Of a DNA stretch of 52,116 bases, positions 1-52,116 are shown one piece after another. Position numbers and translations under genes: made by a program. Origin of the DNA: Nodosilinea foveolarum (GTDB taxonomy: Bacteria > Cyanobacteriota > Cyanobacteriia > Phormidesmidales > Phormidesmidaceae); the NCBI GenBank assembly GCA_003242035.1, contig QBMC01000010.1, positions 1 through 52,116 of the forward strand. The letters run 5' to 3'. The notes under the pieces are model-generated. The model was not told where the DNA came from, ran no database searches, and was given only the letters and a program-made list of their open reading frames with translations. The first letter of the stretch is position 1; each line of letters starts with the position of its first letter.

Positions 1-100
1 CGGACGCGATATTGGCTCATCGGTTTAGCTTTTTTGTTTGGTTACTTAAAACTTACCGTGCCTTATCCCATCCGTAACCCCTATTTGTGCAACAACGCCT

Positions 101-355
101 ATGAGAAGTACAAATTCAAACTATATAGAAAGCAAGATTATCTGGCATGATGCGAGCAAGATAGATCCTCAAAAACCTGGAATACTGCTCGGTATTTACT
201 ATGAAGAGAAGTATGATGAGCTTGCACCTCATCCTGTCGTATTCTCAAGAAACGGACACTGGAATTTTATGAGTGGAGAAACTGCTAGTCGCCCTGTTTT
301 TTGGGCGGAGTGTTCTATTCCTCGCGAAATCTACATTCAGTCTCCATGCAAGTAA
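101..355 (+). CDS. Small hypothetical protein, 84 aa
   Basis: I do not recognise this gene family. The product is a soluble 84-residue protein with no signal peptide or membrane segment. Its pattern of an N-terminal Trp (IIWHDASKI), a central hydrophobic strand (GILLGIYY), a lone W in the middle and a final W before a Pro (FWAECSIP) loosely resembles small DUF551-like phage or plasmid proteins, but that is only an impression. The start ATG has no strong Shine-Dalgarno sequence. A different frame is open from base 1 to 150 and overlaps this start, so one of the two readings is probably false. The gene is followed by nested inverted repeats and then a convergent pentapeptide-repeat gene. Confidence 0.4.
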   Translation: MRSTNSNYIESKIIWHDASKIDPQKPGILLGIYYEEKYDELAPHPVVFSRNGHWNFMSGETASRPVFWAECSIPREIYIQSPCK

Positions 356-376
356 AAAACATAATTGAACCTGACC

Positions 377-457
377 AAAGTGCAATTAGAGAACATAGAA
401 GTTGATAAAACCAGTAGACTGAGCCATTGTTGACAGCTCAGTCTACTAATGCACTTT
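377..457. repeat. Nested inverted repeats (stem-loop) between convergent genes
   Basis: An inner perfect 12-bp inverted repeat (413–424 with 436–447, AGTAGACTGAGC and its complement, 11-nt loop) sits inside an outer perfect 8-bp pair (377–384 AAAGTGCA with 450–457 TGCACTTT). There is no U-tract. The position between convergent genes fits a bidirectional transcription stop or a remnant of a small mobile repeat. Confidence 0.5.
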
Positions 458-580
458 AAGTGTTTCTGATCTAAAAAACGTTCTCTGTTCAATACTGAAA
501 TAAACAGCTTTTATTAGTCGGCCTGAAACGTTTATCCTTCAATAAGGTCGTTACTACTAAGTCTCAGATTGACTCTCTCC

Positions 581-1735
581 TCAGCTTATACCAAATTGAT
601 TTCTTAGAAAGTGGGGCAAATTTTTAGCTGTTTTTACATATTTAATGCCTGTCCAAACTGTTTCTTGGTTACTAAGAATATCTTCCAAGTTAGCGAATCT
701 AACTTTGACCCCACTCATATCAGCAAAATTTAGATTTGCCTTAGCAAGATTAGCTCGACTGAGATCAGAATAACTAAGAGTTGCACAAGTTAATCTCAAC
801 TTGTAGAGATTAGCATCACTTAAATTAGCGCGGCGGAGATAAGCGAGATGAAGATCGGCGTTGCTCAAATCAGCGTGACTAAAATCACTGAAAACAAGGT
901 CAGACTTACTAAGGTCAGCGCCTTTTAAGTTAGCCTTGTACAATTTAGCACGTCTCACATTAGCATGTCTGAGATTAGCTAAGCTCAGATTAGCCTCGCT
1001 CAAGTTGGCTTTATTCAGGTCAGCCCTGCTCAAGTCGGTACTCTCTAAGTTAGCATAGCTAAGATCAACACCCATCAGATCAACTCCGCAAAGGTTGGCT
1101 TTGCGGAGATCAGCCCCAGCTAGATGACAACCTACAGTATCCCTGAAAAGGTTAGGGCTAGCAGTTCGGCTATAGCTGATAATGCGTAGTAGTTTGTCGC
1201 AGTCAAAATCTTCCGTACTTGGATCGCCGCAAGGATTAAACCCTGAAAGAACGTCCTTGTCCTGAGATTCTTCTCTCTGGCTATAGAAATGCAATTTGAA
1301 TAGCAAGATTATTACGTTTAAGCCAGCATAGATATCAACTTGGATAAGTCCTATCTGAACGCCCACAGCCTTCATCTGCACAACTTTGTGTTTAGGCCAG
1401 TTTTCGCTGGAAGCATTTTCTATGTACAGACCCTCACACCAATTCAGATAAAAGTGATGTAGCCGTTGAAAGAGTCTTTCTTTTTTTTGATGCGTACTAT
1501 CGGATAGTAAGAAATCTTTCAAATGATTCAACGCTGTAGCTGTTAGCATACTATGACCTAATAAGTCATAGATTTGCTGCGCAACCTTAGAGTTACTGAC
1601 TCTTGGCTCTATCAGACTATCCAATTCTACCCAAGCATCAAATGCCTCCTTTATTTGTCTGGTAGATAAAGAATTCGCTAGTGGTACTACGTCATCCTTT
1701 GATTCTCTATTCACTTCATACAATTGCTTCGGCAT
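581..1735 (-). CDS. Pentapeptide-repeat protein with unknown N-terminal domain
   Basis: The C-terminal part is a run of A(D/N)LxxA pentapeptide repeats (for example GADLRKANL, SRADLNKANL, SEANLSLANL). The repeats cover about 155 residues and predict a right-handed quadrilateral beta-helix. Before the repeats lie about 200 residues, mostly helical and with a short hydrophobic stretch (LNVIILLFKL), that I do not recognise. Pentapeptide proteins are common in cyanobacteria and mostly of unknown role; a few mimic DNA and inhibit gyrase. I infer no specific function. I chose the ATG at 1735; a TTG at 1798 in the same frame would add 21 residues, and neither start has a clear Shine-Dalgarno sequence. 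The gene is transcribed toward the stem-loop at 377–457. Confidence 0.85.
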   Translation of the reverse strand: MPKQLYEVNRESKDDVVPLANSLSTRQIKEAFDAWVELDSLIEPRVSNSKVAQQIYDLLGHSMLTATALNHLKDFLLSDSTHQKKERLFQRLHHFYLNWCEGLYIENASSENWPKHKVVQMKAVGVQIGLIQVDIYAGLNVIILLFKLHFYSQREESQDKDVLSGFNPCGDPSTEDFDCDKLLRIISYSRTASPNLFRDTVGCHLAGADLRKANLCGVDLMGVDLSYANLESTDLSRADLNKANLSEANLSLANLRHANVRRAKLYKANLKGADLSKSDLVFSDFSHADLSNADLHLAYLRRANLSDANLYKLRLTCATLSYSDLSRANLAKANLNFADMSGVKVRFANLEDILSNQETVWTGIKYVKTAKNLPHFLRNQFGIS

Positions 1736-2097
1736 TTCACATATCACTTGAGTCAGGACTAATTTTGTCTGTCCGTCAGATACCTTACACGGGGACAAAA
1801 CTTACAACAATTATTCCCAACCTATACAAACAGCCTCAAAGCAAAAACCGCATTACACAAGTGTCAGACGCGACGTTTATTTCGAGGCTATAGTCTTCTA
1901 AGTTTGCTCTATGAGATTTCTCACGAATCTTCAAAAAGCATTTTTTTATGGATCAGATTCGTAGCATTCCTCCTACGGATTGCACTACTTTTACAGTATT
2001 CAAATAGTTTTCGAGAGATTGAACTCCTGCACAAGGTTTTGAGAAGTGTCTATGGCGGCCATAGAAACGACACAAGAGGGGCATTCATTCATCTATC

Positions 2098-2105
2098 CTT
2101 AACCT
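2098..2105 (+). promoter_or_regulatory. Candidate Pho box half-site
   Basis: The sequence is CTTAACCT, identical to the 8-bp unit described for PhoB/SphR-type Pho boxes in cyanobacteria. The 8-mer one 3-bp spacer upstream (2087–2094, ATTCATCT) matches at 5 of 8 positions; the next downstream unit does not match. It lies about 54 bp before the ATG of the PhoX-like phosphatase, a phosphate-starvation gene in other cyanobacteria. One exact 8-mer can occur by chance, so this remains a candidate. Confidence 0.4.
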
Positions 2106-2114
2106 GATTTCGGT

Positions 2115-2150
2115 ATATTTCCTGAGTAGAAACTATCTGCTAGGAAATAT
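2115..2150 (+). repeat. 9-bp inverted repeat overlapping the phoX ribosome site
   Basis: ATATTTCCT (2115–2123) is perfectly complementary to AGGAAATAT (2142–2150). The right arm contains the AGGA that is the best Shine-Dalgarno candidate for the ATG at 2159, so a hairpin in the mRNA leader would cover it. It could equally be a dyad operator. Confidence 0.45.
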
Positions 2151-2158
2151 CTACCCGT

Positions 2159-4381
2159 ATGAGCTTAAAGCGTCGGCATTTTTTACTCTTTTTAGGTGCG
2201 GCTACTGGCACCTCAGCGTTAGGGGCTTTAGGATGCACATCCGCATCTGGAATAGCAAGGACTGCCCCCGGAGCAGCAGGCAGCGCTGGCAAAACAGTGG
2301 CAATGCGGCCCGAACCTTTTAAGCCCTTAAAGAGTCCAATCCCTTACGACGCAATTTCAATCAGCGCCGATCAGCAGCCGCTAGAGTACAGCCAATACGC
2401 ATTGCAAGACGACATCGTTCTCCCCGATGGCTTTACCTACGACGTGATCGCATCCTGGGGAGATCCGGTTGGCGACTCTCGCTTTGGCTACAACAACGAC
2501 TATCTTTCATTCGTGCCCACTGGCCCAGATGAGGGCTACCTCACGATTAATTTTGAATACATCAGCAGCGAGACGTGGCAGCAAACCTATCAGGCCGTCA
2601 CCGGTAAGACTTTGCCATTTGAGGAAGTGGTCATGGCGCTAAAAGCGATAGAAGGCAAGGCCGTGAATGCCTTCGAGCTGCCAGAGGGCGATCCGTTGAA
2701 GGCGCAGATTCAGCAAATCTCGAAAGAGGCGCTGGTCGATCAGGGGTTGGGGGTCATTTCAGTGCGTCGAGAGGCCGATGGGAAATGGGTGCGGGTTGAG
2801 GGGAAGAGCGATCGCCGCATATCAGGCGCATCTGGACTAGACGACGGCAAATATCTAAAATCTACCGGCCCCGCCACTGAGATCTTCAACAAAACTAAGG
2901 TAAAAGGCTACACCGACGGATTAGGCGACAAAATTATTGGCACCTTTGGCAACTGCGCAGGCGGCACAACGCCCTGGGGAACCGCCTTGAGTGCAGAAGA
3001 AAACTTTCAGGATCAGGTGCCTGAAGGCGTCTTGAGCGATGGGTCTTCGCTAAATCCGGGTGAAGTGACCTTCGACTCAGAATTCGGTGGGCAGGGCAAT
3101 GTGTTTGGCTTGGCGGGTAACAAATACGGCTGGATTGTAGAAATCGACCCGAGCGATCCGACTGATAGTGGGACAAAGCATACCTGGATGGGTCGCTATC
3201 GGCATGAGGCGGTTGGGGTGCGAGCAGAAGCAGGGAAGAAACTGGCGTTTTATTCGGGGTGCGATCGCCGAGGCGGACATGTCTACAAATTTATCAGTAC
3301 CCAAACCGTCAGCGATCCCAAATCTAAAGCCAACTCCCAGCTACTTTCTGACGGGATGCTCTACGCCGCCAAATTCAACGGCGACGGCACCGGAGCCTGG
3401 ATACCGCTAGCTCCCAACACCGCCGTCAATCCAACCTTGCCAAGTCAGGTCATGGGCGGCATGGTGCCCTTACCTCAACGGCCCAATGGCAGCTTTGAAA
3501 AAGTGACCGACGACGCAGCCGCCCAGCAGCTCGCAGCAAAATTTGCCACCTTAGGCGATTTGTACGACGGCACGCCAGCAGAGAAACAGGGAGCCATCTT
3601 GGTAGACGCCCACTTCGCCGCAAACGCCGCTGGTGCAACCGCCACCGCTCGCCCAGAAGATACCGAAATTGCCTCAGACGGCACTCTCTTTATTGCCTTT
3701 ACCTCCGGCGTATCCGGCGGCGACGGTGGCCCCGACAAAGCCGTCTTTGTTGGCCCTAACGGTGAAGCAGAATACGAAGCAGGCTGGGTAATGAAAGTGA
3801 GCGAAGCCGAAAACGACCCGGCAGCGCTGACCTTTGCCTGGGACATGTTTGCCACAGGCGGCGAACCGGCAGACGGCGGCATGGGCTTTGCCAATCCCGA
3901 TAACTTAGCCTTCGATTCTCAGGGCGATCTGTGGGTGGTTACCGATATGTCTACCAGCACCCACAATATCGCCGTCCCCGCTCAGCGCAAAGACCCATCA
4001 GGAGAACCCATTGCCGGAAAAGGACTGCTCGGTCTGTATGGCAACAACTCTTTATGGAAAATTGCGATGAGTGGCGAAGCGGCAGGAGAGGCGAAGATGT
4101 TTGCCTATGGCCCGATGGAATGCGAGCTAACTGGCCCCGTCTTTACAGAAGATAGCTCCACTTTGTTTGTCGCCGCACAGCACCCAGGAGAAACCAACGG
4201 CATACGCACGGCGATGGCGACCGAAACCCGCGAGTTTGAGATGAAAACAACGGATGGCAAAACCTTTTTGCAAAAGCGCGAGGTGCCGGTCGGGTCTAAC
4301 TGGCCAGGAAAAGTGGAGAATTCACCGCCAAAGCCTTCTGTCGTCGCGATTCGCCGCATCGAACAGACGACGATTGTGTAG
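2159..4381 (+). CDS. phoX: PhoX-family (DUF839) phosphatase, Tat-exported
   Basis: The 740-residue protein has a twin-arginine signal (LKRRHFLLF) and a hydrophobic run ending at LGALGC, so it is exported folded and possibly lipid-anchored; the lipobox is weak. The rest is a DUF839/PhoX beta-propeller. Visible family motifs are NCAGGTTPWGT with nearby EENF (about residues 262–281), GCDRRGGHVYKF (about 369–380), RPEDTEIASDG and NPDNLAFD. PhoX enzymes are Fe/Ca-dependent phosphomonoesterases that release phosphate from organic esters outside the cytoplasm. The segment that is often TCEEN in relatives reads SAEEN here; I cannot say from sequence whether that position binds metal. Length is normal for the family. 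The upstream Pho-box-like site suggests phosphate control. A phytase-like or other DUF839 esterase role is possible. Confidence 0.85.
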   Translation: MSLKRRHFLLFLGAATGTSALGALGCTSASGIARTAPGAAGSAGKTVAMRPEPFKPLKSPIPYDAISISADQQPLEYSQYALQDDIVLPDGFTYDVIASWGDPVGDSRFGYNNDYLSFVPTGPDEGYLTINFEYISSETWQQTYQAVTGKTLPFEEVVMALKAIEGKAVNAFELPEGDPLKAQIQQISKEALVDQGLGVISVRREADGKWVRVEGKSDRRISGASGLDDGKYLKSTGPATEIFNKTKVKGYTDGLGDKIIGTFGNCAGGTTPWGTALSAEENFQDQVPEGVLSDGSSLNPGEVTFDSEFGGQGNVFGLAGNKYGWIVEIDPSDPTDSGTKHTWMGRYRHEAVGVRAEAGKKLAFYSGCDRRGGHVYKFISTQTVSDPKSKANSQLLSDGMLYAAKFNGDGTGAWIPLAPNTAVNPTLPSQVMGGMVPLPQRPNGSFEKVTDDAAAQQLAAKFATLGDLYDGTPAEKQGAILVDAHFAANAAGATATARPEDTEIASDGTLFIAFTSGVSGGDGGPDKAVFVGPNGEAEYEAGWVMKVSEAENDPAALTFAWDMFATGGEPADGGMGFANPDNLAFDSQGDLWVVTDMSTSTHNIAVPAQRKDPSGEPIAGKGLLGLYGNNSLWKIAMSGEAAGEAKMFAYGPMECELTGPVFTEDSSTLFVAAQHPGETNGIRTAMATETREFEMKTTDGKTFLQKREVPVGSNWPGKVENSPPKPSVVAIRRIEQTTIV

Positions 4382-4406
4382 GCTGGTGGTTGTTTACAGT
4401 CTTCCT

Positions 4407-5027
4407 ATGTCTCTATCTAAAATACTCTGGCAGACCAACCAGGATTTGGCCGTCGAATGCCTTCAGCACCCTTTTGTCCAACGTATTGGCGATGGGTCTT
4501 TGCCCAAAAGCATATTCGTCTACTACATAGAGCAAGACGTTTTTTTCTTAGAAGCGTTTGCCAAAGCCTACAGTATTGCAGCGGCCAAATCACCCGATTG
4601 GAAAAGCTTTCAGGTTTTTCACGATTTGGCAGGCGGCGTGTTGACGGAGCTAGAGTTGCATCACGAATATGCTAAATCTTGGGGAGTGGATATTAGCGCG
4701 ATCGCCCCCAAACCCGCCACTCGCCAATACACAGACTTTCTACTTTCTACAGCCTGGAGCCAACCAGTAGGAATTACAGCGGTTGCGATGTCTCCTTGTA
4801 TGAGACTTTACGCCTACTTAGGCCAACAGCTAGCTGCCAATGGCATTCCTTCTCACAGCTACGAAAACTGGATTGAAACCTACAGCAGCGACGAGTTTGA
4901 GCCACTTGCAAAACAGTTAGAAGCGTTAGTAGACGGGCATTCCTCCGACACGCCGCTAGTTCGTTCCACCTACCGCTACGCGATGACCTGCGAGCGAGAC
5001 TTTTTTCAAGCGGCTATGGATTCGTAG
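4407..5027 (+). CDS. tenA: TenA/thiaminase II family protein
   Basis: The 206-residue all-helical protein matches TenA, which hydrolyses aminomethyl-pyrimidine products of thiamine breakdown so the pyrimidine can be reused for thiamine synthesis. Key residues are present: Asp44 in EQDVFFLEAF, Cys131 in MSPCMRLYAY (the nucleophile position) and Glu196 near the C terminus (TCERDFF). I start at the ATG at 4407 because the family begins with this short helix; an in-frame upstream ATG would lie inside the phoX coding sequence. It follows phoX by 25 bp on the same strand and may be co-transcribed. No TPP riboswitch is visible before it. A heme-oxygenase-like TenA variant with another substrate is the alternative. 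Confidence 0.88.
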   Translation: MSLSKILWQTNQDLAVECLQHPFVQRIGDGSLPKSIFVYYIEQDVFFLEAFAKAYSIAAAKSPDWKSFQVFHDLAGGVLTELELHHEYAKSWGVDISAIAPKPATRQYTDFLLSTAWSQPVGITAVAMSPCMRLYAYLGQQLAANGIPSHSYENWIETYSSDEFEPLAKQLEALVDGHSSDTPLVRSTYRYAMTCERDFFQAAMDS

Positions 5028-5045
5028 CAACACACGCCAAACGAA

Positions 5046-5083
5046 AACCCTGGCAAGGAATTAATCTATCCTCGCCAGAGTTT
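5046..5083. terminator. Possible bidirectional terminator, tenA / small protein
   Basis: CTGGC (5050–5054) pairs with GCCAG (5074–5078) and AGGA (5056–5059) with TCCT (5069–5072), separated by one A/C mismatch, with a 9-nt loop. There are short A and T tracts on either side. It lies between convergent genes. Confidence 0.5.
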
Positions 5084-5116
5084 CCTAATGCTTTAGAACG
5101 TTACGCAATCAAAGAA

Positions 5117-5407
5117 TTACTTTTCTTCTACGTACATTTCAGGCTCAATGGCAAAATTATTCAAGCGGCCAGAATCGTCTACAACGTAGCCATCAGTAGT
5201 GCTCATATCGGAGTCAAATTCACTCTCTTCAGCCGATTTGATATCACTTTTAGCCTGCTCAGGATCTCCACCCGCCATCTCTTTGGTTCCCGGTGGCTGA
5301 ACGGCTTTTCCGACAGATTGTGCAACCTGCACGGCCTGCTGATTGCCCGCAGCGCCTTTACCAGGTTCGGCACCCAGTTTAATATCGTCGTTTTGATTCT
5401 CAGCCAT
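5117..5407 (-). CDS. Small acidic, disordered protein, 96 aa
   Basis: The product is hydrophilic, rich in Gly, Gln, Asp, Glu and Ser, with no predicted fold, signal or membrane segment. Its C terminus (YVVDDSGRLNNFAIEPEMYVEEK region) is more ordered in composition, and I infer that this end carries the conserved part. I do not recognise the family; short proteins of this kind are common, uncharacterised cyanobacterial genes. The ATG at 5407 is preceded on its strand by AGGAGTTGCC, a good ribosome site, which supports translation. It is transcribed toward tenA. Confidence 0.65.
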   Translation of the reverse strand: MAENQNDDIKLGAEPGKGAAGNQQAVQVAQSVGKAVQPPGTKEMAGGDPEQAKSDIKSAEESEFDSDMSTTDGYVVDDSGRLNNFAIEPEMYVEEK

Positions 5408-5544
5408 AGGGCAACTCCTAAAGTTTTTATCTAATCCACCTCCCAGTCTAATTTTTTAGGTGAATTGCCTCTTCTTTCGGCAGATATGTTTTATCTCTAC
5501 CGATAGTGCGAGATTGCAGGGGACTGAGATTTTAGGATGCGCCT

Positions 5545-6144
5545 TCAGTTGAGCGCTTTAGAACCTACAAATTCGTAGCTTTCTTTAACCGTCCAAAGGT
5601 TACCGCTGTAGACTAATAGGCTCAGATGGCTGGCTGTAAAATCGGCATGGAATTCTTGGCGCTGGAACTCGGCCCAGGCTTTGCGAAACATATTTGGCTT
5701 GAGATCGCGAAAGGCTACGGTGAGATGAGGGACGTAGGCTCGCTTGCGTTCTTGCCGACTGACCAGCGCAATGTCTGTTTCCAGATGAGTTATTAGCTTT
5801 GGATGAAGGGTCATTAGACTAGTGCTTTTGACCACATCAATATAGATAACGTGAGGCGAAAATGCGTTAAAGCCATCAAGCGAGACGGGGACGGGCATTT
5901 GAGTGTAGGCAAATTTGCTCAGCGAATCTTGTAGGCGGTCGATGGCGGAGACGGGCCATTCGAAGGGGGCGTGTAGCGTGATGTGGGGCGGGGAGCGGAA
6001 GGCGGCTTTTGAATCGAAGCGATCGCGCATCACCCCCTTCACCTCATTCACTTTTCCTTGCACATCAGACGGCGGCAGCAGCGCCACAAAGAACCGCCGT
6101 TTTGCAGATTTTTCGTTAAGTTCCACAGATTTTGGATTGTCCAT
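5545..6144 (-). CDS. 2'-5' RNA ligase / 2H phosphoesterase family protein
   Basis: The 199-residue protein has the two HxT/S motifs of the 2H phosphoesterase superfamily: HITL (in PPHITLHAPF) in the N-terminal half and HLTV (in VPHLTVAFRDL) in the C-terminal half, about 105 residues apart, as in LigT/ThpR. Such enzymes open 2',3'-cyclic phosphates or hydrolyse cyclic phosphodiesters in RNA or nucleotides. The start MDNPKSVELNEK is chosen because the next residues (RRFFVALLPP) form the expected first strand. It is divergent from the yciI-like gene. The real substrate cannot be told from sequence. Confidence 0.87.
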   Translation of the reverse strand: MDNPKSVELNEKSAKRRFFVALLPPSDVQGKVNEVKGVMRDRFDSKAAFRSPPHITLHAPFEWPVSAIDRLQDSLSKFAYTQMPVPVSLDGFNAFSPHVIYIDVVKSTSLMTLHPKLITHLETDIALVSRQERKRAYVPHLTVAFRDLKPNMFRKAWAEFQRQEFHADFTASHLSLLVYSGNLWTVKESYEFVGSKALN

Positions 6145-6306
6145 AGAATAATCTGGTAAGAGTTTCGCAGAGATTACAAGATAAAACTGCTCAGTAGAAA
6201 CTGTCCAAAAAAATGACTAGCAGAAATCGTTTGATAGCTAGACTAACAAAGCTACGAATGAGTGGGAAAAAGTGAACAGATATTGAACTAAGCAAAGCGC
6301 AACAAT

Positions 6307-6588
6307 ATGACCAAATGGTTTGTCAAAATTGAAAGAGGAATTGTAGATAAACCCAAATTTGATCAATTTGTAGCTGCTCATGTTGACTACGTTAACAGTT
6401 TGATTGAAAACGGACACCGCGCTCGCAGCGGATACTGGCAAGCGCGCGGTGGCGGAATGCTGATTTTTCAGGCCGACTCTATGACAGCGGCAAAATCCAT
6501 CATTGAGGCAGATCCCCTGATCGCGAATAACTGCGTAGAATACGAGCTACACGAATGGTGCATTGTTGCCGAATCGCCCGATTTTTAG
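6307..6588 (+). CDS. YciI-like protein
   Basis: A 93-residue protein with the small ferredoxin-like alpha/beta YCII fold: strand TKWFVKIERG, helix KFDQFVAAHVDYVNSLIENG, strand GGGMLIFQA, helix MTAAKSIIEADPL and a final strand YELHEWCIV. The His in the first helix (AAHVDYV) and the following acidic position fit the putative active site of this family. The molecular role is unknown; some relatives act in dehalogenation or catabolic pathways. It lies 41 bp before smpB on the same strand and may share a transcript with it. Confidence 0.8.
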   Translation: MTKWFVKIERGIVDKPKFDQFVAAHVDYVNSLIENGHRARSGYWQARGGGMLIFQADSMTAAKSIIEADPLIANNCVEYELHEWCIVAESPDF

Positions 6589-6629
6589 ACTTTCAGCTCT
6601 ATCGAAGATCATTTAACGCTTAATTCATC

Positions 6630-7115
6630 ATGGCAACCAAATCTAAAACTAGCGGCAGTGGCATGAAAATTGCCGCCGACAACCGTAAAGCCCGCTTTGA
6701 GTACGAAATTTTAGACACCTACGAAGCCGGAATTGCGCTCACCGGCACAGAGGTAAAGTCTATTCGCGAAGGCAAGCTAAACTTGGGTGATGGCTTTGCC
6801 AACGTGAGAGATGGCGAAGTTTGGCTGCACAATGTGCATATTTCGCCGCATAGTATGACGAATTTGGCCTATAACCACGAACCGCGCCGCACTCGTAAGC
6901 TGCTGCTGCACAAGCAAGAAATTCGCAGGCTGATTGGTCAGGTAGAGCAAAAAGGACTAACGTTGATACCGCTGAAGATGTACTTCAAGAACGGTCGCGT
7001 TAAGGTCGTTATTGCGCTGGGCAAGGGTAAAAAGCTGCATGACAAGCGCGAGAGCCTGAAGAAAAAGCAGGACAATCGAGATATGGATCGAGTCAAGAAG
7101 GCTAGCTATCAGTAA
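6630..7115 (+). CDS. smpB: SsrA-binding protein SmpB
   Basis: The 161-residue protein has the SmpB OB-fold core with the hallmark ADNRKARFEYEI, GTEVKSIREGK and NVHISPH segments and the basic C-terminal tail (KKKQDNRDMDRVKKASYQ) that enters the ribosomal A site. SmpB brings tmRNA to stalled ribosomes for trans-translation. The first 15 residues (a Lys/Ser-rich leader) are longer than in Escherichia coli SmpB. No ssrA gene was seen nearby. The gene ends nine bases before a long hairpin at 7125–7195 that could terminate it. Confidence 0.97.
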   Translation: MATKSKTSGSGMKIAADNRKARFEYEILDTYEAGIALTGTEVKSIREGKLNLGDGFANVRDGEVWLHNVHISPHSMTNLAYNHEPRRTRKLLLHKQEIRRLIGQVEQKGLTLIPLKMYFKNGRVKVVIALGKGKKLHDKRESLKKKQDNRDMDRVKKASYQ

Positions 7116-7124
7116 GCCCGCCTC

Positions 7125-7195
7125 TTGTAGGATAGTCATTTTGCCTGTCAAATCCGGGTTGCAAAAACTGGACAGCCAAGATGACTATCCTACAA
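7125..7195. repeat. Long imperfect inverted repeat between smpB and ATP-grasp gene
   Basis: A perfect 15-bp outer stem (TTGTAGGATAGTCAT, 7125–7139, with its complement at 7181–7195) continues inward through four more pairs, one of them G-T, one mismatch, and five more pairs (CTGTC/GACAG), leaving a loop of about 21 nt. It lies between two convergent genes. It may be a bidirectional terminator or a MITE-like element. No clear U-tract follows it. Confidence 0.6.
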
Positions 7196-7218
7196 AAGGT
7201 TCATAGCACAGTGAAAAA

Positions 7219-8793
7219 CTAACTTTCTTGCGTAGCCCGATCTATAGTCGCCACCACCTTCTCATAGATAGCCTCAGCCTCTTCAGGCGTATTGCCAATG
7301 CAGGTCAGGCCCAATTTGCCATGCTCGCTCAGGCAACCCATCAGGTGAAAAACGACGCCCACGCCATCAATAGAGCTAAAGTGAAGCTGCTCGCCCATAA
7401 TGATATCCATCAAATCGTTAGGCAAAAGTCCCCGGTAGGCTTCGCTTTGTAAATTATCTGACGCCCGATAATACTTAGCCTGACCGTTTTTCGTATAGAA
7501 CTTGCCATCTTCCAAGCTATAAGTGCCGTTAGTCAGCAGCTTTAGCGCCATAAAGGGGTGCGTCGTACCGCCCTTACGCAGGTTGATTTCGATGGCGCTG
7601 ATATCCCAGGGATTCTCTACATTCTCTGGGTGATGCACCGCAATAAAGTCCACGCTGTAGCGCTCTAACGCTCCTTTTTTTGCTAGGTTTTGCCCCACCT
7701 TTCGGCCCATTTCTTGCAGTGCCATTCGATAATCGTCCGCCGCCGGAAACGTACAGCCCAAAAAGATCTGACCATCGGGGCCACCGAGCACCTGGTCGTG
7801 CGTGGAGAGAATTTCGACGGTGCCTTTGGGCGTAACGCGGCCCTGAACGCTGGGCGAGAATTTTTGCTCACCTTCGATAAAGGCTTCGGCGATCGCCCCC
7901 AATTCCTTAATCTTCTTCTCAAAAGAAGCCCAGGTCTCTGTATCGCACTGAAACCGTAGGTCGGCCATTGCAGCGGCGATCGCCTTTACCCGCGCCCCAC
8001 GCTCAGCTTTACCCGGCGCAACCTCCGCCAAACCCGCCAGTGAAAGCAGCGCATTCCCCTCACCCGAAAAGCCCTCATTCAGCTTGATCACAATCCGCTT
8101 TAGCTCAGGCTGTCGTTCCCACAGCGCCGCCGTCACCTCAGACAGCTCAGCCGTACTATGTGTCAGTTCGCTACCGTCTGGCAAAGGAATACCGCACTCC
8201 GCGAATATTTGCCGACTACCGTCCTTGGTTCCCCAATAGAGCAGTTCTGGATCGACGGCCAGTAAGGGCAAATCGAGCGCCAAGGCCAATTCTTTCTCCA
8301 GCTCAGTGGAGTTGTAGCAAGTCATGTAGGCTTCGTCGGGCTTTATTTTTGCCTTAATGCGCTTCATCAGGCGCGGACGAGCCAGAATTTTTTCTGTAAG
8401 CGGTTGTAAGGAAGAGTCGTAGGTGGCAAATAGATCTAGGCGATCGCGCGCATGAGAGCTAGGAATTCCTGGCAGTAATTCCAGGTAATAATCCACAATG
8501 CTGGGATGCAGCGGCTGAGAGGTTACATAAATCACCCTGGTTTCAGGATTGCGCAGCCGAATTAGCGCAAACAGCAGCCGCTCTTCGTAATGATGAACCC
8601 CTTTCACTTTTGATAGCTCAGCTTGATCTAGACTCAGCGAAGGCACTACCAAAATCTGCCGAGGACTGCGGTCAAAGTCGTCAATTGAGTGCCAGCGATC
8701 CTTCAGATCGGCTTGTAGCTGATGAAATCGCTCGTCTCCAGATTGGCTCCCCTGAACACGACTAAGCGGAAGAGTAGCTTCGGCAATAACCAT
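7219..8793 (-). CDS. PGM1-type ATP-grasp peptide ligase
   Basis: The 524-residue protein resembles the ATP-grasp enzymes related to PGM1, the pheganomycin peptide ligase. An N-terminal pre-ATP-grasp domain (about 1–200, with QILVVPSLSLD and RVIYVTSQPLH) is followed by the nucleotide-binding lobe (IVIKLNEGFSGEGN, about 234–247), a middle region with SPSVQGRVTP and STHDQVLGG, and the metal-binding EINLRKGGTTHP signature near residue 400. ATP-grasp ligases form amide bonds through an acyl phosphate. Substrates are not known for the cyanobacterial members. No peptide precursor gene or biosynthetic cluster is adjacent, so a housekeeping or storage-peptide role is as likely as a natural product. 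The start at 8793 has AGAGG nine bases upstream. Confidence 0.8.
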   Translation of the reverse strand: MVIAEATLPLSRVQGSQSGDERFHQLQADLKDRWHSIDDFDRSPRQILVVPSLSLDQAELSKVKGVHHYEERLLFALIRLRNPETRVIYVTSQPLHPSIVDYYLELLPGIPSSHARDRLDLFATYDSSLQPLTEKILARPRLMKRIKAKIKPDEAYMTCYNSTELEKELALALDLPLLAVDPELLYWGTKDGSRQIFAECGIPLPDGSELTHSTAELSEVTAALWERQPELKRIVIKLNEGFSGEGNALLSLAGLAEVAPGKAERGARVKAIAAAMADLRFQCDTETWASFEKKIKELGAIAEAFIEGEQKFSPSVQGRVTPKGTVEILSTHDQVLGGPDGQIFLGCTFPAADDYRMALQEMGRKVGQNLAKKGALERYSVDFIAVHHPENVENPWDISAIEINLRKGGTTHPFMALKLLTNGTYSLEDGKFYTKNGQAKYYRASDNLQSEAYRGLLPNDLMDIIMGEQLHFSSIDGVGVVFHLMGCLSEHGKLGLTCIGNTPEEAEAIYEKVVATIDRATQES

Positions 8794-8949
8794 AAATAAG
8801 AACCTCTAGACAAGGAATCGAATGCGGCTTCAATCCGCTCTTTGATATCTGCTAATTTTCGACATCTGCTGATTAAAGCTTAATATGTGATGTCCTAACG
8901 CCCTCCCTCTTATAGATAGAATTCAGCTAGCCATCACTTAGCCGCCCAC

Positions 8950-8985
8950 AAAAAAACCGGCGCAGTTGTTATACAACCACACCGG
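8950..8985 (-). terminator. Intrinsic terminator of sigF
   Basis: Read on the minus strand, 8957–8985 forms a 13-bp stem with a 3-nt loop, including three G·U pairs, followed by seven U (8950–8956). The wobble pairs exist only in the minus-strand RNA, so the direction matches sigF, which ends about 60 bases upstream. Confidence 0.88.
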
Positions 8986-9044
8986 CTCGTTTCACTTAGG
9001 AGAAACAAAACTAAAAACTTCTTTAAAAATTTTAGGAGAGAGAC

Positions 9045-9908
9045 CTACGGCTGGTCGGCCTGCAAATCCTGCTGAGGCTGCAAATAGGCAACCATTTGCT
9101 CTACGCCGCGCTGAATACGACGCGTGACCGTCATGGGGCTAACGCCAATCCGCTCAGCCACTTCCTTACGAGAAAGCCCCTTAAAAAACACATACTCAAT
9201 CGCAGAGCGAGTTTTTTCCTCTAGCTGGTTCATTGCTCTTTGGATTTGCTGACGATCTTCTTCTAGACCCTGCAAAATGATGTAGTGCATATCTGGCAGA
9301 GTGTCGCCCAGCGTAATGCTCGAATCAATCTGGTGAGAAACCGTTGCATCTAGGCTCAAAGGCATCCGGTTCTTGTTAGCCATCTTTACCTGACGCCACT
9401 CTTGAACAGAGATATCAACCGCGTCAGCCATTTCAATATCAGTTGGCTGGCGACCATACTGGCGAATTAGCTCAGCCTGACATTTTTGGCCTGCTTTTTG
9501 CAGATCTTGCCAGCGGCGGGGAATTTTGACAGTAGTGCCGCGATCGCGCAAAAAGTGCAGCATCTCACCGCGAATATAAGGCACCGCAAAAGAGCTAAAG
9601 GCGCAGCCTTGGCCGGGGTCAAAGCGCTCGATAGAACGAATCAGACCGATGTAGCCAATTTGCTCAAGATCTTCGTAAGGCTCGGCGCACTGGTGGCTAA
9701 CGCGGTGGGCAATCTTACGCACCAAACCGGCATTCAGTCGAACCAGCTCGTTGCGCAAACGAACCGAAGTGCGGTCTTGCTTGTACTCCATTAAAAGTTC
9801 CATACCGCGAGAGCGCAGCTTTGCCGATTTTTCGGACTTAGCGGTTGTGGTTGCAACCTTGTTTGCGCTGATAGCGGCTGAGCGAGTTGCTGTTTGAGAA
9901 GAAGCCAT
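9045..9908 (-). CDS. sigF: RNA polymerase sigma factor SigF (group 3)
   Basis: The 287-residue protein has sigma region 2 (LVRKIAHRVSHQCAEPYEDL through RFDPGQGCAFSSFAVPYIRG, about 65–125), region 3 (about 130–190) and a C-terminal region 4 helix-turn-helix (GLSRKEVAERIGVSPMTVTR, about 244–263). This layout, without region 1.1, is that of the SigF/SigB-like sigma factors. In Synechocystis SigF is needed for pilus formation and phototaxis and takes part in stress gene control. The first 40 residues are Ala/Ser/Lys-rich and variable. The gene is divergent from the Bax-inhibitor-like gene across a 559-bp region with several dyads, and it ends at the terminator at 8950–8985. Confidence 0.93.
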   Translation of the reverse strand: MASSQTATRSAAISANKVATTTAKSEKSAKLRSRGMELLMEYKQDRTSVRLRNELVRLNAGLVRKIAHRVSHQCAEPYEDLEQIGYIGLIRSIERFDPGQGCAFSSFAVPYIRGEMLHFLRDRGTTVKIPRRWQDLQKAGQKCQAELIRQYGRQPTDIEMADAVDISVQEWRQVKMANKNRMPLSLDATVSHQIDSSITLGDTLPDMHYIILQGLEEDRQQIQRAMNQLEEKTRSAIEYVFFKGLSRKEVAERIGVSPMTVTRRIQRGVEQMVAYLQPQQDLQADQP

Positions 9909-10467
9909 AATTTAGGAGCAGTGATTACTGCGTTGAAGCGGTATTGCGTGAATTAAGTTCATTCTCGGGAAGTGGCTTCTTTGCAACCATCGTTGAATTA
10001 CGGTAGTGAGTGGGAACGCTCTCTAACTAACTGAGCAAATATACGCAAAACAGTACAAGCGCAACGCTTTCCTCAGGCCGCTTAAGCCCTTTATTAAAAA
10101 GGGTTTCAAGCTTTTTATCAGTAGATTCTCTGACCTCTAAAATTACTTCAAAAGTAATCGTTTTAATGGGGTGGGCGATCGCGCTAAGGCCCATTTAAAG
10201 GTGTTTTTCCACAGCACTTATACGGAAGTTGTTAACAACTTAAAGAACGCTTCCCCCTGTTAGAAATGCCGACAGAAAAATCTAAAACCTATTACCTCAG
10301 ACATATTTTTCAGATATTTTCTTGTTCTGTTGATTGCCAATATCTGACTGCCAATATCGCAAGCTTTCGATTCTCAGGCGGAAACCCGTAATCGTTAGCA
10401 AACAGAAGATTGACTACACTAGAGAGCAAAGATTTTTGTTTACGTGTTTAGCAGAGGCTGACTTTAG
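9909..10467. other. Long divergent regulatory region, sigF / Bax-inhibitor gene
   Basis: No gene is visible on either strand. The region holds a hairpin ATTACTT-CAA-AAGTAAT (10142–10158), an AATGGG/CCCATT dyad (10165–10170 and 10190–10195), a perfect 16-bp palindrome (10226–10241) and an imperfect dyad just upstream of the sigF start (9917–9930, GCAGT/ACTGC). The length and density of dyads suggest complex control or an unrecognised small RNA. Confidence 0.5.
10226..10241. promoter_or_regulatory. Perfect 16-bp palindrome, candidate operator
   Basis: AAGTTGTTAACAACTT is perfectly self-complementary. It has no loop, so a dimeric protein site is more likely than an RNA hairpin. It lies about 230 bp before the Bax-inhibitor gene and about 320 bp before sigF. 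Confidence 0.45.
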
Positions 10468-11196
10468 ATGAGCAACACTAGCAACTTCCGCAAGGCTATC
10501 CGCGATGCGCAGGGTCAGTCCTTAGTCGGGCCAAACGTCATTGCCAACGCATTACCCTATGTCGGCGGCGGACTCATTCTTACAGCCGCAGGCACATTAG
10601 GCGGCATGAGCGTACTGGCCAATCAGCCAGCGCTATTTATGCAAACCCTGTTAGTTGCCGTCATCGCAGAACTCGCTCTGTTTTTCGTGGCCCGGAGCGT
10701 AGCCATGAAAGGTAACAACGCCGTTGCACTACCCTTACTTTCAACCTACAGCCTGCTTTCGGGCTACACGCTAAGTGGCCTAGTGAATCTGGCAACCCAA
10801 ACACCCGGCGTTGGGATAGAAGGCGTAGGCGTTGCGGCCCTAGCCTGTGGCGTGACCTTTATCGCCGCTCGCCCTATTGGATCTAACCTGTCCGAAGAAG
10901 ACGGATTCGCACTCACAAAAACTGTGCAGCTCGGCATTCTAGCCCTGGTCGTAGTTATCATCGGACAGTTCGCCCTGAGCTTCTTTGGCGTGTACGCTCT
11001 CAACACGATTGAAATCGCGATTTCAGCGATTGGCGTACTCTTATTTGTGGGTGCTGCGGTTGTTGACTTTTTCGTCTTACCTCGTACCTACACCGACGAA
11101 CAGGCCATTCCAGCCGCCCTGTCCATGTATCTCACTTACGTGAACCTATTTGTGTTCATCCTTAGACTCTTGATTGCGACCAACAGCAGAGACTAG
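10468..11196 (+). CDS. Bax inhibitor-1 / YccA family membrane protein
   Basis: The 242-residue protein has seven likely membrane segments, starting after a 25-residue cytoplasmic leader (LPYVGGGLILTAAGTLGG, FMQTLLVAVIAELALFFVA, VALPLLSTYSLLSGYTLSG and so on) and ending with the loop-helix YLTYVNLFVFILRLL typical of Bax inhibitor-1 proteins. Bacterial relatives are pH-sensitive calcium leak channels or interact with the FtsH protease; the role in cyanobacteria is unknown. Inner or thylakoid membrane location is inferred. It ends at a strong terminator at 11261–11304. Confidence 0.9.
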   Translation: MSNTSNFRKAIRDAQGQSLVGPNVIANALPYVGGGLILTAAGTLGGMSVLANQPALFMQTLLVAVIAELALFFVARSVAMKGNNAVALPLLSTYSLLSGYTLSGLVNLATQTPGVGIEGVGVAALACGVTFIAARPIGSNLSEEDGFALTKTVQLGILALVVVIIGQFALSFFGVYALNTIEIAISAIGVLLFVGAAVVDFFVLPRTYTDEQAIPAALSMYLTYVNLFVFILRLLIATNSRD

Positions 11197-11260
11197 AGGA
11201 TACGACCGACCTAGCTTGACCCAGTAGAGTCAGCGCTGAATCAACAGACAACGAACCTTA

Positions 11261-11304
11261 AAAGGACTGACTGAAGCATCTCTGCAATCGGTCAGTCCTT
11301 TTTT
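11261..11304 (+). terminator. Intrinsic terminator after Bax-inhibitor gene
   Basis: An 11-bp perfect stem (AAAGGACTGAC, 11261–11271, with GTCAGTCCTTT, 11291–11301), a 19-nt loop and a run of six T at 11299–11304. Confidence 0.88.
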
Positions 11305-11369
11305 ACGGTCAGCGAATAGCGCTAAGCTATTGATCGTTCAATTCACTTGCCTTAACGACCTACCCAGAT

Positions 11370-12501
11370 ATGTTTGACACTTCCATCCTCAAGCGAGAAC
11401 TTGAGTTGCTCTCTGAGCGCCTGGGCAAAGCTCAGGAATACCTTTGACGTTCCCGCGCTCAACGCCAAAATTAAAGACCTGGAGCAGCTCTCAGCACAAC
11501 CAGACTTTTGGGACGACCAGGACAAAGCTCAAAAGCTGCTGCAAGAGTTAAATGAATACAAGTCAAATCTGGCTCAGTTTCGAGGTTGGAAGACTAGCGT
11601 TGGCGATTCGGAAGCGATTTTAGAGCTGCTAGAACTAGAGCAGGACGACTCGCTGCTTAATGAAGCCGAAAAGACCGTCAACCAGCTCAATCGCGAGCTA
11701 GATCAGTGGGAATTGCAGCAGTTACTTTCTGGGCCTTACGACAAAGAAGGCGCGGTAATTAGCATTAACGCCGGGGCAGGCGGAACGGATGCGCAGGATT
11801 GGGCAGAAATGCTGCTGCGCATGTACAGCCGGTGGAGCGAGCAAAATGGCTATCGGCTGACCCTGATGGAGAAGTCTGAGGGAGACGAAGCCGGATTAAA
11901 GTCGGTAACGATAGAAATTGACGGTCGCTACGCCTATGGCTACTTAAAAGGGGAAAAGGGAACGCATCGTCTGGTCAGAATTTCGCCCTTTAACGCTAAC
12001 GGCAAACGGCAAACGAGCTTTGCGGGCGTTGAGGTGATGCCGATTCTCGACGAAGGCGTAGAGCTGAATATTCCAGACAAAGACCTGGAAGTAAAAACGT
12101 CGCGCTCTGGAGGCGCAGGCGGTCAGAACGTGAACAAGGTAGAGACGGCTGTGCGCATTACGCATTTGCCCACTGGCATATCGGTGCGCTGTACGGAGGA
12201 GCGATCGCAGCTCCAAAACAAAGAAAAAGCCATGACCCTGCTCAAATCCAAGCTGCTAGTAATTGCGCAAGAACAACGCGCTCAAGAAATCGCCGATATT
12301 CGCGGCGACATGGTCGAAGCAGCCTGGGGCAACCAGATTCGTAACTATGTCTTTCAGCCGTACCAAATGGTAAAAGACTTACGCACAAGCGTAGAAACCA
12401 CTGCCGTCTCCGACGTGATGGACGGTGACCTGGAAGCCTTTATTCAAGCGTATCTACGCCAAGAGAACCAGCTAATTGAGACCGGAAATGGAACCGTTTA
12501 G
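11370..12501 (+). CDS. prfB: Peptide chain release factor 2, with programmed +1 frameshift
   Basis: Release factor 2 ends translation at UGA and UAA. Translation starts at the ATG at 11370; the zero frame reads 25 codons and meets an in-frame TGA at 11445–11447 in the context CTT-TGA-C, and the long reading frame continues in +1 from GAC (11446). This is the classic autoregulatory frameshift of prfB: low RF2 favours the shift. An AGGA lies shortly upstream (11434–11437). The protein (about 376 aa) has the codon-recognition SPF (RISPFNANG) and the catalytic GGQ ([10 protein letters not shown]). A conventional single-frame call would miss the first 25 codons and start wrongly at an internal codon. 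It heads the prfB–DUF3285–ybeY–dgkA–trpG run. Confidence 0.97.
11442..11448 (+). other. prfB programmed frameshift site CTTTGAC
   Basis: The slippery Leu codon CTT (11442–11444) is followed by the in-frame stop TGA and a C, which makes a weak termination context. The same heptamer is used in Escherichia coli prfB. Confidence 0.95.
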
Positions 12502-12596
12502 TGGTTCAGCACTGAACAGCACTCGATCAGTTCTCAAAGGGACTTATTCTATTGTCTCAGCGGTAAACTGTAGTTAACACCTTACAAATAGACAAC

Positions 12597-12785
12597 ATGA
12601 CAACCGACAAATCAGTAGTTGCTCAGCCAGATTCAAAGTCTTCTTTAGACGAGCCAACCCCAAGCTTCGTCAAGCTAGCTATGCGCAATATGGTTAAAAA
12701 GGGAGGCACGTCGCTTTATCACTTTTTTCTCTCCGCAGTCGCGCTGCTCAGCTTGTTTGTGGGCCTTGCATACCTTACGCGATAG
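12597..12785 (+). CDS. DUF3285 small membrane protein
   Basis: This 62-residue protein has a polar N-terminal third, a conserved PSFVKLAMRNMVKKGG segment and one C-terminal transmembrane helix (YHFFLSAVALLSLFVGLAYL), ending in TR. It matches the cyanobacteria-specific DUF3285 family. The function is unknown. It sits between prfB and ybeY, six bases before the latter, in the gene order I recall for other cyanobacteria, so co-transcription and a link to translation or the membrane are plausible inferences. Confidence 0.88.
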   Translation: MTTDKSVVAQPDSKSSLDEPTPSFVKLAMRNMVKKGGTSLYHFFLSAVALLSLFVGLAYLTR

Positions 12786-12791
12786 CAAATA

Positions 12792-13343
12792 ATGACGGTG
12801 ACATCTACTAAAAGCGGGCTTCGGAATGAGCTTCAGAACGAAATTCAGACAGCAAATATTCAGGTAGAGGCGTTTGTCGAGGGGGCTTTGGTTAATGTGC
12901 CTGGGATTGCGATCGCCCAATACCAAACCTGGCTCACCCTCTGGCTAACCGAGCTAAATCCAGCCCTCTCACCCCTCAACGCCTACGAACTCAGCTTGCG
13001 CCTCACCACAGACGCCGAAATTCAGCAGCTCAACACAGATTACCGCCATCAGCCCAAGCCCACCGATGTGCTTTCTTTTGCCGCCTTAGAAATCGATTTT
13101 CCCGGTGCGGACGCAATCAATCAAGCGCAGCCGCTGTACTTAGGAGACATCATTATTTCTGTGGAAACGGCCCAAAGACAGGCAGATGAGCGCGATCGCA
13201 CTCTCTCTCTAGAAATCATCTGGCTCACCGCTCACGGACTGCTTCACCTACTCGGGTGGGATCATCCAGACGAGCAAAGCCTAACCAACATGCTAGATCA
13301 GCAAGATCAGATGTTGGCTCTAATTAAAACCGAATTAACCTGA
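12792..13343 (+). CDS. ybeY: rRNA maturation RNase YbeY
   Basis: The 183-residue protein carries the zinc-binding HGLLHLLGWDH motif (HGxLHLxGxDH, about residues 149–159) and the preceding TDVLSF segment of YbeY. YbeY is an endoribonuclease in 16S rRNA 3' processing and ribosome quality control. The N-terminal 30 residues before the core are variable. There are only six bases between DUF3285 and this ATG, which points to one operon. Confidence 0.95.
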   Translation: MTVTSTKSGLRNELQNEIQTANIQVEAFVEGALVNVPGIAIAQYQTWLTLWLTELNPALSPLNAYELSLRLTTDAEIQQLNTDYRHQPKPTDVLSFAALEIDFPGADAINQAQPLYLGDIIISVETAQRQADERDRTLSLEIIWLTAHGLLHLLGWDHPDEQSLTNMLDQQDQMLALIKTELT

Positions 13344-13532
13344 TGGCGCACTTCATCAGGCGAATAGAGCTATAGGTCATCGATCTTAACTAAAACATCT
13401 AAGCGTCAGGGTCTGAGGTACATTAGCTTAAGAGCTGGGCAACGTTTAGAAGCAAATCGTCGTCATTAAGGCAGAGGTCATTCTCGCCTAGACCGTCATT
13501 ACTGATAGCGACGCCAACAGGAATATCTGCGT

Positions 13533-14138
13533 ATGTTCTCTCGTGATAGCCCTTCCTCCCGGAATCACAAACCTTCCCACAGCAGTTCAATGCGGGAGGA
13601 AAAACTGGCTCATCGCAACCGGACTCATTACAGAAAACCGCTTTACCGTAAATCCATGTCAGCAGAATCCCCCTCAGAGACACGCGGAAACAAAGTAGGT
13701 ACGCAGCTAGGCGAAAAGCTGAAGGGTGAGTTGGGGGTGGAGCGATCGCAATCCTGGCAAATCGCGCCCGATCTCTTCACTAGCTTCAAATACGCCTGGG
13801 CTGGCATCTCCTACGCCTTCAAAACCCAGCGCAATTTCAGAGTCCATACAGGCGTCGGCATTCTGGCCATGATCCTCTGCTGGATACTAAACGTCAGCAA
13901 TCTCGAAATCGCCGTTATTTGCCTCACCATTGGCGCGGTGCTAGTCATGGAAATCCTCAACACCGCCTTAGAATCACTCGTAGATCTCACCGTCGGCCAG
14001 ACCTACCATCAGCTAGCTAAAGTTGCCAAAGACTGCGCCGCCGGAGCCGTGCTCATGGCCGCTATCGTCGCCCTCCTAATTGCCGCCCTAATCTTCGCAC
14101 CGCCCCTCTGGACTAATCTACAAAACACGCTGCATTAA
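13533..14138 (+). CDS. dgkA: Diacylglycerol / undecaprenol kinase (DgkA family)
   Basis: The C-terminal 120 residues are a three-helix DgkA domain: FTSFKYAWAGISYAFKTQRNFRVH, the active-site EILNTALESLVDL with E, N and E in the expected places, and KDCAAGAVLMAA. Members phosphorylate diacylglycerol or undecaprenol, recycling lipid carriers for wall synthesis. Before it lie 80 polar residues not needed for the fold. I keep the ATG at 13533 because AGGA lies ten bases upstream; the ATG at 13656, giving a 160-residue protein, has no ribosome site but a more usual length. The 190 bp between ybeY and this start contain no convincing gene. Confidence 0.88.
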   Translation: MFSRDSPSSRNHKPSHSSSMREEKLAHRNRTHYRKPLYRKSMSAESPSETRGNKVGTQLGEKLKGELGVERSQSWQIAPDLFTSFKYAWAGISYAFKTQRNFRVHTGVGILAMILCWILNVSNLEIAVICLTIGAVLVMEILNTALESLVDLTVGQTYHQLAKVAKDCAAGAVLMAAIVALLIAALIFAPPLWTNLQNTLH

Positions 14139-14154
14139 CTAGGCCGCATCTCTT

Positions 14155-14745
14155 ATGATTCTGGTTATTGATAACTACGACAGCTTTACGTACAACTTGG
14201 TGCAATATCTAGGCGAGCTAGGCCAAACCATGAGCGTCGCCAAAGACATCGAAGTCTATCGCAACGATCAAATCACCCTCGAAGAAATTAAGGCCAAAAA
14301 GCCAGACGGCATCGTCATCTCACCCGGCCCTGGCACACCAGACGACGCGGGTGTTTCCCTAGACATCATCGAGCATCTAGGCCCCCAGATGCCGATTCTC
14401 GGCGTTTGCCTGGGCCATCAAAGTATTGGTCAGGTCTTTGGCGGCAAGATTGTCTCTGCACCAGAACTGATGCATGGCAAAACGTCGCCGGTTAGCCACA
14501 AAAACACAGGCGTCTTTGAAGGCTTAGCCGAACCCCTAACGGCCACTCGCTATCACAGCCTAGTCATAGATAAAGACACTTGCCCCGACGTGTTAGAAAT
14601 TACGGCCTGGGTCGCCGACGGCACTATTATGGGCGTCCGCCATCGCGACTATCCGCACATCGAAGGCGTACAATTTCACCCCGAAAGTATCCTCACAGAG
14701 TCCGGCAAAGACCTACTCAAAAACTTTTTGGCGCGGCTTGGATAA
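14155..14745 (+). CDS. trpG: Anthranilate / aminodeoxychorismate synthase, glutamine amidotransferase subunit
   Basis: A class I glutamine amidotransferase of 196 residues. The nucleophile is in LGVCLGHQ, the His/Glu pair in GVQFHPES, and the oxyanion strand is [12 protein letters not shown]. It supplies ammonia to TrpE (tryptophan) or PabB (folate); in cyanobacteria one subunit often serves both. No TrpE or PabB is in the window, and trpD lies far away at 42 kb, so the genes are scattered as usual in this phylum. It follows dgkA by 16 bp. Confidence 0.95.
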
Positions 14746-14790
14746 CAGCAGACCGCTCCGACAAACTGGCCCAACTTGGTTACGCGGAAC

Positions 14791-14818
14791 GTCACACCAT
14801 GCGGCAGGATGGTGTGAC
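14791..14818 (+). terminator. Stem-loop after trpG
   Basis: A perfect 10-bp stem (GTCACACCAT, 14791–14800, with ATGGTGTGAC, 14809–14818) and an 8-nt loop. No T-tract follows, so it could slow or stabilise the transcript rather than stop it. It lies in the leader of the MBL-fold gene. Confidence 0.45.
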
Positions 14819-14872
14819 CTACCTCAAGTTAAACCTGCCTCAGACGTTAAAAAAGATACGGTTGAAGACAAT

Positions 14873-15640
14873 ATGAAACGGCGACAACTGCTGCAATATG
14901 CCAGCGCAACCTTTGCCAGTACTTTGGGACTTGGACTAGCTTCTAGCTACCAGTCTTACCAAGCGCAGAGCGGTGCTCTCTCCATCACAGCCTTGGGCCA
15001 CACCGCCTTCGTGTTCTCAGGCGGCGGTCAGAGTATCCTGGTCAATCCCTTCAAGTCCGCAGGCTGCACAGAAGGCTATGCCCAGCCTACCGTCGCTGCC
15101 GATCTGGTTTTGCTCAGCAGTCGCCTCTTCGACGAAGGCTTTTTAACTAGTCAATACGCCAACACGGAAGTCATTGATGAACCTGGCGACTATGCCATTA
15201 ATGGACTCTCCATTCGGGGCATCAGCATGGCGCACGACCGTTTGGGCGGACGACGCTTTGGCGATAATGTTGCCTGGGCTTGGACACAGGCGGGCGTCAA
15301 AGTCGTGCATTTAGGCGGTGCGGCGGCTCCTATTACGGTTGAAGACAAGATCTTGATTGGAAAACCCGATGTGCTGCTTGTACCCGTAGGCGGCGGCCCG
15401 AAAGCGTATACGCCAGAGGAGGCGGTGGAAGCAGTGCGATCGCTCAACCCCAAAATCGTCATTCCCACCCACTACCGCACCGCAGCCGCTAGCAAAACCT
15501 GCGACATCGTCGGCGTCAGCGACTTCATCAAGTTGATGGCTGGCACACCCGTTACACAAGGCGATAATTTTCTCTCCGTCAGCGCTGGAAGTCTGCCTAG
15601 CAGTGGAATGAAGATCGAGGTTTTGAGCTATGCTTTCTAG
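14873..15640 (+). CDS. MBL-fold (UlaG-like) protein with degenerate metal site
   Basis: The 255-residue protein starts with a probable Tat signal (MKRRQLLQYASA) and has the layout of UlaG-like metallo-beta-lactamase proteins: ALGHTAFVF, the DPF position (VNPF here), DEPGDYAINGLSI, VVHLGG, VLLVPVGGG and the final IPTHY. The metal motif SHxHxDH reads S-S-R-L-F-D-E (residues 82–88), so all three His are gone, and the Asp of HLGD reads Gly. Only the His of the final PTHY (His200) and a His in MAHD remain. The protein probably does not bind two zinc ions and may be a binding or structural protein. I start at the ATG at 14873, where the Tat signal begins. Confidence 0.82.
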   Translation: MKRRQLLQYASATFASTLGLGLASSYQSYQAQSGALSITALGHTAFVFSGGGQSILVNPFKSAGCTEGYAQPTVAADLVLLSSRLFDEGFLTSQYANTEVIDEPGDYAINGLSIRGISMAHDRLGGRRFGDNVAWAWTQAGVKVVHLGGAAAPITVEDKILIGKPDVLLVPVGGGPKAYTPEEAVEAVRSLNPKIVIPTHYRTAAASKTCDIVGVSDFIKLMAGTPVTQGDNFLSVSAGSLPSSGMKIEVLSYAF

Positions 15641-15671
15641 GTAGAAAGTCTTAATCTTTTTTAAAGCATTT

Positions 15672-17024
15672 ATGCATAGTGAATACCATCAGCGTCGGCA
15701 AACCGTATTAAACACAATCGGAGAGGGCGTTGCTATATTTTGTAGCGCCCCTACAGCCGTCATGCATAACGATGTGGACTATCTCTATCGGCAAGACAGC
15801 AACTTTTTTTACCTCACCGGCTTTAATGAACCAGGCGCAGTGATGGTGCTGACTGGCTCCCACGATAAACACAAGTTTGTTTTGTTCGTGCGACCCAAAG
15901 ATCTGGAGAAGGAAACCTGGAGTGGTGTTCGAGCAGGCGTAGAGGTGGCCAAAAAAAAATACGGTGCCGATGAAGCCTATCCGATTTCGCAGCTAGAGGA
16001 ACAGCTAGATCAGTACGTGATCAAGTCGCCTCGGCTCTATTACCACTTTGGTATAGACAACGCTTTTAATCATCGAATCATTCAGCTTTGGCAAAAGCTT
16101 CTGCGCCAGCGAACTAAAAAAGGGACAGGCCCGGTTGCCATTGAGGACGCTCAATTACTGATGCAGCAGTTTCGGCGGATTAAGAGTTCGTACGAGCTAG
16201 ATAAGATTCGTCGGGCGATCGCAATTTCCGTAGACGCTCACAACCTAGCGCGCGAAATGGCCCGCCCTGGCATGTACGAATACGAAATTCAAGCAGCCAT
16301 CGAGAACGTATTTCGTCAAGCAGGCGCACTGGGGCCAGCTTACCCCTCTATCGTGGCAGGCGGCGAGAACGCCTGCATTTTGCACTACGTAGAAAACAAC
16401 CAGCAGCTTCAAGAAGGCGATTTGCTACTAATAGATGCAGGCTGCGCCTACGACTACTACAACGCCGATATCACACGTACCTTTCCCGTCGGCGAAACCT
16501 ACTCAGAAGAACAGAAGATTTTATACGACTTGGTTTTAGAAGCTCAGCTAGCCGCAATCAAACAGGTAAAGGCTGGAAAGCCCTTCAACGAGTTTCACGA
16601 TGCCGCCACCCGAGTCATCACCGCAGGCTTGGTCGAGCTGGGTTTGCTGCGCGGCGAGGTGGACAAACTCATCGAAGAGAAAAAGCACAAAGCGTTCTTT
16701 ATGCACGGCACCGGACACTTTTTGGGCTTAGATGTCCACGATGCTGGAATCTTGAGAAATGGGGACAAAACCTGGAAACCCTTTGAAGTCGGCAACATTG
16801 TGACCGTAGAACCAGGCATTTACATCTCGCCACACTACAAGCCCGCAGACCCCGAGGAAGGCAAAAAGGAAGATCCGCAGCCCGAAGTGGAAGTACGGTG
16901 GAAGGGCATCGGCATTCGCATAGAAGACGATGTACTCGTTACCGCAACCGGCAATGAAGTACTTACCACCGCAGTCCCCAAAGCCTTCGGGAGATCGGCC
17001 AAGCAGTTAGCCATCAGTCATTGA
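15672..17024 (+). CDS. pepP: Xaa-Pro aminopeptidase (aminopeptidase P)
   Basis: A 450-residue M24 peptidase that removes N-terminal residues before proline. The N-terminal creatinase-like domain (with DSNFFYLTGFNEPGA) covers about 1–170; the pita-bread domain contains all five metal ligands in place: LIDAG and ADITRTFP (two Asp, 11 apart), GTGHFLGLDVHD (His), VEPGIY (Glu) and IRIEDDV (Glu). Length and motifs match cyanobacterial and Escherichia coli PepP. A short cyanobacterial insertion (KPADPEEGKKEDPQPE) lies before the last ligand. It begins 31 bp after the MBL-fold gene. Confidence 0.95.
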   Translation: MHSEYHQRRQTVLNTIGEGVAIFCSAPTAVMHNDVDYLYRQDSNFFYLTGFNEPGAVMVLTGSHDKHKFVLFVRPKDLEKETWSGVRAGVEVAKKKYGADEAYPISQLEEQLDQYVIKSPRLYYHFGIDNAFNHRIIQLWQKLLRQRTKKGTGPVAIEDAQLLMQQFRRIKSSYELDKIRRAIAISVDAHNLAREMARPGMYEYEIQAAIENVFRQAGALGPAYPSIVAGGENACILHYVENNQQLQEGDLLLIDAGCAYDYYNADITRTFPVGETYSEEQKILYDLVLEAQLAAIKQVKAGKPFNEFHDAATRVITAGLVELGLLRGEVDKLIEEKKHKAFFMHGTGHFLGLDVHDAGILRNGDKTWKPFEVGNIVTVEPGIYISPHYKPADPEEGKKEDPQPEVEVRWKGIGIRIEDDVLVTATGNEVLTTAVPKAFGRSAKQLAISH

Positions 17025-17359
17025 TTATCAAGGTTTGGTATTGACCCACTGATGGTTGCTTTTTATGCGAGTGGACGATCTATGGTCAAAATGTAGCCTC
17101 AGATTTCAGCAGCCATGGTTTTGAGAAATCGCAAGTGCGCTGTGGCCTATGCTAAATTTCGCGCTTCAAATATAAAGGCAACTTGTTACGTCCCGTCGGA
17201 ACCAGGGCAGGCTAGTAAGCGGAACATTACGGCCATCGCTACATTTCTAGATGTATACCTTACTAGATTTACACCTTCTAGATTTACAAAGTGCTGACGA
17301 ACCCTCACAGTACTAAAGGTTAAAGTTCATCAGTTCGTTCATTCGGTATCAAGGAATCC
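17025..17359. other. Intergenic region before the amidase gene
   Basis: No convincing gene; a 60-codon open frame on the plus strand has unlikely composition. Three direct copies of CTAGAT(T/G)TAxAxCTT-like sequence begin at 17247, 17263 and 17278 (about 15-bp spacing). Confidence 0.45.
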
Positions 17360-18838
17360 ATGGTGAGATTGAATCGTCTACTGCCCAGCTTGACTTTGGT
17401 AGGAGCGCTCATGCTAGCGTTACCCGCAGAAGCAGCTAGGCTACAGTCCTGGCGGTTTGACACCGAAGAGAACAAGCTCACTTTTACCACTGACGATAGC
17501 GTAGAACCAACTGCTCAGCTCATCTCTGGGCCGACTCGTCTAGTCATTGATCTGCCTGGAACCTCCTTGTCTCGCCCAGAAACTCAGGCGATGGACGGTG
17601 CGATTAAAGAAATTAGAGTTAACGAATTCGAAAATGACACTACTCGAATGGTGGTGGAATATAACGACGGCTACACAGTAGACCCTAACCAGGTACAGGT
17701 GCGTGGTGAAGATGCTCGTCGGTGGACAGTGCAATTACCGGATGCGATCGCCCTAGAAAACAAAGACTCAAATAACACACCCGCTGCCCCCTCTAGCCGC
17801 AACGCAACCTCAGAGAACCGCGTCAGCAACAAACCCGTACAGGGTGAAAACACCCGTATTCAGGCCATAACAGCCACCACCGAAGGCTTTTTTATCCGAA
17901 CAGTCGGCGAAGAAGCCAACGTCAGCATTGAGCGCTTCGAGGAAAACGGCCAACGTTATATCACGCTCACGTTCGATCAAACTGCCGTAGCCCTAGGCGT
18001 CACCGGCGCTAGGCTCCCTAACAATCGCTACAGCATCCGCAGTTGGGACATCAACCAAACATCCGCCAGCCCAGCTAAAGCAGAGGTGACGCTCGCCCTA
18101 GACGAAGCTAGCCCAGACTGGGACATTTCCACCCTTTCTGGGGGTGTTCTCGTTCAGCCCAAAGAGGTTTCTATCAGCAGTGTCCCTGATGCTGGCAGAT
18201 CTAGTACGAGTACGGCGACAGCCATCGGATCAGATCGGCAGACAGCCGCCGTACGTCAGCTTGATGCAGGCGAACTCCCTTCCGTACCCAACGGTCGATT
18301 TACCGTCGTAATTGATCCGGGCCATGGCGGCAGAGATCCTGGTGCAGTCGGCATTGGCGGTCTGCAAGAAAAAGTCGTCGTTAATGATATCGCCCCTCGG
18401 GTAGCCGAAATCCTGCGAGAGCAAGGCGTCAATGTGGTCATGACCAGAGAAAGCGATATTGAAGTTGACCTGGCCCCTCGCGTTGAGACTGCCGAGCGAG
18501 CTAACGCGTCTATCTTTGTCAGCATTCACGCTAACGCCATCAGCATGAGCCGCCCTGATGTCAACGGGCTAGAAACCTACTATGCCTCTGCCCCTGGACA
18601 GCAGCTAGCTAATACAGTTCACGACACTATATTAAGGGCTATGGGAATGCGCGATCGCGGAGTTCGCACGGCTCGCTTCTACGTTATTCGCAATACATCC
18701 ATGCCCGCGATTCTGATTGAAACTGGTTTTGTAACCGGATCAGAAGACGCACCCAACATGACCAATCCAGAATGGCGCGATCGCATGGCTGAGGCGATCG
18801 CGCAAGGCATCCTGCTACATCTCCAGCGCGGACTCTAG
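17360..18838 (+). CDS. amiC: N-acetylmuramoyl-L-alanine amidase with AMIN domain
   Basis: The 492-residue exported protein has a signal peptide (LLPSLTLVGALMLALPAEA), an AMIN domain (about 27–130) that binds peptidoglycan or positions the enzyme at the septum, a second AMIN-like half (about 165–270), a Ser/Thr-rich linker and a C-terminal Amidase_3 domain. Zinc ligands and catalysis are visible: IDPGHGGRDPG (His), GLQEK (Glu), SIHANA (His) and LIETGF (Glu). AmiC-type enzymes cut the wall during cell separation and, in filamentous cyanobacteria, drill septal nanopores. An AAGGA lies seven bases before the ATG. Confidence 0.94.
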   Translation: MVRLNRLLPSLTLVGALMLALPAEAARLQSWRFDTEENKLTFTTDDSVEPTAQLISGPTRLVIDLPGTSLSRPETQAMDGAIKEIRVNEFENDTTRMVVEYNDGYTVDPNQVQVRGEDARRWTVQLPDAIALENKDSNNTPAAPSSRNATSENRVSNKPVQGENTRIQAITATTEGFFIRTVGEEANVSIERFEENGQRYITLTFDQTAVALGVTGARLPNNRYSIRSWDINQTSASPAKAEVTLALDEASPDWDISTLSGGVLVQPKEVSISSVPDAGRSSTSTATAIGSDRQTAAVRQLDAGELPSVPNGRFTVVIDPGHGGRDPGAVGIGGLQEKVVVNDIAPRVAEILREQGVNVVMTRESDIEVDLAPRVETAERANASIFVSIHANAISMSRPDVNGLETYYASAPGQQLANTVHDTILRAMGMRDRGVRTARFYVIRNTSMPAILIETGFVTGSEDAPNMTNPEWRDRMAEAIAQGILLHLQRGL

Positions 18839-18863
18839 CACTGTAAAACTATCCCTCAGCGCT

Positions 18864-19958
18864 CTATTTCTTCTCAGGGTGCTGAATCGCCTCGCAAGCA
18901 ACGCCCAAACGCCCTAGCGCATGAATCATCTGGTGCAGTCGCCCAAAGTTGCGCTGATTAAAGTGCATCGCCAGACGAGGCAAGTTCTCAGTTCCATCCT
19001 GCCGCTCCTGCGCAAAAGCAGACACCTCACGAATTTGCCCAGTTACTAAAAGATCAGAGAACTCATCGTTTAGCTGATCAATCGCCCCCTCACACAGCGG
19101 CGCTTTTAGCCGAATCACCAATTGGCCGTCCACGTAGCGGCTAGAGTGATAAACTCGGTAAAAGCTCTCAATATGTTGCAGGGCATCATCCAATCCAGTC
19201 GTCAAATAATACAAACTGGCATCATCCGGGCTAATCAATGCCTGGTCTAGTAGCCGACCGCGCACATATCGATCCCAGTCTTTCCAATAGCCCCCGCCCG
19301 GACGGTCGATGAGCACTAGGGGCACCAATCCGGCTTTGCCAGTTTGCATCAGCGTCAATGCTTCAAAGGCTTCGTCTTGGGTGCCAAAACCGCCTGGGAA
19401 AAGGGCGATCGCATCACTCTCCTTCAGAAAAAATAGCTTACGCGTAAAAAAGTACTTAAAGTCCAGCAGCTTAGAATCTCCCGTCACCACCGGATTTGCC
19501 CCTTGCTCAAAGGGTAGCTGAATATTCAGACCAAACGAATTATCCCGTCCGGCCCCCTCATTTCCCGCCTGCATAATGCCACCGCCAGCCCCCGTGATCA
19601 CCATAAAGCCTTCTTTTACAACACGCCGAGCAAACTCCGCCGCCATCTTATACTCAGGCAAATCGCTTAGCGTTCTGGCCGAGCCAAATATCGTCACCTT
19701 ACGCGTATGGCGATAGGGATAAAAAGCCTTAAACCCGCCCTCCATATCCAGCAGCGAATAGCTCAAAATCTTCCAGTCTAGCCGCTCCGCTTCCTGGCTA
19801 CTCATACGCACTAGCGTTTCAAAAATCTGCCCAATCACCTCGCCATTTTCCAAATTAGGCAAATTCTCCAAAACTCTCAGCACATCAGACCGTAGATCTT
19901 TGTTCTGGGTACTGAGATAACTGCCAATAGGACGATTCGGATCGAAGGTACTGTTCAT
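18864..19958 (-). CDS. LOG-family (lysine decarboxylase-like) protein
   Basis: The 364-residue protein contains a LOG Rossmann domain: FGSART, GAGGGIMQAGNEGA and the diagnostic PGGFGTQDEAFE (about residues 190–201). LOG enzymes are phosphoribohydrolases that cleave nucleoside 5'-monophosphates, including cytokinin precursors; older notes call them lysine decarboxylases without support. It is longer than the usual 180–200 residues, with about 85 residues before and 115 after the core that I do not recognise. The start ATG has GAGG shortly upstream. It is convergent with the amidase gene. Confidence 0.88.
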   Translation of the reverse strand: MNSTFDPNRPIGSYLSTQNKDLRSDVLRVLENLPNLENGEVIGQIFETLVRMSSQEAERLDWKILSYSLLDMEGGFKAFYPYRHTRKVTIFGSARTLSDLPEYKMAAEFARRVVKEGFMVITGAGGGIMQAGNEGAGRDNSFGLNIQLPFEQGANPVVTGDSKLLDFKYFFTRKLFFLKESDAIALFPGGFGTQDEAFEALTLMQTGKAGLVPLVLIDRPGGGYWKDWDRYVRGRLLDQALISPDDASLYYLTTGLDDALQHIESFYRVYHSSRYVDGQLVIRLKAPLCEGAIDQLNDEFSDLLVTGQIREVSAFAQERQDGTENLPRLAMHFNQRNFGRLHQMIHALGRLGVACEAIQHPEKK

Positions 19959-20059
19959 GTGCGTTGGCTCAGCCTCCTACAAGAGAGGGTCGCAATAGTG
20001 GTTAATTTGGCTACATTCTATAGCAAACGTCGGATGCATTCGAAGAGATACAAACGCGC

Positions 20060-20095
20060 AAAAAGAGGCTCCGACCATAGCCAGAACCTCTTTTT
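20060..20095 (-). terminator. Intrinsic terminator of trxA
   Basis: AAAAAGAGG (20060–20068) pairs with CCTCTTTTT (20087–20095), with a further inner GGCT/AGCC pair. On the minus strand it ends in a run of U. It lies about 55 bases after the trxA stop. Confidence 0.85.
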
Positions 20096-20150
20096 ACAAT
20101 ACTAATTTAGCCGTTAATCCGGCAGTTAGTCCAACCTAGAAACCGCCAAC

Positions 20151-20471
20151 CTAAAGATATTTCTCAAGCGTGTTTGCCAAAGTTGTCTTGGGCACAGCAC
20201 CTACCACCATATCGACTCGCTGCCCACCCTTAAATATCATTAGCGTAGGAATGCTGCGAATACCATACTGGCTAGCCACGCTGGGGTTTTCATCCGTGTT
20301 GACCTTAACCACCTTAACCTTGCCATCGTACTGTTCAGAAATTTCTTCTACCACGGGGGCAACCATGCGGCAGGGGCCGCACCAAGGTGCCCAGAAGTCC
20401 ACCAAAACCGGGGTTTCGCTTTCCAAAACTTCTTGCTTAAATGTCGAATCTGTGACCTGTGCGGCTGACAT
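20151..20471 (-). CDS. trxA: Thioredoxin
   Basis: A 106-residue thioredoxin with the redox motif WAPWCGPCR, the buried Asp in VLVDFWAPW and the cis-proline in [10 protein letters not shown]. It reduces protein disulfides and, in cyanobacteria, regulates Calvin cycle and other enzymes by light. AGGA lies ten bases before the ATG. The Yfr1 RNA gene is just upstream on the same strand, and guaB3 beyond that. Confidence 0.97.
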
Positions 20472-20646
20472 TCTTAAATATCCTTGTCATCGTATGAATC
20501 GATCTTACCATAGCTAAAACCTGTCCCCGCACGTCTATATCTACAGATTTTTATCGGCTACTTTCCACAGATACACCTCAAACAGTTTTGCAGGTATATC
20601 TTGCTTGCATACAGCTCACCTACAATGCAATCTGCCGGGTCACTTT

Positions 20647-20723
20647 AAAAGGAACCGCCCAAGTCCGAAGACTCGGGCGGAGTATGGTGTGAGGAGTGAA
20701 CGGAAACTTGCGTCTCCGCTTCC
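20647..20723 (-). ncRNA. yfr1: Yfr1 small regulatory RNA
   Basis: Read on the minus strand: a 5' hairpin (20702–20723, GGAA/UUCC with an inner GCG/CGC stem), then the unpaired motif ACTCCTCACAC (20687–20697), the conserved signature of Yfr1, then a terminator hairpin (20655–20680) with an 11-bp stem closed by a C(UUCG)G tetraloop and ending in UUCCUUUU. The guaB–yfr1–trxA gene order is the known one in many cyanobacteria. Yfr1 uses its CU-rich loop to pair with outer-membrane protein mRNAs. The 5' end is inferred from the -10 element TACAAT (20729–20734). Ends are approximate. Confidence 0.9.
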
Positions 20724-20728
20724 TCCTA

Positions 20729-20748
20729 ATTGTAAGAGACTCTTACAA
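20729..20748 (-). promoter_or_regulatory. Yfr1 -10 element overlapped by a 19-bp palindrome
   Basis: The minus-strand hexamer TACAAT lies at 20729–20734, six to seven bases before the inferred Yfr1 5' end. TTGTAAGAGACTCTTACAA (20730–20748) is a perfect 9-1-9 palindrome that covers five of its six bases. A repressor bound here would block polymerase. No good -35 is visible. Confidence 0.55.
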
Positions 20749-20894
20749 ATTTGCCACCGATTTGAGCCAAGATCAGAGATAAGTCTTAAAACTTGCCCAT
20801 TGCTAGCTTACAAAGTACGCATAATACGCATAATTTGGTAATGGCACAAAGCTATTTTACATAGCGCTACCGTAAAACTACTGAAGAATAGCCG

Positions 20895-22058
20895 TTACTT
20901 ACCCATTCCAAGCTGCTGAGCTTTCTGATACACCTTGCCTTCAGTTAGCAGAGAAGGGGCGATGACCACCTCTACCTGCTGCATCTCTTTGATCGTTCTA
21001 GCTCCTAAGGTGCCCATGCTAGTTTGCAGTGCACCCTTAAAGTTATGGGTGCCATCGTCTAGTCCAGCAGGCCCGCGCAAAATCTGTGCGAGGGTGCCAG
21101 TGGTGCCGACTTGAATACGCGTCCCTCTAGGCAGCACTGGACTCGGCGTCGCCATCCCCCAGTGAAACCCACGTCCAGGGGCTTCTTTCGCCCTGGCAAA
21201 CGGGGAGCCCATCATGACGCCATCTGCACCCGACGCAATACATTTACAAATATCGCCGCCAGTGACTAAGCCGCCATCAGCAATAATCGGCACGTACCGA
21301 CCTGATTCTTTTTGGTAATCGTCTCTAGCTGCCGCACAGTCAGCTACCGCAGTCGCCTGAGGGACGCCAACGCCTAACACACCCCGAGAGGTACAAGCTG
21401 CACCTGGGCCAATGCCCACCATTACACCAGCGGCCCCTGCTTTCATGAGCTGTAAGGTAACTTCGTAAGTCACGCAGTTACCTAGTAAGACCGGCATCGG
21501 CATTTCTTCGCAAAATTTCGCTAAATCTAGTGGGTCAATAGAGTCAGGAGAACTGTGATCTGTAGATACCACCGTTGCCTGCACAAAGACCAAATCGGCC
21601 CCGGCATCGGCCACCGTTTTACCAAACTTAGAAGCCCCTGCTGGCGTTAGGCTCACTGCCGCCACGCCACCTTGCGATTTAATCTCTTTAATTCGCTTTT
21701 CAATCAGTTCTGGCAACACCGGCTTAGCGTAGATATCTTGCATCAGCGGCACAAACTCTGTTTTGCCAACAGATGCAATCCGATCTAACACCGGGTTAGG
21801 GTCTTCATAACGTGTTTGAATACCCTCTAGGTTGAGTACGCCCAGCGCACCCAAACGAGAAAGCTCTACTGCCATTTTTACATCTACTACCCCGTCCATC
21901 GCGCTGGCAATGATCGGAATATCCCGACTCACACCGCCAATTTCCCAACTGGTATCAGCTAGCTGCGGATCTAACGTTCTCAGTCCAGGAACTAAGGCGA
22001 TTTCATCAATTCCGTAAGCGCGTCGCGCTGTTTTACCCCGACCAATTTGAATATCCAC
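20895..22058 (-). CDS. guaB3: IMP dehydrogenase-like protein, GuaB3 class
   Basis: The 387-residue TIM-barrel protein lacks the CBS domains of normal IMP dehydrogenase and matches the GuaB3 class (start MDIQIGRGKTARRAYG). The catalytic loop is present: GIGPGAACTSRGVLGVGVPQ with Cys222, preceded by LLGNCVT and followed by IIADGGLVTGGD and MMGSPFARAKEAPG. Such proteins oxidise IMP to XMP, the committed step of GMP synthesis, in cyanobacteria and actinobacteria. The start is GTG at 22058. It is upstream of yfr1 and trxA on the same strand. Confidence 0.9.
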   Translation of the reverse strand: MDIQIGRGKTARRAYGIDEIALVPGLRTLDPQLADTSWEIGGVSRDIPIIASAMDGVVDVKMAVELSRLGALGVLNLEGIQTRYEDPNPVLDRIASVGKTEFVPLMQDIYAKPVLPELIEKRIKEIKSQGGVAAVSLTPAGASKFGKTVADAGADLVFVQATVVSTDHSSPDSIDPLDLAKFCEEMPMPVLLGNCVTYEVTLQLMKAGAAGVMVGIGPGAACTSRGVLGVGVPQATAVADCAAARDDYQKESGRYVPIIADGGLVTGGDICKCIASGADGVMMGSPFARAKEAPGRGFHWGMATPSPVLPRGTRIQVGTTGTLAQILRGPAGLDDGTHNFKGALQTSMGTLGARTIKEMQQVEVVIAPSLLTEGKVYQKAQQLGMGK

Positions 22059-22329
22059 GTCCGTACTTTAATCCCTAGAAGCATCTAGCTAGAGTAGCAA
22101 AGAAAGAAATCTATTGCGTATCGCGTTTTAGCAGCGGTATTAGAAAATACGTTAGTAGAGACCGCCGGTATAGCGTTCCACAAACCGCTTAAGATGGTTA
22201 GACGCGGTTGCGAGAATGCGGTTTCGATTCTGTCGCTGTTTGCGCTTCTAACTGCTATCTGACAGCTCGACTTCTGTCTAACAGCCCGAACTCTTGTTTG
22301 GTTTATCCTTCTAGCGATCGCCCCTCCCT

Positions 22330-23046
22330 GTGAACATCTCGTCCCTTCAGTTCTTCAAAAATCTCAGAGCAACTAATCGTCAGTTCGCGGTCATTGGGCT
22401 AGGTCGCTTTGGTCGGGCCGTTTGCCTCACCCTACATGGCATGGGCTACGAAGTCATGGGCATAGATTCAGACGAGAATCGGGTGGCGCAGGTACTAACC
22501 GACCAGCTAGCGGCCCATGCCGTACAGCTAGATTCCACTCAGCCTTCTGCCCTCATAGAAGCGGGCATTCCCGACTTTGACACCGTGATTATCGCGATTG
22601 GCAACTACGTCCAAGAAAGCATTATCACGACGCTGAACGTTAAAGAAGCTGGCGTACCTAACGTAGTTGCCAAAGCCTCGTCTGAGATTCATGGCAAGCT
22701 GCTCGTGCGAGTAGGGGCTGACCATGTGGTATTTCCGGAGCACGAAATGGGCTGCGAATTAGCGCGATCGCTCACCCGACCCGGCATTCTAGACCGCTTC
22801 GAACTCGACCCTGACCACAGCATTGTAGAAGTCATGGTGCCGCAGTCTTTCGATGGCAAAACCATCATGGAAATTGATCTGCGCAACCACTACGGACTTA
22901 CGCTCATGGCCCTTAGCCGCGAGAACGCCAAGCCAGACGACCACGACAAGTTCATCATCAACCCCAGTCCGGTTACCCGCTTCAAAAGCGGCAGCTTAAT
23001 GGTCGTCATTGGAGATAACAAAGGCATCGACAAACTGCCGGTTTAA
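22330..23046 (+). CDS. ktrA: Potassium uptake regulator TrkA/KtrA (RCK domain)
   Basis: A 238-residue RCK protein. The N-terminal Rossmann domain (VIGLGRFGRAV, then the acidic IDSDENR end of beta-2) binds NAD(H) or ATP, and a TrkA-C domain follows (about 140–225, RFELDPDHSIVEVMV and VVIGDN). It forms cytoplasmic octameric gating rings on Ktr/Trk potassium channels. No channel subunit (ktrB) is adjacent. The start is GTG at 22330; in-frame ATG codons further in would truncate the Rossmann fold. It ends 19 bp before anmK. Confidence 0.92.
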   Translation: MNISSLQFFKNLRATNRQFAVIGLGRFGRAVCLTLHGMGYEVMGIDSDENRVAQVLTDQLAAHAVQLDSTQPSALIEAGIPDFDTVIIAIGNYVQESIITTLNVKEAGVPNVVAKASSEIHGKLLVRVGADHVVFPEHEMGCELARSLTRPGILDRFELDPDHSIVEVMVPQSFDGKTIMEIDLRNHYGLTLMALSRENAKPDDHDKFIINPSPVTRFKSGSLMVVIGDNKGIDKLPV

Positions 23047-23065
23047 GCATTGCGAATTAGCAGCT

Positions 23066-24226
23066 ATGAAAATTATCGGACTGATCAGCGGCACCTCGGT
23101 CGATGGCATCGACGCCGCGCTTACAGAAGTATCCGGAGAGGGGTACGCGGTTGAAGCCAAACTTATCAAGGGCATTACCTATCCTTATTCGGATGAAGTG
23201 CGATCGCAAATTCTCGCCCTATGTGCCGACCAGCCGATTACGCTAGCGGCCCTAGCAGATCTCGATGACGCGATCGCCCAGCACTTCATCCAGGCCATTC
23301 AGTCGCTCAACACAGACCTATCCACCGTTGACCTCATCGGCTCGCACGGCCAAACCCTTCACCATCGTCCGCCAGCCGTTCGCAATGGTAATAAACGTCT
23401 TGGCCACACCCTTCAGCTCGGTCGAGGCGATCTGATTGCTCAGGCCACCCGCTGCACCACTATCAGCAATTTCCGCGTCGCCGATATTGCACTAGGCGGA
23501 GAAGGTGCGCCGCTCGTCCCGATCATTGATGCCTGTTTGCTTAGCCAGCCTGATCGCGACTTGGCCGTTCAAAACGTCGGCGGAATTGGCAACGTGACTT
23601 ATTTGCCGCCCTGGGACAGAAGCGATCCAGCCCAATCACTGCCCGAAGGCATCAAAGGATGGGACACTGGCCCTGGCAACGCGCTGATCGATTGGGCTGT
23701 AGCAACGCTTTCGAACGGCCAGAAGACTTACGACAAAAATGGAGAGTGGGCCGTAGCGGGTACGGCCTCTCAAGCGCTGATTGATCGGTGGCTAGAACAT
23801 CCCTTCTTTCTATCGCCACCGCCGAAATCGACCGGCAGGGAACTTTTTGGAGCTGCCTACGCTCAGCAACACTGGCAAGAAGCCAAGCAAGCGGGTCTTA
23901 CAGAAGCCGACTTCATCGCTACGCTGACCGATTTCACAGCGGCCACTATTGAGCTAAGCTATCGAAAATTTCTGCCGAAAATTCCCACAGAAATTCTCAT
24001 TGGTGGCGGCGGCAGTCGAAATTCGTATCTCATGGGCAGGCTCCAGCAGCGTCTACCCAACGCGACAGTTAGCTCGACCGAAGCAAGAGGACTTGATGCC
24101 GATTATAAAGAAGCGATCGCCTTTGCAATCCTTGCCTACTGGCGCATTCACAACATACCCGGCAACCTTCCCAGCGTGACAGGAGCCGCCCGACCCTGCT
24201 TACTGGGCGAACTCTGGCAACCGTAG
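23066..24226 (+). CDS. anmK: Anhydro-N-acetylmuramic acid kinase
   Basis: A 386-residue ASKHA kinase that phosphorylates and opens 1,6-anhydro-MurNAc during wall recycling. Motifs: ISGTSVDGIDAA at the N terminus (phosphate 1), IGSHGQTLHHRP, NVGGIGNVTYLP (phosphate 2), GWDTGPGNALID with the catalytic Asp, and GGGGSRNSYLM near the C terminus. I start at the ATG at 23066; an earlier in-frame ATG would overlap ktrA. It is probably co-transcribed with ktrA, though the functions are not related. Confidence 0.95.
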   Translation: MKIIGLISGTSVDGIDAALTEVSGEGYAVEAKLIKGITYPYSDEVRSQILALCADQPITLAALADLDDAIAQHFIQAIQSLNTDLSTVDLIGSHGQTLHHRPPAVRNGNKRLGHTLQLGRGDLIAQATRCTTISNFRVADIALGGEGAPLVPIIDACLLSQPDRDLAVQNVGGIGNVTYLPPWDRSDPAQSLPEGIKGWDTGPGNALIDWAVATLSNGQKTYDKNGEWAVAGTASQALIDRWLEHPFFLSPPPKSTGRELFGAAYAQQHWQEAKQAGLTEADFIATLTDFTAATIELSYRKFLPKIPTEILIGGGGSRNSYLMGRLQQRLPNATVSSTEARGLDADYKEAIAFAILAYWRIHNIPGNLPSVTGAARPCLLGELWQP

Positions 24227-24266
24227 TGGGCACTCTAGGCCCACTATATAGAGAAAGGATAGCGCT

Positions 24267-24710
24267 GTGTCTCACAGCTTTTTACTCGAACCTGGCAAAT
24301 GGAAGTTGCAGGGCAGTTGGCTCACCCGAGAAACCTTACCCACGCCGGTTGAAGGAAAACTTCTAGTCGCCTGGAAACAAGCCAACTGCTTTCAGGTTGT
24401 CACCAAACTCTCCTTTCCAGAAAACGATCAAGCAGACATTATCATCAAATCGCGCGGACGAATGACCGACCACGAGCGCCAATACACGTTCGTTCTACAG
24501 CACAATTTACTAGGCCAGGTAGAAGGAGAAGGCTGGATCGCCCCAGAATCGATCATTCAGCGCTACTGGGGCCTCAGTGACAAACAGCACCGCACCGGCT
24601 TTGAAACGCTCCGACAAATTAGCCCCGACCAATACCACTTCTCCGGCGGCATTATGGCAGGCCACTACCTCACCAGCACCCTAGAAGCCGAACTCACTCG
24701 TCAAAGCTAA
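24267..24710 (+). CDS. Conserved lipocalin-like hypothetical protein, 147 aa
   Basis: I do not recognise a named family. The sequence is almost all beta-strand, starting with a GxWxxxGxW-type segment (GKWKLQGSW), alternating hydrophobic strands (KLLVAWKQANCFQVVTKL, ADIIIKSRGR, QYTFVLQHN) and ending at a short helix. This pattern fits a small lipocalin-like or DUF1579-like barrel. No signal peptide, so cytoplasmic. It starts with GTG, with a good AAAGGA eight bases upstream, and follows anmK by 40 bp on the same strand. Confidence 0.7.
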   Translation: MSHSFLLEPGKWKLQGSWLTRETLPTPVEGKLLVAWKQANCFQVVTKLSFPENDQADIIIKSRGRMTDHERQYTFVLQHNLLGQVEGEGWIAPESIIQRYWGLSDKQHRTGFETLRQISPDQYHFSGGIMAGHYLTSTLEAELTRQS

Positions 24711-24811
24711 TGCTTTCTCAGGAGTCCACCTCGGTTAACATCTCCTACAATCAGCCCCATCATTCAGCACTCATCATTCAGCCCTCATCACTCCGCAATT
24801 AATGCCATCGC

Positions 24812-26521
24812 ATGTCAGATCCCAACACTGGTCGCAAAATATCTAATCGGTACGATCTGATAGAACCTATCGGGCAGGGATCTATGGGCAAGGTTTATCT
24901 AGCCGCCGACTCGCTATTGGGCGACGTACCGGTTGCGGTAAAATTTCTCTCGCAAACCATGCTCAACGAGAACATGCGCACCCGATTCTTTCGAGAAGCC
25001 ATGACCTGCGCTCAGCTCGGGCAAAAAAGTATGCACGTCGTCCGCGTTACAGACTACGGACTCAACGAAGACAATGTTCCTTTCTACGTGATGGAATATT
25101 TAAAAGGAGATAGCGTAGGCCGATTGATCAGGAAACAGCCGCTGCCCGTTCCTCGGTTTCTCGGGATCGTCCGCCAAATTCTATTAGGGCTACGAACCGC
25201 CCACAACGGCATTCTGATAAAAGGTGAGGCCGTACCGATTATTCATCGCGATATTAAACCTAGCAATATTATTGTTACCTCCGATCCTTTTATGGGGGAG
25301 CTGGTAAAGATTTTGGACTTTGGAATTGCTAAGCTTTTACAGGCAGGTAGCGAGCAAACCAGCACATTCATGGGGACATTGGCCTATGCATCGCCCGAGC
25401 AAATGGAAGGCCGCGAGCTAGACAACCGATCAGACATCTATAGTCTGGGCGTGATGATGTACCAGATGCTTTCGGGTAGCTTGCCAGTAAAGCCCGATAA
25501 CAATACATTTGGCGGCTGGTACAAGGTACATAGACTCTTACAGCCCAAGTCGCTCTCTGAGTTTGAGTTAGAGCTGAAGGTGCCCAAGGCGCTAGAAAAT
25601 ATTGTGATGGCTTGTCTGGCTAAGCAGCGGGAGAACAGACCCGACAGTATCCAGCAGGTAATAGATGCGATCGCCCCTCTAGCAGATCGCTTTGGCTCCG
25701 GCTTACAAATCTCTCAGCGCATCAACACCACGCTCTCTAAGCTACCGGTTGTTAAAGAAATACAGCCAAAGAAAGCACTGAAGCTGGCACCTGAAAAAAA
25801 GGAAAGCTTTCAAGAAGACAGTTCAGAGCATTACAGTTCAGGGCAGTACAGCTCAAAACAGTACAGACAGAAACAATATAGAGAAGAACTCAAAGACGAA
25901 AGCCGAGAGGCTGCTCGAAGCGCTGTACAAGTCCTAGAGCCACCCGCTATAAATAGCTTTTATCTAGAGCAGAAGTGGCCAGCCGAAATGCCAGTTGCCC
26001 AAATTGTCTTTCCACGGTTGCTAGAAAAAGGGTCAGAGCTGCTGCCGACACTGTGGGCCATGATGCCTAAAGCTGAAATAGAAATGCGAACGGGCAACAC
26101 GCGCTACAACAACTTTATGTGCACAATGGCCCCGCATCCCATGGTGCTGTGGCTGACCGTGCTTTACAACAAAGTACAGGGACCGCGTTGGCTACCTTGT
26201 TATCTAGATTTTAAAGCGGAAGAAGCGCAGCAAATTCTAGCGCGACTTGCAGACGCTCGAAAATATCACCTGATGTTTTTTGAAAAAGAGGATAGCAATC
26301 GCTGCCAACATGTTCAGCCGATTAATGTTGCGGCGAGCCAGCGCAAATTATTTCAAGATTGGACAATCGCAGCTCGCACCTTCCCAACTGGCAACCCTCA
26401 AGACAGCAAGGACCTGCTGAAGCGGGAACTAGAAAATAACCTCAAGCCTAAAATTCTAATGAACTTCGAGTCGATGCACTCCGATGCTAGCCCAGGCATG
26501 GACTCTTCCTTAGGTTTTTGA
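24812..26521 (+). CDS. Serine/threonine protein kinase with unknown C-terminal domain
   Basis: Residues 14–275 are a complete Hanks-type kinase: G21QGSMG loop, K44 in VAVKFL, E62 in helix C, H145RDIKPSN, D169FG and the GTLAYASPEQ activation segment, so it should be active. It has no transmembrane segment and is cytoplasmic. A low-complexity linker (about 305–370) contains four copies of a five-residue repeat (HYSSG, QYSSK, QYRQK, QYREE). The last 190 residues form a folded domain (with WPAEMPVAQIVFPRLLEKG and WLPCYLDFKAEEAQ) that I do not recognise and that could sense a signal or bind a substrate. The broken PP2C gene and a USP gene lie convergent to it, which suggests a shared signalling role. 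Confidence 0.9.
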   Translation: MSDPNTGRKISNRYDLIEPIGQGSMGKVYLAADSLLGDVPVAVKFLSQTMLNENMRTRFFREAMTCAQLGQKSMHVVRVTDYGLNEDNVPFYVMEYLKGDSVGRLIRKQPLPVPRFLGIVRQILLGLRTAHNGILIKGEAVPIIHRDIKPSNIIVTSDPFMGELVKILDFGIAKLLQAGSEQTSTFMGTLAYASPEQMEGRELDNRSDIYSLGVMMYQMLSGSLPVKPDNNTFGGWYKVHRLLQPKSLSEFELELKVPKALENIVMACLAKQRENRPDSIQQVIDAIAPLADRFGSGLQISQRINTTLSKLPVVKEIQPKKALKLAPEKKESFQEDSSEHYSSGQYSSKQYRQKQYREELKDESREAARSAVQVLEPPAINSFYLEQKWPAEMPVAQIVFPRLLEKGSELLPTLWAMMPKAEIEMRTGNTRYNNFMCTMAPHPMVLWLTVLYNKVQGPRWLPCYLDFKAEEAQQILARLADARKYHLMFFEKEDSNRCQHVQPINVAASQRKLFQDWTIAARTFPTGNPQDSKDLLKRELENNLKPKILMNFESMHSDASPGMDSSLGF

Positions 26522-26554
26522 TGCCTTTTTGAGGCTGATTTTTTAGCAGCGGAA

Positions 26555-27424
26555 CTAGCCGTGAGGAAAGTGAATAATGGGATGCCAGCAGGCTCTTAGC
26601 ATAGAGGTTGTAAAACTGGGCACCGTTAGCTTTAGCAAGTTGCCACTTTTACCAGAGCAGACGGCGATCGCGCTAATATCGTGCATCTCACCCGACTTCA
26701 TTATTTCTTCTAGCGGCGAACCCATGCGCACTTCCGTCTCAATTTCAGTGCCCATGCCCGATAGCTCCGCTTTCACCTCATTGAGATTAGCCTGAGCTGC
26801 TTTTTCCGGATTGTTTCTAGACAATCGGCCGCCCCCATCTACTACCCAGCAGAGCAAGCAGGTCTCTAATGCCCCTTCTGGGTCGGACTGAATCTTAGCC
26901 TTGATGCTGCTCGCCAACATCTTAGCGCTGTCGCTGCCGTCGTAAGGCAACAGCAAATACTCAAACAGATGCTGACAGCGCTGCGATAGCTCGGTCTCGC
27001 GATAAGTAGACACTAGCTGAGGTCGCATAATTAAAATGGGCACATCCACCTTATCGGCAATCTCTAAGGTCGTGCTGCCAAATAGCTTTTCGTTTAGCGC
27101 CGAGCGCGTCGGCATCCCCGAGAACATAATGTCTGGCTTGTACTTCTTAACGGCCCTGACAATATTTTCCGACGCCCGACCCGAAGTAATCTCAATTTCA
27201 ACGGTTGTTCCGGCGGGCACATTGGACTCGGCGATCGCCAAAACTTTCCGAGCCTGACTCATTTTCTCCTCATCCGCACAGGGAATTTCTCTAGAAGTCA
27301 TCAGCGGCACGTTGTGGAAAAATACAATGTGCTCCATGCCGCCCTTGGCCAAATCGGGCACAAAATTGGCTAGGCGCTGAAGACTGTCCGTAAAGTCAGT
27401 ACAAATGAGCACACGCTTAAACAT
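26555..27424 (-). CDS. Tandem universal stress protein (UspA family)
   Basis: Two USP domains in one polypeptide of 289 residues. The first (about 1–145) starts with MFKRVLICTDFTDS and ends VDVPILIMRPQ; the second (about 160–289) starts LLLPYDGSDSAKM and ends at MLRACWHPIIHF. The usual ATP-binding GxxG(9)G(S/T) is replaced by GMPTRSALNEKLFGST in the first domain and by CSGKSGNLLKLTVPS in the second, so the second is the weaker ATP binder. USPs respond to stress, often through AMP/ATP. I start at the ATG at 27424 because it begins the first strand; a longer reading adds ten residues. The gene is convergent with the kinase gene. Confidence 0.85.
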   Translation of the reverse strand: MFKRVLICTDFTDSLQRLANFVPDLAKGGMEHIVFFHNVPLMTSREIPCADEEKMSQARKVLAIAESNVPAGTTVEIEITSGRASENIVRAVKKYKPDIMFSGMPTRSALNEKLFGSTTLEIADKVDVPILIMRPQLVSTYRETELSQRCQHLFEYLLLPYDGSDSAKMLASSIKAKIQSDPEGALETCLLCWVVDGGGRLSRNNPEKAAQANLNEVKAELSGMGTEIETEVRMGSPLEEIMKSGEMHDISAIAVCSGKSGNLLKLTVPSFTTSMLRACWHPIIHFPHG

Positions 27425-27507
27425 AAAATTGCCCCAATAAAACGCCGCGAACAAAACCGCTATACAACAGTATCATCCCTCAAAATGATAAACAGTAGGG
27501 AGGAAAA

Positions 27508-28245
27508 CTATCGCGGTATCGCCAGGGCGAGCGCAGTTATGTTGTCCCGCCCGCCCTGAGCCTTGGCAGCTTCTATCAGCGCCGCCACAGCTTCCTCGCA
27601 GGTGCCAGCAGACTGCATATGCCCAATAATCGCATCGCTCTACAGTTCTTCTGTCAAACCATCACTACAAAGCAGTAGGCGATCGCCCGACTCAATATCC
27701 AGTTGCTGCGTCTCCACCAGGCGCAAATCACCACGGCCCACACATTTAGAAAGCATATGCCGCCACAGATGCGTCTGGCGCTGCTCTGGCAATAGGTTGC
27801 CTTTGGTAATAGCTAGGTTTATCCAGGTATGGTCTTGCGTCACCTGAATAAAGCCGCTTTCTCGCAGAATATACAGCCGCGAATCACCCACATGGGCGCA
27901 CCAAAACTGACCGCCTCGGTACATTAGTAGGATTACTGTGGTGCCCATATCAGCCATTTCTGGGCGCTGCTGCTCGTGTAAAACAGCATCATTAGCAGCT
28001 AACACGGCGGCTTCTAGTAGTTCTGAAGACAGGCGATCGCTCACCCAATGCTCGTATAAATAGCCCTCAATCACCTCAGTGGTCAGCCGACTCGCCTCCT
28101 GACCGCCCGCATGTCCACCCATTCCATCTGCCACAATAAACAAATTGCCAGCAGGCGACAGATAATAGCTGTCTTGGTTGGTCGCCCTTTGTAGCCCCGT
28201 ATCGCTAAGGCCCGCAAACGCCCAGTCGGGTAAAGAAGCACTCAT
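27508..28245 (-). pseudogene. PP2C-type protein phosphatase interrupted by in-frame TAG
   Basis: The frame starts at 28245 and encodes a PPM/PP2C phosphatase: GLQRATNQDSYYL, VADGMGGHAGGQEAS, GTTVILLM, HVGDSRLYIL and LLLCSDGLTEEL. A TAG at 27640–27642 ends it after 201 residues. The same frame continues for 43 more codons to a second stop at 27508–27510, and encodes the missing family C terminus, including GGRDNITALAL with the last metal-binding Asp. The intact product would be about 245 residues, normal for the family. So the gene is disabled by one base, or the TAG is read through, or the base is a sequencing error. It follows the ubiB gene by 18 bp and probably shares its transcript. Confidence 0.88.
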
Positions 28246-28263
28246 AAAAGCGAAATTAGGGAT

Positions 28264-30366
28264 CTAAGGCATTCTGTCCGCTTTCGCAATGCGCAACAGC
28301 AGCCGGACGAAGATAATGCCCGTAATCGTCGCGATAACGCTCATAATCACAGCGGGCGCTACCAGCTCAAAAATGGTGAATATCGTTGCCGAGAGCGTAA
28401 ACGTACCCACCAGCAGCGCGTAGCTATTAGCCAAAGACAAGTCGCTGTTTCGGCGCATGATGCGATCGCTCTCAATCGAACGCACCCGAACTCTAATATC
28501 TCCTCTATCTAACCGATCAAGCGTATCCTCAATCCGCTGAGGCAAACTCAAAGCCGAGGAGCCAACCTTGGCCGCCTGCCGACTAATCTCACCCAAAATA
28601 CCGTTGGTCTCACTTGGACTACCGTTCGTCATAAGCTCAGTTGCGTAAGGTTTAGCTGCTTCCATAAAATTGAAATCGGGATCGAGTCCCTTGCCGACGC
28701 CTTCTAGCGTAGAAAAGGCTCGCATCACAAAGGTGAACGTAGCCGGGAATCGAAAAGGCTGATCGTAAGCCACCGCATAAAGGTCATCGCTAATCGCCGC
28801 GACTGACTGCTCCTCAAACGGCTTATCCATCATATTGTCAAGAATATACTGAATCGAACGGCGCACAGGCCCCATATCGTCGATTTCAGCTAGCGCTCCT
28901 AGCTCCACTAAAGACGTCATCACCTTTCCCGCATTCCGCTGCGAAATACCGACAAAGGTATCCATCAGACGAGCGCGCGTCACCGCTGGAATTTGGCCCA
29001 TCATGCCAAAGTCGTAAAAGATCAACGTTCCATCCGGGTCTACGGCAATATTGCCAGGATGCGGGTCGGCATGGAAAAACCCATCGGTCAGCAGTTGCCG
29101 CAAATAAGCCTCAGCGCCAAGCCGAGCCAGTCGCTTGCGGTCTAACCCAGCAGACTCAATCGCCTCGTAATGGCTAATTTTAATACCGGGCATGTACTCC
29201 ATGGTCAGCACACGCGGCGAAGTGTAGCGCCAGTAAATTCGAGGCACCCTTACCCAATCTACGCCGCGAAAATTACGCCTGAACTTGTCGCAATTTCGGC
29301 CTTCGTGCAAAAAGTCAATTTCTAACCAGAGCAGCCGACAGCACTCTGCATAGACACCCATCCAGTCGCGGCCTTTGCCCCATTCTTTATGATTTTGAAA
29401 ATATTGAGCAATCCCTTTCAAAATTGAGAGGTCAATCTCAAATAGCCTGCTTAGGCTAGGCCGCTGAACTTTAACGACAATCTCTTCACCCGAGTGTAGC
29501 TGAGCGCAGTGAACCTGACCCAAGCTAGCAGCGGCAATAGGCACGGTATCAAAGCGCTGATACAGTTCCGATAGCGGGCGGCCAAAGTCGGTTTCTATGG
29601 TGGTCTTTACCTGCTCGTAGCTAAAAGCAGGCACCCGATCTTGCAGCTTAGACAGTTCTGCAACATATTCAATCGGAAAGAGGTCGGCTCTAGTAGAAAA
29701 CAATTGACCAATCTTGATGAATGTTGGCCCCAGACTTAGACAGGTTTCGCGTAGCCAAACCGCAATTTCCTGACGGCGTATTTTTTGCTTCTCTGGTGTG
29801 ATTGGGCCGCCATAGGTCCAGGCTTTGTTGTATAGCCAACGCTTAGCCAGTAGCTTAAGGACAAAAGACCAAATATCAATAAAGCGTTGGGGTCTAGAAT
29901 AGCTGCCTTTATTCCAGCGATAGTCGCCATCGCGGTACGAGCTGCCACTGTAAGGAACAGGCGTATCCGTTACCAAGGCGCTGCTTTGAGTCGTATTCTT
30001 TTGAATCGGCTCGTCTTTGATCAGTTGGTTCGCCTCAACGCGAGCCGCAGGCATAGTAGGAGCAAGCTCTACATCATCAGAATCCCTACGAACAGTCGCA
30101 CCGTTAGAACTAGCAATCTCTTCTAAGGATGAATGATCGGAGGACTCCCGCTGATGAGAGGTGCTGTTCTGAAGAGGGACAGAAGAGGCTGTAGATTTAC
30201 CGTTCGAGTTGATATTAGCACTGCCGCCGCCAGCGTCGTTGGCGTCAGCTTTGGTGGAGCTGCGTCTGTGCGCCGCGTCACTCGCAGGAGGCACAGGCAA
30301 CGCTGACGAATCTGCTGGCGTTGCGGGCTGAGAAAATGACTCACTTTTTGGGGGCACGGCAGACAC
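28264..30366 (-). CDS. ABC1/UbiB-type atypical kinase, long N terminus
   Basis: A 700-residue ABC1/ADCK/UbiB protein. The first 150 residues are Ser/Thr/Pro/Asn-rich and disordered. The kinase-like domain follows: KIGQLFSTRADLFP (the KxGQ motif, about 218–231), ASLGQVHCAQL (the family's Ala-rich loop), VVKVQRPSL (Lys), FFHADPHPGNIAVD and FYDFGMMGQIP (DFG). Two membrane helices lie at the end (about 650–695, LLVGTFTLSATIFTIFELV and PAVIMSVIATITGIIFV). UbiB proteins support quinone synthesis or lipid transport; in cyanobacteria plastoquinone and thylakoid roles are expected. The start is GTG. It is directly upstream of the broken PP2C gene. Confidence 0.9.
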   Translation of the reverse strand: MSAVPPKSESFSQPATPADSSALPVPPASDAAHRRSSTKADANDAGGGSANINSNGKSTASSVPLQNSTSHQRESSDHSSLEEIASSNGATVRRDSDDVELAPTMPAARVEANQLIKDEPIQKNTTQSSALVTDTPVPYSGSSYRDGDYRWNKGSYSRPQRFIDIWSFVLKLLAKRWLYNKAWTYGGPITPEKQKIRRQEIAVWLRETCLSLGPTFIKIGQLFSTRADLFPIEYVAELSKLQDRVPAFSYEQVKTTIETDFGRPLSELYQRFDTVPIAAASLGQVHCAQLHSGEEIVVKVQRPSLSRLFEIDLSILKGIAQYFQNHKEWGKGRDWMGVYAECCRLLWLEIDFLHEGRNCDKFRRNFRGVDWVRVPRIYWRYTSPRVLTMEYMPGIKISHYEAIESAGLDRKRLARLGAEAYLRQLLTDGFFHADPHPGNIAVDPDGTLIFYDFGMMGQIPAVTRARLMDTFVGISQRNAGKVMTSLVELGALAEIDDMGPVRRSIQYILDNMMDKPFEEQSVAAISDDLYAVAYDQPFRFPATFTFVMRAFSTLEGVGKGLDPDFNFMEAAKPYATELMTNGSPSETNGILGEISRQAAKVGSSALSLPQRIEDTLDRLDRGDIRVRVRSIESDRIMRRNSDLSLANSYALLVGTFTLSATIFTIFELVAPAVIMSVIATITGIIFVRLLLRIAKADRMP

Positions 30367-30682
30367 GTAAAACTTCCTGAGGTGACATACTTCCGACGCT
30401 GACTCTAGGAGTACAGCAGGGGCATCTTAGCTCACGCACCACAATTCAATGAGTGCCGCATAAGAGCTTTCCTACTTCATCTGGTCTGGCCTAGCTGCGA
30501 GCAGCTCCGGTTAGATCCCATCCACAGGCATTTTTTCAGCGTTCAGGCAACGAACTATTTTTATGCTTCTATTTTAACGCAGATAAGCGGCTAACGCTTT
30601 GCCGCTCTTGACTTTGTGCTGGACGCTCACTGACTTAGCTAGACTTTGGCTAAAGTCTAGCTAAAACTTAAGTAGAAAGAGA
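30367..30682. other. Intergenic region between ubiB-like and DUF6825-like genes
   Basis: No gene seen. It holds the upstream region of the ubiB-like gene and a perfect 13-bp stem-loop (30635–30664) just after the DUF6825-like stop. Confidence 0.5.
30635..30664 (-). terminator. Perfect 13-bp stem-loop after DUF6825-like gene
   Basis: TTAGCTAGACTTT (30635–30647) pairs exactly with AAAGTCTAGCTAA (30652–30664), with a 4-nt loop GGCT. It lies 18 bases after the stop of the upstream minus-strand gene. There is no U-tract, so it may be a weak terminator or a stabilising 3' structure. Confidence 0.55.
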
Positions 30683-31018
30683 CTAGGGTGACTGGCGATA
30701 CTGCTGTATAGCAGCTCTTACTTGAGCCACTTCGGCTCTGAGATTGTCTATAGTAGCCTGCAAGTCTTCAGTATCTACAGAGGCACCGGTTGAGGTGGCA
30801 GAAGAGCCAGCCGTAGCTTGTTCGGCACCCGCATCCGCTTTCTCTTGCTCTGCTCTAGCCATCACTTCTTCAGTGAACTGACGGAAGTATTCACGCTGCT
30901 CGGCGTCAAACTTTCCCAGCTTGCTCAAGCCGTCGCTTACCAAATGTTCAGCGCGATCGCTCACAGCCGCTGCCAGCGCCCGTCCGACAAAAAAGGCTTG
31001 CAGCATTGGATTACTCAT
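30683..31018 (-). CDS. DUF6825-like small cyanobacterial protein
   Basis: The 111-residue product has a conserved N-terminal half (NPMLQAFFVGRALAAAVSDR, then SKLGKFDAEQREYFRQFTEEV) and a C-terminal coiled coil (DLQATIDNLRAEVAQVRAAI) separated by an Ala/Ser/Thr linker. From memory it matches a family shared by cyanobacteria and plants (DUF6825, thylakoid-associated in plants). No signal or membrane helix is clear. The function is unknown; a thylakoid or photosystem-assembly link is inference only. A stem-loop lies directly downstream. Confidence 0.75.
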   Translation of the reverse strand: MSNPMLQAFFVGRALAAAVSDRAEHLVSDGLSKLGKFDAEQREYFRQFTEEVMARAEQEKADAGAEQATAGSSATSTGASVDTEDLQATIDNLRAEVAQVRAAIQQYRQSP

Positions 31019-31244
31019 AAAAATTCACACACTTTCTCTAAAATTATAAACGCCCTTTAGTCAGTTCTGACAGGTTAATCAGCATTCTAGCTACAGGTTA
31101 GCAGGCGACGACGAGTAGCCTACGCATAGCTCAGCAACAAAATTAGACGGCCAATCGAGCTGACTGACGGTTGACTAAACGGCTGGTGAGGGGAGCGATC
31201 GCAATCCATTAAAAGCAGAAAAACTGACCTTGATAGCAGATCAA

Positions 31245-31976
31245 CTACTGCCGCTCCCCATCGTAGTATGCGTCACTACTCTCTATCGGTTCGTCTGCCG
31301 GAGGGTAGTAGTTATCACCATAGCCCTCGCTATAGTCACCGTTGTTGTCATATTCGTTAGCGTAGTTTCCTAGCTCATCAACCGGATCGCCCTGAGAATT
31401 TTCGTCGTAGGGCAAACTGCGCTTAGATTGACCTGATTCACGCTGTCTGAGACCACTCAGATCGGGCCCTTTTTGCAGCAGATCGAGCGGGGCCGTCGTA
31501 CGCTGGCGACCGTTTTCTCGGGCGGCAAATGCGTCAAAGGTCGCTGTGTCTGTCGGTTCAGAGTCTACGGTAATTTCAGTATTGAGCGAGTCACCAATGG
31601 GGCTACTCTGGTTGCTATCAATCGGGGCAGCGGGTTCGAAGGTGAGGATAGTAGCGTCTGCTGAAGCGGCCTCTGAAGTCGCGCGATCGCCACCCTTTAC
31701 AGACTCGTTCTGGCCCCCCGGAAGATAGCGCGAGTCTGCCGTTTCCTGCGGTAATTCCGGCGTCCAGTTAGACAGCGCAGGGAACGTTTGCAGCGGACTT
31801 AAAAAACGAGCGTCGGAAGAGTTCGTTAAAGAAAACCGTAGAAACGCGCCGCTACACAGACCGACTAGCCCTGCTAAGCCAGCCGTAATCAGCAGAGCCT
31901 GTGAAAGGGTCAGCGGTTCGGACAATGCCGACTTTGACCGTTTACGAGCATTCATTTTAGAAGGTGACAAGGACAT
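31245..31976 (-). CDS. Single-pass membrane protein with disordered C-terminal tail
   Basis: I do not recognise a family. The 243-residue protein has a basic N terminus (MNARKRSKSAL), one transmembrane helix (LSQALLITAGLAGLVGLCSGAFLRF, about 24–48) and a long outside or lumenal tail rich in Asp, Glu, Ser, Asn, Gly and Tyr, ending with DNNGDYSEGYGDNYYPPADE-like sequence. The acidic, repeat-poor tail looks disordered. The CBS–CCA gene begins upstream on the same strand and ends 77 bases before this start, so the two may be co-transcribed. Confidence 0.65.
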   Translation of the reverse strand: MSLSPSKMNARKRSKSALSEPLTLSQALLITAGLAGLVGLCSGAFLRFSLTNSSDARFLSPLQTFPALSNWTPELPQETADSRYLPGGQNESVKGGDRATSEAASADATILTFEPAAPIDSNQSSPIGDSLNTEITVDSEPTDTATFDAFAARENGRQRTTAPLDLLQKGPDLSGLRQRESGQSKRSLPYDENSQGDPVDELGNYANEYDNNGDYSEGYGDNYYPPADEPIESSDAYYDGERQ

Positions 31977-32053
31977 AGCAGGCTCGTGCTTAGATAGGTG
32001 GAGCGCTTTCAGCCTGGTTCTGATAAGTCTAGTTATCAGAGATATTCAGAGAC

Positions 32054-33910
32054 CTAAGATGGCGCGTAATGGGTCAAAACGTAATTTTCTGCGGCCTGAA
32101 GCGTAGTCAGTTCGCCATCTAGCGTAAGCTGATGGACTTTGGTGAGAATGGTGCGAAACTGCGGGCCGGGTCGTAAACCAAGCCGTTTTAGAGTAGCACC
32201 ATCCATGAGTGGCGTAACCTGAGATAGCTGCACTATATATTGCCAAATTTGCGGGCCGAGTGTGTGGGGATGGCGATCGCCCATCAGCAGCAATTCAACC
32301 GGTTCGTAGCCCGCGAGCAAAGAATATACCTGACTGGGCTGCTTAGCCTGAGGCAAATGCTCCAGCAAGTGAGCTTCCCACGAGTGGATATTTTCAAGTC
32401 TACGAAGACTAGCAGCTCCCAAATCGAGGTTACTCGCGACTCGAACCGCCGCTTTAGACGGCAACTGTAATAGCAGTAGCTCTAGCAAAATAAGCCACCG
32501 GGTCTGACTTACCGCGAGTACGAGGCCAGTTCTTTTAACGTCAGGCTGACGATTCTGAGCCATTTTTTTATCGGCTGGGCTAGTCGCGAATCTTACCAGC
32601 CACCGGTCTAGCCGCCGTAGCTGTCGCCAAATCGCAGGCGATGGCTGAAGCTTGCTATCGAGACAGGCAAGCGCACCTAACCGATCTATTTCTCGCAGCG
32701 AAGATTCCCAGCCGTTTGCCTGTAGCAAGTACTTTAGCTCTGATTTGAGGCGACTTTGTAGCGCTGGCGTTTTGGCTGCGATCGCCTGCATTCGGGCATA
32801 AACGCCGCTACTAATAGCCGTCCGAATAAACCGCTCGGTTTGCCCTTCAATTGAAAATTCGAGTCTCGTCGCAAACCGCACGGCTCTAAAAATTCGAGTC
32901 GGGTCTTCAATGAAGCTATTGCTATGAAGAACGCGAACCTGGCGTCGCTGCAAATCTATCCAGCCGTCAAAAAGATCGAGCAAGTGTCCGATGGGTGAAC
33001 CCTCTAGCCCCTGATTGAGGCGAATAGCGATCGCGTTAATCGCAAAATCTCGGCGATAAAGATCCTGCTGAATAGCACTAGCTTCTACTTCTGGATTGGC
33101 GGCGGGGTAAGGATAAAACTCCGTTCGCGCCGTCGCAATATCAAACTGCACCGCTGATGAAACACCTGCTGATGAAACCGCTTGAGGAACAGGCCAAACT
33201 AAAGCCGCCGTCTGAAATTGACCGTAAATCTGCACGGAAACCTGAGGATATTTAGCCTGAAGCACCTCCGCTAAAGCGACACCGGCTCCTGAGCTAGCGC
33301 CCTCAACTACCAGATCAATATCTGTCAGCGCCTGCGGCCCACCCTCAAAATCAGGGACAAACTCTAGCAGCAGATCGCGAACAGCACCGCCGACTAGGTA
33401 CAGTGACCAGCCCTTTTCTTCGGCGACTGTCGCAATTAGCATCAGCGCAGGCCAAATCTCAGAGAGCCTGTTTTTCAGCGTCTGGTGAAGGGTTTCGGCA
33501 GTTGGCGGCGGCAAGCAGGGTGTTTCGCCTAACGTTGGGCCTAATTGAATAGGTGATTGGCCCACATCGTAGGCTGTCATTAGGTCGTGAATGTGAGCGA
33601 TCGCCCTCTCAGGCGAAATCGAGACAATCTCTTCGCTCATCCAACCCTTCACCGGCAGGTCGCCCAATCCATGTCGCTGCGCAATATCAACATCTCGCCT
33701 AGAGACAATGCCGACTAAGTGTCCAGCGTCATTCACCACACATAATCCTGAATGGCCGTAGCGCGATAGTGCGCTCTGCGCTGCATTGACAGAGGTTTCC
33801 GGTGAAATCGTTTGCACTAGCGCAGACATCAGCGATCGCACCGTCAACCGAGTCATTTCGTGCGAATCGTCGCCGTTATTCCTTAACCCAGCCAATACCA
33901 CGCTCCTCAA
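32054..33910 (-). CDS. CCA tRNA nucleotidyltransferase fused to CBS domains
   Basis: The 618-residue protein has a CBS pair at the N terminus (about 22–125, RSLMSALVQTISPETSV and HLVGIVSRRD), followed by a class II nucleotidyltransferase: LYLVGGAVRDLLLE (head, about 172), DIDLVVE (catalytic Asp pair), RRDFAINAIA and DPTRIFRAVRFATRLEF (neck). It adds the CCA end, or its CC or A part, to tRNA. Many cyanobacterial relatives carry an additional N-terminal DHH exopeptidase-like phosphoesterase domain; here it is absent, since psbZ lies immediately upstream. The start is TTG at 33910; a later ATG (MTRLTVRS) is possible. CBS domains may bind adenine nucleotides and control activity. Confidence 0.85.
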   Translation of the reverse strand: MRSVVLAGLRNNGDDSHEMTRLTVRSLMSALVQTISPETSVNAAQSALSRYGHSGLCVVNDAGHLVGIVSRRDVDIAQRHGLGDLPVKGWMSEEIVSISPERAIAHIHDLMTAYDVGQSPIQLGPTLGETPCLPPPTAETLHQTLKNRLSEIWPALMLIATVAEEKGWSLYLVGGAVRDLLLEFVPDFEGGPQALTDIDLVVEGASSGAGVALAEVLQAKYPQVSVQIYGQFQTAALVWPVPQAVSSAGVSSAVQFDIATARTEFYPYPAANPEVEASAIQQDLYRRDFAINAIAIRLNQGLEGSPIGHLLDLFDGWIDLQRRQVRVLHSNSFIEDPTRIFRAVRFATRLEFSIEGQTERFIRTAISSGVYARMQAIAAKTPALQSRLKSELKYLLQANGWESSLREIDRLGALACLDSKLQPSPAIWRQLRRLDRWLVRFATSPADKKMAQNRQPDVKRTGLVLAVSQTRWLILLELLLLQLPSKAAVRVASNLDLGAASLRRLENIHSWEAHLLEHLPQAKQPSQVYSLLAGYEPVELLLMGDRHPHTLGPQIWQYIVQLSQVTPLMDGATLKRLGLRPGPQFRTILTKVHQLTLDGELTTLQAAENYVLTHYAPS

Positions 33911-34097
33911 TCTATGTAGTTATGTTAAATCATGTGATCGCCCGACAGGGAATACCCCCGAATGTCTTTGGCAAAAGCCCTGATTTTTGGTAGTTTACCT
34001 ATAGATAGTAGGAGTTATCGGTCGCAGTCTGCTGACTACGCTCTAGATAAACCCTTAGGCTATCTCTTAGATACTGTGTTTAGAGAGTAGAAAGATC

Positions 34098-34286
34098 ATG
34101 GCGGTTATTTTTCAACTGGTTCTGTTTGCGTTAGTGTTCTGGTCTTTTGTGATGATCATTGGCGTCCCGGTCGCCTATGCATCGCCTAGCAACTGGGATC
34201 AATCTAAGCGGCTAATATTTCTAGGCTCTATTGTCTGGTTTGCGATGGTAGCCGTCGTAGCAGTGCTCAATCCTTTAGTCGTCTAA
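34098..34286 (+). CDS. psbZ: Photosystem II protein PsbZ (Ycf9)
   Basis: A 62-residue photosystem II subunit with two transmembrane helices ([21 protein letters not shown] and [22 protein letters not shown]) joined by the conserved [10 protein letters not shown] loop. PsbZ sits at the edge of the photosystem II core, stabilising the antenna contact and the dimer. The psbZ–ribH order seen here is common in cyanobacteria. This gene identifies the source as an oxygenic phototroph. Confidence 0.97.
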
Positions 34287-34301
34287 GCAGGTAGTCTAAG
34301 C

Positions 34302-34871
34302 ATGGCAGTTTTCGAAGGCAATTTCACTCAGACAAGCTCAATGAAGTTTGCCTTCGTGATTGGTCGATTCAACGATTTGGTCACCACTAAGCTACTCGCA
34401 GGCGCTCAAGACTGCCTGAAGCGACATGGCATAGACGTAGACCCTGAAGGCACACAGGTAGACTACGCCTGGGTTCCCGGCAGCTTTGAAGTCTCTATGG
34501 TTGCTAGGCAGCTCGCACTGAGCGGTCGCTACAGCGCGATTATTTGCCTGGGCGCAGTCATTCGAGGGCAAACGCCTCACTTCGACTTTGTTGCCAGTGA
34601 AGTTGCCAAAGGCATTGCGGCAATAGGTTTTCAAACAGGTGTTCCGGTCGTCTTTGGCGTACTAACCACCGACTCTATGCAGCAGGCATTAGAGCGAGCA
34701 GGCATCAAAAGTAACCTGGGCTGGAACTACGCCATGAGCGCACTAGAAATGGCAAGCCTAATGCCCCAGGTATACAGTGGTGGAACAACCGCTGCTAAAT
34801 CTAGCAATGGCATTTCAGGCGGCCATCAAACTGCGCTGCCCCTACCTTCAGCAGAAAAAGAGCTAAGCTAG
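34302..34871 (+). CDS. ribH: 6,7-dimethyl-8-ribityllumazine synthase
   Basis: A 189-residue lumazine synthase, the penultimate step of riboflavin synthesis. Motifs: [52 protein letters not shown] (with the active-site His) and [17 protein letters not shown]. The protein forms a pentamer or 60-mer shell. The last 25 residues are an extra tail. It follows psbZ by 15 bp and is probably co-transcribed with it. Confidence 0.96.
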
Positions 34872-34881
34872 CGCTCAACGG

Positions 34882-34918
34882 GTCAACTAATTTAAGTTGG
34901 CCCAAAAAATTAGTTGAC
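34882..34918. repeat. Perfect 12-bp inverted repeat between ribH and tRNA-Gly
   Basis: GTCAACTAATTT (34882–34893) is exactly complementary to AAATTAGTTGAC (34907–34918), with a 13-nt loop. The right arm contains TTGACA (34914–34919), but it is 25 bases from the TATAAG (34945–34950), too far for a normal promoter. It most likely ends ribH transcription or binds a regulator. Confidence 0.5.
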
Positions 34919-34944
34919 AAGACTCCTTCTATTTGAGAAGCTTG

Positions 34945-34950
34945 TATAAG
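34945..34950 (+). promoter_or_regulatory. Possible -10 element of tRNA-Gly
   Basis: TATAAG, ending ten bases before the mature tRNA 5' end. No good -35 is found at 16–18 bp, so confidence is low. Confidence 0.35.
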
Positions 34951-34959
34951 TCTGAAAAT

Positions 34960-35031
34960 GCGGATGTAGCTCAGTGGTAGAGCGCGACCTTGCCAAGGTC
35001 GATGTCGAGAGTTCGAATCTCTTCATCCGCT
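34960..35031 (+). tRNA. trnG-GCC: tRNA-Gly (GCC)
   Basis: The cloverleaf is complete: acceptor arms GCGGATG and CATCCGC, D-arm GCTCAGTGGTAGAGC, anticodon stem CGACC/GGTCG with loop TTGCCAA (anticodon GCC at 34992–34994), and T-arm with GTTCGAATC. The discriminator base is U; the CCA end is not encoded. Confidence 0.97.
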
Positions 35032-35112
35032 TTAAGAACGCTTAAAGGTATCTATCGGCATCTCTTTTATATGGGGGATGATGAAAGCGATGGGATTTCT
35101 ATAGGCGCTATA

Positions 35113-35145
35113 GTAAGCGCTAGTGTCTGAGGCATGAGCGCTTAC
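35113..35145 (+). terminator. 9-bp stem-loop downstream of tRNA-Gly
   Basis: GTAAGCGCT (35113–35121) pairs with AGCGCTTAC (35137–35145), 15-nt loop, followed by a short T-rich stretch. It may terminate the tRNA transcript. Confidence 0.45.
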
Positions 35146-35285
35146 CTTTGGTTAAAGTGAACATAACTAACCTTGGGATACTTTACTGACGATATACGAA
35201 TTGCTAGAACAGCTACATACTGTGGCAACTCGATAAGGAATGGCCCAGTGTATAGAGCTATTTGCAATATCTAGTGGGATAACTT

Positions 35286-35684
35286 GTGCGCGTTAGAGAA
35301 GAGCAAATACGGCTAGATTGTGACAAAAGCTATCCTTGTCCCGTTTGCCGCAGGGGGAATTTGAATGCGATTACCCTGACAGAAGCCTGGGGTTGTAATG
35401 ACTGTCAGGAAATTTTTGAGCAGAAAACGGCTAATACCATCAAGAAGCTAACTGCACCCTACCCCCATCAGGCAAGCTGGCAGTGGACGGGAAAAAGCTG
35501 GGAACGGCAAAGACCTCAAATGAAGCCTGATCGGGTACGTAGAGCGATTGGCGCGATCGCCCTCATCACCCTTATTTGGCTAGCCCTAACCGCCCTAGAA
35601 CTGGTGAACATTCCCCTAAAAATTGGGGTAGCGGCCTTAATCCTGATAGTTTTAACAATAATGTGGATAGGATTGCGGCGCTAA
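35286..35684 (+). CDS. Zinc-ribbon protein with two membrane helices
   Basis: I do not recognise a named family. The 132-residue protein has an N-terminal treble-clef-like ribbon with two CxxC pairs (YPCPVCRRG and GCNDC, about 17 residues apart) and a C-terminal hairpin of two transmembrane helices (AIGAIALITLIWLALTALEL and LKIGVAALILIVLTIMWIGL). The zinc ribbon should face the cytoplasm. The start is GTG. Its stop codon abuts the ATG of the proA-like gene, so the two are translationally coupled. Confidence 0.7.
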   Translation: MRVREEQIRLDCDKSYPCPVCRRGNLNAITLTEAWGCNDCQEIFEQKTANTIKKLTAPYPHQASWQWTGKSWERQRPQMKPDRVRRAIGAIALITLIWLALTALELVNIPLKIGVAALILIVLTIMWIGLRR

Positions 35685-36944
35685 ATGGCCATGTCATCAT
35701 TCGACTTAAAGACGGCATTAGCAGCGGTTCGGCAGTCTGTCGATCAGCTCAATTCGTCTGATCGCTGCTCCAAAGCCCTCGAGCGGATGGGCGAGGCGAT
35801 CGCCCGTCGTCAAGACGATATTTTAGAAGCCAATACGCTAGATCTGGAGCTGAGCCGCGATATGGCCGTGCCCGACATGGTCGTAGATTGGCTCAAGCTA
35901 ACGCCAGAACGGGTGCAAACCGCCGCTAGCATTCTCCGCCGATTGTCAGCAGTAGGCACAGCCTTTCCGGGCGCAGATGTGGGCGATAGCGACAACGATT
36001 ATTACCGCACCTGTCCGCTGGGCATTGTGGGCTTTATCTATGAAGCCTTTCCTGATTTGGGGGCGATCGCCGCAGGCTTATGCATTCGTACCGGCAACGC
36101 CCTAGTGCTTAAAGGCGGCGGCGAGGCCAGCCACAGCAACCAAATCGTAGCCGATATTTTGCGGCAAAGCCTAGAAGACGTAGACCTAGACCCCAACCTG
36201 ATTCTCCCCATCACCTCTACCGCCGAAATTTCTAGAGTAGAGCTAGCCCAAAGCCCCGACATCGACCTGATTATTCCTCACGGTCGGCCTAGCCTGGTCG
36301 AGCAAATTGCCCAGAAAGCCAGCGGACGGGTCATTCCCTCGCGCATCGGCAACTGCTATTTGTACTGGGCGGCCACTGGCAACATCGAGCGCGTCTATCA
36401 AATGATTATCGAGAGTCATACCGGCTCGCCCGACGCCGTAAACCGGATCGAAAAAATACTCATTCACGAAAGCCATACCGAGAACACCATCACCCGGCTA
36501 TGGAGTCGTCTACAGGCAGCAGGCTTTGCCATCCGGGTAACTCGCATACCCTCCGAGGCCACTACTAGTCTCGAAGGTTACGGCGGCGGCAATACTGGCG
36601 TCACCGTAGAAGCGACCAAACCGCCTGAATGGAACAAAGCCTACCTCAAGCGTACGCTGGCCTTTCGCGCTGTAAAAGATACCGCCGCTGCGATCGCCTG
36701 GATCAACACGCACAGCAGCGGACATGCAGACAGCATTGCCACCGCAGATTATGCCGAAAGCCGCCAGTTTATGCTGGGATGCCACAGCGCCTCCGTTTAT
36801 ATCAACGCTTCTCCCCAGTTCGTGCGAAACGCCAAGCGCACAGGAGAAATTGCGCTTGGCGTTTCAGACTATAAAGGCACGACTGGTGGCCTAATTAGCG
36901 TTGCCGTTATGAGAGAGCGACAGCGTATTTTTCATGGCAACTAA
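35685..36944 (+). CDS. Glutamate-5-semialdehyde dehydrogenase paralogue (ProA-like)
   Basis: The 419-residue protein has the ALDH-like fold of ProA: PLGIVGFIYEAFPD, RTGNALVLKGGGEA, IDLIIPHG, and AIAWINTHSSGHADSI matching the ProA signature. ProA reduces gamma-glutamyl phosphate in proline synthesis. The nucleophilic Cys normally found in the P-x-x-C-N-A-x-E block is Val252 here (SPDAVNRIEK), and the usual EVGIST/ARGP tail is GEIALGVSDYKGTTGG. So this is a divergent paralogue that probably cannot act as a normal reductase; a second, orthodox proA would be expected elsewhere in the genome. The gene is convergent with the desaturase gene, 20 bp away. Confidence 0.8.
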   Translation: MAMSSFDLKTALAAVRQSVDQLNSSDRCSKALERMGEAIARRQDDILEANTLDLELSRDMAVPDMVVDWLKLTPERVQTAASILRRLSAVGTAFPGADVGDSDNDYYRTCPLGIVGFIYEAFPDLGAIAAGLCIRTGNALVLKGGGEASHSNQIVADILRQSLEDVDLDPNLILPITSTAEISRVELAQSPDIDLIIPHGRPSLVEQIAQKASGRVIPSRIGNCYLYWAATGNIERVYQMIIESHTGSPDAVNRIEKILIHESHTENTITRLWSRLQAAGFAIRVTRIPSEATTSLEGYGGGNTGVTVEATKPPEWNKAYLKRTLAFRAVKDTAAAIAWINTHSSGHADSIATADYAESRQFMLGCHSASVYINASPQFVRNAKRTGEIALGVSDYKGTTGGLISVAVMRERQRIFHGN

Positions 36945-36964
36945 AACCGCCCCTAATTATTTTC

Positions 36965-37780
36965 TTACGGTGCTTTTGCCAGCTTTACCTTACTTGCTAA
37001 ACCAACGGATTGCAGCGCCCGAATCAGCATCCAGGTCACATCAATTTCCCACCATTGCAACCCATGACGAGCAGAGTACTGGTAAGCATGGTGATTGTTG
37101 TGCCAGCCTTCGCCAAAGGTACAAACTGCTACCCACCAGCAGTTTTTAGAATTATCGTCAGACTCGAACGTACGGTAGCCAAACTTGTGAGTCGCGCTAT
37201 TAACGAACCAAGTAAAGTGGTAAACCACTACCAACCGGACAAAAATGCCCCACACCACAAATGGCCAACCGCCTAAAGCGTAGAGCAAAGCACCTAGCGC
37301 AAATTGAAAAATCAAGTAGTAGTCGTTGATAAAGAGATAAACCGGGTCTTGGTTGATATCTTTGGTGAATTTTGTAATCTCAGCTTTGGCCGGGACTTTG
37401 TGCAATAGCCAACCCATGTGGCTCCACCAGAACCCTTTTCTAGAGTTGTGATGGTCTTCTACTTGATCTGAAAAAGCGTGGTGGTGGCGGTGCAGACCAA
37501 TCCACTCAATAGCACCACTCTGGCAAGATAAGCACCCACAAAACAAAAGGAGATATTCGAGCCACTTGGGCGTACTAAAGCTGCGGTGCGAAATGAGTCT
37601 ATGCCATCCCAGAGTGATTCCGAGGCAGCCAGTGATGAAGTAGAGTAGGAAGGCGACACCGACGGCTCCCCAGCTAAAGTTGGACGGGAGAAGGGCAAAC
37701 AGCGCTCCACCATGAATGGCCACCATAAAGATAATGATGGGCCAAGCGAGCGCACGGTCAGTCGATCTTGCAATAGTCAT
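36965..37780 (-). CDS. desC: Acyl-lipid/acyl-CoA delta-9-type desaturase
   Basis: The 271-residue integral membrane di-iron desaturase has all three His boxes: HRLISH (about 60–65), HRHHH (about 97–101) and HNNHH (about 229–233), with four membrane helices around them (IIFMVAIHGGALFALLP, VGVAFLLYFITGCLGITLGW and two more after residue 150). Such enzymes introduce the first double bond into stearoyl or palmitoyl chains in cyanobacterial membrane lipids, for cold adaptation. Length matches DesC. Regiochemistry is inferred from family similarity, not proved. Confidence 0.92.
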   Translation of the reverse strand: MTIARSTDRALAWPIIIFMVAIHGGALFALLPSNFSWGAVGVAFLLYFITGCLGITLGWHRLISHRSFSTPKWLEYLLLFCGCLSCQSGAIEWIGLHRHHHAFSDQVEDHHNSRKGFWWSHMGWLLHKVPAKAEITKFTKDINQDPVYLFINDYYLIFQFALGALLYALGGWPFVVWGIFVRLVVVYHFTWFVNSATHKFGYRTFESDDNSKNCWWVAVCTFGEGWHNNHHAYQYSARHGLQWWEIDVTWMLIRALQSVGLASKVKLAKAP

Positions 37781-37818
37781 GTAGGATCTCGGCGTTGGAA
37801 CAAATCAGATGACACACC

Positions 37819-39063
37819 ATGAAAAGCCTAGAAATGGCTTCTACCGATGGAGCATCCATTGAGAAATTATCGCTTCATTTCTTTTACCAGATTGATACTC
37901 AAGTTAAAAGAAATTTGGCGAAGGTTTTAGCGGCTTTTAAAGCGCACAAAGTAGGAACACATCACTTCTCTAGCGTGTCGGGCTACGGGCACGACGACTT
38001 AGGCAGAGAGGTTTTAGACAAGGTGTTTGCACAAATTGTAGAAGCGGAAGCCGCTGCTGTGCGGGTGCAATTTGTCTCGGGAACTCATGCGATCGCCTGT
38101 GCGCTGTTCGGCGTTTTACGGCCAGGGGACGAAATGCTGTCGGTTGCAGGCGACCCTTACGACACCCTAGAAGAGGTCATTGGCACCCGAGGAACGGGGC
38201 AAGGCTCACTTCAAGAATTTGGCGTAAGCTATAGAGCGCTACCGCTACAGCAAAACGGAGACGTAGATTATAACGGCATTTCGCCCGCTATTAACGAGCG
38301 AACAAAGCTGGTTTTAATCCAACGGTCTTGTGGCTACAGTTGGCGTTCTAGCCTTAGCATTCATAATATTAACAAAATTATACAATTAGTTAAGCAGAGA
38401 AACCCGAACATAATTTGTTTTGTTGATAACTGTTACGGAGAGTTTACCGAAACGCAAGAACCCACCGCAGTAGGCGCAGACCTGATGGCAGGCTCTTTAA
38501 TCAAAAATCCAGGGGGCACAATTGCCACCACAGGCGGCTACATTGCAGGCCGTGCCGATTTAGTTGAAGCCGCCGCCTGTCGCCTCACCGCACCTGGAAT
38601 CGGCAGCAGTGGCGGCGCAACACTCAACCAAAATCGCCTGATGTTCCAGGGATTATTTCTGGCTCCGCAGATGGTCGGTGAGGCCATGAAAGGAAATTAC
38701 CTGATTGCTAAAACATTTGAGCAGCTAGGTTACGAGGTGAACCCACCCGTCTCAGCTCAGCAGCGGGAGGTCATTCAATCAATAAAATTAGGCTCGCCGG
38801 AAAAGCTGATTGCATTTTGTCAGGCAGTGCAGCAGAATTCGCCCGTGGAGTCCTATGTCAGTCCAGTACCCGCCGCGATGCCCGGATACGAAGATAGCGT
38901 AGTGATGGCGGGCGGCTCCTTTATTGACGGCAGCACCTCTGAGCTATCTGCCGATGGCCCTTTGCGCGAACCCTACACGGTCTATTGCCAGGGCGGGACG
39001 CATTGGACGCATGTAGCGATCGCTCTCGAAGCCGCTGCCGCCGCCGTTGGCCCCAAGGAATAG
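37819..39063 (+). CDS. Methionine gamma-lyase family (aluminium-resistance-like) PLP protein
   Basis: A 414-residue fold-type I PLP enzyme of the Alum_res family. The substrate-binding FVSGTHAIACALFGVLRPGDE motif, the PLP-phosphate region, DNCYGEFTE (Asp to the pyridine N) and the Schiff-base Lys in AGSLIKNPGG are visible. The family name rests on weak evidence for aluminium resistance in a plant-associated species; the reaction in cyanobacteria is not established, though cystathionine- or methionine-lyase-like chemistry is expected. It is divergent from the desaturase gene, 38 bp away. Confidence 0.88.
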   Translation: MKSLEMASTDGASIEKLSLHFFYQIDTQVKRNLAKVLAAFKAHKVGTHHFSSVSGYGHDDLGREVLDKVFAQIVEAEAAAVRVQFVSGTHAIACALFGVLRPGDEMLSVAGDPYDTLEEVIGTRGTGQGSLQEFGVSYRALPLQQNGDVDYNGISPAINERTKLVLIQRSCGYSWRSSLSIHNINKIIQLVKQRNPNIICFVDNCYGEFTETQEPTAVGADLMAGSLIKNPGGTIATTGGYIAGRADLVEAAACRLTAPGIGSSGGATLNQNRLMFQGLFLAPQMVGEAMKGNYLIAKTFEQLGYEVNPPVSAQQREVIQSIKLGSPEKLIAFCQAVQQNSPVESYVSPVPAAMPGYEDSVVMAGGSFIDGSTSELSADGPLREPYTVYCQGGTHWTHVAIALEAAAAAVGPKE

Positions 39064-39100
39064 TCTTTTATAAAACACGTTTGATCGAGAAAAAGTCATC

Positions 39101-39135
39101 AAAAAAGGAGACCTAATATCTCTACAAAGTCTCCT
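39101..39135 (-). terminator. Intrinsic terminator of the 57-aa gene
   Basis: AGGAGAC (39106–39112) pairs with GTCTCCT (39129–39135), 16-nt loop; on the minus strand six U follow (39101–39106). It is 28 bases after the small gene's stop. Confidence 0.78.
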
Positions 39136-39163
39136 CAAATCACTGAATTCTTTGTCTTAATGT

Positions 39164-39337
39164 TCAGGTCGTTTCGGGGGTAGGAATAGAAAAATTCATT
39201 TCCACATACTCAGTCCGACAGGCAAAAATAGTTTGGCCATCTACTCGCATCAGCGAAACACTAAACGGACTTGCTTCTAGCACTCGGTAAAAAGTGCCTT
39301 CATTAGACTGTAGAATTTCGCCTGCTCTGATCTTCAT
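39164..39337 (-). CDS. Small 57-aa protein, unrecognised
   Basis: This short gene runs from an ATG at 39337 to TGA at 39164–39166. The product starts MKIRAGEILQSNEG and continues with FYRVLEASPFSVSLMRVDG, then QTIFACRTEYVEMNFSIP. It is a single small, probably all-beta protein, hydrophilic outside and without signal or membrane helix. Two features support it: the composition is protein-like, and a proper intrinsic terminator lies right after it on the same strand. No strong ribosome site is visible. The dyad at 39369–39391 lies about 30–55 bp upstream and may be its operator. I infer no function. Confidence 0.6.
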   Translation of the reverse strand: MKIRAGEILQSNEGTFYRVLEASPFSVSLMRVDGQTIFACRTEYVEMNFSIPTPETT

Positions 39338-39572
39338 GTTGATGCACGGAGTGGTAGCGTTTCAGAAACTCCGTATAATACATATACGGAGATTTGCGGA
39401 AATTTAGATGTGATCTAACTCACGGGTGTCTCTACGTATAGGTAGCCTAATAAGCTACAGGCCGACTACAGAGAACGCGCAATTTCCTATAGCATTGGGG
39501 TTTCTAGCTAATTTTTTTTTGGTCAATCCTGACTAAATTTTCTTTTATCCAAACTTTACAGTTTGTGTCCTT

Positions 39573-40223
39573 ATGATTACGGTTGCTTTGCCGAAAGGGT
39601 CTTTGCTCAAGGAGAGCATTCGCCTTTTCAAATCAGTCGGCCTCGACTTTAGCGGCTTTTTAGACAACAGCCACCGACAGCTCCAACTTGCCGACAGCAG
39701 CGGACAGGCGAAAGGGCTGTTGGTCAGAGCGCAAGATGTCCCGGTTTACGTCGAGTACGGGCAGGCCCATCTAGGCATCGTTGGTTACGACGTTCTGCGC
39801 GAAAAGCAGCCTAAAGTGGCTCATTTGGCCGACCTGGGCTTCGGGGGCTGTCATCTTTCGGTGGCCGTCGAAAGCAACAGCGGCTATCAGTCTGCCGTCG
39901 ATTTGCCGCCGCACTGCCGGGTTGCTTCTAAGTTCGTCAACAGCGCCCGTCAGTATTTCCAATCCTTAGATTTGCCCGTAGAGATCGTCCCGCTTTCAGG
40001 CTCTGTGGAACTTGGCCCCATTACCGGCATGTCCGAAGCCATCGTAGATCTGGTTTCTACGGGCAGAACCCTTAAAGAAAATAATCTCACCGAGCTAGAA
40101 GTGCTTTACTACAGCACGGCGCGCCTGATTGCTCACCCGCTGAGCTACCGACTTAACGACAGCGGACTGAATGAGGTAATTGAAAAAATTCGATCTGAGA
40201 GCCAAGCGAAAATATCTGCATAG
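39573..40223 (+). CDS. hisG: ATP phosphoribosyltransferase, short form
   Basis: The 216-residue short-form HisG catalyses the first step of histidine synthesis, from ATP and PRPP. Motifs: [15 protein letters not shown] at the start, [20 protein letters not shown] and the PRPP loop [11 protein letters not shown]-like [13 protein letters not shown]. The regulatory C-terminal domain of the long form is absent, so it should need HisZ, not found in this window. A modest T-rich leader precedes the ATG. It is followed by the ABC exporter gene after 115 bp on the same strand. Confidence 0.95.
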
Positions 40224-40338
40224 CTGAATAGTCTTTAAGACGTTCTTTGCGCAAACACAACTCAGGAGCCTCCCCCGAACAGAGAGCGGGCCTCTATACT
40301 AAAAAGCTGATTTCAGTTAATTATTTCGAGATTGCGCA

Positions 40339-42183
40339 ATGGTATCTGCTCCCAACGTTAATAAAAACGATGCCAAAGCACGGCGGAATATTAAAAGCGA
40401 TTGGCGGCTATTTTTGCGGCTTTTGCCCTACATCTCTAGCAACCGCTCGCAGCTATTTTTGCCTTTGTTGTTGCTGATACCACTTTCACTTTCACAGGCT
40501 ATTCAGCCTTTACTGATTGGTCAGGCCGTTTCGCTGATTCGACAGGAAGATGGCGAAATTTGGAATTTTTTAGCGGACTTGTCGCTACAGGCTGGACTCA
40601 ACTGGATCATTTTGGGGCTGTTGGGCGCGATCGCAGTCCGCCTAGCCCTAGACGGCTGGCAAAGCTACCAAATTCAAAAAGTCGGTCAAAACATCACGGC
40701 CTCTATCCGTGGCGATTTGTTTAAGCATGTCACCGATTTGTCGATGGGCTTTTTTGACAGAACGCCTGTGGGCAGACTCATCACCCGGCTCACGAGCGAT
40801 GTCAACGCGCTAGGAGATGTCTTTGCGACTGGCGCAATCGGCATCATTAGCGATTTATTTTTGATTTTGGTGCTGACTGGCACGATGCTATATACAGAAT
40901 GGCGATTGGGTCTAATGTTGGTCTGTATGCTGCTGCCTGTTACCGCACTGATCATTTATTTTCAACAGCAGTACCGCAAAGCCAACTACGTCGCTAGAGA
41001 GGAGCTTTCAACGCTCAACTCCAATTTTCAAGAAAACATCAGTGGCATTGATGTCGTGCAGCTTTTTCGTCGTGAGCGGTTCAACGCTGAGCTATTTCGC
41101 ACCGTCAATCAGCGGTATATAGATGCGGTTGATAGCACTATTTTCTTTGACTCAGCGGTGTCGGCGACTTTGGAATGGATTGCGCTGGTGGCGATCGCTG
41201 GTGTCTTAGCGTTAGGCGGCTCATTAGTAACGGGCGGCGCACTAGAAATTGGCGCACTCACAGCCTTTATCCTTTTTGCGCAAAGACTATTCGACCCGCT
41301 GCGTCAATTTGCCGACAAGTTCACCGCCATTCAAGCGGGACTTACCGCCATCGAACGACTCAACGACCTTATGAGCGAACCGATTGATATTCGCGATGCC
41401 AAAAATCCAGTGAGCTTACCGTCTCAAACTTTAGGCAATAGCGACGTGGTCATTCCCGGCGAAATCCGATTCAAAAACGTCTCGTTTGGCTATAAAGCAG
41501 ACGACTATGTGCTTAAAGATTTGGACTTCACCATTCGCCCCGGCGAAAAAGTGGCGCTAGTCGGACCCACAGGCGCAGGCAAAAGCTCTATCATCCGGCT
41601 GCTTTGTCGCCTGTATGAGGTGAGCGAAGGTCAAATTTTGCTCGATAACGTTGATGTTCGAGATATTGCCCAGAAAGATTTGCGCGATCGCATGGCCGTT
41701 ATCCTCCAAGACGGCTTCCTGTTCTCCGGCGATGTCGCTCGCAACATCACCCTCGGCGAAGACTACAGCTTCGAGCGGGTGCAAAAAGCTGCCGAACAAA
41801 CTAACGTCGCCCGCTTTATCGAAGATCTGCCCCAGGGATACAGCACCACCCTTAGAGAACGCGGCACCAATCTATCGGGCGGACAAAAACAGCTACTGGC
41901 TTTCGCTCGCGCCGCCATTCGCAATCCCGGCATCCTGGTTCTAGACGAAGCCACCGCAAACCTGGACGTTGGCACCGAAGCGATGATTCAGCAGGCACTC
42001 GACAAACTGCTCGAAAACCGCACGGCCATTATCATTGCTCACCGACTTTCGACCATCCGCAACGTGGATCGCATTCTGGTACTCAAGCAAGGACAGCTCA
42101 TTGAGCAAGGCAGTCATGATGAGCTGCTAGAACAGGACGGACTCTATGCCAGCTTGTACAAGTTGCAAATGCTGGGTCAATAA
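40339..42183 (+). CDS. ABC exporter half-transporter (MsbA/multidrug type)
   Basis: A 614-residue fused transporter: six transmembrane helices in the first 340 residues (LFLPLLLLIPLSLSQAIQPLL and onward, with the intracellular DLSMGFFDRTPVGRLITRLTSD loop) and a nucleotide-binding domain with Walker A GPTGAGKSS, Q-loop ILQDGFLF, signature LSGGQKQ, Walker B ILVLDEAT and the H-loop IIAHRLSTI. It should act as a homodimer exporting lipid, peptide or drug. Substrate unknown. A 5' leader of about 115 bp separates it from hisG. Confidence 0.93.
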   Translation: MVSAPNVNKNDAKARRNIKSDWRLFLRLLPYISSNRSQLFLPLLLLIPLSLSQAIQPLLIGQAVSLIRQEDGEIWNFLADLSLQAGLNWIILGLLGAIAVRLALDGWQSYQIQKVGQNITASIRGDLFKHVTDLSMGFFDRTPVGRLITRLTSDVNALGDVFATGAIGIISDLFLILVLTGTMLYTEWRLGLMLVCMLLPVTALIIYFQQQYRKANYVAREELSTLNSNFQENISGIDVVQLFRRERFNAELFRTVNQRYIDAVDSTIFFDSAVSATLEWIALVAIAGVLALGGSLVTGGALEIGALTAFILFAQRLFDPLRQFADKFTAIQAGLTAIERLNDLMSEPIDIRDAKNPVSLPSQTLGNSDVVIPGEIRFKNVSFGYKADDYVLKDLDFTIRPGEKVALVGPTGAGKSSIIRLLCRLYEVSEGQILLDNVDVRDIAQKDLRDRMAVILQDGFLFSGDVARNITLGEDYSFERVQKAAEQTNVARFIEDLPQGYSTTLRERGTNLSGGQKQLLAFARAAIRNPGILVLDEATANLDVGTEAMIQQALDKLLENRTAIIIAHRLSTIRNVDRILVLKQGQLIEQGSHDELLEQDGLYASLYKLQMLGQ

Positions 42184-42280
42184 TTTCTACAAAAGGTTCG
42201 AAGGTTCGTTCGAGTTTAGGGCCATGCTTTGATTTAATGAGCTTATTCATTGAAGGTCTTAAAGTTCTAGGAGCGCCGCC

Positions 42281-43354
42281 TTGGTCAGCACAAAACATAT
42301 CGAATTCGACGGGCCACAGCAGTTGCAGCAGTTGATTGAAGGGCGATCGCTCACCCAAGCCCAAGCCGAAGCCCTGATGGACGGCTGGCTCACCGAATCG
42401 CTTTCGCCTATTCTCTCTAGCGCCATTCTCATTGCTATTCAAGCTAAAGGCGTCACCGGCGACGAACTCGCAGGCATGGCTCGCGTTTTGCAAGGCCAGT
42501 CCCTCGGTGGCCCAGTTACCGACATTCTCGACCTACCGCCCAACCGCATCGACACCTGCGGCACCGGCGGCGATGGCTCCTCCACCTTCAACATCTCCAC
42601 CGCCGTAACCTTTGTTGCCGCCGCCGCTGGCATTCCCGTCGCCAAACACGGCAACCGCTCCGCCTCTAGCAAAGTAGGTTCCGCCGACGTTCTCGAAGGG
42701 TTAGGCATAGACCTTGCGGCCTCTCCCGAAAAATCCAAAGCCGCTTTAAAAGAAGTTGGCGTTACCTTTCTGTTCGCTCGCGGCTGGCACCCGGCGATGA
42801 AAGTTGTCGCCCCCCTGCGCGGAGAGCTAAAAGTGCGCACCGTATTCAACCTCCTCGGGCCGTTAGTCAATCCATTGCGTCCCGCCGCGCAAGTTATCGG
42901 GGTTTACCATCCGTCCGTCATTGAGCCGATGGCAGACGCCTTAAAGCAGTTGGGGATGCAGCAGGCTATGGTTCTTCACGGACGAGAAACTCTGGATGAG
43001 GCAGGCTTGGGCAAGCCCACAGATGTGGCTGTTGTCAGCAACGGTTCGGTGACGCAAGAAGTCTTAAATCCTGAAGCCTTCGGCCTGACACCAGCCCCCT
43101 TATCAGCGCTAAAAGGAGGTGAACTAGAAGAAAACATCGCGATTTTGCGCAACGTACTTCAGGGCAAAGGGACTCAGGCCCAGCGAGATGCTGTCGCGTT
43201 GAACGCGGCGCTAGCGCTTAAGGTAGGCGGATTGGCTAAAGGCGACACGTTTGAGTCGGCCTGCGAGGATGGCGTCAACCAGGCTCAAGCCATTATTAAG
43301 AGTGGAGCGGCTTGGGAGAAGCTAGAGCAGTTGGTTGATTTCCTCAAGAGTTAG
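42281..43354 (+). CDS. trpD: Anthranilate phosphoribosyltransferase
   Basis: The 357-residue enzyme joins anthranilate and PRPP in tryptophan synthesis. Motifs: [17 protein letters not shown] (PRPP/Mg2+), [21 protein letters not shown] and [21 protein letters not shown]. The start is TTG at 42281, with TAGGAG about eight bases upstream, which supports that start. It is about 28 kb from the trpG/pabA gene. Confidence 0.95.
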
Positions 43355-43394
43355 AGAACTACACTAGAGGAAGATAGAAGAGGCGATCGCAGCT

Positions 43395-43958
43395 ATGGTT
43401 ACAACGACACAAAAACCGGTTATCGAAGACGCTGAGCTGACAAAGCCAAATTCTTTAGAAGCTTGGGTAGAAAACCCATTGGATGGGACAGAGTGGGTTG
43501 ATGGTCAGTTAGTTGAGAAAACAGGTATGACGCTGACGCACAGCAAGATTCAAAGACGGCTCAGTACAGCATGGGCAGTCTATCAAGCTGAGCAGAAACT
43601 AGGCGGTGAGGTGTATACAGAAGCACCTTGCAAAACGAGAAAGCAAGGAAGAAAACCCGACGTATCCTATCTCGCCCCAGATCTTCTGACGCAATACGGA
43701 AAATCTGCAACTCTGCCACAAAGCTTTCCACTGAGCGCAGAAATTGTGTCTCCAACAGACTACGCAGAAGATGTGTATGACAAAGCCGATGAGTATCTAG
43801 CTTCCGGTGGTGAAGAAGTTTGGTTAGTTTTTCCAGATAATCATCGAGTCGTTGTGATTACGGCTCAAAGCGAGCAGGTTTTCAAGTCGGGTGACATCGC
43901 AAAGACGCAGGTTGTCCTTCCTGGATTTGAGATTTCGGTCGATGAGTTGCTGTCTTAG
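43395..43958 (+). CDS. Uma2-family endonuclease (DUF820)
   Basis: A 187-residue PD-(D/E)XK-like Uma2 protein. Visible are the strand GTEWVDGQLVEKTGMT, the EAPCKTRKQGRKPDVSYL block with the PDV, EIVSPTDYAEDVYDKADEYLASGGEEVWLVFP (catalytic Glu and Lys) and VVVITAQ. Uma2 genes are expanded in filamentous cyanobacteria and are usually regarded as putative restriction-like or mobile-associated nucleases; the biological role is unclear. It starts 41 bp after trpD. Confidence 0.88.
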   Translation: MVTTTQKPVIEDAELTKPNSLEAWVENPLDGTEWVDGQLVEKTGMTLTHSKIQRRLSTAWAVYQAEQKLGGEVYTEAPCKTRKQGRKPDVSYLAPDLLTQYGKSATLPQSFPLSAEIVSPTDYAEDVYDKADEYLASGGEEVWLVFPDNHRVVVITAQSEQVFKSGDIAKTQVVLPGFEISVDELLS

Positions 43959-44050
43959 CGCTCACTCAAATGCCGTCAAAATATAGCCAAGTGGATAGCC
44001 AGGACTTTACTTGTAGCTATCAACTGCTCAGCGCTGTTGTAGAAAACAAT

Positions 44051-45433
44051 TCAATCTTTGCCGTCTCGTTCCAGCCAACCTCTCATTTTCCCAGGATTTA
44101 GCAATCCGTAGGGATCAACTTTTTGTTTGAATTTGAGCTGAGCTTCATCGACCGTTTTGCGCCCACCATCTTCCAATAAAAACGTGTGTGGATTCGCAAT
44201 AAACGCGCCTTTCTCTTCGTGATAGCGAATAATTTCATTCAGCCGCTCCGCTGTGGAGTAGCGTACTAGCTGAAGTGCCGCTGGCAAGATATTTCCCTGG
44301 ACGCGAATGTATTCCAGATGCATCACCACCTCATCGCCGAAGTGCTCGTACATGTGCTGAACTAATTTCAGCTCAGGATCGTAGGGAAAAACGGTTTGCA
44401 AGTATGTCCAGCGTTCGTCTGCATTGCGAGCGTGGAGCGTTGTGTGGTTCCAAGTAAACTCGCCGATGGCCGCGCCTTTACCAGATGCCTGTGAGTCTTT
44501 TTGGTAAGTTACTTTGCCGCCACAGTCTGCGACTAGCTCATTCAATGCGGTTAAATCGGCTTCGGAAACAATCAGCAGGGCGGCTGATTTTCCTTCTGGC
44601 AAACTTTCTTTTAGCGCTCCGAAATAACTAGGAATGGGCCAAGCGTGAATGCTGATGAGTTTTTTGATAATGCCATCGGCATCGCCTAGCGCCTGACCAA
44701 ACCGCGCCGCGCTCATGAAGTCGTCGAAAACTGTGATCGCCTCCATCCAGGGATAAGCTGGCCCCAACGGAATTTCGAGTTCGGTAATAATGCCGTTCGT
44801 GCCGTAAGCATGATTCACCTGCTGCACCGCGTCCCCGCGCAACTCCATCACCCGAGGCGAGTCTTCCATCGTAACCACGCGGACGGCCTGAATATTGCCC
44901 CGATCAGCTAGCTGCCCGTACATCACCGACCCGACACCACCGCTGCCACCCCCAACAAATCCGCCAATGGTCGCGGTTCGATAGGTAGAAGGTGCCATCC
45001 GAATTTCCCACCCCTGAGGGCGAGTTATTCTGTCAATAGCAGCCAGTTTAGCGCCCGGTTCTACGCAAGCTCGACCGGGCTTCACCCACTTCACCGCGTC
45101 CATTGCACTCAGGTCTAAAATGATCCCCCCGGCAAGCGGAATCGCCTGACCATAGTTGCCCGTGCCCGCCCCTCGAACCGTCAGCGGTAGCTTAGCAGAG
45201 ACGCATACCTGCGCAACTTTTAGAACGTCGGCCTCGGTTTTGGGCCTGACCACTAGGTCGCCTACTTTATCGGCTAACTGCTCTGCCAAAATAGGGCTGA
45301 AATAGTAGTAATCCTTAGAGAGTTTGGCAACTTGGTCAGGGGCAAGAATGGTTTCTATAGGGTTTAAAAGCTGCGCGATCGCTCCCCAGTCCACATCAGT
45401 AGTTCGAGTCAAAGAAGGCGGGGGAAAATTCAT
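44051..45433 (-). CDS. FAD-binding oxidoreductase (GlcD/FAD_binding_4 type)
   Basis: The 460-residue protein has a PP-loop FAD domain: LPLTVRGAGTGNYGQ, GGIILDLSAMDAV and ATIGGFVGGGSGGVGSVMYG (about 115–175), and a C-terminal substrate cap ending VDPYGLLNPGKM. Glycolate or D-lactate dehydrogenase and similar enzymes use this fold; the substrate is not clear. I start at the ATG at 45433 (MNFPPPSL) because a longer reading adds 20 residues without a known motif. The neighbouring genes give no hint of the pathway. Confidence 0.85.
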   Translation of the reverse strand: MNFPPPSLTRTTDVDWGAIAQLLNPIETILAPDQVAKLSKDYYYFSPILAEQLADKVGDLVVRPKTEADVLKVAQVCVSAKLPLTVRGAGTGNYGQAIPLAGGIILDLSAMDAVKWVKPGRACVEPGAKLAAIDRITRPQGWEIRMAPSTYRTATIGGFVGGGSGGVGSVMYGQLADRGNIQAVRVVTMEDSPRVMELRGDAVQQVNHAYGTNGIITELEIPLGPAYPWMEAITVFDDFMSAARFGQALGDADGIIKKLISIHAWPIPSYFGALKESLPEGKSAALLIVSEADLTALNELVADCGGKVTYQKDSQASGKGAAIGEFTWNHTTLHARNADERWTYLQTVFPYDPELKLVQHMYEHFGDEVVMHLEYIRVQGNILPAALQLVRYSTAERLNEIIRYHEEKGAFIANPHTFLLEDGGRKTVDEAQLKFKQKVDPYGLLNPGKMRGWLERDGKD

Positions 45434-45604
45434 ATATGTGGATACCGGCAGAAAATGTACTGAATAATAGGAGTAATGGGCGATCGCAGCCACAATTTGA
45501 AGTGATTTTACGGAGTGAGAAACTCAAGGCAATGGTGATTATTGATAGGTAGGCAAACGCGATTGGACCTATACCGAACATTGCTACCTCCTCACTGCAC
45601 CTCT

Positions 45605-45787
45605 ATGCTGTCTGCAAATCCTTCTCAGTTTCCGCTTTGGTCATACCTCAAGCAGCCCATCGGAACCCCTGGCTACCCGTTCATCCTCAACCCCACCAAG
45701 TTTTGGAATAGGCAAAAAATTCACTTCATCGAGCGCTGTTGGGTGATGTCTTATGTATCGGAAGAACATTACCACGAAGAAGTATAA
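45605..45787 (+). CDS. Small protein, 60 aa, unrecognised
   Basis: The product from the ATG at 45605 starts MLSANPSQFPLWSYLKQP and continues with GTPGYPFILNPTKFWNRQKI and FIERCWVMSYVSEEHYHEEV. It has a proline-rich start and an amphipathic end, no signal peptide. Codon third positions look coding. An earlier TTG at 45542 could add 21 residues. A strong terminator 45 bp downstream on the same strand supports transcription. I infer no function. Confidence 0.5.
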   Translation: MLSANPSQFPLWSYLKQPIGTPGYPFILNPTKFWNRQKIHFIERCWVMSYVSEEHYHEEV

Positions 45788-45831
45788 GCCTAGCCCAAGC
45801 CAGACAACGTTCCAGTAAAATCATCAAACCC

Positions 45832-45869
45832 AAAGCGTCTTCTGTTACTTTTACCGGAGGCGCTTTTTT
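45832..45869 (+). terminator. Intrinsic terminator after the 60-aa gene
   Basis: AAAGCGTCT (45832–45840) pairs with AGGCGCTTT (45858–45866) including one G·U, 17-nt loop, followed by further T. It is 45 bp after the small gene's stop. Confidence 0.82.
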
Positions 45870-45920
45870 ATTGTTTTTGTCGTCCAGTAGCTGTAAAGAT
45901 GCTCTCTATCCAGACAGCCG

Positions 45921-48428
45921 CTATTCAACGTTGATATTCCGGCTCAGATCTTCTTTAGACTGCTCCCAATCATTAATCAGCCCCGTTGTCCATAGCCAAT
46001 TCTGGCTCAGCGTATCCTCATTGAACTCACCCGGTGCGCGTTCTAGCACTTTTGAGTAAGCCGCCACTGCCCGGTCTAGCAGCTCCGCTCGCTCGCTAGG
46101 ATCGGCGGAAATTTTCGACTGGTCAAGCGCCGCGATCGCCAAACCAGCGTAAGCGTTAACCGCATACTCAGGCACAGACTGATTCGAAAAATAGATCATG
46201 CCGTTTGGTTGATCAACCGCTAAATCAATCGCCCTTTGAAAAGTATCCAGCGCCTTCTCGGGTTGATCGACTGCGAGCTGAGAAAATCCCAACGCCATCG
46301 TAAACTCCATCCAGTCGGGTTCTTCCTCTAGCCCCGCCGTCCAAGATCGCATAGCATCGGCGGCAGCGAAATCAGTGCTCCCCTGCCGCGCCAGTCCCCA
46401 CTGCGCCCGTCCGCGAAAGAACGTAACAATCGGATCTCGCTCCTGCGTAGACTTGGCATTGTCCAGCGCGTTGATAGCTGCTTGATAATCGCCATTGTCT
46501 ATCAGCGTTTTTGTCGTCGTCACGGCAGCATCTAAATTGTCACTGTCGAAGGAGACTTCTGCCTGGGCAACCAGCCGCTGCGCCTCTGAAACCGTAACCG
46601 GGTTGGCCGTTACAAGCCGACCGCGCTGCTGCCACCAGGCGATCGCGGTTATTCCCAACAAAGCAGCGAGTGCCAGTGAAGTGAGCGTTGGCAGCGTCAA
46701 GAGCTTGGTATGAAGGGTATGGCTGCGAGTCAGGCGTTCACCTACCGTTTCTGGCGCATTAGCCTTAGATGAAATATTAGGAGACGCTTTAGGCTGCGGG
46801 GCGGATGGGACAACACGCACTTTATTTTGGCGGTTATCGCCAGCATTGGTCAGGCTCGCTACCGGCTCACCATAAAACCCATGAGGGGTTCCGATTTCTT
46901 CGGGTACGCGCAGTTCTCCGTCTACTTCTACTGGAGCAAGCGGCGTAGAGAGCTGTTTCACCACAGCCTCGGTCGAATCAGTCTCGTTGTTGTCAACTAA
47001 ATCTTCGTTCACATCACGGTTAGATAACTTTGCATCAGATAACGTTTTATCAGATAACTGCGCGCGGGCAGCACCTTCTAATTGAGGACGAGCGTTAGCA
47101 GGCTTTAAAGCGGCGGCTGGACTGGTTCTACGATTCGTGCTGGGCAGGCTAATGCTGGCTAACTCTGGCTCGGAAAAGAGGAGATCGCCATACGGATCGT
47201 TAGCAGAATCTAGGGCATCGGCATTTTCAATCACGCGGGCAGCTTTCACCAGATAGCCATCGAATGAAGGCTGCATATAGAGCGTTGGCAGCGCCCAGTA
47301 AAATTGATGAGAGCCATAGGCTGAGATAAGCCCCTGCCGCGTTCGATTCAGGCTTAAGTCAATAGACTGGCCTTTTTTGAGGTTGCGATAGAGCAACTGG
47401 GTGAAGTTGATGGCGACGTGGTCGGGAATGCGATCACTCATGGCAATCACACTCGGCAGCCCCCGATTTACCAGCGCCTGAGCCAAATTGCGCTCCTGCC
47501 ATCCCTGCTCAGAACTAGCGCTGTAGCTACCCCGACAAGAATTAAAAACCGCCAGCTTAATACCGTTATTTACCAACAGCCCAGCTAAATCTTCACCGCT
47601 CAAGCGCTCCGTCAGGCCAGTTTGATGGCTAACCAAAAAGAGATCGCCGCCCGCATTGCCCAAATTACTGTGTCCGGCGTAGTGCAGCACCTGATAGTTA
47701 CCGCGATCTAACTCCTGAGTGAGTTCTGCGCGATCCGGCTGCTCTAAAATTCTGAGCTGAACGTCTAATAGCGTTTCGTCATCACCCACGCCATTGCTCA
47801 CCCCTTCAGGATGCAGCTCAGACTGAAGGTGATAAACCTCTTGCTTCAGCTCTAGCCGCTCCTGATCGTCTGGAGAAGCAATCACCATTAAAATTCGCAG
47901 CACCTGCTTAGAATTCGTAGAGGGCTTGGCCGAAGCCGACCCGTGATGTCGCGCCAGAATGTATCGAGAAAAAATCACGTCTGTCCCCGTAGCCAGGGGC
48001 AAAGACCTAGCGTGCAAGGCTTCCCAAGGCAGTTGCTGAAGGCGATTGTCCTTCATGCCGATTCGCAATCGCAGCAAATCCTGCCGATTTTGAGCGACCC
48101 CTTGGGCCGTGACCCAACTGTCGTGTAGCTGACCTTGAAACAGCGCATCGTGCAGCGTCTGGCCCAGCTTGACTAGGGTATCGTCAGCGGCTTCAGTGCT
48201 TTTTCGTCCGGACTGCCCAGCTCGACTAGGTAAAGTGTGTCGCGACTGCCCTTGCAGCAGTCCTAATAAGGGGTCGTGCATGAGCGACTGCGTTTGCGAA
48301 AGCCACTCGGACACCGGCCAGTGAACCTTCTCCTCCGCTAGCTGTACGCCTTTTTCCACATACTCAGTGCGAATGAGGTACTGATCGTCACCCATTGCGG
48401 TGATAGATATTTTGAATTCCTGAATCAC
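45921..48428 (-). CDS. CHAT-domain protein with TM helix and TPR-like C terminus
   Basis: The 835-residue protein has an N-terminal domain (1–170) with the strand LPWEALHA, a caspase-like CHAT domain (about 175–395) with the catalytic dyad His253 in VLHYAGHSN and Cys298 in AVFNSCRGS, then a long disordered Ser/Thr/Asn-rich stretch (about 400–570). One transmembrane helix (about 580–599, LTSLALAALLGITAIAWW) leads to TPR-like helices (about 615–830). So the protease faces the cytoplasm and the TPR part the other side, or the reverse. CHAT proteases act in cyanobacterial and defence-related pathways, sometimes as effectors switched on by partner sensors; no such partner is adjacent. The start is GTG. 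Confidence 0.9.
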   Translation of the reverse strand: MIQEFKISITAMGDDQYLIRTEYVEKGVQLAEEKVHWPVSEWLSQTQSLMHDPLLGLLQGQSRHTLPSRAGQSGRKSTEAADDTLVKLGQTLHDALFQGQLHDSWVTAQGVAQNRQDLLRLRIGMKDNRLQQLPWEALHARSLPLATGTDVIFSRYILARHHGSASAKPSTNSKQVLRILMVIASPDDQERLELKQEVYHLQSELHPEGVSNGVGDDETLLDVQLRILEQPDRAELTQELDRGNYQVLHYAGHSNLGNAGGDLFLVSHQTGLTERLSGEDLAGLLVNNGIKLAVFNSCRGSYSASSEQGWQERNLAQALVNRGLPSVIAMSDRIPDHVAINFTQLLYRNLKKGQSIDLSLNRTRQGLISAYGSHQFYWALPTLYMQPSFDGYLVKAARVIENADALDSANDPYGDLLFSEPELASISLPSTNRRTSPAAALKPANARPQLEGAARAQLSDKTLSDAKLSNRDVNEDLVDNNETDSTEAVVKQLSTPLAPVEVDGELRVPEEIGTPHGFYGEPVASLTNAGDNRQNKVRVVPSAPQPKASPNISSKANAPETVGERLTRSHTLHTKLLTLPTLTSLALAALLGITAIAWWQQRGRLVTANPVTVSEAQRLVAQAEVSFDSDNLDAAVTTTKTLIDNGDYQAAINALDNAKSTQERDPIVTFFRGRAQWGLARQGSTDFAAADAMRSWTAGLEEEPDWMEFTMALGFSQLAVDQPEKALDTFQRAIDLAVDQPNGMIYFSNQSVPEYAVNAYAGLAIAALDQSKISADPSERAELLDRAVAAYSKVLERAPGEFNEDTLSQNWLWTTGLINDWEQSKEDLSRNINVE

Positions 48429-49008
48429 AACCGATCTGTCCCCTGACGTGTACGTAGGATGGCTATGGGGCAGCCATTAGTAATATAGCAACGCCCTTTT
48501 TTACTGCTAGCGCTATCACCCTGGCTATTCTAGAGTTTTTGCTGAAGTCGCCTGTCGGTAGAAGGTAGGCAACATTTGATACAGCTAGTGATACCACCCG
48601 AAAAAGCACATCTCTCCTTCTATATTAGGGAGCAGACTTTCTTTCTAAAGGCCGACTGGGACAGTTGCCTCCGCGCCCACTCGATTATCCTGCGTGGGGC
48701 TTACGAATAACGATCCTTATAGTCCGATGCAAGGCTTCTTTCAAAAGATAGGTTTCTAGGCGTAATTGAGACTGTCGCAATAATGAAGCAAACGTTAAGC
48801 CTCAAACTCGTAGGACACATTTATTACGAGACATGAATATTCTTCTCATAACCTGTCCTAAGCTAATTAAAGATTCACGAATCTCTACAGCTCAAAAGCT
48901 GATGCTTTCCAAAAATTAGCTCATCACAAGCGGTTTCTAGTGAGTAGGCGACAGCCAGCGGCCGGTGACAGACTTTACTTTTTATTCCCCCCTCGTATTC
49001 AGCCTCGG
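48429..49008. other. Long intergenic region before the MFS gene
   Basis: No gene visible on either strand. It contains only short repeats (TGATAC twice near 48575–48595) and a weak ATTACGAG dyad near 48805–48830. The region is AT-richer than its neighbours. Confidence 0.45.
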
Positions 49009-50403
49009 ATGACTGCCTTACGAATCGAAGCCAATCCCATTCCAGCCCAGTCGAAAGACGTTGCCTGCGATCGCCCAACGGTTCGTTCAAGTCTAAGGGC
49101 TTCCACGCTAGACGGCACGTTCTCGGCTGTCTTCGAGAACGTGGTAAGAGGCGTTCTAATCAGCAACTTTCTGTTGGGCCTCGGAGCAGGAGCCTTCGAA
49201 ATCGGAATGCTCACATCCATTCCGATGATGGCCCATCTCTTACAGCCGTTCGGCGCGTACCTATCCGAAAGAACCACCAGTCGCCATCGTTACTGCTTGT
49301 ATATATACGGCGTATCGCGGCTGCTATGGCTTCTCCCTGCCGCCGGTATTTTTGCATTTAGCCACGGATTATTAGACGCTCATCAGCTCTCACTGTTAGC
49401 CCTGGTCGTACTCGCGATTAGCAACGCCTTAGATTCTATTGGCTGTGCGTCTTGGGTGAGCTGGATGGCAGTGCTGGTGCCCGCGAAGATTAGAGGGCGC
49501 TATTTTAGCTTCCGGCGATCGCTCTCCGGCCTAGCCGCCTTACTCACCATTCCAGCCGGGGGCTGGCTCGTCTCTAAATGGATGGGCGGCGAAGTTGAAG
49601 GTTACGGAGTAGCGCTCATTATTGCGGTCATCATCGGCCTAATCAGCTTGGGCTTTCAGTTTCGAATGAGAGATGTGAATCCGCAAGAAGAAGCCGCTGC
49701 TCATGCGGCGATCGCCCAACAATCCGAAAACCCCTCAGCGAAAACTAGCCTACTAAAAGACCGCAACTTTCTAACGCTCTTACTATTTCTAGGACTTTGG
49801 ACATTTGGCCTAAACCTGAGCGCTCCCTTTTTCAACTTCTACTTACTCGACGCCCTGAAGCTAAACGTACAGTGGGTCACGTTTTATAGCAGCGCAGTCT
49901 ACGGCGCTTATTTCCTTGCCATTGTGCTGTGGGGCCGCCTAGCCGACCGCATTGGCAACCGCCCGGTGCTGCTGATCAACTGCTTGCTCACGGCCTCAAT
50001 TCCGCTGGTGTGGATTTACACCGACAGTACGCTCCTATCTATCTGGCTCATTCTGCCATTGCTACATCTGGTTAAAGGCGGCACGCTCGCCGCTGTAGAA
50101 CTCTGTCTCGGCAACATTCAGATGGAGCTAGCCCCCAAAGCAGGACAGTCGGGTTACTTTGCGATCGCCGCCGCCGTCATGGGCATCACTGGCGCACTCG
50201 GCACCACCGCAGGCAGTTTCCTAGCAGAACTCCCTGGCTTTGGCCTTTCTGCTCTATTCCTACTCTCCGCTATCGTTCGCCTACTCAGCCTGACGCCCTT
50301 ATTCTTTGTCAAAGAAGCGCGATCGCACTCTATCCGTCAACTGCTCACCACCCAAGGCCAACGCTTCGCCCAAATCGGCCAGCCCGTCAGAGTGAAGGTC
50401 TAA
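49009..50403 (+). CDS. MFS transporter
   Basis: A major facilitator protein of 464 residues, with about 12 hydrophobic segments (GVLISNFLLGLGAGAFEIGML, LLALVVLAISNALDSIGCASWVSWM and so on), the loop RGRYFSFRRSLSG between helices 4 and 5 and an RLADRIGNRP motif between helices 8 and 9 (the A-like motif). Substrate unknown. I start at the ATG at 49009; a GTG at 48940 would add 23 residues. It precedes the helicase gene on the same strand by 61 bp. Confidence 0.85.
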   Translation: MTALRIEANPIPAQSKDVACDRPTVRSSLRASTLDGTFSAVFENVVRGVLISNFLLGLGAGAFEIGMLTSIPMMAHLLQPFGAYLSERTTSRHRYCLYIYGVSRLLWLLPAAGIFAFSHGLLDAHQLSLLALVVLAISNALDSIGCASWVSWMAVLVPAKIRGRYFSFRRSLSGLAALLTIPAGGWLVSKWMGGEVEGYGVALIIAVIIGLISLGFQFRMRDVNPQEEAAAHAAIAQQSENPSAKTSLLKDRNFLTLLLFLGLWTFGLNLSAPFFNFYLLDALKLNVQWVTFYSSAVYGAYFLAIVLWGRLADRIGNRPVLLINCLLTASIPLVWIYTDSTLLSIWLILPLLHLVKGGTLAAVELCLGNIQMELAPKAGQSGYFAIAAAVMGITGALGTTAGSFLAELPGFGLSALFLLSAIVRLLSLTPLFFVKEARSHSIRQLLTTQGQRFAQIGQPVRVKV

Positions 50404-50464
50404 TCACTCATCCCAAAGACCGCTACAATCTGGAAGGTATGGCAACTGTTCATCTGTACTATCC

Positions 50465-52116
50465 ATGGTCGCGACCTCTAGCCAAACGACTGACAAAAAA
50501 TCTAGCTCTCGTCGGCAAGATCAAGCGGCGCTAGATAGAACAGAGCCATTAAAAGCGATTGTCGATAGTCTAAGGCCGGGACAAAAATCTCTAGCTCAAT
50601 GGCGTTCTGGGCCGCTAGCGGTATCCGCCGTACCTGGATCAGGCAAGTCAACCGGAATGGCTGCGGGCGCGGCGATCGCCATCGCCCACCACCAACTCCA
50701 CGCCCGCAAGCAGCTAGTTCTAGTTACCTTCACGCGCTCAGCCGCAGCCAACCTTAAGGCCAAAGTTCGTCAGCATCTCAAAGCCCTTTCCCTACCGCAA
50801 AATAGCTTCGTCGTCCATACGCTGCACGGACTCGCCCTCAACATCGCCACCCGTCATCCCGAAATTTCAGGCATCAACCTGTCATCAATGAGTTCGGAAG
50901 GCACGACGCTGATCTCACCTACCCAAGGCCATCGCCTTATCCGCGCTGCCGTTGAACGTTGGATAGACGAAAATCCAACGACATATCAGAGGCTAATAGA
51001 AGGACAAAACTTCGATGGGGAAGATGCCGAACGACTGCGCCGACAGTCTGTACTTAGAACAGAAGTGCTGCCAGATCTAGCCTACACCGTTATTCATGAG
51101 GCTAAAAGCTCAGGATTATTGCCCGCTGCACTCGCTGAAATTGCTGAGCAGATGATTTTTAGCATCGAAGAAGGCGCGGCTGATTACGCGGTCGTTTCTA
51201 TTGCGGCGGGCCTTTACGCTCACTATCAGAGGCTGCTAGAAGACAAGGGTCTGATCGACTACGACGACATGATTTTAGCGGCGCTCAAAACATTAGAAGA
51301 ACCTGACCTTCGTCAGCTTTGGCAGAGCCGTATATTCGCCATTTTTGAGGATGAGGCCCAAGATTCCTCACCGCTGCAAACTCAGTTGCTAGAAATTCTA
51401 GCCGCCGATCCAGAAGATTCAACGCAGCGAAACATTGTGCGAGTCGGCGATCCAAACCAGGCGATTAACTCTACGTTTACGCCCGCCGATCCGGTGTTTT
51501 TTAATCAGTTTTGCGATCGCGCTCAAGAAATCGGCAGACTCGCCACTATCGAGCAGGCCGGGAGAAGCTGCGATCGCATCATGACCGCCGCCAACACCAC
51601 GCTCCATTGGGTGAACAAACACAGCCCCATTCAGCCCTTTAGAACGCAAGATATTCTGCCAGTTGGCCCTGACGATCCACAGCCCAACGCCAACCCAGAA
51701 CCCATCGGTGAGGGTGTAGAGCTAGTCCGTCCGGCTAACGTTGTTGAGACAGCTAAGACATTGGCTCAGCGGATAGCCCAAGCATTTGCAGCAGACAAAA
51801 CGCTCAGCGCCGCAGTTCTAGTTAGAGAAAGTCGGCAGGGAACTTTCTTGCGCAAACTTTTAGAAGATCCGGAGCGAATCGGGTTTGATTTTGCTGAGAC
51901 TGGGATTGAAATTTATGATGTGGGGGCGCGCGATCGCAAATCTCACATTCCCGGTGAAATGCTCGCCCTGATGCAGTTCATCGAGCGACCTCACTCCTCA
52001 GACAACCTCAAAGCCGCCCTGCGCGTCCTCGTCTCCCGCCAGCTCATCCCCACCCAAGACCTCAACCCGCTGGCAACTAGTCCAGAACAATTCCTCTATC
52101 CCGGCCCGCTCGACAC
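50465..52116 (+). CDS. UvrD/Rep-type DNA helicase, N-terminal part (runs off window)
   Basis: An open frame of at least 550 codons starts at the ATG at 50465 and is still open at the window end; it has no stop in this stretch. It carries superfamily 1 helicase motifs: Walker A VPGSGKST (motif I), LVTFTRSAAANLKAKV (Ia), DYDDMIL followed by EDEAQDSSPLQ (motif II, DEAQ) and VGDPNQAINSTF (motif III). UvrD/Rep helicases unwind DNA in repair and recombination. The second RecA domain begins near the edge, so the 3' half, needed to tell UvrD from PcrA, AddA-like or other ATP-dependent nucleases, is missing. Confidence 0.85.
   Translation, partial: MVATSSQTTDKKSSSRRQDQAALDRTEPLKAIVDSLRPGQKSLAQWRSGPLAVSAVPGSGKSTGMAAGAAIAIAHHQLHARKQLVLVTFTRSAAANLKAKVRQHLKALSLPQNSFVVHTLHGLALNIATRHPEISGINLSSMSSEGTTLISPTQGHRLIRAAVERWIDENPTTYQRLIEGQNFDGEDAERLRRQSVLRTEVLPDLAYTVIHEAKSSGLLPAALAEIAEQMIFSIEEGAADYAVVSIAAGLYAHYQRLLEDKGLIDYDDMILAALKTLEEPDLRQLWQSRIFAIFEDEAQDSSPLQTQLLEILAADPEDSTQRNIVRVGDPNQAINSTFTPADPVFFNQFCDRAQEIGRLATIEQAGRSCDRIMTAANTTLHWVNKHSPIQPFRTQDILPVGPDDPQPNANPEPIGEGVELVRPANVVETAKTLAQRIAQAFAADKTLSAAVLVRESRQGTFLRKLLEDPERIGFDFAETGIEIYDVGARDRKSHIPGEMLALMQFIERPHSSDNLKAALRVLVSRQLIPTQDLNPLATSPEQFLYPGPLD

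Follow-up and report, generated by a model that had tools for sequence, protein, structure and literature searches.

PP2C-type phosphatases require all three of their metals, together with the aspartates that hold them, in order to be active (PMC3375153). In Synechocystis PCC 6803, the phosphatase of PII is such a protein, PphA (sll1771), and its gene lies directly downstream of spkI (sll1770), which encodes an ABC1-type kinase (PMC11863333). Deletion of pphA in Synechocystis leaves PII constitutively phosphorylated (PMC6603209). The serine at position 49 of PII is conserved more widely than the modification itself, being found also in cyanobacteria without PII phosphorylation (PMC4285133). 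The gene described here lies in a stretch of 52,116 nucleotides from Nodosilinea foveolarum, referred to as the window, and its closest solved sequence is tPphA of Thermosynechococcus elongatus (PDB 2j82, 5iti; E 8e-70, residues 10-242). On alignment with tPphA, the metal-binding aspartates of the window gene are D25, D40, D121, D195 and D234. Every metal-ligand position of tPphA is thereby matched, the ligands of that protein being D18, D34, D119, D193 and D231, in the same order.

Like Synechocystis pphA, the window gene encodes a PP2C protein of the same size class and immediately follows a gene for an ABC1-type kinase (Table 1). It differs in that its frame is cut at codon 202. The 201-residue open reading frame in front of the stop, searched by itself, matches the PP2C_2 profile (PF13672, 1.6e-17) and the Stp1/IreP PP2C profile NF033484 (1.7e-50, aligned as far as profile position 190 of 232), which upholds the assignment to PP2C made in the initial annotation; the 171.7 bits reached on NF033484 belong to this truncated form and fall below the equivalog cut-off of 230 bits. 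The gene is called pphA-like here because its ABC1-kinase neighbour stands in the same order as in the spkI-pphA pair, an order of kinase followed by phosphatase that recurs in the five congeners having the gene, in G013 (a different genus, with a near-complete genome) and in the majority of the remaining cyanobacterial genomes searched. The initial annotation had also suggested that, if the TAG is real, the strain has lost the phosphatase that probably opposes the nearby Ser/Thr kinase, which is of the Hanks type. That suggestion is weak and finds no specific support: the kinase conserved right beside the gene is the ABC1 kinase, and PII is the substrate for which Synechocystis PphA has been characterised. 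Judging from the family, PII is the presumed substrate of the window phosphatase as well. The genome encodes a PII protein with the segment RYRGSEYTVEF, Ser49 included; since Ser49 is kept even where PII is unphosphorylated, its presence is no test of phosphatase function. Three further genes with PP2C domains are found in the same genome.

Table 1. Positions of the pphA-like gene, its parts and neighbours in the window, and of related features in other genomes or contigs.
Feature	Position	Strand	Remarks
pphA-like PP2C phosphatase gene with one internal TAG	27508..28245	minus	245 codons plus terminal TAG
Truncated ORF as open, 201-aa product	27640..28245	minus	keeps metal Asp D25, D40, D121, D195
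In-frame TAG, codon 202	27640..27642	minus	Ser/Ala in congeners, Ser/Pro/Thr in others; non-conserved residue
Post-stop tail, 43 codons	27511..27639	minus	two helices, last core beta strand, GGRDN; conserved like the rest
GGRDN, codons 231-235	27541..27555	minus	D234 is a metal ligand, equivalent of tPphA D231
Own terminator of the PP2C gene, TAG	27508..27510	minus	next in-frame stop also TAG (codon 262)
ABC1/UbiB-type kinase gene, SpkI-like partner, intact	28264..30366	minus	directly upstream of the PP2C gene, 18 bp gap
Universal-stress-family (Usp) protein gene, intact, conserved neighbour	26555..27454	minus	downstream; served as control gene
Hanks-type Ser/Thr kinase (STK) gene, intact	24812..26521	plus	conserved neighbourhood; convergent with the Usp gene
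PP2C ortholog of G013, independent TAG at codon 49	L036 3851-4561	minus	
Putative decayed PP2C remnant of G002	L192 4593-5150		between intact Usp and ABC1 genes
tRNA genes with insertions, contig C126	L085 2070-2164, 3233-3327, about 3500-3570	minus	

The reading frame of the PP2C gene runs on the minus strand, a point left out of the initial annotation. It starts with an ATG at 28245 and is open up to the TAG, with DGLTEEL as the last residues translated before it, after which 43 more codons are open. D25, D40, D121 and D195 precede the stop, and D234 of GGRDN (codon 234, 27546-27544) is the only metal aspartate behind it. The orthologs of the five congeners, 64-68% identical, and of more than 50 other cyanobacteria align straight across codon 202, in keeping with the annotated picture of a single in-frame TAG with homologous frame open on either side. 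The relatives were compared in two sets, the first of 58 and the second of all 65 genomes returned for the order; within the order the gene is present in 60 of the 65 genomes and uninterrupted in 58 of those 60. The matches listed in a wider search of contigs were mostly distant PP2Cs. In the five congeners, codon 202 specifies Ser (TCG, TCA, TCT) or Ala (GCT, GCC); elsewhere Ser predominates, and Pro, Thr or a gap occurs in isolated genomes. Because the residue varies in this way among relatives, it is not critical in itself. A change from CAG had been put forward as the origin of the TAG and is not borne out, as no ortholog checked carries Gln at this codon and the congeners have TCN or GCN; by the comparison of codons, the stop is reached in one step from TCG. 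The same TAG in a relative, which the annotation had named as a sign of a regulated short form, was looked for as well, and codon 202 is not a stop in any other genome among the 58 relatives or in the 65-genome set. On this ground the idea of a conserved, regulated short form was rejected.

Interruption or loss of the gene is nonetheless not confined to the window. The ortholog of G013, which has a genome of three contigs, carries a TAG at codon 49, thus at a different codon, where all the other orthologs have Gln, and shows no other lesion. In one congener (G002) the STK, Usp, ABC1 and DUF6825 genes and the genes next to them keep their order, and a segment of about 540 bp occupies the site of the PP2C gene; at the expected gene start, 19 bp past the ABC1 stop, this segment holds a weak match, MKRFLDDFPEGFANLVEVGF*KAT (E 0.2-0.8), and looks like the remnant of a decayed PP2C gene. 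No copy of the PP2C gene was found in G083, which is 99% complete, or in the incomplete genomes G023, G029 and G085. Taken together, the remnant in G002, the absence from G083 and the independent TAG in G013 show that the gene is dispensable in this group. A stronger reading of the two TAGs, the one remnant and the one absence is that pphA is under relaxed or reversed selection in this cyanobacterial family and is repeatedly inactivated, in which case the control of PII phosphorylation would be undergoing dismantling in parallel lineages; this is a tentative proposal and rather unlikely as things stand. The idea of a nonsense hot spot in pphA was found too weak, since 2 interrupted copies in 60 are not clearly above the rate of the control neighbours. 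Among these, the Usp gene has no stop inside the gene (62 genomes; one copy, in G005, looks frameshifted) and the ABC1 gene none inside its conserved part, the control stops flagged being situated shortly ahead of the Usp start codon or in the N-terminal region of the ABC1 protein, which is variable. The apparent frameshift in the Usp-family gene of G005, a congener, is at L196 about 633-636, near the end of a contig.

The part of the window gene behind the stop is as well conserved as the part before it. Mean identity to the congeners is 0.67 for the body and 0.64 for the tail, much as intact congeners score among themselves, and most differences in the tail fall at third positions, as they do between intact pairs. 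Since the tail is conserved as the body is and no second lesion is present, the TAG would be either recent relative to the split from the nearest compared relatives, or an error, or read through; the nearest relatives compared share about 68% protein identity, which bounds the dating. The main rival to a pseudogene is an assembly error, a single wrong base in an assembly of 299 contigs that would leave the gene intact in the organism. A fully preserved tail with no second lesion is the picture that such an error would also produce, one wrong base would suffice for it, and the assembly is a fragmented draft. Codon usage was scanned over 452 kb of this genome, with a sensitivity of 39% at the strict setting and 78% at the permissive one, and the TAG at codon 202 ranks first, at the strict setting, for coding-like sequence on either side of a single stop, which marks the pattern as more than chance. 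Against an error, no other convincing interruption was found in the 452 kb, the remaining strict and permissive candidates looking like natural gene ends or shadow frames as judged by eye, which indicates that such errors are infrequent here; in addition, natural loss of the gene is shown by the independent cases of G002, G083 and G013. Because there is no general excess of interrupted genes and relatives have lost the gene independently, a real lesion is favoured and an error appears unlikely, if deserving of more weight than any other rival. The gene is thus most probably a genuine young pseudogene, a PP2C gene of the pphA type in which one nonsense substitution, at codon 202, has recently abolished function. 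It resembles ordinary bacterial nonsense pseudogenes in having one in-frame stop, an otherwise intact sequence and relatives from which the gene is absent, and is distinguished from them solely in that the G013 ortholog carries an independent TAG of its own.

Under this reading as a young pseudogene, a single nonsense substitution would have turned codon 202 into TAG, and translation would end after DGLTEEL to give a product of 201 residues that lacks the last fifth of the protein. In an AlphaFold2 model with Gln substituted for the stop (pLDDT 91), the missing tail comprises helices at 203-212 and 216-229 and a strand at 236-242. Deprived of both helices, of the final strand of the beta sandwich and of the metal aspartate D234, the short product is expected to be unfolded or without catalytic activity. 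The alignment of D234 with D231 of tPphA confirms that the metal-binding Asp of GGRDN is lost past the TAG, an equivalent of D231 being impossible to produce from the window gene as written, and the inactivity claimed for the short product is, on structural grounds, the likeliest outcome. The truncated ORF does retain the bulk of the PP2C domain and, of the five metal aspartates, all except D234, and could be imagined to function without catalysis, for example as a binding or regulatory protein. Folding is unlikely without the core strand and the two helices, however, and the same truncation occurs in no other genome, so that a functional short form is highly improbable. Equally far-fetched is a phosphatase in two pieces, in which termination at the TAG would be followed by a restart at the ATG of codon 210 (27618-27616) and the resulting 201-aa and 36-aa chains would assemble. 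The in-frame ATG 21 nt past the TAG and the conserved tail are compatible with such a restart, but no good ribosome-binding site is visible ahead of that ATG, the second piece would contribute little beyond roughly one helix and the final strand, and the arrangement is seen in no relative.

Read-through, given as a second option in the initial annotation, would have the TAG decoded at some frequency and the full-length phosphatase made at a low level. It would account for a tail as well conserved as the body, and the RNA behind the stop folds slightly better than its shuffles (z = -1.9), a weak and unremarkable signal. In this genome, however, TAG is a normal terminator and the commonest one, ending 67 of 151 long ORFs in the 452 kb, and a changed genetic code was rejected for this reason. 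The gene's own terminator is itself a TAG, followed by another in frame, and the lack of a stop at codon 202 in any relative means that no recoding signal is conserved. General suppression is disfavoured because it would extend not only the pphA-like protein but many others past TAG. A covariance search recovered 60 tRNA genes from the genome (G000), and no CUA anticodon was found among its tRNAs by ARAGORN and reading by eye, with the tRNA array on contig C126 included. When CUA anticodon loops were sought with a loose pattern, only chance-level matches and normal tRNAs came up. An amber suppressor within the C126 array was considered and rejected, the candidate at 1754-1826 being a tRNA-Arg(UCU) and no other tRNA there having CUA. 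Read-through is accordingly very improbable, and the notion that the TAG in pphA serves as a tolerated leaky switch has no positive support.

If the preferred reading of a recent pseudogene holds, PII, provided that it is phosphorylated in this organism, would stay phosphorylated for longer unless another PP2C acts on it. By analogy with the Synechocystis deletion mutant, constitutive phosphorylation of PII would be predicted if PII is phosphorylated here in the first place and none of the three other PP2C proteins substitutes. A genuine lesion would make the strain a natural pphA mutant that still has a PII with Ser49, and so a useful subject for studying the importance of PII phosphorylation beyond Synechocystis and Synechococcus; otherwise the case would be the ordinary loss of a known gene.

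The tRNA array on C126 has features of its own. About 26 tRNA genes lie within 3 kb on the minus strand of this 7.1 kb contig (L085 1495-4535), 21 of them called by ARAGORN and five, those for Pro, Tyr, Gln, Gly and His, recognised by eye; the contig also carries a TnpB-like ORF and an HNH-type ORF. It is similar to the trn operon that Anabaena PCC 7120 carries on a plasmid (PMC10272220). Upstream of it, on the minus strand at L085 4668-4639, TTGACA and TAGTAT are separated by 18 bp, and the -10 box is overlapped by TGTAGTAT, which is identical to the reported TrcR-site sequence of the Anabaena trn operon (PMC10272220) and suggests that the array is under the same repressor control. Some of the tRNA genes contain insertions of about 20 nt or longer in the variable or T-arm region, for example CTTCGGGAAGTCTGCGCCTAC, and because of these insertions they may be degenerate or need processing.
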